Shown here piece after piece: positions 1 through 45,688 of a stretch of 45,688 nt of DNA (within the stretch, counting starts at the first letter, position 1; every line of letters begins with the position of its first letter). The DNA lies in contig JAPPNA010000182.1 of NCBI GenBank assembly GCA_028873925.1, positions 1 through 45,688 of the forward strand, given 5' to 3'. Position numbers and translations under genes: made by a program. Source of the stretch: Bacteroidota bacterium (GTDB taxonomy: Bacteria > Bacteroidota > Rhodothermia > Rhodothermales > Bin80). The notes under the pieces were generated by a model. It had not been told where the DNA came from. It saw only the letters and a program-made list of their open reading frames with translations, and searched no databases.

Positions 1-31
1 TAACTTCTTAAGTCATCGGCCTAAAACACCG

Positions 32-588
32 TCAGCAGGGACATTGTTGTCTCTGCGGATTTACAGAGGTGGCAAACTTCCGCATAGACAGATACGGCTC
101 TGGGAATCGCTCACGATTTTCTTCAATGATGTGCTCGATGGCGACTCTCAATTCAAGCCTTGCATCAAAGACCAGGGCACTCGGATCATCGTAATACTGC
201 GCCATGCCCGGCAGCTCCACGAACCCCGTTAGCTCCCGCGCACTGCGCGGATACCACCCCAACAAATACCACGGAGCCGCATTTTCCCTACGATTCGGCT
301 CAAACAGGGCATAAATGTCCTGCTGATGGTCAGTTATCAGACCCGTATTGAAGCACAACTTCTGCCCTATCCGATCCAGCGCAATCTTGTTCTCCTCAAC
401 CAGCTCTTGATACGTGTGGAGCACGTAATTGAGCAAGTAGGATTCGGCCTGTCCGTGGAGTTCTTGCGGTACCCCCAATCTTCATCCTCTGCAAGATCTG
501 CTAAGTCCGGGAACCCCTCGTCATAGCCACCCATAAACGCCAGATCAAACAGGAGCTCGGGAAAGCCCGCTGAGTACGCTGATTCCAT
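32..588 (-). pseudogene. DUF3825-like gene broken by a frameshift
   Basis: Two overlapping minus-strand frames make one protein of about 185 residues. The N-terminal part starts at the ATG at 586-588 and reads through a segment containing LADLAEDEDWGY. The C-terminal part, in another frame up to 478, continues with an LLNYVLHTYQEL segment, then KLCFNTGL and later ALVFDARLELRV. These blocks in this order resemble the DUF3825 family, whose function is unknown. The frame changes between about 440 and 480, so one small indel separates the halves. The C-terminal half has only a TTG (478) as a possible start and lacks the domain's beginning by itself. It could be a true pseudogene or an assembly indel. 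It lies beside transposase relics, which favours decay. Confidence 0.55.
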
Positions 589-676
589 TGACTAAATCTG
601 ATTGCCCAACTTACTGTTATAGCCACTGACATCGCTTCCGTTCCAAATAAGGGCGATTTTCCTCTCCACGCATGAG

Positions 677-915
677 TCAGAAGGCTTTCGGGTGCTGAAC
701 AGCGGTACGTTCGATTCTCCTTTAGCTCCGACTGCAGGGTCCAGGCGCATGTGGCACCTGATTTTCGCCTTTGCCCAAGCATGCATCCTTCGCTGCTCTG
801 TGACACGCAACTGGGGTGTCTCTCGGCGATGGTTTGATTCCTGCCGAATTGCGGGAAGCGGAGGTGCGGGACTGTGCCACCAAGCGCCACTATGCGATTT
901 TGTTGGCGGCCAATA
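677..915 (+). pseudogene. Relic of an IS1634-like transposase (first copy)
   Basis: No intact frame is present. Short blocks match the better preserved relic at 3211-3868 in the same order. The AGAAGGCTTTCGGG block at 678-691 corresponds to 3518-3531, a GAAG.GGAGGTG block near 857 corresponds to one near 3676, and AAGCGCCACTATGCGATT at 883-900 corresponds to the one near 3711. It is therefore the 3' third of a related transposase, with the middle eroded. It lies left of the first ATPase repeat, just as the second relic lies left of the second repeat. Confidence 0.5.
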
Positions 916-1317
916 GGCGGATGGTCCGGCCCAACAAAGCGACAGGACTAACGATCCAAAGCCAGAACGTTTCGGTGGGAACGGTCCCGTAGACACCGAC
1001 GAAGACAGTCGGCGGATCGCTAACCTTCCGACCGCATAATGCGATCAGGTGGGTCGCCGTTGCAGTATTCAATCCGCTCGGAACACATGCCCCAAACGAG
1101 TCCAACTCCAGCAATGGCAGAGTACTTGTGCCGTAGCCGGAATTGGAAGCCATTGAAATCAGGATTATCGTGCGCATCGTTCTGTATCAGCAGCAGCCGA
1201 ATCACTGGCGGCGGATGGTGACGACCGGCTCGGTTCGGGATCCGGCAGGCAGGTTGTCTCCTTATATCGGATATCTTTCTAGATGCGTCCAGCGTGCTCT
1301 TCATGATGGCCAACTCC
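916..1317. other. Gap with no supportable gene
   Basis: The open frames here overlap each other on both strands and show no recognisable family motif, no ribosome binding site and no consistent codon pattern. The stretch lies between the first transposase relic and the start of the first long repeat and looks like decayed mobile DNA. Confidence 0.5.
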
Positions 1318-2957
1318 ATACTGGGGTGCCGTCGTAAGAGCGATTCGCCCCAGTAATGGGTGCGCGGAATCAACCTGCACACGGGCGGCCCAATTCGCCC
1401 TTATTCTGAGTCGCGTGGCAAAAAGCCCAAAACAGCACCGCCACGGTTACACAGGCAATCGGGACCTTCCTGCAACCCGGTCAGCGTTCAGTTGGACTCA
1501 AATCCTGGAAATTGGGCGGAGCGGCACATATTTCCGCCGGCGGGATGAGACCTGTTCAACCGCCTGCCTGTCCGCTGAATCCAAACTGTCCCTTTGCAGC
1601 CGGGCGAAGTGCGGCTTTGATTGATTCAAAGATGTCTCGCCACACGTCAGGTGAGGCTTGCATAGCAGCCGCAAATCGCTCCTGTAGCCAGTCTTCCATA
1701 GAGGGAATCGGCACATGGTAGGTCCGCATGTCTCCGGCCAAGATCCCTTTGGCCAGCATGGTTTCCACTATCCCTTTTGTCTCCAATGGATCAGCGTTAC
1801 GCGCGACCTCCAAGACTGAGACAATCTGACTGTGAGACCACTGACGGTCTTTGCCGAAGCAGCGAATCGCCCCACCCAGCAGCGCTAGGTCCTCCAGAGC
1901 TATTTCGCTCGCTCGTTCCTCGTAATATTCCCTTTTTCTTTGGCGGCCAAAATTAAGGACAGCCTGCCAATCCTGATCGGGGAGCGTTCCACCGTTGAGT
2001 TTGAGTAGTTGAGCCGCCGGACTTCCATAACTGACAATGTGGTGCGGCCACCCTTGCGTTTCCTTGGAAATTGCATCAATCCATGGATCAACATCCCCTC
2101 TTGCGCCTCCGGCGAGTACGAGCCAGTCGCGAATCACGGCCCGCTCCGACTCTCTGGATAGCCTGCCCAGATTGACCAGATTGCCACCCCGGAATCTGGA
2201 GATACCCATAGTGGCGAACGCAGTCTTTGAGTTACTTAGTCCGCCTGCGAGGAGGACTACCGGATGCCCAAATCCTCCATTGTGAATGGCGTTCAGCGTA
2301 TGAGGAATGGGCGCACCCTTGGGCTGAATCAGTATAGTCTGGGCTTCGTCAAGGATCAGTAGCAAGCCGCGACCCATCGGAGGCGGGTTTAGCAGCACAC
2401 GCTGTACCGCAAGCGCGGAGGGATCCGGCGTATAGACAGGCCCAGCATCCTGCGAGCCCCCAAGGTTCAATCCCTGTGCCGCCAATGTCAGCTCATCTGC
2501 CATCCAGGCAGGATCGTGCAGGGCTCGCGCGTTGATGTGAACGGTCATCCATGTGCTCGTGGAGGGGATTCTACTGAGCACATCCAACAGCGCAGTCTTG
2601 CCAGCCCCGGGTGCACCCTGAACAAGGAATGTGGTGCCGCGCCGGCTCCGCTCCGCGGCCGCCAGGAATTGCCGGAACATGGTGCGGATGGCGGTACGTC
2701 CATGAAAATACTCGGCCGGTCCGCGGTCATCCGCGTCCAGCGTGACGCGATGTTTACCAGATTGTGTGCGGTAGGCTACCATGCCGCTATTGTTGCCCCG
2801 CCTGCATCCTGATACCGTCCGGCAGGCAAATTGTTGTATCGATGGCTCACCGCAACAACAGCCACCTGAAGATGTTTTGTCCCGGTCTGGATGCGCCAAC
2901 ATAGACAACCAACCCTGGGAGGAGGCATCCCGGGAAATCCGGCCAAGCACTTCATTC
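1318..2957. repeat. Long direct repeat, copy A (ATPase cassette)
   Basis: About 1640 bp are repeated in the same orientation at 3968-5600. Both copies begin at ATACTGGGGTGCC and end at CACTTCATTC, after which the flanks are unrelated. A 7-base stretch (near 1397) present here is missing from copy B. Differences are dense in 1318-1560 and in about 2140-2620. The blocks of about 1560-2140 and 2630-2910 look identical between copies. The repeat contains one complete minus-strand ATPase gene. No clear terminal inverted repeat or target duplication was found. Confidence 0.95.
1556..2782 (-). CDS. Solitary AAA-type ATPase, copy A
   Basis: A 408-residue P-loop ATPase, probably cytoplasmic. Its N-terminal part contains YFHGRTAIRTMFRQF, the usual RGRE-like entry to an AAA module. 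Walker A is GAPGAGKT at residues 56-63 and Walker B is LLLILDEAQ at 139-147, with acidic residues D145 and E146. The C-terminal third (about 270-408) has no motif I recognise and may be a winged-helix or partner-binding segment. The frame is open 56 residues further upstream. I chose the ATG at 2780-2782 because the upstream part is Cys/Ser-rich, looks untranslated and is not like an ATPase N-terminus. No partner gene (nuclease, transposase, helicase) lies beside it. The second copy is at 4199-5425. A role in transposition, phage defence or DNA replication is possible but not shown. Confidence 0.85.
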   Translation of the reverse strand: MVAYRTQSGKHRVTLDADDRGPAEYFHGRTAIRTMFRQFLAAAERSRRGTTFLVQGAPGAGKTALLDVLSRIPSTSTWMTVHINARALHDPAWMADELTLAAQGLNLGGSQDAGPVYTPDPSALAVQRVLLNPPPMGRGLLLILDEAQTILIQPKGAPIPHTLNAIHNGGFGHPVVLLAGGLSNSKTAFATMGISRFRGGNLVNLGRLSRESERAVIRDWLVLAGGARGDVDPWIDAISKETQGWPHHIVSYGSPAAQLLKLNGGTLPDQDWQAVLNFGRQRKREYYEERASEIALEDLALLGGAIRCFGKDRQWSHSQIVSVLEVARNADPLETKGIVETMLAKGILAGDMRTYHVPIPSMEDWLQERFAAAMQASPDVWRDIFESIKAALRPAAKGQFGFSGQAGG

Positions 2958-3210
2958 CTGACTTCGGCGGTTTGGGGACCGTGCGGACACCCATACGGGC
3001 CGTAATGGGGTACTGACGCGCCTTTTAGCGTTGTACGATTTTGTAGTGTTCAGTTTTTCCCGGCAAGGCACACTAATACTGCGTGCCGTATCTTGGAGAT
3101 ATCGGCGGTGTCCCAGATTCAGTTGGTTAAGGTGAGGGTTCCGGCTGCGTTCGATGAAGGCGGCGGATTTTGCCAAGATCACCGCATCCCACAAGTGGCA
3201 ATTAGACCCT

Positions 3211-3868
3211 GGATGGCCGCAAAGTAACGGAAGTATCCATTGGAGGAAGGCGGCTGGTCTTTCGCTATTGTCCGAAGCGTGCAGCCAAAGGGGTGCGCGA
3301 ACGGGAGAAAGTGGTCAAGAAAGCTAAACAGCGCTTAGCGGCCGGGGTCAAAGGGTCCAGCCGGTCGAGCCGTTACTTTAAATTGGACCGTAACGCGGTA
3401 CAGCTCAAGGAGGCGGTCATTGAAAAGGACCGGCAACTGAAGGGGCTGCACGGGGTGTGGATCCGTCTCAAAAAGACCTCCTGCAAAACGCGCAGTATGG
3501 GGGATTATGGCAGATACAAGAAGGCTTTCGGGGGCTGAAGCACACGATGGCGGTTCGTCCGGTGTTCCACTGGACTGAACGCCGGGTCAGAGCGCATATT
3601 GCGTCGCCATTACAACATCCGACATGCAGGGCAAGCATCGCTGAGCGAGGGTCAGATTCTGGCTGAGCTGCGAGAAGTAGAGGTGTCGGTGGTACGGGAC
3701 AACACGACAAAGCGCCACTATGCGATTCCTGCGGCCGCCAGCAGCACCAAGATTCGGCACTACAAGGCAATGGGACTGACCGTGCCGATGGCAAAAGACC
3801 CGGATCCATCGACGAATAAAACCGACAGATTGCTACCGCCAAGAGCGGCCCGCAGGCTACAAATGTAA
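3211..3868 (+). pseudogene. Relic of an IS1634-like transposase (second copy)
   Basis: Pieces of one transposase are spread over three frames. The first piece (about 3211-3480) includes GGRRLVFRYCPKRAAKGV and then KVVKKAKQRL, matching the region before the catalytic core of IS1634-type (IS4 superfamily) enzymes. A frame change near 3470 leads to YGGLWQIQEGFRGLKHTM followed by VRPVFHWTERRVRAHI, the typical block around the catalytic Glu. A further frame change near 3600 leads to the C-terminal tail ending at 3868. The N-terminal half and the part carrying the first catalytic acids are absent. The gene cannot make an active enzyme. Confidence 0.75.
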
Positions 3869-3967
3869 TTTTCAATCCGCCTAGGGCAGCCATCAGAAAT
3901 GGGCCTAAGTCCAATCACAATGGGCTTGTTGTACAGCTAATTTCATTTGTAAACCGCAAAAGTCAGG

Positions 3968-5600
3968 ATACTGGGGTGCCGCCGCAAAACCGATTCGCCC
4001 CAGACATGGGTGCGCGGAATCAATCAGCACACGGGCGGCCCAATTATTCTGTGTCGTGTGGCAAAAGGCCCAAAACAGCACCGCCACGGTGACACAGGCA
4101 ATCGGGACCTTCCTGCAACCTGGTCAGCGTTCAGTTGGACTCAAATCCTGAAAATTGGGCGGAGCGGCACAAATTTCCGCTGGCGGGATGAGATCTGTTC
4201 AACCGCCTGCCTGTCCGCTGAATCCAAACTGTCCCTTTGCAGCCGGGCGAAGTGCGGCTTTGATTGATTCAAAGATGTCTCGCCACACGTCAGGTGAGGC
4301 TTGCATAGCAGCCGCAAATCGCTCCTGTAGCCAGTCTTCCATAGAGGGAATCGGCACATGGTAGGTCCGCATGTCTCCGGCCAAGATCCCTTTGGCCAGC
4401 ATGGTTTCCACTATCCCTTTTGTCTCCAATGGATCAGCGTTACGCGCGACCTCCAAGACTGAGACAATCTGACTGTGAGACCACTGACGGTCTTTGCCGA
4501 AGCAGCGAATCGCCCCACCCAGCAGCGCTAGGTCCTCCAGAGCTATTTCGCTCGCTCGTTCCTCGTAATATTCCCTTTTTCTTTGGCGGCCAAAATTAAG
4601 GACAGCCTGCCAATCCTGATCGGGGAGCGTTCCACCGTTGAGTTTGAGTAGTTGAGCCGCCGGACTTCCATAACTGACAATGTGGTGCGGCCACCCTTGC
4701 GTTTCCTTGGAAATTGCATCAATCCATGGATCAACATCCCCTCTTGCGCCTCCGGCGAGTACGAGCCAGTCGCGAATCACGGCCCGCTCCGACTCTCCTG
4801 AAAGTCTGCCCAGATTGACCAGATTGCCACCTCGGAATCTGGAGACACCCATGGTGGCGAACGCAGTCTTTGAATTACTCAGTCCCCCTGCGAGGAGGAC
4901 TACCGGGTACCCAAATCCTCCATTGTGAATGGCGTTCAGCGTATCTGGAATGGGCGCACCCTTGGGCTGAATCAGCATAGTCTGGGCTTCGTCAAGGATC
5001 AGTAATAAGCCGCGATCCATCGGAGGCGGGATTAGCAGCACGCGTTTTACTGCGAGCGCGGAGGGATCCGGCGTATAGACAGGCCCAGCATCCTGCGAGC
5101 CCGCAAGGTTCAATCCCTGTGCCGCCAATGTCAGCTCACGGGCCATCCAGGCGGGATCATGCAGGGCCCGCGCGTTAATGTGAACGGTCATCCATGTGCT
5201 GGTGGACGGGATTCTGCTGAGCACATCCAACAGCGCAGTCTTACCAGCCCCAGGTGCACCCTGAACAAGGAATGTGGTGCCGCGCCGGCTCCGCTCCGCG
5301 GCCGCCAGGAATTGCCGGAACATGGTGCGGATGGCGGTACGTCCATGAAAATACTCGGCCGGTCCGCGGTCATCCGCGTCCAGCGTGACGCGATGTTTAC
5401 CAGATTGTGTGCGGTAGGCTACCATGCCGCTATTGTTGCCCCGCCTGCATCCTGATACCGTCCGGCAGGCAAATTGTTGTATCGATGGCTCACCGCAACA
5501 ACAGCCACCTGAAGATGTTTTGTCCCGGTCTGGATGCGCCAACATAGACTACCAATCCTGGGAGGAGGCATCCCGGGAAATCCGGCCAGGCACTTCATTC
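3968..5600. repeat. Long direct repeat, copy B (ATPase cassette)
   Basis: Second copy of the 1.6 kb repeat, in the same orientation as copy A at 1318-2957, 1633 bp long because of a 7-base deletion near 4045. It begins 99 bases after the transposase relic and ends 71 bases before the end of the inositol operon. The two copies are 1010 bases apart, so the whole 1318-5600 segment can recombine. Confidence 0.95.
4199..5425 (-). CDS. Solitary AAA-type ATPase, copy B
   Basis: A 408-residue near-twin of the protein at 1556-2782, with the same Walker A (GAPGAGKT, 56-63) and Walker B (LLLILDEAQ). About a dozen residues differ, and all of them fall between about residues 95 and 215 (for instance Q127 to K, N132 to I, G137 to D, I150 to M, H157 to D and H169 to Y). 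Residues before and after look identical. Both copies are intact, so selection or recent conversion has kept them open. The start was chosen as for copy A (ATG at 5423-5425). It lies downstream of, and in the same direction as, the inositol operon, but 246 bases separate them. Confidence 0.85.
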   Translation of the reverse strand: MVAYRTQSGKHRVTLDADDRGPAEYFHGRTAIRTMFRQFLAAAERSRRGTTFLVQGAPGAGKTALLDVLSRIPSTSTWMTVHINARALHDPAWMARELTLAAQGLNLAGSQDAGPVYTPDPSALAVKRVLLIPPPMDRGLLLILDEAQTMLIQPKGAPIPDTLNAIHNGGFGYPVVLLAGGLSNSKTAFATMGVSRFRGGNLVNLGRLSGESERAVIRDWLVLAGGARGDVDPWIDAISKETQGWPHHIVSYGSPAAQLLKLNGGTLPDQDWQAVLNFGRQRKREYYEERASEIALEDLALLGGAIRCFGKDRQWSHSQIVSVLEVARNADPLETKGIVETMLAKGILAGDMRTYHVPIPSMEDWLQERFAAAMQASPDVWRDIFESIKAALRPAAKGQFGFSGQAGG

Positions 5601-5671
5601 GGATCCCCACCGCCTTCTGCAGGCCCCTGCACTTGGGGACTGACTCACCCCCGCTACTCCCTCAGAGGCAT

Positions 5672-6604
5672 CTACAGCCCCAATAGTCTCATATAACGGC
5701 GATTGCGCTCAGCACTCTCCTTCGGACTGCCCATGCCCGGCAGCACATCCTGCTCAACTACGATCCATCCGTCATAAGCCCGCTTATGCAGCCATGACAG
5801 CACCCTGGCAAAATCCACACAGCCCTGCCCCAGCTCACAAAATAACCCCTTCTCTACCGCCTCAAAATAGCCGAGCCCCTCGGTGCGGGCATGCCTGGCT
5901 ACAGCGGGATGACAGTCCTTGAAGTGCACATACCAAACGCGGTCGCCAAACGCCTCCAGACCCTCCAGCACAGAGACCTCCTGGTTCCCCGAGCCGTACA
6001 CATAATGACCGGTGTCAAAGACGAGTCCCAACAACTGCGGATCCGTCATGGCGAGCAATCGGGCAATCTCCTCCGGGGTCTCCACATAGCCAGCGCAGTG
6101 GTGATGAAAAACCGTGCGCAGGCCGGTCTGATTCAACACACCCTGGGCGATAGATGCCGCCCCAAGGGCGACTGTTTCCCACTGCCTCATTGAAAGGCCC
6201 AGGTCAGGCGTAATTCGCCCGGCATTCCAGACACGCTGCGGCACCCTGCCGTTCGCATCTGCCAACACCAGTAGTGGCGGGTCCTCCGAGTCACCAGCGC
6301 GGCTGAGAAGCAGGGCCGTCCGCACTGCACGCGCTAAGCCTTCCTCATGCGCCGACTCTTCGCTTAGCGCGACCGGCACAAAGGCCCCCCGCAACGACAG
6401 GCCGCGTCCGGTGATGGCCTGCCTGAGCTGTCCGGGCTCAGTGGGCATGTAGCCCCAATCGCCCAGCTCAGTGCCTACATACCCGGACTCCACAAGCTCA
6501 TCCAGCATCCGCGCGTACGGTACCTGCCCGCCGCCCAAACCGGCAAACTCCAGTGTCCCCCAAGAGCAGGGCGCATTGGCCAGTTGAAGACGCGCCTCCG
6601 ACAT
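5672..6604 (-). CDS. IolE-like TIM-barrel sugar isomerase/epimerase
   Basis: A 310-residue xylose-isomerase-like TIM-barrel protein. The N-terminal ANAPCSWGTLEF and GYVGTELGDWGYMP, then GAFVPVAL, are features of the inosose dehydratase (IolE) relatives found in inositol operons. Metal-binding residues are expected in VFHHHCAGYVETPEE, in VFDTGHYVYG and in HFKDCHP. The likely reaction is dehydration or isomerisation of a keto-inositol, with Mn or Co at the active site. The ATG at 6602-6604 overlaps the stop of the upstream gene by one base (TGATG), which supports translational coupling. A GTG one codon earlier (6605-6607) is possible. It is the last gene of the operon. IolE itself, IolH and IolI are related folds, so the exact step is uncertain. 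Confidence 0.8.
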   Translation of the reverse strand: MSEARLQLANAPCSWGTLEFAGLGGGQVPYARMLDELVESGYVGTELGDWGYMPTEPGQLRQAITGRGLSLRGAFVPVALSEESAHEEGLARAVRTALLLSRAGDSEDPPLLVLADANGRVPQRVWNAGRITPDLGLSMRQWETVALGAASIAQGVLNQTGLRTVFHHHCAGYVETPEEIARLLAMTDPQLLGLVFDTGHYVYGSGNQEVSVLEGLEAFGDRVWYVHFKDCHPAVARHARTEGLGYFEAVEKGLFCELGQGCVDFARVLSWLHKRAYDGWIVVEQDVLPGMGSPKESAERNRRYMRLLGL

Positions 6605-9600
6605 CACTCCGTAGTTGATGCGGCACTCTGCCGCTCAAGTTGTTCCAGCTGCGATTCAATAGTGCTCAACTGCGACTGAAGCTCCGCCAAACGGTCATAG
6701 GCATCCTGGCCCGGTTTGTGATCGCCGCCGGAGGTGAAATTATTCAGATAGCTGAGCTGGTCAATCAGCATGGGCGGGGGGTAGCTGTCTCCCTGCTTTG
6801 TCACCAGCAGGTCGTGCAGCCTCGTTGCCGCTTCAGACAACTCCGAAGAGGCCTGACCTTCCAACTGCTCCATCAAAGTAGCCGTGCGCTCCGCTACTTC
6901 GCGTGCACCAATGCGTGTTTGCTGTACCTCCAGATTGAAGGCCAACTGGGCCTCCAGATCCTCCTGTGTGACCTTATCGGCGGCCACGCGCGGGTCCATA
7001 TCCACCACCGCTGTCTGTGTCATAGACCACTGCGCCGAAGATAGGCGAACCGTATACGTCCCGGGCACTGCCATCGGCGCGCCCAGTCCTTCATGGCGCA
7101 GATTCCAGGTGAAACGGTGCATGCCGGCCGCAGCCTGCAGTCCGCCGGCTGATGGCCGCATCGGCGGAGGTCCTCGCATGCCCTGCTCAGCAACCCATTC
7201 CGGTGCCGGTGACTCCGCCGCATATGAACGGATCACCTCGCCCTGGGAATTTATAATGTCCAGTGTTACGTCACCTGCCTGATCAGCCCGGAAATAGTAG
7301 TCGATCATCACACCGGCGGGGGGATACTCGGGGTCCGTTTCGCTGCTACGACCGCTCCGATAGCGCATCCGATAAGCATCCCGCACCGGAAACAAATGCG
7401 CGTCCGAACTTATGACATCCTCCAGATCCGCATGCAGCGGGGTCACATTATCAAGTATCCAGAAGCCGCGCCCCATTGTCGATACCACCAGGTCCTGCCG
7501 ATGGACACGAATACCGGTAACGGGGGTTACCGGCAGCCCCTGCTGAAAAGTCTGCCATGTTGCTCCATCATCCATTGACACAAACAACCCGAATTCAGTC
7601 CCTGCATACAACAGGCCCGCACGGTCTGGATCCTCCCGGACTACGCGCGTTGGTGAGTCCGGCGGGATGCCGTTGGTACCATCGGTCAGCAGCGTCCAGG
7701 TAGCACCATAATCGGACGTTCGATAGATATAGGGCCGAAAATCCCCCAACAGGTACCGATACCCCGCGACATAGGCCTTAGCCGCGCTGTGTGGGGATGG
7801 ATCAATAGTCTGAATCCTGCCCTCCGGCGGCATGTCCGGCGGTGTTACATCCTTCCAGGTCTGCCCCCCATCCGTGGTCACATGTACGGGCCCGTCATTG
7901 GCTCCGGTCCAGATCACATCCGGGGATACCGGCGATGCTTCAATAACATAGAGCGTGCTGTAATGCTCCTCTCCGGTGATGTCTCGCGTAATGGGGCCGC
8001 CGCTGATCACCTGACGTTCCGGGCGGAATGCCGTCAGATCGCCGCTGATGGTCTCCCAGGTACGGCCTTCATTGCGCGTCCGATGCACATATTGGGATCC
8101 GTGATAAATCACCGACGGATCATGAGGAGAAATCTCAATCGGCACCACCCGCTGGAATCGGTACGGCAGCTCTCTTGGATTGACACCGTAAAGATTGACC
8201 CCGCCCACATAGTACCGCTGGGACTGGCCCGTAATCCTGTTGAAACGGCTGAAGGTCCCCTTACAGTTGCTGTAGACGATACTGGCATCAACCGGATGAG
8301 GTACCGCCGGTCCGGTTTCACAGCCTCCAACGGCCTCCCAGTACGCCCTGGGGCCGCCCGGACGTGAGTCCGGTGGAATACTCGGTACGGCAATGGTCGT
8401 GTTGTCCTGCTGACCGGCGTAGACCCAGTACGGGAACTGATTATCAATGTCCACCTGATACAGTTCTGCGGTGGGCTGATTCAGCTGCGTTGACCAGGTA
8501 CGCCCCCCATCAAGGGTAACATTTGCTCCGCCATCATTGGACTGCACCATAATGAGCGGATTGTCCGGATTGATCCACATATCGTGGTTATCGCCGTGCG
8601 GCGTGGACACACGCTCAAATTCAATGCCGCCGTTGACCGACTTCCAAAGGCCAAGATTATTGACCCACACGACATCCGCATCCGTCGGATCAGCATCCAC
8701 ATTGGTGTAATAGAACGGGCGACTCATCAGATATCCGGCGCTGTTGACGAAACTCCAGGTACGACCCCGATCATTGGACCGGTACAGGCCCTCTTCATCA
8801 GGTTTGGCTTCCACCAGCGCATATACGCGGCTCGGATCCGCCGGCGAAACCGCAAAATCGATCTTTCCGGTCAATCCGTCCGGCAAACCCTCACGGCTCC
8901 GATTCCAGGTCCCGCCAGCATCCGCAGATACGTAAATTCCGTTTTCGTCGGCATCGCCGCTGATGATGGTCCACGGCTTGCGCTCGGCACGCCACATCGC
9001 GGCGTACACGATGTCAGGATTAGCCGGGTTCAGTTCCAGATCCACGGCACCGGTGCGGTCCGATACATGCAGGACCTGCTGCCAGCTCACGCCACCATCT
9101 ATCGTCTTGTAGACTCCCCGCTCTGCGTTGGGGCCAAAGGGGTTGCCCAGTGCGGCGGCAAAGACCACATCCGGGTTCGTCGGATGCACGACGACCGCGC
9201 CGATCTGTCCGGTCTCGCGTAATCCCATGAACGCCCAGGACGCACCCCCATCTATGGATTTGTAAATCCCACGTCCAATGATCACATTGCTGCGGATTCC
9301 ATCCGAACCCGTGCCGACATAGAGGATGGCCGGATTGCTGTCCGCCACATCAATGGACCCAATGGAAGCTGTTTCAAAGTAGCCGTCCGAAATATTCCGC
9401 CATGAATGACCATTGTCGGTAGTCTTCCACACACCGCCGCCGGTGGCCCCCATATAGAAGGTACCGGGCTGGGCCCGATGTCCCGTCACGGCAGTAACGC
9501 GGCCTCCTCTGGAGGGCCCCACGAAGCGAAACTTCAGGTTGCCGAATTCCTCGGCGGATTGCGCCCGTGAGAGGCCCGGCTGCAGCCCCGTGCACAAGGC

Positions 9601-9645
9601 CAGCATCAGCGCCAGCCGGATTGTCAGCGAATTGAAATCAGTCAT
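6604..9645 (-). CDS. Secreted sortilin/VPS10-type beta-propeller protein
   Basis: A 1013-residue exported protein. The signal peptide spans about 1-28, ending GLQPGLSRA. The rest is filled with at least ten BNR/Asp-box motifs of the S/T-x-D-x-G-x-(T/S)-W type, for example TTDNGHSW, SIDGGASW, SNDRGRTW, TSDYGATW and SMDDGATW. This is the pattern of the VPS10/sortilin-type and sialidase-like propellers common in Rhodothermota and Bacteroidota. After about residue 740 comes a beta-rich segment, then a helical, coiled-coil-like C-terminus rich in Glu and Gln. No catalytic residues can be assigned. It starts 32 bases after mmsA and is coupled to the IolE-like gene, so it belongs to the inositol operon. 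A glycan-binding or hydrolysing role at the cell surface is possible but unproven. Confidence 0.85.
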   Translation of the reverse strand: MTDFNSLTIRLALMLALCTGLQPGLSRAQSAEEFGNLKFRFVGPSRGGRVTAVTGHRAQPGTFYMGATGGGVWKTTDNGHSWRNISDGYFETASIGSIDVADSNPAILYVGTGSDGIRSNVIIGRGIYKSIDGGASWAFMGLRETGQIGAVVVHPTNPDVVFAAALGNPFGPNAERGVYKTIDGGVSWQQVLHVSDRTGAVDLELNPANPDIVYAAMWRAERKPWTIISGDADENGIYVSADAGGTWNRSREGLPDGLTGKIDFAVSPADPSRVYALVEAKPDEEGLYRSNDRGRTWSFVNSAGYLMSRPFYYTNVDADPTDADVVWVNNLGLWKSVNGGIEFERVSTPHGDNHDMWINPDNPLIMVQSNDGGANVTLDGGRTWSTQLNQPTAELYQVDIDNQFPYWVYAGQQDNTTIAVPSIPPDSRPGGPRAYWEAVGGCETGPAVPHPVDASIVYSNCKGTFSRFNRITGQSQRYYVGGVNLYGVNPRELPYRFQRVVPIEISPHDPSVIYHGSQYVHRTRNEGRTWETISGDLTAFRPERQVISGGPITRDITGEEHYSTLYVIEASPVSPDVIWTGANDGPVHVTTDGGQTWKDVTPPDMPPEGRIQTIDPSPHSAAKAYVAGYRYLLGDFRPYIYRTSDYGATWTLLTDGTNGIPPDSPTRVVREDPDRAGLLYAGTEFGLFVSMDDGATWQTFQQGLPVTPVTGIRVHRQDLVVSTMGRGFWILDNVTPLHADLEDVISSDAHLFPVRDAYRMRYRSGRSSETDPEYPPAGVMIDYYFRADQAGDVTLDIINSQGEVIRSYAAESPAPEWVAEQGMRGPPPMRPSAGGLQAAAGMHRFTWNLRHEGLGAPMAVPGTYTVRLSSAQWSMTQTAVVDMDPRVAADKVTQEDLEAQLAFNLEVQQTRIGAREVAERTATLMEQLEGQASSELSEAATRLHDLLVTKQGDSYPPPMLIDQLSYLNNFTSGGDHKPGQDAYDRLAELQSQLSTIESQLEQLERQSAASTTE

Positions 9646-9677
9646 CGGTTCGGTTATTCAGGTGGTTTTTGCGGCAC

Positions 9678-11174
9678 CTAAAACTTACGGCTCCATTCAT
9701 CCGGCCAACGTTCCACGATCACCTTGGTCTGGGTATAGAATTCAACACCGTGGTGCCCCTGCGCGTGCAGCGTGCCGAAGAAACTGTCTTTCCATCCGCT
9801 GAACGGAAAAAACGCCATGGGCGCAGCTACGCCCAGGTTGATGCCGATATTGCCAGCGTTAGCCTCGTAGCGGAACTGGCGCGCAGCTGCGCCACTGGAG
9901 GTGAAAAGGCATGCCATATTGCCGTACGACTGGGAGTTCACCAGATCAATTGCTTCCTGGAGCGTGCTGACATTTATCAGACCGAACACCGGCCCGAAAA
10001 CTTCGGTCCTGGCCAGCATCCCGTCCGGCGGCACCCGGTCCAGCAGTGTCGGAAATACCCAGTTGCCGTTTTCAAAACCATCCGCGGTCCGTCCGCGACC
10101 ATCGACCAGAATGCGCGCTCCCTCCTGATGGGCCTCCCCAATCAGACGCTCAATGCGCAACTTGCTATCGGGCGTGATCACCGGGCCCATCTGGCTGTCC
10201 TCGCTCAGGCCGTTGGTGACCTTCCGCGTAACCGCTGCCTCCGACATAGCCTCCCGGAAAGGGTCCCCGGCACCCCCGACCGTAATGGCGAGACTGTTGG
10301 CCAAGCAGCGTTGACCCGCACACCCATAGGCGGATTCCGCAACAATGGTGGAGGTCATTTCCATGTCGGCATCCTCCAGCACAATGGCGGCATTCTTGGC
10401 TCCCCCTTGACACTGGGCCCGCTTGCCTTGGGCGGCGGAGCGGGCATACACATACCGGGCCACCGATGTGGAGCCGACAAAACTGATGGCCTTAACGTCT
10501 GGATGCTCAATCAGCGCATCTACGGTGTCTTTGCCGCCGTGTACCATCTGTACAACCCCGGCAGGCAGTCCTGACTCCTCCAGCAGCCGAACCAGCCACT
10601 GACTGGTCTGCGGGACTTTCTCGCTCGGTTTGAGGATGAAGCAGTTGCCGGTCGCAATGGCATACGGCAGAAACCAAAGCGGAATCATCCCCGGAAAATT
10701 GAACGGTGTAATGGCAGCCACCACTCCCAGAGGCTGACGGATCATATGTTCGTCAATGCCGCGGGCGATGTCTTCATTATTGTAGCCCTGCATGAGTACG
10801 GGGATGCCGCAGGCCACTTCCACATTTTCGATGCCGCGCTGCAGCTCCCCCCGGCTTTCATGGATCGTCTTGCCACATTCTTCGGTAATGGTGCGCGCGA
10901 TGTCTTCAAAGTGCTTTTTCAGCTTTGCGCGGAACGCGAACAGGTACCCGATCCGGTCAGTCGCCGGCACACGACGCCACCTGGCGAATGCCTCCATGCC
11001 AGCCTGCACAGCCTGGTCTACTTCGGCTGCCGGGCTGAGCGGCACACGCACGAGCACATCGCCGGATGCCGGATTGGTCACATCCACATAGTCGCGGGTC
11101 GCTGCGTGCTGCCAGTTGCCGCCGATATAGTTGGGAAGTCGTTGACGTGTTTTCATTGTCATTGGCTTATTCAC
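9678..11174 (-). CDS. mmsA: Methylmalonate/malonate-semialdehyde dehydrogenase (CoA-acylating)
   Basis: A 498-residue aldehyde dehydrogenase of the MmsA/IolA group. It would convert malonate semialdehyde to acetyl-CoA and CO2 with NAD and CoA, the last step of inositol breakdown. The cofactor region reads [17 protein letters not shown], followed by LKPSEKVP, and the catalytic Cys is C290 in [16 protein letters not shown] and the C-terminal [12 protein letters not shown] are group signatures. The GTG start at 11172-11174 overlaps the previous stop by four bases (GTGA). ATG codons at residues 5 and 7 are alternatives, and the one at residue 7 (11154-11156) begins like most MmsA proteins. Length fits the family. 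iolA is an equal name in this context. Confidence 0.93.
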
Positions 11175-11914
11175 AGGCCCGCCATCATATCCAGGACCTG
11201 ATCACGAGTTACCTGCCCTTTGCGAAAATTACCGTAACTGCTTCCGCGCCGCAGAATCGTAAACGCGTCTGCGACGGGGAAGGCATGATGGATGTTGTGA
11301 GTGATCAGAATGACCCCTACGCCCCGCTGACGGGCCTGGTCGATGTCCTTCAACACGTTATCCGACTCCTTAACCCCCAATGCAGAAGTCGGCTCGTCAA
11401 GAATCAGCACCCGTGCCCCAAAATGCACCGCCCGCGCGATCGCCACACTCTGGCGCTCTCCGCCGCTGAGCGTACCGACGGGCTGGGATGTTTCGCGCAA
11501 ATCTATGCCGAGCCGGCGACAACCGGCCCGCGTAATCCGATCACTTAATCTTCGATCCAGCCGCTGAAATATCCCCCGGCCGCGTGCAGGTTCATTGCCG
11601 AGGACAAAATTGCGGCTGATACTCAGATGCGGCACCATGGCCAGATCCTGGTATACGGTCGCGATGCCGCATTTGAGCGCGTCCCTTGGCGAATGGAAAT
11701 CAACCGGCGTGTTATCCATCAGAATGGTGCCGCTGTCCGGCCGATGGACCCCCGAGAGACACTTGATCAGGGTGGACTTGCCGGCACCGTTGTCTCCCAG
11801 CAAAGCCAGCACCTCGCCCCGGTTGAGCTGCACGGAAATGTCCCGCAGCGCGATTACCCGCCCGAATACCTTCCCCAGATTGCGGGTTTCCAGCAGTGGA
11901 GCGTGATCAGTCAT
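11171..11914 (-). CDS. Sugar ABC transporter, single-domain ATPase (FrcA-like)
   Basis: A 247-residue ABC ATPase. Walker A is GDNGAGKST at residues 40-48, the Q-loop is VYQDLAM, the signature is LSGGERQ at 149-155, Walker B is LILDEP with E174 as catalytic base, and the H-loop is ITHN. Most sugar ABC ATPases of this (RbsA) class have two fused ATPase domains. Here there is only one, as in the fructose-type FrcA. It would work as a homodimer with the neighbouring permease. Start and stop overlap both neighbours by four bases (ATGA upstream, GTGA downstream). Substrate from context: inositol or a related sugar. Confidence 0.92.
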
Positions 11915-12930
11915 CCTTTCAGGGCCCGCCTGCGCACCCAGTGATTAACGAGCACGGCAATCAGCAGCATGGCCCCCAGAAACACCTGGAACCAGTCCGC
12001 ATCCACCCCCGCAAACACAATACCCTGCCTAACCATCCCGAAAATCAATGCGCCGATAGCCGCCCCGATGGCTGACCCGTAGCCGCCGGTTAGGAGCGTG
12101 CCGCCAATTACGACCACGATGATGGCAAAAAACTCCCGCAGCTCACCCCGCAGCACATCGGCCCCGTTAAAGCCGACCGACTGGATGACTCCCACCAGCG
12201 CTGCGGCCAGGGCGGTGCCGACAAAGAGCAGCACTTTCACTCGGGGCACGGGCACACCCACGCTGCTGGCGGATCTGGCATCGCCGCCCGCCCCAAAGAT
12301 CCAGTTCCCGAACGGCGTTCTGAGCAGAATCCAGGTAGCCAGCGCAGTCAGCACGATCCACCATATTATTGATACGGGCAGTTCGGCGGATCCAAACGGG
12401 ATTTCGCCCGCAAACAGCCACCGGGCCGCACTGTATCCCGGCACCTCCTGCAGGCCTCCCAACTGGGTGCGGCCGGTCACCAGCCGGGTGATGGCAATCG
12501 TGGCTCCTCGAAAAACAAACAGGGTGGCCAAGGTAACAATGAAGGAAGGCAGGCCTGTTTTGACCACCATGATGCCGTTGAACAGGCCAGCCAGAACGGC
12601 AAAAGCCATCACGGCGACAAACGCCAGCCAGATATTCCATCCGAACTGTACCGCCAGCACGGTCAGCAGCATCCCGCTGGCACCGATAATGGACCCTACC
12701 GACAGGTCAAACTCACCGCCAATCATAAGCAGGGCCACGGCGGCTGCCAGGATCCCCAATTCTGCGGCGACTTCCAGATAGGTGGCCGTTCCGCGCAGGC
12801 TCAGAAAGCCCTGATCTCCGGCGATGATGGCAAAGAACGCCCATACCGCAACCGCACCCCCCAGTGCACCCAATTCCGGGCGCGCCAGGATTCTGCGCAA
12901 CGGATGCGTGTGGCGCAGGCGCTCTTCCAT
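11911..12930 (-). CDS. Sugar ABC transporter permease (RbsC/FrcC family)
   Basis: A 339-residue inner-membrane permease. Hydrophobic segments are spread over the whole length, about 8-10 of them. [16 protein letters not shown] is the hallmark of the RbsC-type permease family, and the later [19 protein letters not shown] segment is also typical. It partners with the single-domain ATPase (four-base overlap) and the lipoprotein encoded 11 bases upstream. Likely cargo is myo-inositol or another cyclitol, from its place between iolD and mmsA. Confidence 0.92.
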
Positions 12931-12941
12931 GCGTCGGCCGG

Positions 12942-13898
12942 TTACCGGGTCCCCTGCCGTGTCAGCGTACGCAGGCGATCCACATTATCTGCGGTCACAA
13001 AGCCGGGGCCGGTATGGAGGCTCCGGTGAGCGAGCAGGTTTTCATTGCGCAGGTACAATGATAAGAGTACCACCGGCATGTAGCCCTGCATATACTGCTG
13101 CTGATCGATGGCAAAGAGCACGGTACCCGCCTCGATGCCTGCGAGGATTTCGGGGGCGATGTCAAAGGTGGCAAACAGGATATCTCCACTGCGCTGGTCA
13201 AGTGCATGCAGCGTCGGTATGGCCCCGGTCGGTCCCAGTGTCATCAGCGCGTCCAAGGTCGGATCTGCGCGCAGCGCGGCCAGAATCCGCTGCTCCGACT
13301 CGGTCGGATCGGCCAGTTCCACCGCCAGCACCTCCGCTTCGGCCCCGGCTGCTTCCAGCGCGGCTGCAAATCCGGCGCATCGCTGATCGAGCGCGAGATT
13401 GCCGACCTCCTGATTGATACACAGCGCTCGGGTGGCCCCCACTTCCGCCATGCGCACGCCACCCTGATAGCCCGCCTCATACTCCGACTGGCCGACATGC
13501 AGCAGTGCCCCTAGACGTTCCGCGTGCTCACCGCCCGAATTGATGCTGATAAAGGGTACCCCGGCATGATTGGCTGCCATCAGTGCACCTTCCAGCGCGC
13601 TGGCATCCGGGATACTTACCACCAGCCCGTCCGGGTTCGAGGCCAACACGGCATCAATGAGCTGCCCCATTGTCACCATATCAAATGACTCGGGGGCCTG
13701 ATAATCCACACGGACCCGTACATGCCGGGCCGCATCCCGCGCGCCATTCTGTACTACACTCCAAAACGGATCCGAGGCCTGACCATGGGTCACAAAGACA
13801 AAGCGCAGACTGTCGGTGCCCCCTGATTCGGCAGGCGGATCCGCGCAGCCGACCCCCCAGCCCATCACAATCAGCACTACCCCGAAAAGACTCCGCAT
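12942..13898 (-). CDS. Periplasmic sugar-binding lipoprotein of the ABC transporter
   Basis: A 318-residue substrate-binding protein of the ribose/galactose-binding (Peripla_BP_4) type. The start ATG at 13896-13898 begins a signal sequence with a loose lipobox ending VGC. The mature part reads [20 protein letters not shown], then a series of typical blocks ending with [14 protein letters not shown], which lines the ligand cleft in this family. The frame is open 84 residues further upstream, but that part overlaps iolD antiparallel-free coding and lacks a signal peptide. Only four bases separate it from iolD. It binds the imported sugar and feeds the permease; a lipid anchor would hold it at the inner or outer membrane. 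Confidence 0.9.
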
Positions 13899-13902
13899 CG
13901 AG

Positions 13903-15777
13903 CTACAGGTAGTGGCGCTCACGGCCTCGCATATCCTCCCAGGCCTTCCGTGCGGACTGCACATCGGCCATCGTGCTGACTTCTGCGACCGGAACATCCC
14001 ACCATGCTTCATATCCGGGTACATCCTCATACCGGTCCGTTTCCACATAGATGACCGTGGTGTGGTCAATGGTCCGGGACGCTTCAAAGGCCCGCACCAC
14101 CTCGTCATAGGTGGCACAACGAAACACATGAGCTCCCAGCGATTCCGCATTGGCGGCCAGGTCCACCGGCAGCCTGGCTACCGATCCGGCCTCATCGCCG
14201 GGCAGCAGTCCGTCGCGCGGGTACGCATAGCGCGTGCCGAATCCGCCCTGCCCCAATGATCGGCTCAGGCCCCCGATACTCTTGAATCCGTGATTGTCCA
14301 TCAGCACAATGGTGAGCTTGCAGCCTTCCTGAATGGAGGTTACTAGGTCAGTTGACAGCATGAGATAACTGCCATCGCCGACCAGGACATAGACATCGCG
14401 GGACGGGTCGGCCATCCTTATACCGAGGCCGCCGGCGATCTCATAGCCCATGGTGCTGTAGCCATACTCCATGTGGTACTGTTTGGGATTGCGGGCGCGC
14501 CACAGCTTATGCAGGTCCCCGGGCAGGCTGCCGGCTGCGCAAACCATTACGCTGTCCGGGGACCCCATTTCGTTGATGATGCCGATGATTTCGCCCTGGC
14601 TGGGCAGCGGCGTATGACGGATGGCATAGATCCGATCCACCTCCTGCCTCCACGCTTCCACGAGCGTCCGGTACTCCGCCTGATAGTCCGCACTGGTAGA
14701 CCAGTCACCCAGGTGCGCGCTCAATTCCTCCAGAGCCGCTTTCGCATCCCCCACCATAGGCAGGGCATGGTGCTTGAAGGCATCAAACTCAGCCACATTG
14801 ATGTTGATAAACCTTACATCCGGCTGCTCAAAGAGCGTCTTACTGGCGGTGGTAAAGTCGCTGTACCGTGTTCCGATGCCGATGATCACATCGGCCGCTT
14901 TGGCGATACGGTTGGCCGCAAACGTCCCGGTCACCCCTACCGCGCCCAGGTTTTCCGCATCACCATGCAGCATGCTGCCTTTGCCGGCGTGCGTTTCGCA
15001 CACGGGGATCCCCAGGTTGCCGGCAAACAGGCGCAGCAGGTCCTGGGCTTCGCTGTAGTGCACTCCTCCGCCGGCAATGATCAGTGGGCATCGGCTGTTT
15101 CTGATCCATTCGGCCGCTTGGGCCAGCGCCCCCTGGTCCGGGCGGTTGCGCGGGATGGTCCAGACCCTTTCGGCAAACAGCGCTGCCGGGTAGTCAAACG
15201 CTTCGGTCTGCACATCCTGCGGCAGCGCCAGGGTGACCGCTCCGGTCTCTGCCGGACTGGTGAGCACGCGCATGGCTTCCGGCAGCGCGGTGATGAGCTG
15301 GTCTGCGCGATTGATGCGGTCCCAGTATCGGCTGACCGGCCGGAAGCAGTCATTGACGCTCAGGTCTTGGGAATGCTCGCTCTCAAGCTGCTGCAGGACC
15401 GGAGCCACATTGCGTCGTGCGAAGATGTCTCCGGGAAGCAGCAATACCGGGAGCCGGTTGATGGTGGCCACGGCAGCCCCGGTAATCAGGTTGGTGGCTC
15501 CCGGACCGATGGAGGTGGTGCAGGCCAGGGTCTGCAGACGGTTCTTCATTTTCGCGTAGGCCGCAGCGGTATGCACCATGGCCTGTTCATTGCGCGATTG
15601 GTAGTACCGGAAGTCCGGATGCTCCTGGAGCGCCTGACCGATTCCGCTTACGTTTCCGTGACCAAAGATGCCGCTGCATCCGGCAAAGAACTGCTGTCGC
15701 ACGCCATCGCGTTCAACGTACTGGTGTTTAAGGAATTCCACTACGGCCTGAGCCATAGTGCGACGAACAGTCGGCAT
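13903..15777 (-). CDS. iolD: 3D-trihydroxycyclohexane-1,2-dione hydrolase (ThDP-dependent)
   Basis: A 624-residue thiamine-diphosphate enzyme that opens the cyclohexanedione ring to 5-deoxy-glucuronate in inositol catabolism. The N-terminus [20 protein letters not shown] is typical of Iol[15 protein letters not shown] marks the N-terminal ThDP domain. The cofactor motif runs from GDGSYLML to [11 protein letters not shown] in the C-terminal domain. Length matches IolD (about 620-640) and exceeds acetolactate synthase. It is separated from iolC by 38 bases and from the lipoprotein by four. Its product needs IolB to move on, and no iolB is in the window. Confidence 0.95.
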
Positions 15778-15815
15778 GGGTCAGCTGTCTGTGCAGGCCA
15801 TGCAAGATACCTATT

Positions 15816-16823
15816 TCAGGTCAATCCGCCCCGCTCCCCCGCAAATACTAAGGCCTCATCTAGGGTCGGCATGAAGTTCGCACAGCCGTGTCGGGTAACG
15901 ACGATGGCCCCGCAGGCATTACCCAGGCGGGCGGCCCGGTACAGGGACCATTGTTTAACGAATCCGTAAATAAACCCGGCTGCGAAGGCATCGCCGGCAC
16001 CCAGAATATTGTGGACCTTCACCGGATATCCCGGCACCTCCACCGGAGCCGCATCGGGCGCATGAATCCGCGAACCCTCGGCTCCCCGCTTTTCAATGAC
16101 CACCTCCGGTCCCAACCCGAGCAGGGTGCGGATGGCGGCATCGACATCGCCTTCCACATGTGCATCTGACACCTGGAGGCCGACCACCTGCACCTGATCG
16201 GGATCGGTAAGCACGGCCGCCTTGATTTCGTCCTCGGTACCGATGGCAACGCGGGTGTGGGCCAGTGCAGCCCGGGCGGCGACCCCGAATGCCCGCGGAT
16301 CATGCCACTGATCGGGCCGAAAATCCAGATCAAACAGCACCGGCACGCCCGCCCGCCGGGCGCGTTCGGCGGCAAACAGCGTAGCACTGCGGCTGGACTC
16401 GCGGGCCAGATTGGTGCCGGCAAATTCAAAGGCATTGGCTTCGGTGACCGGGGCGGCCAGCACATCTTCAATGCTGAGCGCATTGTCGGCGCAGTTATCC
16501 CGGTAATACACCAGCGGGAAGTGATCTGGAGGCTCAATGCCCAAAATGACTGCACTTGTGCGTCGGCCCGGTTTGCGCGGGATGAACCGGGTGTCCACCT
16601 GTTCGATGCGCAGAAATTCAAGGATAAAATCACCCACCGGATCTTCCCCCACCGCGGTCAATAGCGCGGTCTTGAGACCCAGCCGCTGCGCACCGACGCT
16701 GATATTGGTCGGTGATCCCCCGACATAGGCGGCAAAGCTGGTGATGGCGGGGAACGGGGCCCCGACATCGTTGGAATACAAATCAATCGATGAGCGGCCC
16801 ATGGCCAGCAGATCATATTTCAT
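15816..16823 (-). CDS. iolC: 5-dehydro-2-deoxygluconokinase (PfkB family)
   Basis: A 335-residue sugar kinase. The N-terminal MKYDLLAMGRSSIDLYSND and GGSPTNISVGAQRLGLK are IolC-type. The PfkB signature GAGDAFAAGFIYGF near the C-terminus holds the catalytic Asp. It phosphorylates 2-deoxy-5-keto-D-gluconate with ATP. The ATG at 16821-16823 was chosen because the upstream extension of 27 residues is not conserved-looking. It lies 44 bases after the alcohol dehydrogenase. The aldolase that splits its product (IolJ) is not seen in the window. Confidence 0.93.
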   Translation of the reverse strand: MKYDLLAMGRSSIDLYSNDVGAPFPAITSFAAYVGGSPTNISVGAQRLGLKTALLTAVGEDPVGDFILEFLRIEQVDTRFIPRKPGRRTSAVILGIEPPDHFPLVYYRDNCADNALSIEDVLAAPVTEANAFEFAGTNLARESSRSATLFAAERARRAGVPVLFDLDFRPDQWHDPRAFGVAARAALAHTRVAIGTEDEIKAAVLTDPDQVQVVGLQVSDAHVEGDVDAAIRTLLGLGPEVVIEKRGAEGSRIHAPDAAPVEVPGYPVKVHNILGAGDAFAAGFIYGFVKQWSLYRAARLGNACGAIVVTRHGCANFMPTLDEALVFAGERGGLT

Positions 16824-16867
16824 GGTGCAACGTTTTTTGGCAGGTTTTACGCGTACCTCAGGCCAAG

Positions 16868-17854
16868 TTACGACCGGTCCATATGCACCATGGCCTTGAT
16901 GCAATTCGGCGTGTCAGCCAGCGCAGCAAACCGGTCGGCCAGGTCATTGAAGGCAATCCGATGCGTGATCATCCACAAAGGGTCCAGCCTTCGGGACTCC
17001 AGCAGGTGCATGATGGCTGCAAAGTCCTCTGCTGTTCCGTTGCGGCTTGCCCGCAGTGTGAGCTCCCGCCGATGAAAGTCCAGGTCTTTAAAGGCAAAGT
17101 CGCCCGTAATCAGCCCCACAAAGACCATTTGTCCACCTGGAGCTACCAGTTGATAGCTGTGGCGCATGGCCTGCCTGGAGCCGGTGGCATCAATTACAGT
17201 CCTCGGCAGATCGCCATCCAGCATCTCTTTCAGCGGGCCGGCCACCTCCTGCTGCGCGTTGAGTATGTGGGGCGTAATCCGGTATGCCGCCCTTCTGCGA
17301 TCCGCACGTACATCCGCGCAGACCACCTTTGCCCCGACCACTTCCGCCAACTGGGCCACCCCCAGACCAATGGGGCCCAAACCCACCACCAGCACGGTAT
17401 CTCCGCTGCCGAGGCCGGCGCGGCGAATTGCGTGATGACCGACTACGAGGGGCTCAGCCATCGCCAGCAGTTCGGGCCTCAGGGTGTCGCTGGCATAAAG
17501 ATGCGAAGCCGGTATGCGCAGTCTTCGTGTCAGCCCGCCTTCACAATGGACACCCATCACCGAGAGCGTCGCACAGCAGTTGGTGCGGCCGTGGCGGCAT
17601 GCGATACATCGGCCGCATTGGAGGTACGGATTAACAGCGCACAGGGTACCCGGCTGGTCTTCCAGCATTTCCACGGCCAATTCGTGTCCCAGCCTGATCG
17701 GATAGACCGCGCCCGGCTGCCGGCCGCCATACGCATGTATATCGGTCCCGCAGATGCCGACCCGCCGTACCGCCACCAGTACTCCGTCGCGGTCAGGTTC
17801 GGGGACCTCTTCCCAGGTCAGCCTGCCGGGTTGCTGCAGAATCAGCGCCCGCAT
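16868..17854 (-). CDS. Zinc-dependent alcohol dehydrogenase (MDR family)
   Basis: A 328-residue medium-chain dehydrogenase. The catalytic zinc ligands are seen in VGICGTDIHAYGG (Cys) and LGHELAVE (His-Glu). Structural zinc cysteines are in PYLQCGRCIACRHGRTNC. The Rossmann motif is VLVVGLGPIGLGVAQLAE, followed by VVCADVR. The acidic residue after the second strand suggests NAD rather than NADP. The family includes threonine, sorbitol and several polyol dehydrogenases. In this operon it may oxidise inositol or an isomer in place of the missing iolG; that is inference from context. Three bases separate it from the DAHP synthase gene upstream. Confidence 0.85.
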   Translation of the reverse strand: MRALILQQPGRLTWEEVPEPDRDGVLVAVRRVGICGTDIHAYGGRQPGAVYPIRLGHELAVEMLEDQPGTLCAVNPYLQCGRCIACRHGRTNCCATLSVMGVHCEGGLTRRLRIPASHLYASDTLRPELLAMAEPLVVGHHAIRRAGLGSGDTVLVVGLGPIGLGVAQLAEVVGAKVVCADVRADRRRAAYRITPHILNAQQEVAGPLKEMLDGDLPRTVIDATGSRQAMRHSYQLVAPGGQMVFVGLITGDFAFKDLDFHRRELTLRASRNGTAEDFAAIMHLLESRRLDPLWMITHRIAFNDLADRFAALADTPNCIKAMVHMDRS

Positions 17855-17857
17855 AGA

Positions 17858-19216
17858 TCAGGCGGATGTCATCTGCTGATACTTGCGCGCGATCCGCAGG
17901 GCGATTTCCAGAGATTGTTCCGCATTCAGTCTCGGATCCACATTGGATTGATAGGCGCGGCTCAGATCCGCCTCATCCAGTCCGCTCGCGCCACCGACAC
18001 ACTCAGTTACATCTTCTCCGGTCAGCTCAAAATGCACCCCGCCCAGGTGTGACTTACACACGTGGTGGATCTCAAAGGCGGATTCCAGCTCAGACTGAAT
18101 GTTGTTGAATCGGCGTGTTTTCATGCCGTTGCGCGCCCGTTCCGTATTGCCATGCATGGGATCACAGACCCACAGGGCGGCTAAGCCCGCACGCTGTACC
18201 GCGTCAATCACCGGCGGCAGGTTCTGTTCAATCCTGTGCGCACCAAACCGTGTTATGAGGGTGATTTTGCCGGGTGCATTGTCGCTGTTGAGATGTCGCA
18301 TGATGGCCACCAGATCCGACGGACTGAGGCCGGGACCGACTTTGATGCCGATCGGATTGCGAATCCCGCGCATGTATTCCACATGGGCGCTCTCCAGGTT
18401 CAGCGTTCGTTTGCCGATCCAGGGGAAGTGCGTTGACAGATTGTAGATGCGATGCCCATGCGGGTCTCTGCGCGTAAGTGCCTCTTCGTAAGGCAGCAGC
18501 AGCGCTTCGTGACTGGTATAGAAGTCCACTCGGCGCAGGTTGCTTAGCGGCCCGGGGATGACGGTTTCGGCAAAATGCAATGCGTCCCGAACCTTTTTGA
18601 TGACTTCCTGATACTCGCCGTAGTACGCCGAGCGTTTGGCAAATTCCAGGTTCCAGTAGTCCGCATTGCGCAGGTCGGCGAAACCGCCATCACTCAGTGC
18701 GCGGACATAATTGAGTTGTATGGCCGAAGTCTGGTAGGCTTCCAAGAGCCGGCCGGGATCGGGCGTGCGGCTTTCGGGCGTAAAGGGTTCGCCGTTGATG
18801 ATATCGCCGCGATAGGAGGGCAGTGTAATTCCGTTACGGGTTTCGGTCGGTGCGCTCCGGGGCTTGGCGAACTGCCCGGCGAACCGCCCTACCCTGACCA
18901 CAGGCAATTGCATCCCGTAGATGAGTACCACGCTCATCTGCAGGATGATCTGGAGGCGGGCGCGGATGATATAATCGCGACATTCTGCAAAGCTCTCCGC
19001 GCAGTCTCCCCCCTGAAGCAGGAACCGCCGGCCGGCCGCAGCTTCGGCCAGTCTGGTACGCAGCGATTCGATTTCCCATTTTGTGACCAGCGGCGGCCGG
19101 CGGGACAGGATCTCCAGGGCCTGCCTAAACTGGGCACTGTCTTCATAGTCCACCTGCTGCAGCGCGGTTTTTTCACGCCACGACTTGGGATGCCAGTTCT
19201 TTTCCAACTGAGCCAT
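17858..19216 (-). CDS. Class II (plant-type) DAHP synthase
   Basis: A 452-residue 3-deoxy-7-phosphoheptulonate synthase. It joins phosphoenolpyruvate and erythrose 4-phosphate, the first step of the shikimate pathway. Class II landmarks are all present: LLQGGDCAESF (metal-binding Cys), RVGRFAGQFAKPRS, TSHEALLLPYEEALTR, GIKVGPGLSP, VCDPMHGNT and HLGGVHFELTGEDVTECVGG. The start is the ATG at 19214-19216 (MAQLEKNWHPKSW), which fits the family length of about 450; the 35 upstream residues open in frame are dropped. It is the first gene of the minus-strand run, three bases before the dehydrogenase, and faces the lipoprotein gene across a 110-base divergent gap. An aromatic-pathway enzyme heading a sugar operon is unusual. 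Confidence 0.95.
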   Translation of the reverse strand: MAQLEKNWHPKSWREKTALQQVDYEDSAQFRQALEILSRRPPLVTKWEIESLRTRLAEAAAGRRFLLQGGDCAESFAECRDYIIRARLQIILQMSVVLIYGMQLPVVRVGRFAGQFAKPRSAPTETRNGITLPSYRGDIINGEPFTPESRTPDPGRLLEAYQTSAIQLNYVRALSDGGFADLRNADYWNLEFAKRSAYYGEYQEVIKKVRDALHFAETVIPGPLSNLRRVDFYTSHEALLLPYEEALTRRDPHGHRIYNLSTHFPWIGKRTLNLESAHVEYMRGIRNPIGIKVGPGLSPSDLVAIMRHLNSDNAPGKITLITRFGAHRIEQNLPPVIDAVQRAGLAALWVCDPMHGNTERARNGMKTRRFNNIQSELESAFEIHHVCKSHLGGVHFELTGEDVTECVGGASGLDEADLSRAYQSNVDPRLNAEQSLEIALRIARKYQQMTSA

Positions 19217-19326
19217 GTGCTGATTAGGTCCGATTTCAGTGATACTGTTGGGTGCAATGCATCGTTTCTGGCCTGCAACGCGCAGTGTGGTTCCGGCGTA
19301 AAAATAAGCGTCACTAGACACTTTCC

Positions 19327-20235
19327 ATGAGATACTTCGGATTAGCTCTGGCTTTGCTGCTTACGGCGGGCTGTGATTCCGGCGGCGATGAGGCGGACGA
19401 TATGGAATCCGGCAGCCTTATACTATCTGTGTCTCAAATGGCCCCGTTGCCGGAGGATTATCATCTTGAGGGATGGGTCACCACCCTGACCAGTCCGGCC
19501 CGTTCCATTGGCAAGTTTGCCATAGACGCTTCGGGTGCCCTGGTGGATCTGAGGGGTAATCCCATTGAAGCACGCCGATTTGAAACGGATTTTTCGCTTG
19601 ACAGTGCTCAGGTGATGTACATCACCATTGAGCCGCCGGGCGATGCTGACAGCGCGCCGTCGGACACGCGCCTGATGGGTGGATTGTTCATTGATGGTCA
19701 GGTATCGCTTTCGGCTGCGGATTTTGAGGGCATAGAGGATGAACTGATCCTGGCTGCGGGCACCTACATTGTGGATACCCCCACCGATGGCCCGGACACC
19801 AACAACGACAGCGGAATCTGGTTTGTCAATCTGACGGGCGGACCTCCGGCGCGCGGCCTGCGCGTAGCGATCCCGATTCAGGGATGGCAGTATCAGGCGT
19901 GGACGGAATTTGACGATATAGCCGTCAACATGGGAATCATTACGCATCACAGCCGACCGGATGATTCTTCGGTGCACAGCGGCTCCCAGCCCGGCTACAA
20001 CTATCCCGGTGAGGATTTCCTGATCAATGCTCCGCCGGGGCTGATATTCCCGTTATCGGTTGAGGGTACGCGCGTTTATGTAACCTTGGAGCCCGAACCG
20101 GACCCGGACCCGGATCCGTCCCAGTTTGTCCTGTTTGAGGCCCGCGTCCCGGGCGAAATTCTTCCGGGTCAGACCCATAACATGGCCAATCTGATTGATC
20201 GGTTCCCGACTGGAACGGCAGTCGTGATTGACTAA
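19327..20235 (+). CDS. Hypothetical lipoprotein
   Basis: A 302-residue putative lipoprotein. The N-terminus is a short signal sequence with lipobox LLLTAGC, followed by an acidic linker. The mature part is beta-rich and has no motif I can name. Segments such as LEGWVTTLTSPARSIGKF recall the Ig-like fold of anti-sigma-factor C-terminal domains, but this is weak. A Pro-Asp-rich linker (EPDPDPDPDP) near residue 255 precedes a last strand-rich block. It is divergent from the DAHP synthase, 110 bases apart, so the two promoters lie in 19217-19326. Confidence 0.75.
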   Translation: MRYFGLALALLLTAGCDSGGDEADDMESGSLILSVSQMAPLPEDYHLEGWVTTLTSPARSIGKFAIDASGALVDLRGNPIEARRFETDFSLDSAQVMYITIEPPGDADSAPSDTRLMGGLFIDGQVSLSAADFEGIEDELILAAGTYIVDTPTDGPDTNNDSGIWFVNLTGGPPARGLRVAIPIQGWQYQAWTEFDDIAVNMGIITHHSRPDDSSVHSGSQPGYNYPGEDFLINAPPGLIFPLSVEGTRVYVTLEPEPDPDPDPSQFVLFEARVPGEILPGQTHNMANLIDRFPTGTAVVID

Positions 20236-20390
20236 GGGGGCTGCGGTCCAGGCCGCGTGCACAGGGTGTAACCCCCGAAGGCGGCGCGGATATTGTGCGG
20301 AGGATATCGCCTGACCTGCAGCTGCCTTGGGAATCCGGTGATACCTGTCACAACAGAGACCCCCATACGGCAGGCGGGATTGATGCCGAA

Positions 20391-20729
20391 TCAGCCCGGC
20401 CTGGAAGCTCTGTGCGACGCGGGATTTTCAAGGTCTGTGCCCAGGTCATCCTGGGTTGGGCCCTGCTCATCGCCGGCGCGATGCTCGCCCGCATAGTCAC
20501 GATAATCCGGATGGCGGGTTCGGATCATTTCACGGACGATCTGATGTCTGAGGGCGTTCGTATCGTGATCTTCCGGCTCCATTTCCAAGTCTTCCAGGGC
20601 AGTCTCAAGCGTCATCCAGTATATCCATCGGCTGCGGACCATAAACCACTGTCTCCGGTCGGACTTTCCCTGTCTGACGCGGTCTGTGTTGTCTTCCTGC
20701 AGGGTGGCAGGCCGTCCGGGTTCGCTCAT
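20391..20729 (-). CDS. Small hypothetical protein
   Basis: A possible 112-residue, very charged, mostly helical protein. It starts MSEPGRPATL and has a central helix-like stretch WMTLETALEDLEMEPEDH. No family is recognised. The frame could start ten residues earlier (20759). The opposite strand also has a long frame here, but that one is rich in Cys/Ser/Pro/Arg and looks like a shadow. The bases 20760-21044 upstream hold nothing I can support. Confidence 0.4.
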   Translation of the reverse strand: MSEPGRPATLQEDNTDRVRQGKSDRRQWFMVRSRWIYWMTLETALEDLEMEPEDHDTNALRHQIVREMIRTRHPDYRDYAGEHRAGDEQGPTQDDLGTDLENPASHRASRPG

Positions 20730-21044
20730 CTGATCATATCCGCCATTGGGGCCGGGCACTACCCAAGTTTACGATTATTCCGAGTGCATTTTCAGGAGCG
20801 GATCCCTAACACCGAGGCTCATGGCCAAAAGGGCGCGCAAAGTCATCAGGCCGGTGCCGGTCCCCGTCCGGATTGCGCAGCCCCCTGCCCTGCACGGCTG
20901 CCCCCGAAGGCTCCAGCATTCCGGGTCCAGATGTCCAGGCTATGGCGCACACCGCCCCAGCATGTTTACGGATGTTCCCGCCAGCGACGGGGAATGCGTC
21001 CTCTGCGATCGGAGCAGTGCACCGGACGTGCCGGCCTGGCCCGG

Positions 21045-21410
21045 TCAGGAGGCGCGCTGGGCCCGACTGCGCTCCCGCATCCGTTCACGCTGGCTGCGCA
21101 TCTGACGTTCCACCGCTTCCATAGCTTCGGTAGCGGCCTCTGTGACCGAGTGCGATTTGTGCGTTGCGGCGATGTTGGCCGGCTTGCAGTAAAGCACGAG
21201 CCGAGCTCTGTATTCGGCCCGGCGGTTGTCACCGCTGACTAACTCCACAGCTATGGAGGCCCCCGAAATGTCGCGATGCCTTGAAGCCAACTTCCGCAAC
21301 CGCGACTCAAGGCCGGTACGCTGCCGCTGTGGGAGGCGTGCACCCTCGGCGTAATACTCAATGGGAAAATCGGCTTGTTGAACCCTTTGTCCTGCTGATC
21401 TTGTGGTCAT
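21045..21410 (-). CDS. HPF/RaiA-like ribosome-associated protein
   Basis: A 121-residue protein resembling the short hibernation-promoting factor/RaiA (S30AE) family. It has QQADFPIEYYAEGARLP, a helix with RLRKLASRH, a strand block IAVELVSGDNRRAEYRARLV, and a second helix TEAATEAMEAVERQM, which follows the beta-alpha-beta-beta-beta-alpha order. Such proteins bind the 30S decoding site in stationary phase. The C-terminal tail is Arg-rich. The start is taken at the ATG (21408-21410); a GTG at 21440 is also possible. It follows the carboxypeptidase gene by 36 bases in the same direction. Similarity is moderate, and a divergent role is possible. Confidence 0.6.
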   Translation of the reverse strand: MTTRSAGQRVQQADFPIEYYAEGARLPQRQRTGLESRLRKLASRHRDISGASIAVELVSGDNRRAEYRARLVLYCKPANIAATHKSHSVTEAATEAMEAVERQMRSQRERMRERSRAQRAS

Positions 21411-21446
21411 TCTGCTCAATGGGTTAGCTCTGGAAACCACCGGAAT

Positions 21447-22940
21447 TTACGGCAGCCCGCCGTAAATCCCGCCATACTTCTGACGGATATACGCCAGCCA
21501 GGGTCTGGTGGATACAGCCCCGCCTGTAACGGTCTGCACAATTTGGGAGGCGGTCCGGGTTCTGCCCCACTGGTGGATATTGGACGTTAGCCAAGCGCCC
21601 AGCGGCCCAAATATGCCGCGCGCAATGTTGTCATCAAAATCAGGAATGGCTTCCTTTGCGCATGCGAAAATCTGCGCCGACATCAGGTTGCCCAAGGCGT
21701 AGGTGGGGTAGTATCCGATGGCACCGAGGGACCAGTGGATATCCTGGAGGACCCCGTCGGTGTCAGAATTGATGTTAATGCCGAGGTATTCGCGCATCTT
21801 GGTGCGCCACAGGTCCGGCAGTTCCGCAGCACCTACCTTCTGCTCAACGAGCAGCTGCTCAATTTCAAAGCGGAGCATGATGTGCAGATTGTACGTAACC
21901 TCATCGGCTTCCACCCGAATCGGTGACGCGGTGACCTTGTTGATGGCTTGGTAGAACGCGTTCAGCGGCACCTGGTCCAACGCCTGCGGGAATGCGCGCT
22001 GCAGGTCTGGATAGAATCCGCGCCAGAAGGGAAGGCTGCGCCCGATCTGATTCTCCCAGAGGCGTGATTGAGACTCATGCATCCCCAGGGACGTGCCCCG
22101 CGCCAGCAGCGTACCTTCAAGTTTCGGGTCCACTCCCTGCTCATACATCCCGTGACCGGCTTCATGGAGCGTACTGAAGAGGCCGGAGCACAGATTGTTG
22201 GCGTGCAGGCGGGTGGTGATGCGCACATCATGTACGGAAAACGAGGTGCTGAACGGGTGTGCTGACGTATCCTGTCGGCCTCTCGAAAGATCGTAGCCGA
22301 TCCGTCGCAGCAGGCCCATCCCGAAATCCCATTGGGCTGTCGTATCGGTGGTTGTACGCAGAAACGAATCGGTCACAGCGGGTCTGGCGGCAATAGCCTT
22401 GACTATCGGCACCAGGTCATTTCTAAGGCTGCCAAACAGGTCGCGTACCTGCGCGGTGGTCATCCCCGGCTCGTACTCATCCAGGAGGGCATCGTAGGGA
22501 TGCTCCTTGAATCCGATGGCGTGGGCCTTTTCGATGCAGAGTGCGATGATGGTTTCCAGATGGGGGGCAAAGCGGGCATAGTCATCATCCTGCCGGGCCT
22601 GTCGCCAGGCGGCTTTGGCGCGCCCAGATGCGATGGCGAGTCTGCTGACGAGGGCTGCCGGGATTCGGCGGGCCCGCTCGTGGTCTTCCCGGGCCACCCG
22701 GATCAGGTCCGCCTGCCACGAATTCGGGGGTACCTCAACACAGTGGAGCAAGTCTCCGACCTGTTCGCTGGTGAACTGTTCATGGGCCGCTCTGCTGAGT
22801 GTAGCGACCTGTCGGGCCCGAGATTCGGTTGCCGCGTCCGGCATGTTAACTTCCTGATCCCACTGAAGCAGTTCGGCGGCAGCTTCCAGGTCGTGGACGG
22901 TATTGAGCAGGGCCAGCAGCTCATTGAACTTTGGGCTCAT
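21447..22940 (-). CDS. M32 family metallocarboxypeptidase (Taq type)
   Basis: A 497-residue zinc carboxypeptidase that removes C-terminal residues from peptides. The zinc motif HEAGH is at residues 259-263 in TLHEAGHGMYEQG. The third ligand Glu is E289 in GMHESQSRLWEN. The N-terminal LLQWDQEVNMP and the C-terminal GYYPTYALGNLMSAQ are typical of M32. Length matches the family (about 500). No signal peptide is seen, so it is cytoplasmic. It is followed by the HPF-like gene. Confidence 0.95.
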   Translation of the reverse strand: MSPKFNELLALLNTVHDLEAAAELLQWDQEVNMPDAATESRARQVATLSRAAHEQFTSEQVGDLLHCVEVPPNSWQADLIRVAREDHERARRIPAALVSRLAIASGRAKAAWRQARQDDDYARFAPHLETIIALCIEKAHAIGFKEHPYDALLDEYEPGMTTAQVRDLFGSLRNDLVPIVKAIAARPAVTDSFLRTTTDTTAQWDFGMGLLRRIGYDLSRGRQDTSAHPFSTSFSVHDVRITTRLHANNLCSGLFSTLHEAGHGMYEQGVDPKLEGTLLARGTSLGMHESQSRLWENQIGRSLPFWRGFYPDLQRAFPQALDQVPLNAFYQAINKVTASPIRVEADEVTYNLHIMLRFEIEQLLVEQKVGAAELPDLWRTKMREYLGININSDTDGVLQDIHWSLGAIGYYPTYALGNLMSAQIFACAKEAIPDFDDNIARGIFGPLGAWLTSNIHQWGRTRTASQIVQTVTGGAVSTRPWLAYIRQKYGGIYGGLP

Positions 22941-23016
22941 GTTGATTGCGTGGTGGGGTCTGCGCCCTTGTATGCCCTTTGGCCCGCAATGCTCACCGCC
23001 GGCCGGCAGCTGGTGC

Positions 23017-24540
23017 CTATGCCTCTTCCGCCCCGGACTCGTGGCGTGCGCGCCAGCTCTTTAGGGTTTCGCCGGTCTCCTCATGCTTCCACACGACCAG
23101 ACCGTTTCTATGTGTTCCCGCCACTATGCAGGCCGCATTGCTCGGTGTTGGGGCCTGCACATCCTGCGTTAGTTTGCCCAAGCCGCTGGGATCTTCAACT
23201 AAACTTCCTTCGCCGCGGAGCTGATCAATCCGCTCTATGATCGAGGGCGGCTGATGCTTTCCGACCCATTTGCCACGAATAATTGATCCTTTGAGAATCA
23301 CCATTCTGGATCCGGCCAGGCGCGCCCGCGCGGCAATCCCCATCTTGGGCATTATGAATTCAAAAATTGGCTCCCGCGGATCCAGTCTCTTCCAAGTTGC
23401 AGGTCCGCTTGCGGAGCGGCCGCAGACTATTGTTGCCGCGGCACTGGATGACTTGAACTCCCAATCTCGCGTAAGTACGCCGAATCCCTCGTCCGTCCAG
23501 CAAAGAGTGCCTTCGGCCACCAACTGTTCCTGAAGGTGCGCGTAAAGGCCGCCACCTTTCCCGAACCACTTTCTGACCCTTGATCCAGCTAAAACAGTAG
23601 TCTTCTTACCTTCAATTCTTGCTTGTGCACCCTGGAAGGAATGTGTAGGAGACACTGGAGGAGGTGGTGGTGGATCGCTTGCTCCCAGCTTCTTCCAACT
23701 GGCAGGGCCACTCGCTGACCGCCCGGAGACTACTGTTGCCGCGGCACTGGGTGACTGAAACTCCCAATCTCGTGTGAATACGCCGTATCCCTCACCCGTC
23801 CAATGCAAAGTGCCTTCGGCGGCCAACTGCTCCTGAAGCTGTGCGTAGGTGCCGCCCTTCTTTTCAATCCATTCCTTAGCTATTGACCCGGCAATAACCA
23901 CGGTCCTTTTGCCATCAATTCTTGCACAGGCACCCTGAAAACTCCACAAGCCTGATGGCGCGGAGATTGGTACTGGCGGGTCTGGGCCATTTTCGTTCGG
24001 TAGCATTATTTCTGAGGGCCACGATTTTTCCTCAAGGATGTCCAAGCCGAGCACCGGGAGAATAGCGGCGAGATGCGACCGGAAGTTCTCAGCCAAGATA
24101 ACCGCATCCTGCGCTAAGTCCGGTCGGGATGGACTGGTTTTGTTCATCACCCGGACTCGGCCCGCCCTCGTCACGAGCTCAACCAGTTCACTTTCCACAT
24201 ACAGACCGTGTGCCTTGTTGAAAAATTTGCCCTGATTCGTAAAGAAGTAGGATTGCGTCCAAAATTCATGCTTATCTTGGGCGTTGCGGTGCCGGACTCG
24301 TTCTTCCACGGACACGCTCTCTCCTATGTAAGCGCACAGCTCCCCCGACGATTTGTCTATTCCAGCCAAAATGTAGATGCCGGTACGATCCAAATCCTTT
24401 TGGCGAAACAGCTCCTCGAGCTTGGATCTTGGGCAAGCAATTGCGTTACCGGTCCAACCCGGAATTTCCGCGGTTCTGATTCCGCTATGCTCGCCCTCCT
24501 CAAGCACAAGGTTAACGTTAACAATTGAATTAGATGGCAT
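23017..24540 (-). CDS. GIY-YIG nuclease-domain protein with three DUF4357 repeats
   Basis: A 507-residue modular protein. The GIY-YIG fold lies at about residues 50-130: TGIYILAG (GIY), CAYIGES (YIG), RVRHRNAQ with the conserved Arg, and YVESELVEL with the metal-binding Glu. Three DUF4357 repeats follow at about 203-287, 303-389 and 394-492. Each has an ARI-GKR/AGS core and a GP-x-W-K end; a Pro-rich linker separates the first two. The first two repeats are close to each other, so one is a recent internal duplication. The start ATG at 24538-24540 was chosen because a strand block typical of this group follows; the frame is open 33 residues further upstream. Proteins of this build are often near restriction or defence genes; the target is unknown. 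Confidence 0.85.
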   Translation of the reverse strand: MPSNSIVNVNLVLEEGEHSGIRTAEIPGWTGNAIACPRSKLEELFRQKDLDRTGIYILAGIDKSSGELCAYIGESVSVEERVRHRNAQDKHEFWTQSYFFTNQGKFFNKAHGLYVESELVELVTRAGRVRVMNKTSPSRPDLAQDAVILAENFRSHLAAILPVLGLDILEEKSWPSEIMLPNENGPDPPVPISAPSGLWSFQGACARIDGKRTVVIAGSIAKEWIEKKGGTYAQLQEQLAAEGTLHWTGEGYGVFTRDWEFQSPSAAATVVSGRSASGPASWKKLGASDPPPPPPVSPTHSFQGAQARIEGKKTTVLAGSRVRKWFGKGGGLYAHLQEQLVAEGTLCWTDEGFGVLTRDWEFKSSSAAATIVCGRSASGPATWKRLDPREPIFEFIMPKMGIAARARLAGSRMVILKGSIIRGKWVGKHQPPSIIERIDQLRGEGSLVEDPSGLGKLTQDVQAPTPSNAACIVAGTHRNGLVVWKHEETGETLKSWRARHESGAEEA

Positions 24541-24733
24541 GGCAATCTGCTCAGAAATTCCGGCTGGGGCATAGAATGTTCGGGTAAAATATACAGCGGC
24601 AGGCTGACTGGTCAATGCCGAAAACAGACCAGCTGACATAATCCGTTAGCCCCTGCCCCGCGAAACACGCCTTGATGACCTGCAGCCGTTGACTGCTGCA
24701 CGGAGTCCAAGATGGTATTGCCGCATTCCTGCG

Positions 24734-25408
24734 CTACCTGCGGGCCTCTTCGTCCATACGCCATTCGTAGTAGGTCTCTCCCGCCCCCTCAATCTTCCAA
24801 TCACTCTTGCCGTTAGCGTTATTGCCCTTTACGATGCTGGCTGCCGCACTCGCCGACGAATATTCAACATCCCGGGTCAAATGGCCCAGCACCCCGGTGC
24901 TCCGCCTGATCGTGCCGTCCGCCAGCAGCTGCCTGTTGAGTCTCGCGTAGCCGATGTTCAAGCCGACCCACTTAGCACGGACAATCGAATCGCTGAGTAC
25001 CATCAGCCCGATGCGGTCACCATTGAGCCGCGCTTTAGCATCTACGCCGATTTTCGGCATCGTCAGCTTGAACACCGGATCGACCATGTGAATCTGCCGC
25101 TGCTGCAGTAATATCCGAAGGATCAAGCCAGTGGATTCTTCAACCCAACTGGCAGGGCCGCTGACCGGCGCACCGTTGACTATGGACGCAGCCGCACTGG
25201 GGGACGAAAAGGACACATCCTCCGTGAACACGCCGAACTCCGGTGTCAGCCAGCGCAAGCGGCCACTCCGGGCCAGTTTTTTCTGGAGCGTTTCATAGCT
25301 CCAACCCTTTTGAGCCTGATCCCACGCCCTAACTTTGGAGCCAGCCAGGACCACAAATCGGTGGTCTTGAATGCACGCCTTAGCGTCATTGAATTCAAGT
25401 CGCTCCAT
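24734..25408 (-). CDS. Two-repeat DUF4357 protein without nuclease domain
   Basis: A 224-residue protein made of two DUF4357 repeats (about 5-90 and 104-215). The first has FVVLAGSKVRAWD, SPSAAASIVNGAPVSGPASW; the second has KARLNGDRIGLMVL, SASAAASIVKGNNANGKSDW. There is no GIY-YIG domain. The 240 bases upstream encode no GIY-YIG motif in any minus frame. It lies 193 bases upstream of the GIY-YIG gene start, in the same direction. It may be a headless remnant of a duplicated nuclease gene or a free repeat partner. The start ATG at 25406-25408 begins directly at the first repeat. Confidence 0.7.
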   Translation of the reverse strand: MERLEFNDAKACIQDHRFVVLAGSKVRAWDQAQKGWSYETLQKKLARSGRLRWLTPEFGVFTEDVSFSSPSAAASIVNGAPVSGPASWVEESTGLILRILLQQRQIHMVDPVFKLTMPKIGVDAKARLNGDRIGLMVLSDSIVRAKWVGLNIGYARLNRQLLADGTIRRSTGVLGHLTRDVEYSSASAAASIVKGNNANGKSDWKIEGAGETYYEWRMDEEARR

Positions 25409-25869
25409 GGATTCAGCTGGAGGATGATAGGCCGGAAAAGTACGGATCTACTCAACGAATCATCGGACATAGTCAAATCAATGGCTATTTGCCACAGCTC
25501 AAGAAATGATGGGGATGCCGCAATACACAGCAGCTTGATCAATTCCGGCCTTGCCGCTCTCCATAGTTCCGGCAGCACGCTGAAAGATCCCGAGTCATAC
25601 GTGCGCCCAGACAGTAGGGGCTTGCGCAATCAGTGTTCCCCATGAATTGGGTGGGGCTAAGATTTGTCGGGATCCTTCCCTACCTCTCAACTGGACTCCG
25701 GGCGTGCTTCCCATCCCTTCAAATTCGCATAGAAAACCAGCGCCTCCTACTTAGCCATCAGTCAGCCGCCCTGCAGACACCTGAGGCGCGTAGCGTTGGG
25801 GCGATCAGCCGCCACGCTGGTCATGTCCAGTCCAATCGTTGCGAGTGACAGCTAAGCCCAAGCGGAATG

Positions 25870-25911
25870 CCCGCCTTCGCGGGTCGTCCAGCCCGGCCCG
25901 GCCCGTTCTGG
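25870..25911. repeat. REP-like GC-rich double hairpin
   Basis: CCCGC (25870-25874) pairs with GCGGG (25879-25883) around a CTTC loop. A second arm is CCAG (25888-25891) with CTGG (25908-25911) enclosing three GCCCG units. The layout is that of a REP or small MITE. Only one copy is in the window. The rest of 25409-26151 holds no gene I can support; the small frames there are shadows or read through this repeat. Confidence 0.45.
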
Positions 25912-26151
25912 AGAATGACTTCACACCTTGGAGTTGTGCCCATTGTCTGCGCCGAGGTAACATGTGAGGGCGCTAGTAGTACAAGTGCGCCATTACTCCA
26001 GGCGAAAATTGGCCCATTCTCGGCCATGATCCGGGAACGGGGAGGCATTGAGGCTACTTGTGTGCAAGTGCCGTACCTCGCGGACCAGATGCCATCAGCA
26101 GATTCTCCTGATTATCAGCCATAAGCAGGCAAAAAACTCTTAGAGTATTGG

Positions 26152-27894
26152 ATGCGATATACTGAGGAGGAAATCAAGCGACAGCTTGACCTCGCTGAGG
26201 ACAGTGCTTGGGAATTCAAGCAGGTTGAGCTTGCCGGCCGCCGCCTGAAGAGTCCTGGGCGGGACGATTTAGCAGATGAGATCGCTGCTTTTGCTAATTC
26301 ACGGGGCGGTGTATTGCTGTGCGGCGTAACCGACGATGGCGAGGCGCAGGGGCTTTCCAGGGACGAAATTGTCAGCTTAGACTCAGCCATCGTTGAAATC
26401 AGCACCGACGCAATCAAGCCAGCCGTACGCATCCAAACCTTTCATGTGGGATTTGAAGGGAGTCGGCTGCTGATTGTAGATGTGCCGGAAGGCGATCAAC
26501 AGTACGATAGCCCCGGAGGGTGCTATATGCGAGTCGGAGCATCCAAGCGACGAATCAGCACCGAGGAGCGAAACCGCCTGGCACAACGGCGGGGACAGGC
26601 ACGCTTCAGGTCGTACGACGAGTCCGTATTGCAGGATACTGGGTTAAGTACCCTTAACCAATTGCTCTGGAAGCCCCTATTGTCGGCTGAGGGGGCGCGG
26701 GATCCTGTGTCGGCGCTGCGCAAACTTGCGCTTGTTACATATGATCAGTCCGGCATAATTCGTGCTACAGTAGCAGGCATTCTACTCTGCACACATAGCC
26801 CCGAACGGTGGATCCCCAGCGCCCGGATTACGGCCACTTACTATCGGGGAAGCGACCGGGCTTCCAGACAGATTGATGCACAGGAAATCACCGGTCCGCT
26901 GGACCGGCAGATTGCCGACGCTCTCAGATTTGCCATCCGTAATATGCGTATAGCTGCACGAAAAGATCCCGCCCGTGTAGACCTACCTCAGTACAGCGAA
27001 AAGGCACTGTTTGAAGCTCTGGTCAATGCCGTGGCGCATCGTGACTACTCAATCAAGGGTAGCAAGGTAAGGCTCTCGATGTTCCAGGATAGGTTGGAGA
27101 TTCACTCGCCAGGGTCGCTGCCAAACAATCTGACTATTGAGAGCATGGTTGAGCGCCAATCCACCCGCAATGAAGTGCTAACCTCGGTTCTAGGACGAAT
27201 GCCTGTCAAAGGGGCTCCAGGTTCACAAGATCGGCTGTATTTCATGGAAAGTCGTGGTGACGGAGTCTCCATTATCCGGCGCGAAACCATGGCGCTCACC
27301 GGATTGCTGCCCGAGTATCGCCTAATTGATGGATCCGAGTTGTGCCTGACTATCCCCTCGGCAAATCAGGAGCCTAGCGCAGCACGGACCCTCATTCTTG
27401 TGCGGTCCGATGGAAAACCGTTGGCAGACACTGATGTATTGGTCCTGTACCCCAACAGAACATGGAAAGGTTCGACCACCGACGAGTACGGCGAGGCGAC
27501 CTTTAACCTGCACACCACCACCTTACCCATGAGGGTGTTTGTAGCTGCTGCCGGGTACGCTGCCCATGTTGAGCGAGGATGGATCCCCAGTAACCGAGCC
27601 CTGGCCGTAAGTCTTGGACGACAGCCGGACGGGGGCAGCGTCATTTTTCCTGAGGGCGCTGGCCACCTATCGGGCCTGAGGGGTAGACTAAATGCCATAC
27701 TGGACTCCCACAACAGAGGCTACCTTTACGCTTCAAACATCGCCATCAATCAGGGCCTCCAGCAGCCAGTCCAATTCACATTCGGGGAGGAATTGCGACT
27801 GACGGATGCCGATGGTGTGGAAAGATCCGTCCGCATTGTGGACCAACTCGGTAGCGCGGCCCTCATTGAATACGGCCCGTACCCCTCAGAATAA
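26152..27894 (+). CDS. AlbA-domain (Schlafen-type) HATPase protein with Ig-like and unknown C-terminal domains
   Basis: A 580-residue protein with four parts. Residues about 14-130 are an AlbA_2/Schlafen-type domain (EFKQVELAG, ANSRGGVLLCGVTDDG, YMRVGASKR). About 285-375 is a GHKL-type HATPase_c_4 unit (FEALVNAVAHRDYS, RLEIHSPGSLP, STRNEVLTSVLGRM). About 411-488 is an Ig-like/carboxypeptidase-regulatory fold (VRSDGKPLADTDVLVLYP, GEATFNLHTTTLPMRVFVAAAGY). About 493-575 is a compact C-terminal domain with GSVIFPEGAGHLSGLRGRLN and RIVDQLGSAALIEYGP. The first two are common together in RecG-like or transcriptional regulator ATPases. The Ig-like part is normally found in exported proteins, yet no signal or membrane segment is present. 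It sits alone between accessory genes. A role in defence or regulation is possible. Confidence 0.85.
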   Translation: MRYTEEEIKRQLDLAEDSAWEFKQVELAGRRLKSPGRDDLADEIAAFANSRGGVLLCGVTDDGEAQGLSRDEIVSLDSAIVEISTDAIKPAVRIQTFHVGFEGSRLLIVDVPEGDQQYDSPGGCYMRVGASKRRISTEERNRLAQRRGQARFRSYDESVLQDTGLSTLNQLLWKPLLSAEGARDPVSALRKLALVTYDQSGIIRATVAGILLCTHSPERWIPSARITATYYRGSDRASRQIDAQEITGPLDRQIADALRFAIRNMRIAARKDPARVDLPQYSEKALFEALVNAVAHRDYSIKGSKVRLSMFQDRLEIHSPGSLPNNLTIESMVERQSTRNEVLTSVLGRMPVKGAPGSQDRLYFMESRGDGVSIIRRETMALTGLLPEYRLIDGSELCLTIPSANQEPSAARTLILVRSDGKPLADTDVLVLYPNRTWKGSTTDEYGEATFNLHTTTLPMRVFVAAAGYAAHVERGWIPSNRALAVSLGRQPDGGSVIFPEGAGHLSGLRGRLNAILDSHNRGYLYASNIAINQGLQQPVQFTFGEELRLTDADGVERSVRIVDQLGSAALIEYGPYPSE

Positions 27895-27983
27895 TCAGCA
27901 GGGCTGCCTGACTATTCGGGCATGAGGCTCCGGTTTGTCCTTCCGCTGGCATTGCGCGCCACCCTGCCCACGGCTGTGGAACC

Positions 27984-28016
27984 TGCCTCCTGCATCAAAC
28001 TTCCATGCAGGAGGTA
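27984..28016. repeat. Perfect 10-bp hairpin
   Basis: CCTCCTGCAT (27986-27995) pairs exactly with ATGCAGGAGG (28005-28014) around a 9-base loop, and one wobble plus one more pair extend it. It lies about 90 bases after the end of the AlbA-HATPase gene and could stop transcription, although no T run follows. Elsewhere in 27895-28345 I see no gene. Confidence 0.5.
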
Positions 28017-28345
28017 TGCACGAAGCAGGTGTGCCGGCAGGATCCTGAACCCACCGCCGACCCGGCAACCGCGCTGATCCGCAACACCCGGATGGATTCT
28101 GGACCTGAGTACACAGCATGTCCCGGTGGCGACATTTCCCGTAGACTCGCCCAATGAAATCTTGCCGGCAGGCACTTACAGGTAGACATGCAAGCTTTTC
28201 AAAGCCATCAGCCTCCCATACGATGGCGATTTGAATTCCGCTCCGAACGCCTGCCTAATCGATCCGCTATTCTGAACCGCCCCACCGCTACGGGATTAAA
28301 GGGGCTAACATCCCACACCAGCCCCTCAGATACCCTTTGGTCGCC

Positions 28346-30502
28346 ATGACACGTTCAATTTGGAGTATTGGGGTATGGGCCGTATTGGGTCTTGTCGGGC
28401 CCGGTGCTGCGTACGCGCAGGAGGCCCGCTATGTGGTGATGAATCTTGCGGGGCATCCGGACGATGAGGATGGTGCCACGATGCACTACTACCGCCACGC
28501 GCGGGATGTTGAGGTGCACAGCGTCATCTTCACACGCGGCGAAGGCGGTCAGAACGAAATCGGTCCGGAACTCTATGAGGCTCTGGGAGCCATCCGAACC
28601 CGGGAGACGGAGGACGCGGCCCGCCGCTTGGGTACGCAGGTGCACTATCTCAATTTCTACGACTTTGGCTTTTCCAAGGAAGCCGACGAAACCTTTGATG
28701 TCTGGGGCGGTCGCGACCATGTGACCGCCACCCTGGTGGAGCTGATTCGGAGCATCAAGCCTGATGTGATCTTTACCAACCACGATACGGTCACAGTTGG
28801 CCCGTCCAGACAGCACGGACATCATCAGGCCGTAGGGCTGGCAGCCTGGGATGCGTTTGAGCGTGCTGCTGATCCGGAATACCATCCCGATCAGCTGTCT
28901 CGTGAGGGCGTTGATCTCTGGCAGCCTAAGCGCCTCTTCCAGCGGTATTGGTCCCGATCTGACACGTTTGATGCGGTTGTGCCGATCGGAGAGCTAAAGT
29001 CTGCCGAGGGCATTTCCTATGCGCAGGCCGCAGCCGAAGCCCTGCATTTTCACGCCTCCCAGGGCATGGGTCAGTTCGCGGTGCGACTTGCCCGTCGCGA
29101 TACATACTATTTCCATCTGCTGCGTGGGGTGGGCGTTCCAACCAGTGGCGATTTGCTGGCCGGGTTGACACCGGAGAAGCGTCCGACTCCGACATTGGAC
29201 TATCTGATAGATTCGGGCCGCATCGCGCCAGGCTCTCGGCCGCAGGTGGACGATCGCCTGGCCGTACCGGGGCAGAGCGTTACCTTGACCTGGCCGGCCG
29301 TTGCCGTAGATGGAGCCTCAGTTCGCTTATCGGGGATCATTGATACGACCATCGTGCTTTCAAGTCTGGGACCAACCTCGATCAACCTGGGGATCCCGCT
29401 CGATGCCACACCGACCCGCCCGGCGAAAGTGTACCAGTACAGACGAACGCTAAGCAGCCCACCCTTGCGGTATGCGGTTCTGTCTGGAGGCACACTTCTT
29501 TCCGCCGGGTATGTTGATCTTGAGGTGGCCCCTCCGGTACACATTGAACCCGTGACCGAGACCCTTCGGCTCAGGTCTGGACAAAATGTGCTGCGCGTTA
29601 CGGGTAAGGCCTACGACAGCGGACTTGATTCCATTGGCGTGAGCATTTCGGTGGAAGCCGGTGAGACGACCAGTAAATCGGCGAAACTTGTGCACACTCG
29701 TGTTTCTGTGGACGATCTGGCCGCTGGGGCGAGCCTGCCCATCACCATGCCTGTCAACGCTCCCATGGGCAATTACGATATCCGCATCGCGATCAACGAG
29801 GATCGGGCTCCGCTTGAATTTATAGTGCAGGGCAGGCTTTTTGAAGCGGAAGCGGCACCGAACCTGTCCGTAGGTGTCGTCACCAGTTATGACGACACGC
29901 TTCCGACTACCTTGGACGATCTTGGCGTGGACTATGTCATGCTGGACAGCACCGCACTCGCCAGAGGTGCCTTTGAAGGTCTGCATACCATCGTACTGGA
30001 CATCCGGGCCTACCTGATCCGCAGCGACCTGCGGCACTACAATGATAATCTGCTCATGTGGGTAGAGGCCGGAGGCCACCTCGTGGTAAACTATCACAAG
30101 ACGATGGAATGGAATCCTCGAGAAGGTCGGCCTTCTTGGGCACCGTACCCGATTGAGCTGGGGCGTGATCGGGTGACACGCGAAACAGCGCCAGTTTCCG
30201 TCAGGCACCCGACGTTCATGAATTACCCCAATCAAATCAGCTCTGAAGCCTGGGATGGCTGGGTGCAGGAGCGCGGGCTGTATTTTCCGGCCCGATGGGA
30301 CGATTCGTATGAGGAGATCTTCTGCATGAACGATCCTGGCGAAGCCGAACACTGCGGCTCCACGCTTTTAGCACAGTACGGCAACGGAACCTATCTCTAT
30401 ACGGCCCTTGTGTGGTATCGGCAGTTGAAGGCCAATCACCCCGGTGCCTACCGACTGTTCGCCAACATGATCAGCCTGCCGCTGAATCCCGCCGCGCATT
30501 AG
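28346..30502 (+). CDS. Secreted PIG-L family deacetylase
   Basis: A 718-residue exported protein. A signal peptide spans about 1-24 (ending GAAYA). The zinc motif AGHPDDED at 36-42 is the hallmark of PIG-L/LmbE-type N-acetyl-sugar deacetylases. The TRGEGGQNE loop, AIRTRETEDAARRLG and the later His pair in HGHHQAVGLAAWDAF also fit. The catalytic domain is about 25-270. The rest has beta-sandwich-like segments and, from about 500, a block with a ThuA/GATase-like look (NLSVGVVTSYDDTLPTTL, VEAGGHLVVNYH). The start is the ATG at 28346; a TTG at 28337 is less likely. Likely substrate: an N-acetylated sugar or glycan outside the cytoplasm. Confidence 0.9.
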   Translation: MTRSIWSIGVWAVLGLVGPGAAYAQEARYVVMNLAGHPDDEDGATMHYYRHARDVEVHSVIFTRGEGGQNEIGPELYEALGAIRTRETEDAARRLGTQVHYLNFYDFGFSKEADETFDVWGGRDHVTATLVELIRSIKPDVIFTNHDTVTVGPSRQHGHHQAVGLAAWDAFERAADPEYHPDQLSREGVDLWQPKRLFQRYWSRSDTFDAVVPIGELKSAEGISYAQAAAEALHFHASQGMGQFAVRLARRDTYYFHLLRGVGVPTSGDLLAGLTPEKRPTPTLDYLIDSGRIAPGSRPQVDDRLAVPGQSVTLTWPAVAVDGASVRLSGIIDTTIVLSSLGPTSINLGIPLDATPTRPAKVYQYRRTLSSPPLRYAVLSGGTLLSAGYVDLEVAPPVHIEPVTETLRLRSGQNVLRVTGKAYDSGLDSIGVSISVEAGETTSKSAKLVHTRVSVDDLAAGASLPITMPVNAPMGNYDIRIAINEDRAPLEFIVQGRLFEAEAAPNLSVGVVTSYDDTLPTTLDDLGVDYVMLDSTALARGAFEGLHTIVLDIRAYLIRSDLRHYNDNLLMWVEAGGHLVVNYHKTMEWNPREGRPSWAPYPIELGRDRVTRETAPVSVRHPTFMNYPNQISSEAWDGWVQERGLYFPARWDDSYEEIFCMNDPGEAEHCGSTLLAQYGNGTYLYTALVWYRQLKANHPGAYRLFANMISLPLNPAAH

Positions 30503-30967
30503 CTCCTGCTGATCGCTAACCTTCAGCCCGCCGCAAGCCGCCCGATAGGCCACCGTTGTCATGTTCAGATCACTCGGAAGTCTTCGCCCACACAGGTATT
30601 TCTCCAGTAACGGCGGACTTTCAATTTGGTAGCCGCAGCTGTCAACCATGGGAGTCAGGAATACAGGCAGGGCTGAGCCCACTGTCTGCCGGCACTGCGC
30701 ACACGCGGTCGGCGAGCCCTTGCCTGACATCGGGAGGTGATTGAACTTTGCCTGGGATTGGATGGGCCGGAAAGGAGGTCACCGAATGTGCATAAGTCTC
30801 CTAAATATCTGATCAGCTTTGATCATGAGGAGCTGCGTCAATACCCGGCGGTGCCACTTTAGTCTCCATCAGCCGTGCAGGCCCATTGTCAGTTAACTGC
30901 CATTGACACCATGGCAGAGGAATTCGCAGAGAGAGCTAAAGCGATTCACCTCCACACGATGGCCGGG
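30503..30967. other. Gap with a possible 24-codon open frame
   Basis: No ordinary gene is seen. At 30770-30782 there is GAAAGGAGGTCAC, close to a full Shine-Dalgarno sequence. Six bases on, an ATG (30785) opens a frame of only eight codons, and a GTG (30788) opens one of 24 codons ending at TAG 30860-30862. The product would be a short, partly charged peptide. It may be a leftover of a lost gene start. Confidence 0.25.
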
Positions 30968-31749
30968 CTATGCTGCAAGGTGCCGTTCGATTTTGCGCCG
31001 AAAATCCTCGCCCGATGCCAGCGATGAAATCATCTCCCCTCCAACATCCGAGAGCCTGGCCAGATCCATGCGGGGGATGTCAGACTGATCCTCAAAAACC
31101 AGGTCGAATCAAAGTCCAGACGTAGGCGGTGAAAATAGGCCAGGATAATTGTCGTCAGGCGAGCCTTATCCCTATTGGGGATGCCGTAGAGGAATATCTG
31201 CCCCGTCATGACCGGTCAACAAACAATCTGTCGGATAGGTCTCCACGCTCGGGATATTCTTCAGCAGAGGGTCAGACTGGACCTATTAATCGTCATCCTC
31301 TTGAAAGACCAATTCCTTAGGTCGTCATGGAGCGAAGAGGTGTCTCATGCGTGCGAATGGAGCGTGAGACCGTAAATGCGTGTGATCGCCCTACCGTACC
31401 GGAAAAGGGCCGCCGCCAGTCCATCAACAGGCGTATCCAGATAAACCTCCCCATTCTCCCAGCTCACATTCTCCTCTGCCACGATACGTTCAACGAGCAG
31501 GCCTCTACTGCCAGCAAGAAAGGAGTCGATGTCAGTCTTATAGCTGATCCGCATTATGGTATCTCCTTTGTCAGAAAGCCTCAGCCCGCCAGAAGCCTCC
31601 GACACATAGATCGGGTATCCGTCCCCGTCAGGGAATTCAAAATTGGCGGCCAGCATCAGCTGACCATCGGGCCTGCGCTCCAAACGAGTTGTCGCACAAA
31701 GCTGTTCGCACAGTTGCCGCTGCAAATCGCTTATATCAATGGTCATCAA
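30968..31749 (-). pseudogene. DUF1828/DUF1829 gene, decayed in its second half
   Basis: The first 134 codons (31345-31749) encode a whole DUF1828 domain, with YPIYVSEASGGLRLSDKGD, then IMRISYKTDIDSFLAGSRG and GEVYLDTPVDGLAAALFRYG. The frame then stops early, at HSHA. Further along, the DUF1829 partner domain is still readable in pieces. These are YPTDCLLTGHDG near 31220, GQIFLYGIPNRDKARLTTI near 31160, and, after another frame change near 31095, DIPRMDLARLSDVGGEMISS to a stop at 30968. At least three indels are needed. The intact domain pair is usual for this family; its function is unknown. The first half could still make a stable DUF1828 protein. Confidence 0.75.
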
Positions 31750-32212
31750 ACACCTTTAATTGTACGGGGCTCTGATGTAGGCCGATTATCCTGAAGTCCT
31801 GTAACAGGCATGCAAGCGCCCCCTCTGAATCGCGTCGTTTCCTCAGCTTCATGTTCTGATTTCCTGCCAGCAATGATGGTTGCCTCTGTGGCCCGGAGAA
31901 TTTGGGTCTATTCCAAACGTTTCCGCGATGGTGAATCGCTCTATTATGCCGAGCCATTATGAGCTCGGGTCCCTGTGGCGGGATACATAGAATGCCAGAC
32001 GAATAGCTGCTCGCGTCTTCAAGATTCTGGCGCTGAAATACCAAGAATTTGAGTGGACCACCTGTATCGGGAATTCCAATCACTTTGTAGATCGGCTGCT
32101 TGTTCTTCAGGTACAACTGCAGCCTTTGGATCCATTTTGCCCTTAGATTTGTGACCGTTTTGGGCAACCTCCAGAGGCGTTCAATATCGTCGTCCGAGTA
32201 CATGGCGTGCAT
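31736..32212 (-). CDS. DUF6978-like hypothetical protein
   Basis: A 158-residue protein that overlaps the DUF1828 start by 14 bases, so the two are co-translated. YSDDDIERLWRLPKTV, FLVFQRQNLEDASSYSSGIL and RNGAL-like ALACLLQDFRIIG match what I remember of DUF6978 proteins, which often sit directly before DUF1828/DUF1829 genes. There is no signal peptide or membrane segment. The start may be M1 (32212) or M4 (32203). The function is unknown; a toxin-antitoxin or defence role has to be tested. Confidence 0.6.
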   Translation of the reverse strand: MHAMYSDDDIERLWRLPKTVTNLRAKWIQRLQLYLKNKQPIYKVIGIPDTGGPLKFLVFQRQNLEDASSYSSGILCIPPQGPELIMARHNRAIHHRGNVWNRPKFSGPQRQPSLLAGNQNMKLRKRRDSEGALACLLQDFRIIGLHQSPVQLKVFDDH

Positions 32213-32312
32213 TCTGGCTCTTGCTGGCTCCTAGGTCGGTTGGCGCTGCCTGTCCCTAAATGGTGTCTGAACTTAGTCCATCATTGAATGCCTGGCTAAT
32301 TTTCTCTCCAGA

Positions 32313-35300
32313 TTAAGGTTCCATCACTGATGGAGAACTTGGGGGAGCACCAGAACCGGGTGTTAATGCCTGGGTGGGCGGTGTCATGGCGGTTCCCACG
32401 GCGGCCGTGGTAAAGGTGTCGCGACCTCCACCCATTTGAAGATGACCGGCATAGCCGCCCAGTACGTCGGGGAGCGGCCAGGCATCATCCACTATGAGCG
32501 CACGCCATCGGCCCTGCGCCTGCATTTCTCCGGCCACCACAAGTGCAGACGCACGCAGCGCCTCACGCAGGCGTGGAATCCGACCCGGATACACAATGGC
32601 CTGCACCACACCGGTCTCGTCCTCCAGCGTGATAAAGACCACCCCCTTTGCCGTAGGAGGACGCTGACGCATCGTTACGCGACCCGCCACACGCACCATA
32701 CCCTCACTTTCCGCCTGTAATCCGGCAATACTGGACACACATAGGGCATTCAACGTACCGCGCGCCGCAGCTACCGGATGAATATTGCTGCTGCCGGTGC
32801 TTTGCAAATCCCAGCTCAGCTTCTCTGCAGACATCAGCGGCGGAAGATTGGGCAAAAATTCGTCGACACGCTCTCCAAAGAGCCGCGCAGATGCAAGTTT
32901 GCCGGGCTTTCCGTGACGCTGCTCCAGCACCCCGACCGCCCACAACGCATCGCGCCGATCTTCAACCAACACATCCAGCGCACCCGCTACAGCCATGGCC
33001 CGGAACTGATCATGATCCAGCTTTACACGGCAATACAGATCTTCAACCGACAGAAACGGGCCCGCACTCAGGCGCGCCCAAATCACATCCGCCGCCTGCT
33101 CAGCTGATAACTGGCTGATTACGCGCAGCGGACGGCGTATACACAACCGTCCGTCCGCTTGCCGTTCCAACTCATACCGCGCCCCACTGCGCTGCACACA
33201 GGACCGCAACAGCTGCACGCCCCGGCGTCGGGCCTCTTCCTCCAGTGTCAGCAAATCAAACATGCCCGGATGATGCTCAAGCAGCCCGGCAAAGTAGGCC
33301 GCCGGATGATGCGTCTTGAGATAGGCCGAATGATACACCGTGCGGGCAAAGGCCGCCGCGTGACTGCGGCAGAAACCGTACCCGACGTAGCCGGATACCT
33401 GACCGAAAACCTTCTCCGCCACCGGGCGGGGCACCCCCATACCTACGGCTCCCTCCACAAACCGTCCCTGCATTCTGGCCATCTCCTGCGGATCACGGTA
33501 CTTGGACATGAGACGCCGGAACACATCGGCTTCCTCCAAGGACATGCCGGCAAACTGGTGTGCGATTTCCAGGATCTGTTCCTGGAATAACACCACACCA
33601 TGGGTGTCCTTCAAGATGGGTTCCAGAATAGGATGATCGTAGGTGACCGGCTCCTCACCGCGTCGGCGCCGAATAAACGGATGTACCATTCCGGACTGCA
33701 GCGGGCCGGGCCGGAATATCGCCACCTGGGTGACCAGATCCTGAAAGCACTCAGGCTGGTGACTGGCCACAAGATGCATCTGCCCCATGGATTCAATCTG
33801 AAACAGCCCCAGGTTATCCCCTGTGCGAATAGCGGCATACGTCTCCGGATCGTCCATAGGCAGTTCGTCAAGCCAGTGACTGTCTCCAATCGCCTCATTG
33901 CTCTCATGGGCGGCCACCAGGCGGGCAGCCCGGTCAATGGTGGCCAGCATCCGCAAACCCAGCACATCAAACTTGACCAGCCCCAACGCCTCCACATCAT
34001 CCTTGTCAAACTGTACCATGCGCACACCATTGGCGGAGGTCTGCACCGGTGAGAACTGCCACAGCGGCGTGCGGGACAGAATCATGCCTCCATTGTGTAA
34101 CCCCAAATGTCGCGGAGCCTTGTCCAGGGCCGCAACGCTTTGCAGCAGTGCCTCCAGCATGGGCGAACTGCCGGCGGCAGCCACCAGATCATCCCGGAAT
34201 TCCTCAATCCCCGCGGTACTGCGTCGGCGCGGCACGGACTTGGAAAGGCGGCTGAGCTCGGAAGCGGGCCAGCCCAGTGCTTTGGCGACATCCCGGACAG
34301 CCAGCCTGAGCCCGTAGTGAATCACTGTAGCCGTCATGGCCGTGTGCTCGCTGCCAAAGCGCTGCTCAATCCAGGCAATGACCTCCTCCCGGCGTTCCGA
34401 GTCAAAATCCACATCAATATCCGGTGTCCCTGAACGGCCCCGATGCAGAAAGCGCTCAAACAGAAGATTCTGTTTCAGCGGACAGACCGCGGTAATGCTC
34501 AGCAGATGAGCCACAATGGAATTGGCGGCCGATCCGCGGCCAGCGCACCGGATGCCCCTGCGTCTTGATTCGGCCATGATTTCGTGGATAACCAGGAAGT
34601 AGTCATCCAGCTTCAGGTCACAGATAATCGCCAGCTCATGCTCCATCTGGGCCCGCGCCCGCTCAGCTCCGCGATAGCGGCGCATGAGGCCTTCCTCACA
34701 AAGGCTCCGCAGCAGCACATGGGCTGTTTCGTCATCCTGCAGATGCGGAGCCGGCGGAATCAAATGTCCCGGCAGCAGGTCCACATTACAGGCATCGGCG
34801 ATTTCAGCTGTCCGGTCAAAGGCTTTGGGGTACGGCAGCAGACGGCACAGCGCAGCGGGCGACCGCAGGTAGGCTTCCGCGTTGGCCGGACGCGCCGGGT
34901 TGTGCTCAAAAACGGTGCATCCCAAACGTATGCAGGTCAGCAGGTCATAACGTGCGTAATCTTCAGGGCGGGCATATCGGACATCACCTCCGACGACCAT
35001 CTCAACAGCACAGGCTTTGGCCAGTGCGATCAGAAAGCGGAGGCAGACGCTGTCTTCTTCATGCAGATGATGCCACAGCTCAACAGAAAGACGCTGCCCA
35101 AACAGGGCTTTCAGGCGCTCCAGCAGCGGACGTGCGGTATTGTTTTTCAGGTTTGCAGCCAGCAGCCCCCGGCGGCCGCCGGTGAGACAGAACAGATTCC
35201 GCACCTCTTCCAGATCGTCCAGCACAAGGGGCCTTTGACTGCTCAGGGTGAGCAGATGGCACAGCTCACCGTACCCGTCCCGATTCTCACAAAGCAGAAC

Positions 35301-35522
35301 CAGCCGACCGCCTTCAACCGAAACCTCTGCGCCATAGATGGGCTTGAGGCCTGCGATATCACAGGCCTGCGCAAAACGGACCGCCCCCATAACCCCCTGC
35401 ACATCGGTAAGCGCCAAAGCCTTCAGGCCCAGCTGCACAGCCTGTTTGACCAGCATGGCCGGTGATGATCCCCCAGCCAGCAGCGAGTACCAGGATCGTG
35501 TATGGAGATAGGCAAAAGACAT
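32313..35522 (-). CDS. dnaE2: Error-prone DNA polymerase III alpha subunit
   Basis: A 1069-residue C-family polymerase used in damage-induced translesion synthesis. It begins with a PHP domain (HTRSWYSLLAGG, LALTDVQGVMGAVRFA). The catalytic aspartates are in GTPDIDVDFDSERREEV, with GRGSAANSIVAHLL before it. The finger and tau-binding regions follow, then helix-hairpin-helix and an OB-fold near the C-terminus (VRVAGRVTMRQRPPTAKG, FITLEDETGVVQAIVYP). Length and order fit DnaE2 rather than DnaE1 (about 1160). The start is the ATG at 35520-35522, 15 codons inside the open frame. Only one base separates it from the stop of imuB (TAAAATG). Confidence 0.95.
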   Translation of the reverse strand: MSFAYLHTRSWYSLLAGGSSPAMLVKQAVQLGLKALALTDVQGVMGAVRFAQACDIAGLKPIYGAEVSVEGGRLVLLCENRDGYGELCHLLTLSSQRPLVLDDLEEVRNLFCLTGGRRGLLAANLKNNTARPLLERLKALFGQRLSVELWHHLHEEDSVCLRFLIALAKACAVEMVVGGDVRYARPEDYARYDLLTCIRLGCTVFEHNPARPANAEAYLRSPAALCRLLPYPKAFDRTAEIADACNVDLLPGHLIPPAPHLQDDETAHVLLRSLCEEGLMRRYRGAERARAQMEHELAIICDLKLDDYFLVIHEIMAESRRRGIRCAGRGSAANSIVAHLLSITAVCPLKQNLLFERFLHRGRSGTPDIDVDFDSERREEVIAWIEQRFGSEHTAMTATVIHYGLRLAVRDVAKALGWPASELSRLSKSVPRRRSTAGIEEFRDDLVAAAGSSPMLEALLQSVAALDKAPRHLGLHNGGMILSRTPLWQFSPVQTSANGVRMVQFDKDDVEALGLVKFDVLGLRMLATIDRAARLVAAHESNEAIGDSHWLDELPMDDPETYAAIRTGDNLGLFQIESMGQMHLVASHQPECFQDLVTQVAIFRPGPLQSGMVHPFIRRRRGEEPVTYDHPILEPILKDTHGVVLFQEQILEIAHQFAGMSLEEADVFRRLMSKYRDPQEMARMQGRFVEGAVGMGVPRPVAEKVFGQVSGYVGYGFCRSHAAAFARTVYHSAYLKTHHPAAYFAGLLEHHPGMFDLLTLEEEARRRGVQLLRSCVQRSGARYELERQADGRLCIRRPLRVISQLSAEQAADVIWARLSAGPFLSVEDLYCRVKLDHDQFRAMAVAGALDVLVEDRRDALWAVGVLEQRHGKPGKLASARLFGERVDEFLPNLPPLMSAEKLSWDLQSTGSSNIHPVAAARGTLNALCVSSIAGLQAESEGMVRVAGRVTMRQRPPTAKGVVFITLEDETGVVQAIVYPGRIPRLREALRASALVVAGEMQAQGRWRALIVDDAWPLPDVLGGYAGHLQMGGGRDTFTTAAVGTAMTPPTQALTPGSGAPPSSPSVMEP

Positions 35523-35523
35523 T

Positions 35524-36684
35524 TTATGCCTGCTGCCGCAGGGGTACCACCGCCAGGCGGTCCTCAACGAAGATTGATTCCTTGCGCTGCACCTGCAGGA
35601 TGGTTTGCGGCCCGTAGCGCTGCTGAAGCAATCCCACCGCCCTCGTAAGCTCGGGTGCCTCCCTGGGGCTGGTAAACAGGCGCTGCTGTATACCGGCCCG
35701 CGTAATGAGCATGCCAGCTACAAGTTGCAGCGAAAGCACATCCGCCGCCGCGAGCCGGGCGGACAGCTGATCGTACAGATTCAGGGCGCATCGACACAGA
35801 TCCGATACCGAATACAGACCGCGGCGGGATAGGTAACGATCCTTTGCCATCCCCCGGCCGGGAATAAAGGCCTGCAGTGTCAGCGCCAGCGCGGACTGAT
35901 GTTCAAGCGCACCGGCCAGATGTTCGGCCAGACGCAGCACCACGCGCCGGATCCAGGGCTGCGCCAACGACGAGGGCGCGTCAAATTCATGTGATGTGTG
36001 CAGGGTTTGCGGAAAGGTGTAGCAGGGCACAGTCGGCTGACGGCCCGGCCGTACCAGTTGATCAATCCGGCCGCCAAGATCCACTCCGAACTGATTGTGC
36101 AGATGCTTGCGGCTGAGCCGCTGCTTGACGACCCCCAGATCATGCAGCCCGAAAAGATGCAGCCGCTCCGCCGCCTCCGGTCCGGCCGGCCCCAGCGGCC
36201 CTGTCGGATCCGCCAATACATCCACCGGAGTGCTGCTGAGAAATGCCCCGCCGTTACAGACACGGAGAAGCATCCCGCCTGCCGCACCACACAGGGACAG
36301 ATGGGCCCATTCACTGGCTGCCGCCGCCCCGCCCCGCAGGCAGGGCTGACTGCAGATAAACTGTGCCAGCGGATCCATATCCGGCTTCTGGATCAAAAAG
36401 CACCCGGTGCGCAGGGGCATCAGGCGTGGACTGAAGTAGAAAAGCTGGTGGGCAAGCCGGGTATGGGCGGACTGTTCCCGGACCCGGTCACGCGGCAGAA
36501 AGGTAACTCCCTCATACAACCTCCGGGCCCGTTTCAGCGGCATATCAGGCTGCCAGTCTGGCAGCATGGTGGTGGCCTCTACAGCACGTCCGTTTTCATG
36601 AACGATGACCGGGCCGGAGATCTGGCCCTTCTGCTGCACGATATGTGCGGCCATCCGGGGCCAATCGACCATCGCAAAAAACAT
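35524..36684 (-). CDS. imuB: ImuB-like Y-family polymerase homologue
   Basis: A 386-residue protein that starts MFFAMVDWPRMAAH, the usual ImuB opening. Catalytically active Y-family polymerases have a conserved Asp pair near here. Here the corresponding acids are not in place, so it is probably inactive and serves as a clamp-binding adaptor for DnaE2. A little-finger-like segment is in the middle (QPWIRRVVLRLAEHL). It is shorter than many ImuB proteins (about 450-550). It is the first gene before dnaE2; ImuA is not in the window. Confidence 0.8.
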   Translation of the reverse strand: MFFAMVDWPRMAAHIVQQKGQISGPVIVHENGRAVEATTMLPDWQPDMPLKRARRLYEGVTFLPRDRVREQSAHTRLAHQLFYFSPRLMPLRTGCFLIQKPDMDPLAQFICSQPCLRGGAAAASEWAHLSLCGAAGGMLLRVCNGGAFLSSTPVDVLADPTGPLGPAGPEAAERLHLFGLHDLGVVKQRLSRKHLHNQFGVDLGGRIDQLVRPGRQPTVPCYTFPQTLHTSHEFDAPSSLAQPWIRRVVLRLAEHLAGALEHQSALALTLQAFIPGRGMAKDRYLSRRGLYSVSDLCRCALNLYDQLSARLAAADVLSLQLVAGMLITRAGIQQRLFTSPREAPELTRAVGLLQQRYGPQTILQVQRKESIFVEDRLAVVPLRQQA

Positions 36685-36841
36685 TGTGAGCCGTGCCGGT
36701 GAATGATGCCCATATTAACCCGTACACGGCCGGGGGCTGCCGGGGGATTTGACAAGGTTTGAACAAAACTGCCTCTGGCAAAAAAGGCTGTCCGCGTGGG
36801 TCCGGCGGCAGGATGGCGCACCTGGGGGAGGAGGCGATTTT

Positions 36842-37111
36842 TCAGTCTTGCACGCCCAGCAGCTGCCATACATTGCCGGCTCTGTTCCGGCAGCAAAGCA
36901 GATAGACACCGCCTTTGACCACCACCTCGTAGTAGGTATGCTGTACCTCGTCGGCCCACCAGGCGGTCTGCACCATCCACACGCGCAGAATGCGCTCAAT
37001 CATGTAGGTTTTTCGCTGCACTCGCCGGAAAGCCACCGGGCGCTTACCGGAGCAGTGCACCTCCACGGCTTCCCGGACATTCTTCATGGGCTTACAGAGC
37101 CTTTTCACCAT
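36842..37111 (-). CDS. DUF6504-like small protein
   Basis: An 89-residue protein whose C-terminal half, PVAFRRVQRKTYMIERIL and then WWADEVQHTYYEVVV, GGVYLLC, GNVWQLLGVQD, resembles DUF6504, a small domain often found near or fused to ImuB/DnaE2. The start ATG at 37109-37111 (MVKRLCKP) was chosen; other starts (37087, 37168) are possible. The frame continues upstream across the tRNA gene, which cannot be coding. It lies 157 bases before imuB, in the same direction, and is probably part of the same damage-response set. Confidence 0.65.
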   Translation of the reverse strand: MVKRLCKPMKNVREAVEVHCSGKRPVAFRRVQRKTYMIERILRVWMVQTAWWADEVQHTYYEVVVKGGVYLLCCRNRAGNVWQLLGVQD

Positions 37112-37252
37112 ATTACGCACAAATGATAATCGGGTTGTTGGAGATGCCTCATATATTGTGTGGAACATGAGAGGCAACACATACGGGCGGCGGGCCACTC
37201 CATGCCGCATCCACCGGAACCGAGTGCCGGATGAATAGTGCAATCGGGCCGC

Positions 37253-37328
37253 GCCAACGTAGCTCAGTTGGTAGAGCAGCTCACTCGTAATGAGCAGGTC
37301 GCCGGTTCGAGTCCGGCCGTTGGCTCCA
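37253..37328 (+). tRNA. tRNA-Thr (anticodon CGT)
   Basis: A full cloverleaf reads: acceptor GCCAACG/CGTTGGC, D arm GCTC...GAGC, anticodon stem GCTCA/TGAGC around loop CTCGTAA with CGT as anticodon, T arm GCCGG-TTCGAGT-CCGGC. The discriminator is T and CCA is encoded at 37326-37328. It reads ACG codons. Confidence 0.95.
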
Positions 37329-37488
37329 GGTGCGTCTGGAAAAATTCGGAAGTTGTGCAAACGTTTTCTGGAATTCGTATTATCATGTGTGAGAGCCGCA
37401 CGGTTTTTGGCCCAGGCACGCGATCGTCGCAAGATCTCCAGGGCTTGAGACAAGGTTGCGGATTAGCAAATAGCATCCACATTCTGAC

Positions 37489-37695
37489 ATGACACCTGCG
37501 GCAAAACTCAAACAGGCTCAGAACCACCTGTCCATTGCGCTGGCTCATTTGAAGCTTGCGCAGAATGGTCTGGTCAGTGCGGGCAACAAAGGCAAAGCTG
37601 TCAATGTCAGGCGTGCCATTCGTGCGCGCGACCTGATAAATACGGCCGTGGAAAAAGCGTCGGCGGGCCGGGACATTCTAGCGGGCAATTCCTGA
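37489..37695 (+). CDS. Small helical hypothetical protein
   Basis: A 68-residue Ala/Lys-rich protein starting MTPAAKLKQAQNHLSIALAH; it would form two helices. No family is recognised. It lies between the tRNA and the convergent YCII gene, 23 bases away. Codon use and amino acid pattern look like coding, and the opposite strand is not open across it. Confidence 0.5.
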   Translation: MTPAAKLKQAQNHLSIALAHLKLAQNGLVSAGNKGKAVNVRRAIRARDLINTAVEKASAGRDILAGNS

Positions 37696-37718
37696 ATTAG
37701 CCGCGCCCGGCCCCGTGA

Positions 37719-38078
37719 TCAGTCAAAATCCTCCGGCTCAAAAAGCGGAAGGATTTCAATGTCGCTTGGCTGCAGCATAGGGTTCGGGCACCTCATCACC
37801 CATTCCAGGGCCTCATCCATATCACGCACCTGCCAGATCCAGTAGCCCGCGACGAGTTCCTTTACCGGACCAAAGGGGCCTTGGGTAAGGATGCGGGACT
37901 CGCCATCAAACCGCACGCGAAACCCTGCAGAGGAAGGCTTTATGCCGTTGCCATCCACCATGATTCCCGCTTCCGTCAACGCGGCATTGAATTGCCCCAT
38001 GGCTCCCAGCAGTTCCGGGCCTGGCATCACCCCCGCTTCCGAATCAGCGGTTGATTTGATAAATACGATGACGCGCAT
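37719..38078 (-). CDS. YCII-related domain protein
   Basis: A 119-residue protein of the YCII type, a ferredoxin-like fold. MRVIVFIKSTADSEAG is followed by MGQFNAALTEAGIMVDGNG and then LVAGYWIWQVRDMDEALEWV, the standard order, with a terminal EILPLFEPEDF. Members are small cytoplasmic dimers of mostly unknown reaction, some with dehalogenase-like or isomerase-like sites. The start ATG at 38076-38078 was chosen; the frame is open nine codons further. Confidence 0.85.
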   Translation of the reverse strand: MRVIVFIKSTADSEAGVMPGPELLGAMGQFNAALTEAGIMVDGNGIKPSSAGFRVRFDGESRILTQGPFGPVKELVAGYWIWQVRDMDEALEWVMRCPNPMLQPSDIEILPLFEPEDFD

Positions 38079-38240
38079 GGGCGGGTCGGCAGCCGCGTAC
38101 AACATACGATGTCGGATATGTTGTCGGGGGCTGCTGCGCTACATCGGTTTGCCCATCGCCTGAAGAGTACCACCGGAATTGGAGCATGCCAACTGCCGGT
38201 GAACGCATCCTGACCCCTATTCAGCAGCCCCAATCCATTG

Positions 38241-38294
38241 GAATCCACAGCGTTCATCGGATCTGTTGAGCGTTGTTCCTGGGGCTGTGGATTC
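38241..38294. repeat. 11-bp perfect inverted repeat
   Basis: GAATCCACAGC (38241-38251) and GCTGTGGATTC (38284-38294) are exact inverted copies with 32 bases between. An overlapping pair, CAGCCCCA at 38225-38232 and TGGGGCTG at 38280-38287, offers an alternative fold. It lies in the 593-base gap 38079-38671, in which I see no gene. The pairing switch could be regulatory or the relic of a small element. Confidence 0.5.
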
Positions 38295-38671
38295 AACCTG
38301 ATGGGAACAACTCAGTCTCATTCACTCCGAGAAGGGAACCGAGGACTTCACCACACTCCTGATTTGAGCCAATTCCGGCCAGAATTCTTTTTTTTCAAAG
38401 CCAGCGTTCCTACCGGACAAACCTCGGGGCGGTTTTGCCATCCTGAACTCCAAATCCCAGCAATTTTACGTTACGCCGCCTTCGGCGTGCCTGATGCCGC
38501 GCCTCGTACCGCTTCTGCTGCGCCTTGTCGATTTATCCCAGCCGAAATAGCGGGGATGAGGGTTGCGCGCACCCTCTCTCTTGCGGAAATCGTCAATCGC
38601 GGCTGCGTCCAAGAACCTCCGCAATCCACTGCTTTCCTGTATTTTCTCGCTATCTCTCCCCAGCGCAGGCA

Positions 38672-39283
38672 ATGCGATCATCACAAATGGCGAGAAGGCT
38701 CACAATCCTTTTGTATGCTGTAGCAATCGGCCTGCTGGTATTTTCGGCTGGAAAGTGGATCCGTGCGCTTCAGCGCCCTGACGAGGTGCGCCCGTTTGTC
38801 GCGGTTGACGAGCCGTTTGACTTTGAGGCTCTTACAGAATCGGACGGGTTCACGCTGTACGGGGCGGCGGCAGAGCGAGTGCCCGGCGCGTTGGTGGCCA
38901 TCTTTACGATGCCCGTCGACCCCTGCATTGACTGCTTCATTGAGGTCCACGCCTTTCGCGCCATGCTGCTTGAGCGCGGCCTGAGCGGCAGGGAAGTTCA
39001 CCCTGAAATTGTAGTCGTAGGCAGCGACTCGTCCAAGGCCAAACATTTTGTAAAGACGACTGACCTTGAGCAGCCCATCTGGTACGGCTCTGATCCGGTC
39101 CATGATGCGCAGCTGCATTCATTCGGACGGACTTCCATCACGCATCAAATGCTCTTGGTTGATCCGGTCGACCGACGCATATTTTTCCGATCCCGGCTGG
39201 CCCTTAGCCAGGGATCTCCACCTGAGGTACGGGAGGACGTTCTCTGGGAAGCGCAGAGGGCCTTTGCGGCTTATTCCAATTGA
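38672..39283 (+). CDS. Membrane-anchored thioredoxin-like protein
   Basis: A 203-residue protein with an N-terminal hydrophobic anchor (about 9-27, LTILLYAVAIGLLVFSAGKW). The rest has a thioredoxin-like layout: a strand VPGALVAIFTM, then PCIDCFIEVHAF with a CxxC motif at C85 and C88, a later strand EIVVVGSDSS and ITHQMLLVDPVDRRI. The anchor places the fold outside the cytoplasm. The CxxC would allow thiol redox work. It is 27 bases upstream of the Cys-rich peptide gene. The start is the ATG at 38672; M6 (38687) is an alternative. Confidence 0.7.
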   Translation: MRSSQMARRLTILLYAVAIGLLVFSAGKWIRALQRPDEVRPFVAVDEPFDFEALTESDGFTLYGAAAERVPGALVAIFTMPVDPCIDCFIEVHAFRAMLLERGLSGREVHPEIVVVGSDSSKAKHFVKTTDLEQPIWYGSDPVHDAQLHSFGRTSITHQMLLVDPVDRRIFFRSRLALSQGSPPEVREDVLWEAQRAFAAYSN

Positions 39284-39310
39284 TCCTGCTAATTTCAGAG
39301 AGGTAACAGC

Positions 39311-39592
39311 ATGACCCCATTCAGATTGACCAAATCCCTTAAGCAGGCCCTTGCGTTCGCGCTATGCTGCTTATGCATCTTCCTATTCAGCCAGCAGGCG
39401 TTCGTCAGCGGTGACCACGAGGCTCGGGTGACTGACGAACGGGACTGCTGCCGCAACTGCGGCTCGGTGCAAGCTTGCGAAAGCGGAACAACGTGGTTCA
39501 ACATGGGCTACCCTGAATGCTACATTGACAGAAACTGGCTCAAGAAGGTAAAGGGGTGCCGGGTTGACGGAAATCGTTGTGAGTGCGTGTAA
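39311..39592 (+). CDS. Secreted 8-cysteine peptide
   Basis: A 93-residue precursor. An N-terminal signal segment (about 12-30, ALAFALCCLCIFLFSQQA) is followed by a mature part of about 60 residues with eight cysteines at 46, 47, 50, 56, 70, 83, 90 and 92. A good Shine-Dalgarno (AGAGAGG) lies 8 bases before the ATG. The composition fits a small disulfide-knotted exported peptide. Its position between a CxxC thioredoxin-like gene and a secreted propeller recalls the peptide/propeller pairs (NVEALA type) of Bacteroidota, though the NVEALA motif is absent. The function is unknown. Confidence 0.7.
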   Translation: MTPFRLTKSLKQALAFALCCLCIFLFSQQAFVSGDHEARVTDERDCCRNCGSVQACESGTTWFNMGYPECYIDRNWLKKVKGCRVDGNRCECV

Positions 39593-39850
39593 TTGCCTCA
39601 GTCATTCAGGCCGCCCGCTCTTTGAGGTTTTCCACCTGCATGATTTTATATGGGCTGTCCTGCTAAGTGGCCGGGCTATCAATGCAGCCACCAATAACCG
39701 GCTGGCGGGAATAGCCTTGGCCAGCCATCGGAATTGTCACCGAACTCAATTCGTATCTTGCATAGCAGCCGCTTACCAGACCTCGTGTACGGTGCTCGAT
39801 GGGGCCGCCAGTAACGGCCTTGAATTCCACACCCGCAAAGTGGTGAGCCG

Positions 39851-41023
39851 ATGATACCCGTTCGCCTCCTGGTATGCCTCCATTGCGTGGCGGCGGCATG
39901 GATGCCCACATCCGCTTGGGCGCAGCAATTGTCCTTCACATTGACTGAGGAGATGCTTATTGGTGACGACGAGGATGCCCCAGCGGAGTACCTGTTCACG
40001 GGACCGGAGTTGGTCCGCACCAACTCACGGGGCTACATTTATGTCAATGACCGGCGTCGTGCGGACGTTCGGGTTTTTGACAGGTCTGGACGATTTATCA
40101 CCACGATCGGCAAACGCGGGGAAGGAGCAGGAGAAATGAGCGAAATCGTCAGCATGCACATAGATGGCCAAGACAGATTACTGGTAGCTGATCGCAACAG
40201 CCAGCGGTTCACAATCTTTGAGGATCTCGGTGAGCGCTTTGAGACCATAGCCTTTCCTGAGGAAATCTGGGGCGCACCCCATCCAATTCTGACAGTCGGA
40301 GACGCATTCGTGCTCAGATACGTGCGGGCACTTGATGATCCATCGGGCAAACTGCCCTACATCAAGGACACCAAAACGCTCCACCTGTTTGACGCTGCAC
40401 TGAATCATATTGAGACATTCGCCGACTTAGGCGACATGTTCAACCTGGATGTGCCCCTTGAAAAGGAGCTCTCTGACAATCAGGGAGCGTTGAATATGGC
40501 CACAAATGGGATTGACGAAATTGTCTTGGTGCCTCGGGTGTATCGTGGATATGTCTATCGGTTCGTGCTGCGGGCGGATGCATGGCATATGGCCGAATTA
40601 CGAGGCGGTCCTGTACCCAGGCAGTCCTACAGGATGGTGACCAAAGACGAATTTGACAACGACTTTGAATTGGGGAGATCTTCCATTCTCGTGGCTGGCC
40701 CATCGGGAGTCTATCGTGCCCGAGTATTCAACTGGAGTCTGGGTGTCGCCGTGCTTAGCACCGGAGAGATCGTGAATTTCACCTTGCAGACACCTTTGCG
40801 TGGGGAGCTTGGGCATCGCGCAGAGCTATTTGATGCTACCGGGCAGTTGTTGGGCTACGGTCCCATTCGATTCAATGATTCCGCGCTCAACCGCAACGAG
40901 GAGATCATGAGTGACTTTGAAATCCTGTGGGTAGACCAAAACGACAGAATCTACCTGCGCCGGCCGAACGAGCGGGGTTTCTATGTGCTTAGCGTGGCGG
41001 AATTGGTGATTCAGCCAGAGTGA
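39851..41023 (+). CDS. Secreted 6-bladed beta-propeller protein
   Basis: A 390-residue exported protein with a signal peptide of about 24 residues ending in MPTSAWA. NHL-like blades can be read in RGYIYVNDRRRADVRVFD, then FITTIGKRGEGAGEM, and QDRLLVADRNSQRFTIF. The last blade is NDRIYLRRPNERGFYVLSV. This is the 6-bladed propeller type common in Bacteroidota and Rhodothermota, often paired with small secreted peptides. It follows the Cys-rich peptide gene by 258 bases in the same direction. No catalytic site is seen. Confidence 0.85.
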   Translation: MIPVRLLVCLHCVAAAWMPTSAWAQQLSFTLTEEMLIGDDEDAPAEYLFTGPELVRTNSRGYIYVNDRRRADVRVFDRSGRFITTIGKRGEGAGEMSEIVSMHIDGQDRLLVADRNSQRFTIFEDLGERFETIAFPEEIWGAPHPILTVGDAFVLRYVRALDDPSGKLPYIKDTKTLHLFDAALNHIETFADLGDMFNLDVPLEKELSDNQGALNMATNGIDEIVLVPRVYRGYVYRFVLRADAWHMAELRGGPVPRQSYRMVTKDEFDNDFELGRSSILVAGPSGVYRARVFNWSLGVAVLSTGEIVNFTLQTPLRGELGHRAELFDATGQLLGYGPIRFNDSALNRNEEIMSDFEILWVDQNDRIYLRRPNERGFYVLSVAELVIQPE

Positions 41024-41303
41024 CTGCATTCGCTGCACACGGCATTCTGACGGAGATTGGGCCATCTCTGGTGAGGCCGCAGAACGTCAAGAAATATTGC
41101 GGAGCGGCACCGCCCCATTGGGCTGTCAGATGCCGGGAGCGGTACCTGACCGGCTTAGCGGAAATGTCCGTATGCATTGGACCCTTCTGCTGCTGGCTTC
41201 CACAACCCTGGCCACCCGCTCCTGAAGACAGATCGCTTGGGGCCTCTTGAAACGCCTACCTCCCCCAGCGGTAATATGCGGCCAAGACATTCCGGGGTCA
41301 GGC

Positions 41304-42344
41304 ATGAATCTTCGCTTATCCGCAGCCGAAACCTGGGCACCGGACGGGCCTGCCGTTCGCGTTATTGATGCCCATACGGGTGGCGAGCCGCTGCGGATCA
41401 TTGTCAGCGGATACCCCGTACCCCAGGGGCGCACCATACTTGAACGCCGCCGGGACCTGATCGACAACCATGACCGCCTGCGCACCGCCCTAATGTGGGA
41501 GCCGCGTGGCCATGCGGATATGTACGGCTGCCTGATTACCCCTCCGGTGTCAGATGATGCTGATTTCGGGGTGCTGTTTATGCACAACGAAGGCTACAGC
41601 ACGATGTGCGGCCACGGAATCATCGCCGTAACAACCGTAGTGCTGGAAACCGGGATGTTGCCCCGCGCCGCGCCGATGCCCCGGCTGATCATAGATTCAC
41701 CGGCCGGCAAAATCACCGCCTATGCCCGGATGTCCCGCGGAAAAGTGGACAGCGTGCGCTTTGAGAATGTGCCTTCCTTCGCCTTAGCCCTGGATCAGGA
41801 GATTGCAGTGCCGGGCTATGGCATTGTGCCCTACGATATTGCCTATGGCGGCGCGTTCTACGCATACGTTGAGGCATCCAAGGTCGGCCTGACCTGCACC
41901 CCAGATCACTATCGGGAGCTCATTGAGGCCGGTCAGGCCATCAAAGAGGCCATCATGACTTCCGTCAACATCGCCCATCCCTTTGAGACAGACTTGGGCT
42001 TCCTGTACGGCACCATTTTCATTGGACCTGCAGAATCCTCCGCGGCCCACAGCCGCAATGTGTGCGTATTTGCTGAAGGCGAGGTGGACCGCTGCCCGAC
42101 GGGTACCGGAGTCAGCGGCCGGGCCGCGATTCACATGGCCCGTGGAGAGATCGACCTTAACGAGCCCCTAAGGATCGAGAGCATCATTGGCAGCTCATTT
42201 ACGGTGCGTGTTCTGCGCCGGTGCAAATGCGGTCCCCATCAGGCCATCATTCCGGAAGTGGAGGGCCGCGCTTTCATGACCGGCCGGAGCAGCTTCCATC
42301 TGGACTCTCGCGATCCGCTGTGTCACGGATTCCTTCTGCGCTAA
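41304..42344 (+). CDS. trans-3-hydroxy-L-proline dehydratase
   Basis: A 346-residue proline-racemase-fold enzyme. In racemases and epimerases both catalytic residues are Cys. Here the first is Cys (C102 in YSTMCGHG) but the second is Thr (T266 in DRCPTGTG). That Cys/Thr pair is the sign of trans-3-hydroxy-L-proline dehydratase, which gives pyrroline-2-carboxylate. Length is near that of the human enzyme L3HYPDH. The start ATG at 41304 was chosen; the frame is open 19 codons upstream from a TTG. Three bases separate it from the reductase gene that takes its product. Confidence 0.9.
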   Translation: MNLRLSAAETWAPDGPAVRVIDAHTGGEPLRIIVSGYPVPQGRTILERRRDLIDNHDRLRTALMWEPRGHADMYGCLITPPVSDDADFGVLFMHNEGYSTMCGHGIIAVTTVVLETGMLPRAAPMPRLIIDSPAGKITAYARMSRGKVDSVRFENVPSFALALDQEIAVPGYGIVPYDIAYGGAFYAYVEASKVGLTCTPDHYRELIEAGQAIKEAIMTSVNIAHPFETDLGFLYGTIFIGPAESSAAHSRNVCVFAEGEVDRCPTGTGVSGRAAIHMARGEIDLNEPLRIESIIGSSFTVRVLRRCKCGPHQAIIPEVEGRAFMTGRSSFHLDSRDPLCHGFLLR

Positions 42345-42347
42345 ACC

Positions 42348-43331
42348 ATGCCTGTTGTCCGAATTCTGTCCCGCGCCGACGTTGAGCGCGCCATCACGAT
42401 GAAAGAGGCCATTGATCTGATGCGGGATGGCTTCATCGCACTATCCAGCGGACGCGTGGAAGTACCGGTCCGTTTGAATATGCCCATGGCCGAGCACGAT
42501 GGTCGGACGCTCTTTATGCCGGTATACGGGCCGGATTACGGGCAGGTCGGTCTCAAGGTGGTGGCGGTGCATCCCGGCAATACGGCCCGCAACCTGCCGT
42601 TTATTCATGCGGTGGTGATGGTCATTGACGCAGGTACAGGAGCGCCGTTGGCGATTATGGATGGTGAATACATCACGGCCCTGCGGACCGGTGCCGGAGC
42701 CGGATTGGCTACGGATCTGCTGTCGCTGCCGGAAGCCCGGGTCCTGGGCATCATTGGGGCCGGCGTACAGGCCCGCACCCAACTGGAAGCCGTAATCGCG
42801 GTCCGTTCCATTGAGCAGGTGTATATCTTTGGGCGCTCGCAGGAAAGCGCAGCGGCCTTCGTGCGCGACATCAAGGCCCGTTATCCGGTCCGTGCCACCA
42901 TTGCCACGGATCCTGCCGCACTCCGGCAATGTGAGGTCATCTGTACAGCGACCACCTCGCTGACACCGGTGTTTGCGTCCGAACATGTGCGGCCGGGCTG
43001 TCACATCAACGGCATCGGCTCCTACCGCCCCGATATGTCGGAAATCCCGCCGGATACGGTGGCTCAGGCCAAAGTGGTGGTGGATCAGCGGGAGGCTTGC
43101 CTTGCAGAAGCCGGCGACCTGCTGCTGCCCATAGCGTCCGGGCAAATCGCACCGAACCATATTTATGCCGAACTGGGAGCTATTGCCTCCGGTCAGGTTA
43201 AGGGACGCACGGATCCTTCAGAAATCACTTTCTTCAAGTCCGTAGGCAATGCGGTTCAGGACCTTGTGGTAGCCAGTCGGCTTACCGCACTCGCGAAGGC
43301 CTATGATCTGGGCGTGGAGGTTGAGTTGTAA
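42348..43331 (+). CDS. Ornithine cyclodeaminase family, probable pyrroline-2-carboxylate reductase
   Basis: A 327-residue ornithine cyclodeaminase/mu-crystallin family protein. The Rossmann motif is VLGIIGAGVQARTQLEAV. The substrate region has VGLKVVAVHPGN with the conserved Lys. ALRTGAGAGLATDLL and INGIGSYRPDMSEIP are family signatures. Directly after a trans-3-hydroxy-L-proline dehydratase, the most likely job is reducing pyrroline-2-carboxylate to L-proline with NAD(P)H. Ornithine cyclodeaminase proper is an alternative by sequence alone. Confidence 0.88.
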   Translation: MPVVRILSRADVERAITMKEAIDLMRDGFIALSSGRVEVPVRLNMPMAEHDGRTLFMPVYGPDYGQVGLKVVAVHPGNTARNLPFIHAVVMVIDAGTGAPLAIMDGEYITALRTGAGAGLATDLLSLPEARVLGIIGAGVQARTQLEAVIAVRSIEQVYIFGRSQESAAAFVRDIKARYPVRATIATDPAALRQCEVICTATTSLTPVFASEHVRPGCHINGIGSYRPDMSEIPPDTVAQAKVVVDQREACLAEAGDLLLPIASGQIAPNHIYAELGAIASGQVKGRTDPSEITFFKSVGNAVQDLVVASRLTALAKAYDLGVEVEL

Positions 43332-43611
43332 CCCGCCGCGGCTTGTTCCTGCCGTGACCGGCGATCGATTTCGCCCCACCTGCCCTCCCGCCAGCGGATG
43401 GCCGGTGCCATCCCGCCCGAAAATTCTGCCGCCCAAGGGAAACTTTATGCCGATCATGTGATATATTGCTCTGAACAGTATGTTTTCATATGTTTATATG
43501 GAGATTTCGGGGCAAAATGTCGGTCAGGCTGATGGCGATCATATGCCGTAAGGGGGGCTCCCACCGGATTGGCGGCCCTGTCTCAGATTTTTCACCAAAT
43601 CGGTACAACTT

Positions 43612-44286
43612 ATGATTCAGCCTCTGCAATGGGCCGCCCTGTCCCATGACATGAAGACCCCTCTGAGCGCGATCGCACTCTACAACAGTCTTTTGAGCGA
43701 GATGTCACCTGATGATCCGGAGCGTCCCCGATTCCATGCGATCATTGCCGGACAGGTGCGCCGGCTGGCCCGCATGACCACCGACCTTCTTTTTGACACT
43801 CAGTCGGGATACAAATTTGAGGCCTTGGATGCGGGTCTGCTGCTGGAAACCACCCTCCAGCTCTACCGGGAGCTGCATCCGCAGTATGGGTTTGATCTGA
43901 TCCTGCAGCCAGCGCTGCCGCCGGTCCGGGGTGACCAGGGAGCACTGGAGCGTGTTCTGAGCAATGTGCTGGACAACAGCATCAAATACAGTTCGCCTCA
44001 CACGGTGAGAATCCAGGGGATCGCACATGGCCATCAGGTGCGTATTTCGATTACCGACCGGGGTGAAGGTATTGCCCCTCATCACCAGAAGCACCTGTTT
44101 GAAGCCCGCTACCAGGTGGACAGCACCCGGAAGGGGCACGGACTGGGCCTCTACATCACCCGGCAAATCATACAGGCCCATCAAGGTGCCTTACATATTG
44201 AGAGCATGCCCGGTCGCGGCACCGCCGTGTGTATTGATCTGCTTGCCGCACACACTGCAACTTTACAACCATCAGCAATCTCATGA
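43612..44286 (+). CDS. Soluble sensor-less histidine kinase
   Basis: A 224-residue protein with only the kinase core. The dimerisation helix holds His12 (LSHDMKTPLSAIAL). The N box is LSNVLDNSIKYSS (N118, N122), G1 is DRGEGIA and G2 is GHGLGLYIT. There is no membrane segment, PAS, GAF or HAMP. The start ATG lies almost at the HisKA domain, so a sensor part may come from another protein. It overlaps the response regulator by four bases (ATGA). The 280 bases upstream (43332-43611) hold an AT-rich stretch near 43450-43500 and no gene. Confidence 0.92.
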   Translation: MIQPLQWAALSHDMKTPLSAIALYNSLLSEMSPDDPERPRFHAIIAGQVRRLARMTTDLLFDTQSGYKFEALDAGLLLETTLQLYRELHPQYGFDLILQPALPPVRGDQGALERVLSNVLDNSIKYSSPHTVRIQGIAHGHQVRISITDRGEGIAPHHQKHLFEARYQVDSTRKGHGLGLYITRQIIQAHQGALHIESMPGRGTAVCIDLLAAHTATLQPSAIS

Positions 44287-45002
44287 CTTACCCTGAAAGC
44301 AGAGTTCCGCACGTTTTGGTCGCCGATGACGAATGGCATATCGCCAAAGCCATTGAGCACACCCTTGCCCGGCATGATTATAAGGTCACCGTGGTCAACA
44401 ACGGAGAGGATGCGCTGCGCAATATCCAAGGCAATTACGCGCTGGACCTGGCCATTCTGGACATTGTGATGCCCCGCCTGAGCGGTCTTGAAGTACTTGA
44501 CCACATGCAGAATTACGGCAGTAAGCTTCCTGTCATCATTGTGTCCGCGAAGGTGCGGGAATCGGACCGCATACGCGGCCTCAAAGCTGGCGCGGATGAC
44601 TATCTCATCAAGCCTTTCAGCACACAGGAGCTGCTGGCCCGTGTAGAGGCCGTGATGCGACGTTCGGAGGATGCCAAACCACTGCCCAGGAAGATTCGGG
44701 TCGGGGATGTGGACATCAACTTTGAGAAGGCCGAAGCTCATCGTGATGAGGAGGCCATCAGGTTCACCCCCATGGAGTGGCGTATGCTCCGGTACATGGC
44801 TTTCCGGCGGGGGGCTGTGATTCCCCGGCCGGAGTTCAACATGAATGTGCTCAAGATTCCGCACGACATCGTTACGCGGACCGTTGACCGCCATGCATTT
44901 GCGATCCGGTCCAAACTGGACAAAGACCCCAAACAGCCCCATCACATTCTGGCTGTGCACGGTGTCGGGTACCGACTGAATGATTTTGAGTGGATAGCGT
45001 GA
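44283..45002 (+). CDS. OmpR-type response regulator
   Basis: A 239-residue two-domain regulator. The receiver has acidic residues D15 and D16, the phosphoacceptor D60 in LDIVMPRLSG, S88 and K110 in YLIKPFST. The C-terminal winged helix reads MEWRMLRYMAFRRGAVIPRPEF, then DRHAFAIRSKLDKDPKQPHH and VHGVGYRLNDF. The gene overlaps the kinase gene by four bases, so they are coupled. The targets are not known. The start ATG at 44283 was chosen. Confidence 0.95.
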   Translation: MTYPESRVPHVLVADDEWHIAKAIEHTLARHDYKVTVVNNGEDALRNIQGNYALDLAILDIVMPRLSGLEVLDHMQNYGSKLPVIIVSAKVRESDRIRGLKAGADDYLIKPFSTQELLARVEAVMRRSEDAKPLPRKIRVGDVDINFEKAEAHRDEEAIRFTPMEWRMLRYMAFRRGAVIPRPEFNMNVLKIPHDIVTRTVDRHAFAIRSKLDKDPKQPHHILAVHGVGYRLNDFEWIA

Positions 45003-45129
45003 ACATCGTTTTGAGCGCGGCGGGGTCCACTTGAGTTGAAAGCTCTACATTGGGTGTCAGGCCACGGCTGATCCGGTTGAACACCCCTTGAATGGAGAGG
45101 AGCCTTTTGCAAAACTCTGGAACCGAACA

Positions 45130-45156
45130 GTGTCCTCCTCATAACAGGACGGACAC
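45130..45156. repeat. Hairpin upstream of tnpB
   Basis: GTGTCC-TCCT (45130-45139) pairs with AGGA-(C)-GGACAC (45146-45156) with one bulged C and a six-base loop. It lies 46 bases before the tnpB start and 127 after the regulator gene. It could be the left-end hairpin of an IS605/IS607-type element, or a terminator without a T run. Confidence 0.5.
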
Positions 45157-45202
45157 CCCCGGACGAGCAGCGAATGCTGTCGGGCGGTTCCACAATGACA
45201 CC

Positions 45203-45688
45203 ATGGCCGCTGCTGGAATCAACGCATCAACCGCCGAGTGGTGCTACCGTGCCAGCGAGTACCGAATGCGCGCAGGATTGGTCGCGGGCTACCAGCGGCT
45301 TGACCGGTTGGCCGGTGCCGTCCGCTTTGTTTGGAATTGCCTGTTGGGCGACAGCAGCACGCTGAGGCAAAGTTCCAGGAAGCCCCGTACCTCTGCGCGG
45401 CACTTCACCCGTTCGGCCCTGCGGAATGTCTCCGAGTTCGCGTGGCTGCAGGACCACAACAGCAACATTGTCGGCAAGACCGTGGCCGAGCGGTTGGCAA
45501 AGGGTCTCGAGGCATTTCACCGCAACAAAAAGACCGCGGCGGCACAAGGCAAGCCGTTGAAGGACAAGAAAGGCAGGCTCAAGTGGTTCAAGTCCAAACA
45601 CGTCCGTGAGTACAGCTTTGATCTGCACCCTGGGCAGTTCAGAATGCAGGATGGGTGCCTGCGCATCCAGAAGTTGGGTTGGGTAACG
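45203..45688 (+). CDS. tnpB: TnpB-like RNA-guided nuclease, N-terminal part (cut by window edge)
   Basis: An open frame of 162 codons runs off the end. RLDRLAGAVRFVWNCLLGDS is the typical TnpB opening helix, followed by FAWLQDHNSNIVGKTVAERL, GKPLKDKKGRLKWFKSK and CLRIQKLGWV, which are the usual wedge blocks of IS200/IS605 OrfB proteins. The RuvC catalytic acids would lie further right, outside the window. The start may be the ATG at 45203 or at 45266. No tnpA is seen on the left. Confidence 0.8.
   Translation, partial: MAAAGINASTAEWCYRASEYRMRAGLVAGYQRLDRLAGAVRFVWNCLLGDSSTLRQSSRKPRTSARHFTRSALRNVSEFAWLQDHNSNIVGKTVAERLAKGLEAFHRNKKTAAAQGKPLKDKKGRLKWFKSKHVREYSFDLHPGQFRMQDGCLRIQKLGWVT

What the first reader, a model, noticed from the sequence alone, without database searches (positions are those of the whole stretch)
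38672..41023. Thioredoxin-like/8-Cys peptide/propeller trio
Three plus-strand genes lie in a row: a membrane-anchored CxxC thioredoxin-like protein, a secreted 93-residue precursor with eight mature cysteines and a strong ribosome site, and a secreted 6-bladed propeller. The thioredoxin fold could make or isomerise the disulfides of the peptide, and the propeller could bind or sense it. Peptide-propeller pairs of the NVEALA type are known in Bacteroidota, but they lack this Cys pattern and, as far as I recall, a thioredoxin. The joint function is inference.
Basis: partly seen in the sequence, partly recalled or inferred. Interest (0 to 1): 0.7.

Follow-up and report, generated by a model that had tools for sequence, protein, structure and literature searches.

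The report
Hypervariable disulfide peptide with thioredoxin and propeller
Bacteria related to Rhodothermus carry a recurring three-gene cassette that exports a small, fast-changing, disulfide-rich peptide next to a thioredoxin-like helper and a propeller protein that probably binds it, a layout that looks like a molecular recognition or competition system.

Summary
The trio is real. Genes: 38687-39283 (membrane-anchored thioredoxin-fold protein), 39311-39592 (93-aa exported precursor, 8 mature Cys), 39851-41023 (DUF5128-type 6-bladed propeller). It is a recurrent cassette of the class (the window's order and at least one more; six GTDB families). All 35 thioredoxin-like genes tabulated have a propeller on the same strand; 29 have a Cys-rich exported ORF directly adjacent and three more a nearby or missed one, against 0 of 87 control genes. 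The peptides are mostly undetectable by homology, yet 41 of 44 have an even number of mature Cys (6, 8 or 12) and nearly all are acidic. In close relatives the mature-coding segment (68-83% nt identity) is an island of divergence between leader (91-97%), noncoding gap (91-96%), propeller (91-93%) and thioredoxin (96%). In one tandem array the thioredoxin copies are 99% identical while peptides are 54-69%. Best reading: an exported disulfide peptide matured by its own thioredoxin and bound by its own propeller, diversifying as recognition or conflict peptides do. Binding, disulfides and function are inferred. NVEALA and methylamine-dehydrogenase membership are not supported; DUF6520/MauE loci are a parallel design.

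The parts
38687..39283 (+). Membrane-anchored thioredoxin-fold protein (198 aa; N-terminal helix 2-28; CIDC motif at residues 80-83)
   Evidence: alignment, first Cys invariant; AlphaFold2 pLDDT 89.2, pTM 0.78; Foldseek hits to TlpA/DsbE/SdbA/AhpC-like structures, E about 1e-5
38924..38935 (+). CxxC active-site motif (Cys-Ile-Asp-Cys)
   Evidence: Cys80 invariant in all aligned members, Cys83 replaced by Ser, Ile or Tyr in several relatives
39297..39303 (+). Shine-Dalgarno-like AGAGAGG, 7 nt before the peptide start
   Evidence: direct reading
39311..39592 (+). 93-residue exported peptide precursor; leader about residues 1-33, eight mature cysteines from residue 46
   Evidence: even Cys number in 41 of 44 relatives
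39443..39592 (+). Mature Cys-rich segment, the hypervariable part in relatives
   Evidence: 68-83% nt identity between flanks of 91-97% in a set of four close cassettes
39593..39850 (+). 258-nt gap between peptide and propeller (about 282 nt and 91-96% conserved within a sister genus; not conserved with this window)
39851..41023 (+). Exported 6-bladed beta-propeller (DUF5128/NHL-like, 390 aa with signal peptide)
   Evidence: PF17170 E=9.4e-11; homologues beside the peptide in the scorable cassettes

Best explanation
The trio is one functional cassette. The precursor is exported; its mature part of roughly 45-60 residues folds through 3-4 (rarely 6) disulfides. The membrane-anchored thioredoxin-fold protein, facing the periplasm, is the dedicated catalyst or holder for those disulfides. 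The exported propeller is the cognate binding partner (receptor, carrier or immunity protein). The peptide diversifies rapidly on a fixed Cys frame, the propeller at recurrent loops, and the thioredoxin little, as expected of a recognition or conflict pair served by a general folding helper. Shown: the genes, co-occurrence, the predicted thioredoxin fold, even Cys counts and hypervariability. Inferred: disulfide catalysis on this peptide, peptide-propeller binding and the biological role.
For: Co-occurrence: 35/35 thioredoxin-like genes with a propeller, 29/35 with an adjacent Cys-rich exported ORF, 0/87 in control genes. About 20 of these loci were found by the thioredoxin profile alone, so their peptides are independent evidence. 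Even Cys number in 41/44. Thioredoxin fold. Hypervariable island; mature pN/pS 1.0-1.5 in close pairs against 0.3-0.9 for the leader. Tandem array L091: thioredoxin 98.5-99% aa identity, peptides 54-69%, propellers 72.5%. Propeller hot spots at about residues 200-216 and 266-290 in two separate clusters. Several copies per genome and tandem copies.
Against: pN/pS of the mature part is not significantly above 1, and synonymous change is raised there too, so recombination could make part of the island. The resolving Cys is lost in some thioredoxin-like proteins. Propeller paralogues without peptide exist. Order is not fixed: peptide-propeller-thioredoxin in L093, peptide-thioredoxin-propeller in L156, two peptides in L210. 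No complex was modelled, and the peptide model is poor (pLDDT 64).
Confidence: 0.6

Rival explanations
1. Methylamine-dehydrogenase-like enzyme: the peptide is a small disulfide-rich subunit resting on the propeller, as MauA rests on the MauB propeller, and the thioredoxin plays the part of MauD.
For: Same three kinds of parts. DUF6520 Cys peptides in other Bacteroidota sit beside MauE proteins. Two short MauA motifs resemble the peptide.
Against: The MauA motifs match in swapped order, the best at only 5.9 bits, reached by 4 of 1000 Cys-preserving shuffles. The peptide is 45-60 aa against about 130, no tryptophan is invariant, and its mature part is hypervariable, which does not suit a catalytic subunit. 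No PDB match at E<=10.
Confidence: 0.1
2. Bacteriocin-like effector with the propeller as immunity protein, the thioredoxin acting like PedC or BdbB of disulfide bacteriocins (a specific form of the best explanation).
For: Leader, Cys frame, hypervariable mature part, dedicated thioredoxin, and partner diversification.
Against: Mature peptides are nearly all acidic, not cationic. No dedicated peptidase-transporter was seen in the maps read. Paralogous propellers outnumber peptides.
Confidence: 0.25
3. Secreted signal peptide and propeller receptor (quorum, kin or host-symbiont recognition; another specific form of the best explanation).
For: Pairing and diversification as above; several copies per genome; several carriers are probable sponge-associated bins (host association inferred from record names).
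Against: No regulator, sigma factor or membrane signal relay was seen to be conserved beside the trio.
Confidence: 0.25
4. Redox-stress or metal-binding module: peptide thiols are substrates or metal ligands and the propeller is incidental.
For: The thioredoxin-like protein resembles AhpC/TlpA; CxxC pairs occur in the peptides.
Against: Even Cys numbers with widely varying spacing, hypervariability, and a propeller beside every thioredoxin-like gene tabulated.
Confidence: 0.1

Closest known systems
DUF6520 (PF20130) peptide loci with MauE (PF07291) in other Bacteroidota families
   Same: Short exported Cys peptide beside a redox membrane protein and a large unannotated extracytoplasmic domain, fused or adjacent
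   Different: MauE instead of a thioredoxin; mostly 4 Cys; the big domain is not detectably related to the propeller here. Only one peptide here (L128) matches DUF6520, weakly, E=0.053
NVEALA (PF14055) peptides of Bacteroides
   Different: No PF14055 match in the peptides and none over the cut-off in the genomes searched
Methylamine dehydrogenase (MauA light chain, MauB propeller, MauD, MauE)
   Same: Small disulfide-rich chain, propeller, thioredoxin-like maturation factor
   Different: No demonstrable homology of the peptide; propeller of another family; hypervariable mature peptide
Disulfide bacteriocins with their own oxidoreductase (pediocin PedC, sublancin BdbB; from general knowledge)
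   Same: Leader, disulfide peptide, dedicated thiol-disulfide protein
   Different: No propeller, different export route, peptides mostly cationic, Gram-positive hosts
Candidate Cys-rich RiPP clusters with MauE/MauD homologues in Streptomyces (PMC7794033)
   Same: Precursors with at least 8 Cys beside mau-type redox genes
   Different: Streptomyces, not Bacteroidota; no propeller mentioned in the passages read
NHLRC2-type thioredoxin-NHL propeller proteins
   Same: Thioredoxin and NHL propeller belong together; 6gc1 is among the Foldseek hits
   Different: One fused protein, no peptide

Membership tests
DUF5128/NHL 6-bladed propeller (third gene) | Match over the Pfam gathering score | tested here: met
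   PF17170, 41.9 bits against 22.9, E=9.4e-11 (only residues 50-124 matched)
Thioredoxin-fold (first gene) | Thioredoxin fold | tested here: met
   pLDDT 89.2; 210 PDB hits at E<=0.001, the 50 listed all of thioredoxin, peroxiredoxin or Sco type; TM-scores are modest (0.35-0.57)
Thioredoxin-fold (first gene) | CxxC active site | tested here: met
   Met in the window and most relatives; second Cys missing in about 8 of 35
Thioredoxin-fold (first gene) | Match to a curated sequence family | tested here: not met
   none over cut-off; best AhpC-TSA E=0.0013 in a relative
NVEALA (PF14055) | Profile match of the peptide | tested here: not met
   none listed
NVEALA (PF14055) | Cys pattern and neighbours of true NVEALA genes | not tested
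   No NVEALA locus over the cut-off could be fetched
DUF6520 (PF20130) | Profile match of the peptide | tested here: not met
   Window peptide no match; L128 E=0.053 below cut-off
Methylamine dehydrogenase light chain (MauA) | Sequence homology to MauA | tested here: not met
   two short motifs in swapped order; hhalign probability 2.9%; no PDB match
Methylamine dehydrogenase light chain (MauA) | Two Trp forming TTQ | tested here: not met
   no invariant Trp in 22 peptides
Bacteriocin | Killing of related strains and self-immunity | not testable with these tools
   Needs an assay
Bacteriocin | Cationic mature peptide (usual for class II) | tested here: not met
   nearly all mature parts have an excess of acidic residues

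The most novel reading that the evidence does not exclude
A bacterial counterpart of conotoxin- or defensin-like evolution: exported disulfide peptides with a conserved leader and hypervariable core, each made with its own thioredoxin-fold catalyst and matched to a diversifying propeller, used for recognition or conflict among related bacteria or with a sponge host.
Probability: 0.4. Interest if true: 0.85.

Novelty: new variant of a known kind. Interest (0 to 1): 0.68.

Why it matters
It turns an isolated guess into a defined, searchable cassette with dozens of members, although neither the peptide nor the thioredoxin-like protein matches a curated family. The divergence island and recurring propeller hot spots point to specific partners under diversification, testable by a binding matrix between cognate and non-cognate pairs. 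It also suggests a wider theme in Bacteroidota (thioredoxin or MauE, exported Cys peptide, large extracytoplasmic partner) that may explain DUF6520 peptides.

Tried and rejected
Fusion of peptide and propeller in L086: an N-run artefact. MauA homology: two motifs in swapped order, not convincing. DUF6520-neighbour domain as a related propeller: hhalign probability 0.8%, not shown. NVEALA: no locus over the cut-off in the 216 genomes. Fold search with the peptide model: nothing meaningful, model too weak. A genome-contig scan with the peptide alone found nothing, and a propeller alignment with diverse members could not be used. Strict positive selection (pN/pS>1): suggestive only, binomial p=0.34. 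Promoter/terminator scan and repeats: uninformative. Weak phylum-level thioredoxin hits outside the class: mostly ordinary TlpA proteins.

Full report
OBSERVATION. The three plus-strand genes are present as described. The first, 38687-39283, encodes 198 aa with an N-terminal hydrophobic helix and a CIDC motif. The second, 39311-39592, encodes a 93-aa precursor with an exported leader and eight mature cysteines in exactly the spacing given. The third, 39851-41023, has a signal peptide and matches the DUF5128 6-bladed propeller family (E=9.4e-11). Peptide and thioredoxin-like protein match no curated family.

CONSERVATION OF THE PEPTIDE. In whole genomes of the same GTDB family the peptide has homologues at 42-60% identity. 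A profile reaches further families of the order and class. The shared core is about CxxCG[ST]x3Cx2G...G[WYF]xxC...C.V.G...C. Named records of close propellers are Rhodothermaceae/Rhodothermales metagenome bins; a sponge origin of several is inferred from record names and was not looked up.

CO-OCCURRENCE. Neighbour maps show the same trio at the peptide loci wherever the contig allows it to be scored. A profile of the thioredoxin-like protein alone then found further loci in the class. In these the peptide was usually undetectable by homology, yet a short exported Cys-rich ORF and a propeller lay beside the gene. A mechanical count gave 35/35 thioredoxin-like genes with a propeller within 1.6 kb on the same strand and 29/35 with a Cys-rich exported ORF within 250 nt, against 0/87 for other long genes of the same loci. 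The six exceptions are two loci with the peptide beyond the propeller (L093, L210), an N-run (L086), a frameshifted middle copy of a tandem array (L091), an in-frame TGA (L125), and an intact peptide that the script missed (L120). Part of the thioredoxin profile came from loci found through the peptide, so only the about 20 loci found without it are fully independent. Damaged copies and contig-edge copies were left out of the count.

PEPTIDE CHEMISTRY. Of 44 peptides, 41 have an even number of mature cysteines, 6, 8 or 12. The sequences are related, so the binomial value of 8e-10 overstates the evidence. The first gap is mostly CxxC. Nearly all mature parts are acidic. This fits disulfide-bonded exported peptides and not the usual cationic antimicrobial peptide.

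THIOREDOXIN. AlphaFold2 gives a confident model (pLDDT 89.2, pTM 0.78). Foldseek places it with TlpA/DsbE, SdbA and AhpC-type structures (E about 1e-5, TM-scores modest). The first Cys is invariant; the second is lost in some lineages, so isomerase-like or holding chemistry is possible there.

HYPERVARIABILITY. In four closely related cassettes (G007, G009 and two copies in G011) the segment coding the mature peptide is 68-83% identical at the DNA level. The leader is 91-97%, the noncoding gap 91-96%, the propeller 91-93% and the thioredoxin gene 96% (one pair). Within the mature part pN/pS is 1.0-1.5, against 0.3-0.9 in the leader. Synonymous change is raised too, so exchange of segments may add to selection; an excess over neutrality is not shown. 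In a tandem array of three trios (L091) the thioredoxin copies are 98.5-99% identical in protein, the peptides 54-69%, the two whole propellers 72.5%. In two separate propeller clusters fast-changing regions coincide, at about residues 200-216 and 266-290 (no test of significance was made). Peptide and propeller therefore both diversify while the helper changes little.

TURNOVER. The window's genome holds several partial or full copies, and several contigs end inside them, as expected if repeated copies break the assembly. Decayed copies and propellers without peptide occur.

MECHANISM. Most likely the peptide is exported, oxidised with help of the thioredoxin-fold protein and bound by the propeller. 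The variation pattern suits a recognition or conflict role. Whether the propeller is receptor, immunity protein or carrier cannot be decided here.

KNOWN SYSTEMS. Methylamine dehydrogenase has the same kinds of parts, but the peptide does not align with MauA beyond two motifs in swapped order (the MauA sequence used matches PDB 2bbk_L), lacks conserved tryptophans and is hypervariable. DUF6520 loci in other Bacteroidota pair an exported Cys peptide with MauE and a large unannotated domain; this is a parallel design, not a shown relative. Streptomyces clusters with mauE/mauD homologues and Cys-rich precursors were reported as RiPP candidates (PMC7794033). NVEALA could not be compared. The literature library held no paper naming NVEALA or DUF6520.

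VERDICT. A real, conserved and, in the libraries searched, unnamed cassette with a clear diversification signature. The joint function is inferred.

Noticed in passing
L188-L195, L198-L200: DUF6520 exported Cys peptides of other Bacteroidota lie beside MauE (PF07291), fused to or followed by an unannotated domain of about 350 aa.
   Followed up: partly
L125:1319-1611 (+): The peptide frame in the cassette of G087 carries an in-frame TGA inside the Cys-rich core (CDT-TGA-CTFG); pseudogene, error or recoding not decided.
   Followed up: no
L147:842-2964: In another Bacteroidota family a thioredoxin domain (E=1.7e-10 to the cassette profile) is fused to a C-terminal region of about 350 aa, next to an exported 6-Cys protein.
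   Followed up: partly
L210:1829-4134 (-): A cassette with two different Cys peptides in a row, then propeller, then thioredoxin-like gene.
   Followed up: no
L091:3871-11106 (-): Three tandem trios with nearly identical thioredoxin genes and diverged peptides; the middle peptide is frameshifted and the third propeller broken.
   Followed up: yes
Window 37253-37325 (+): tRNA gene by Rfam, upstream of the trio.
   Followed up: no
Window 41247-43331 (+): By sequence look, a proline-racemase-like and an ornithine-cyclodeaminase-like gene follow the trio; not searched against families.
   Followed up: no
Window genome G000, ends of contigs C67, C78, C145, C185: Several contigs of the window's genome end inside cassette paralogues, suggesting collapsed repeats.
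   Followed up: partly
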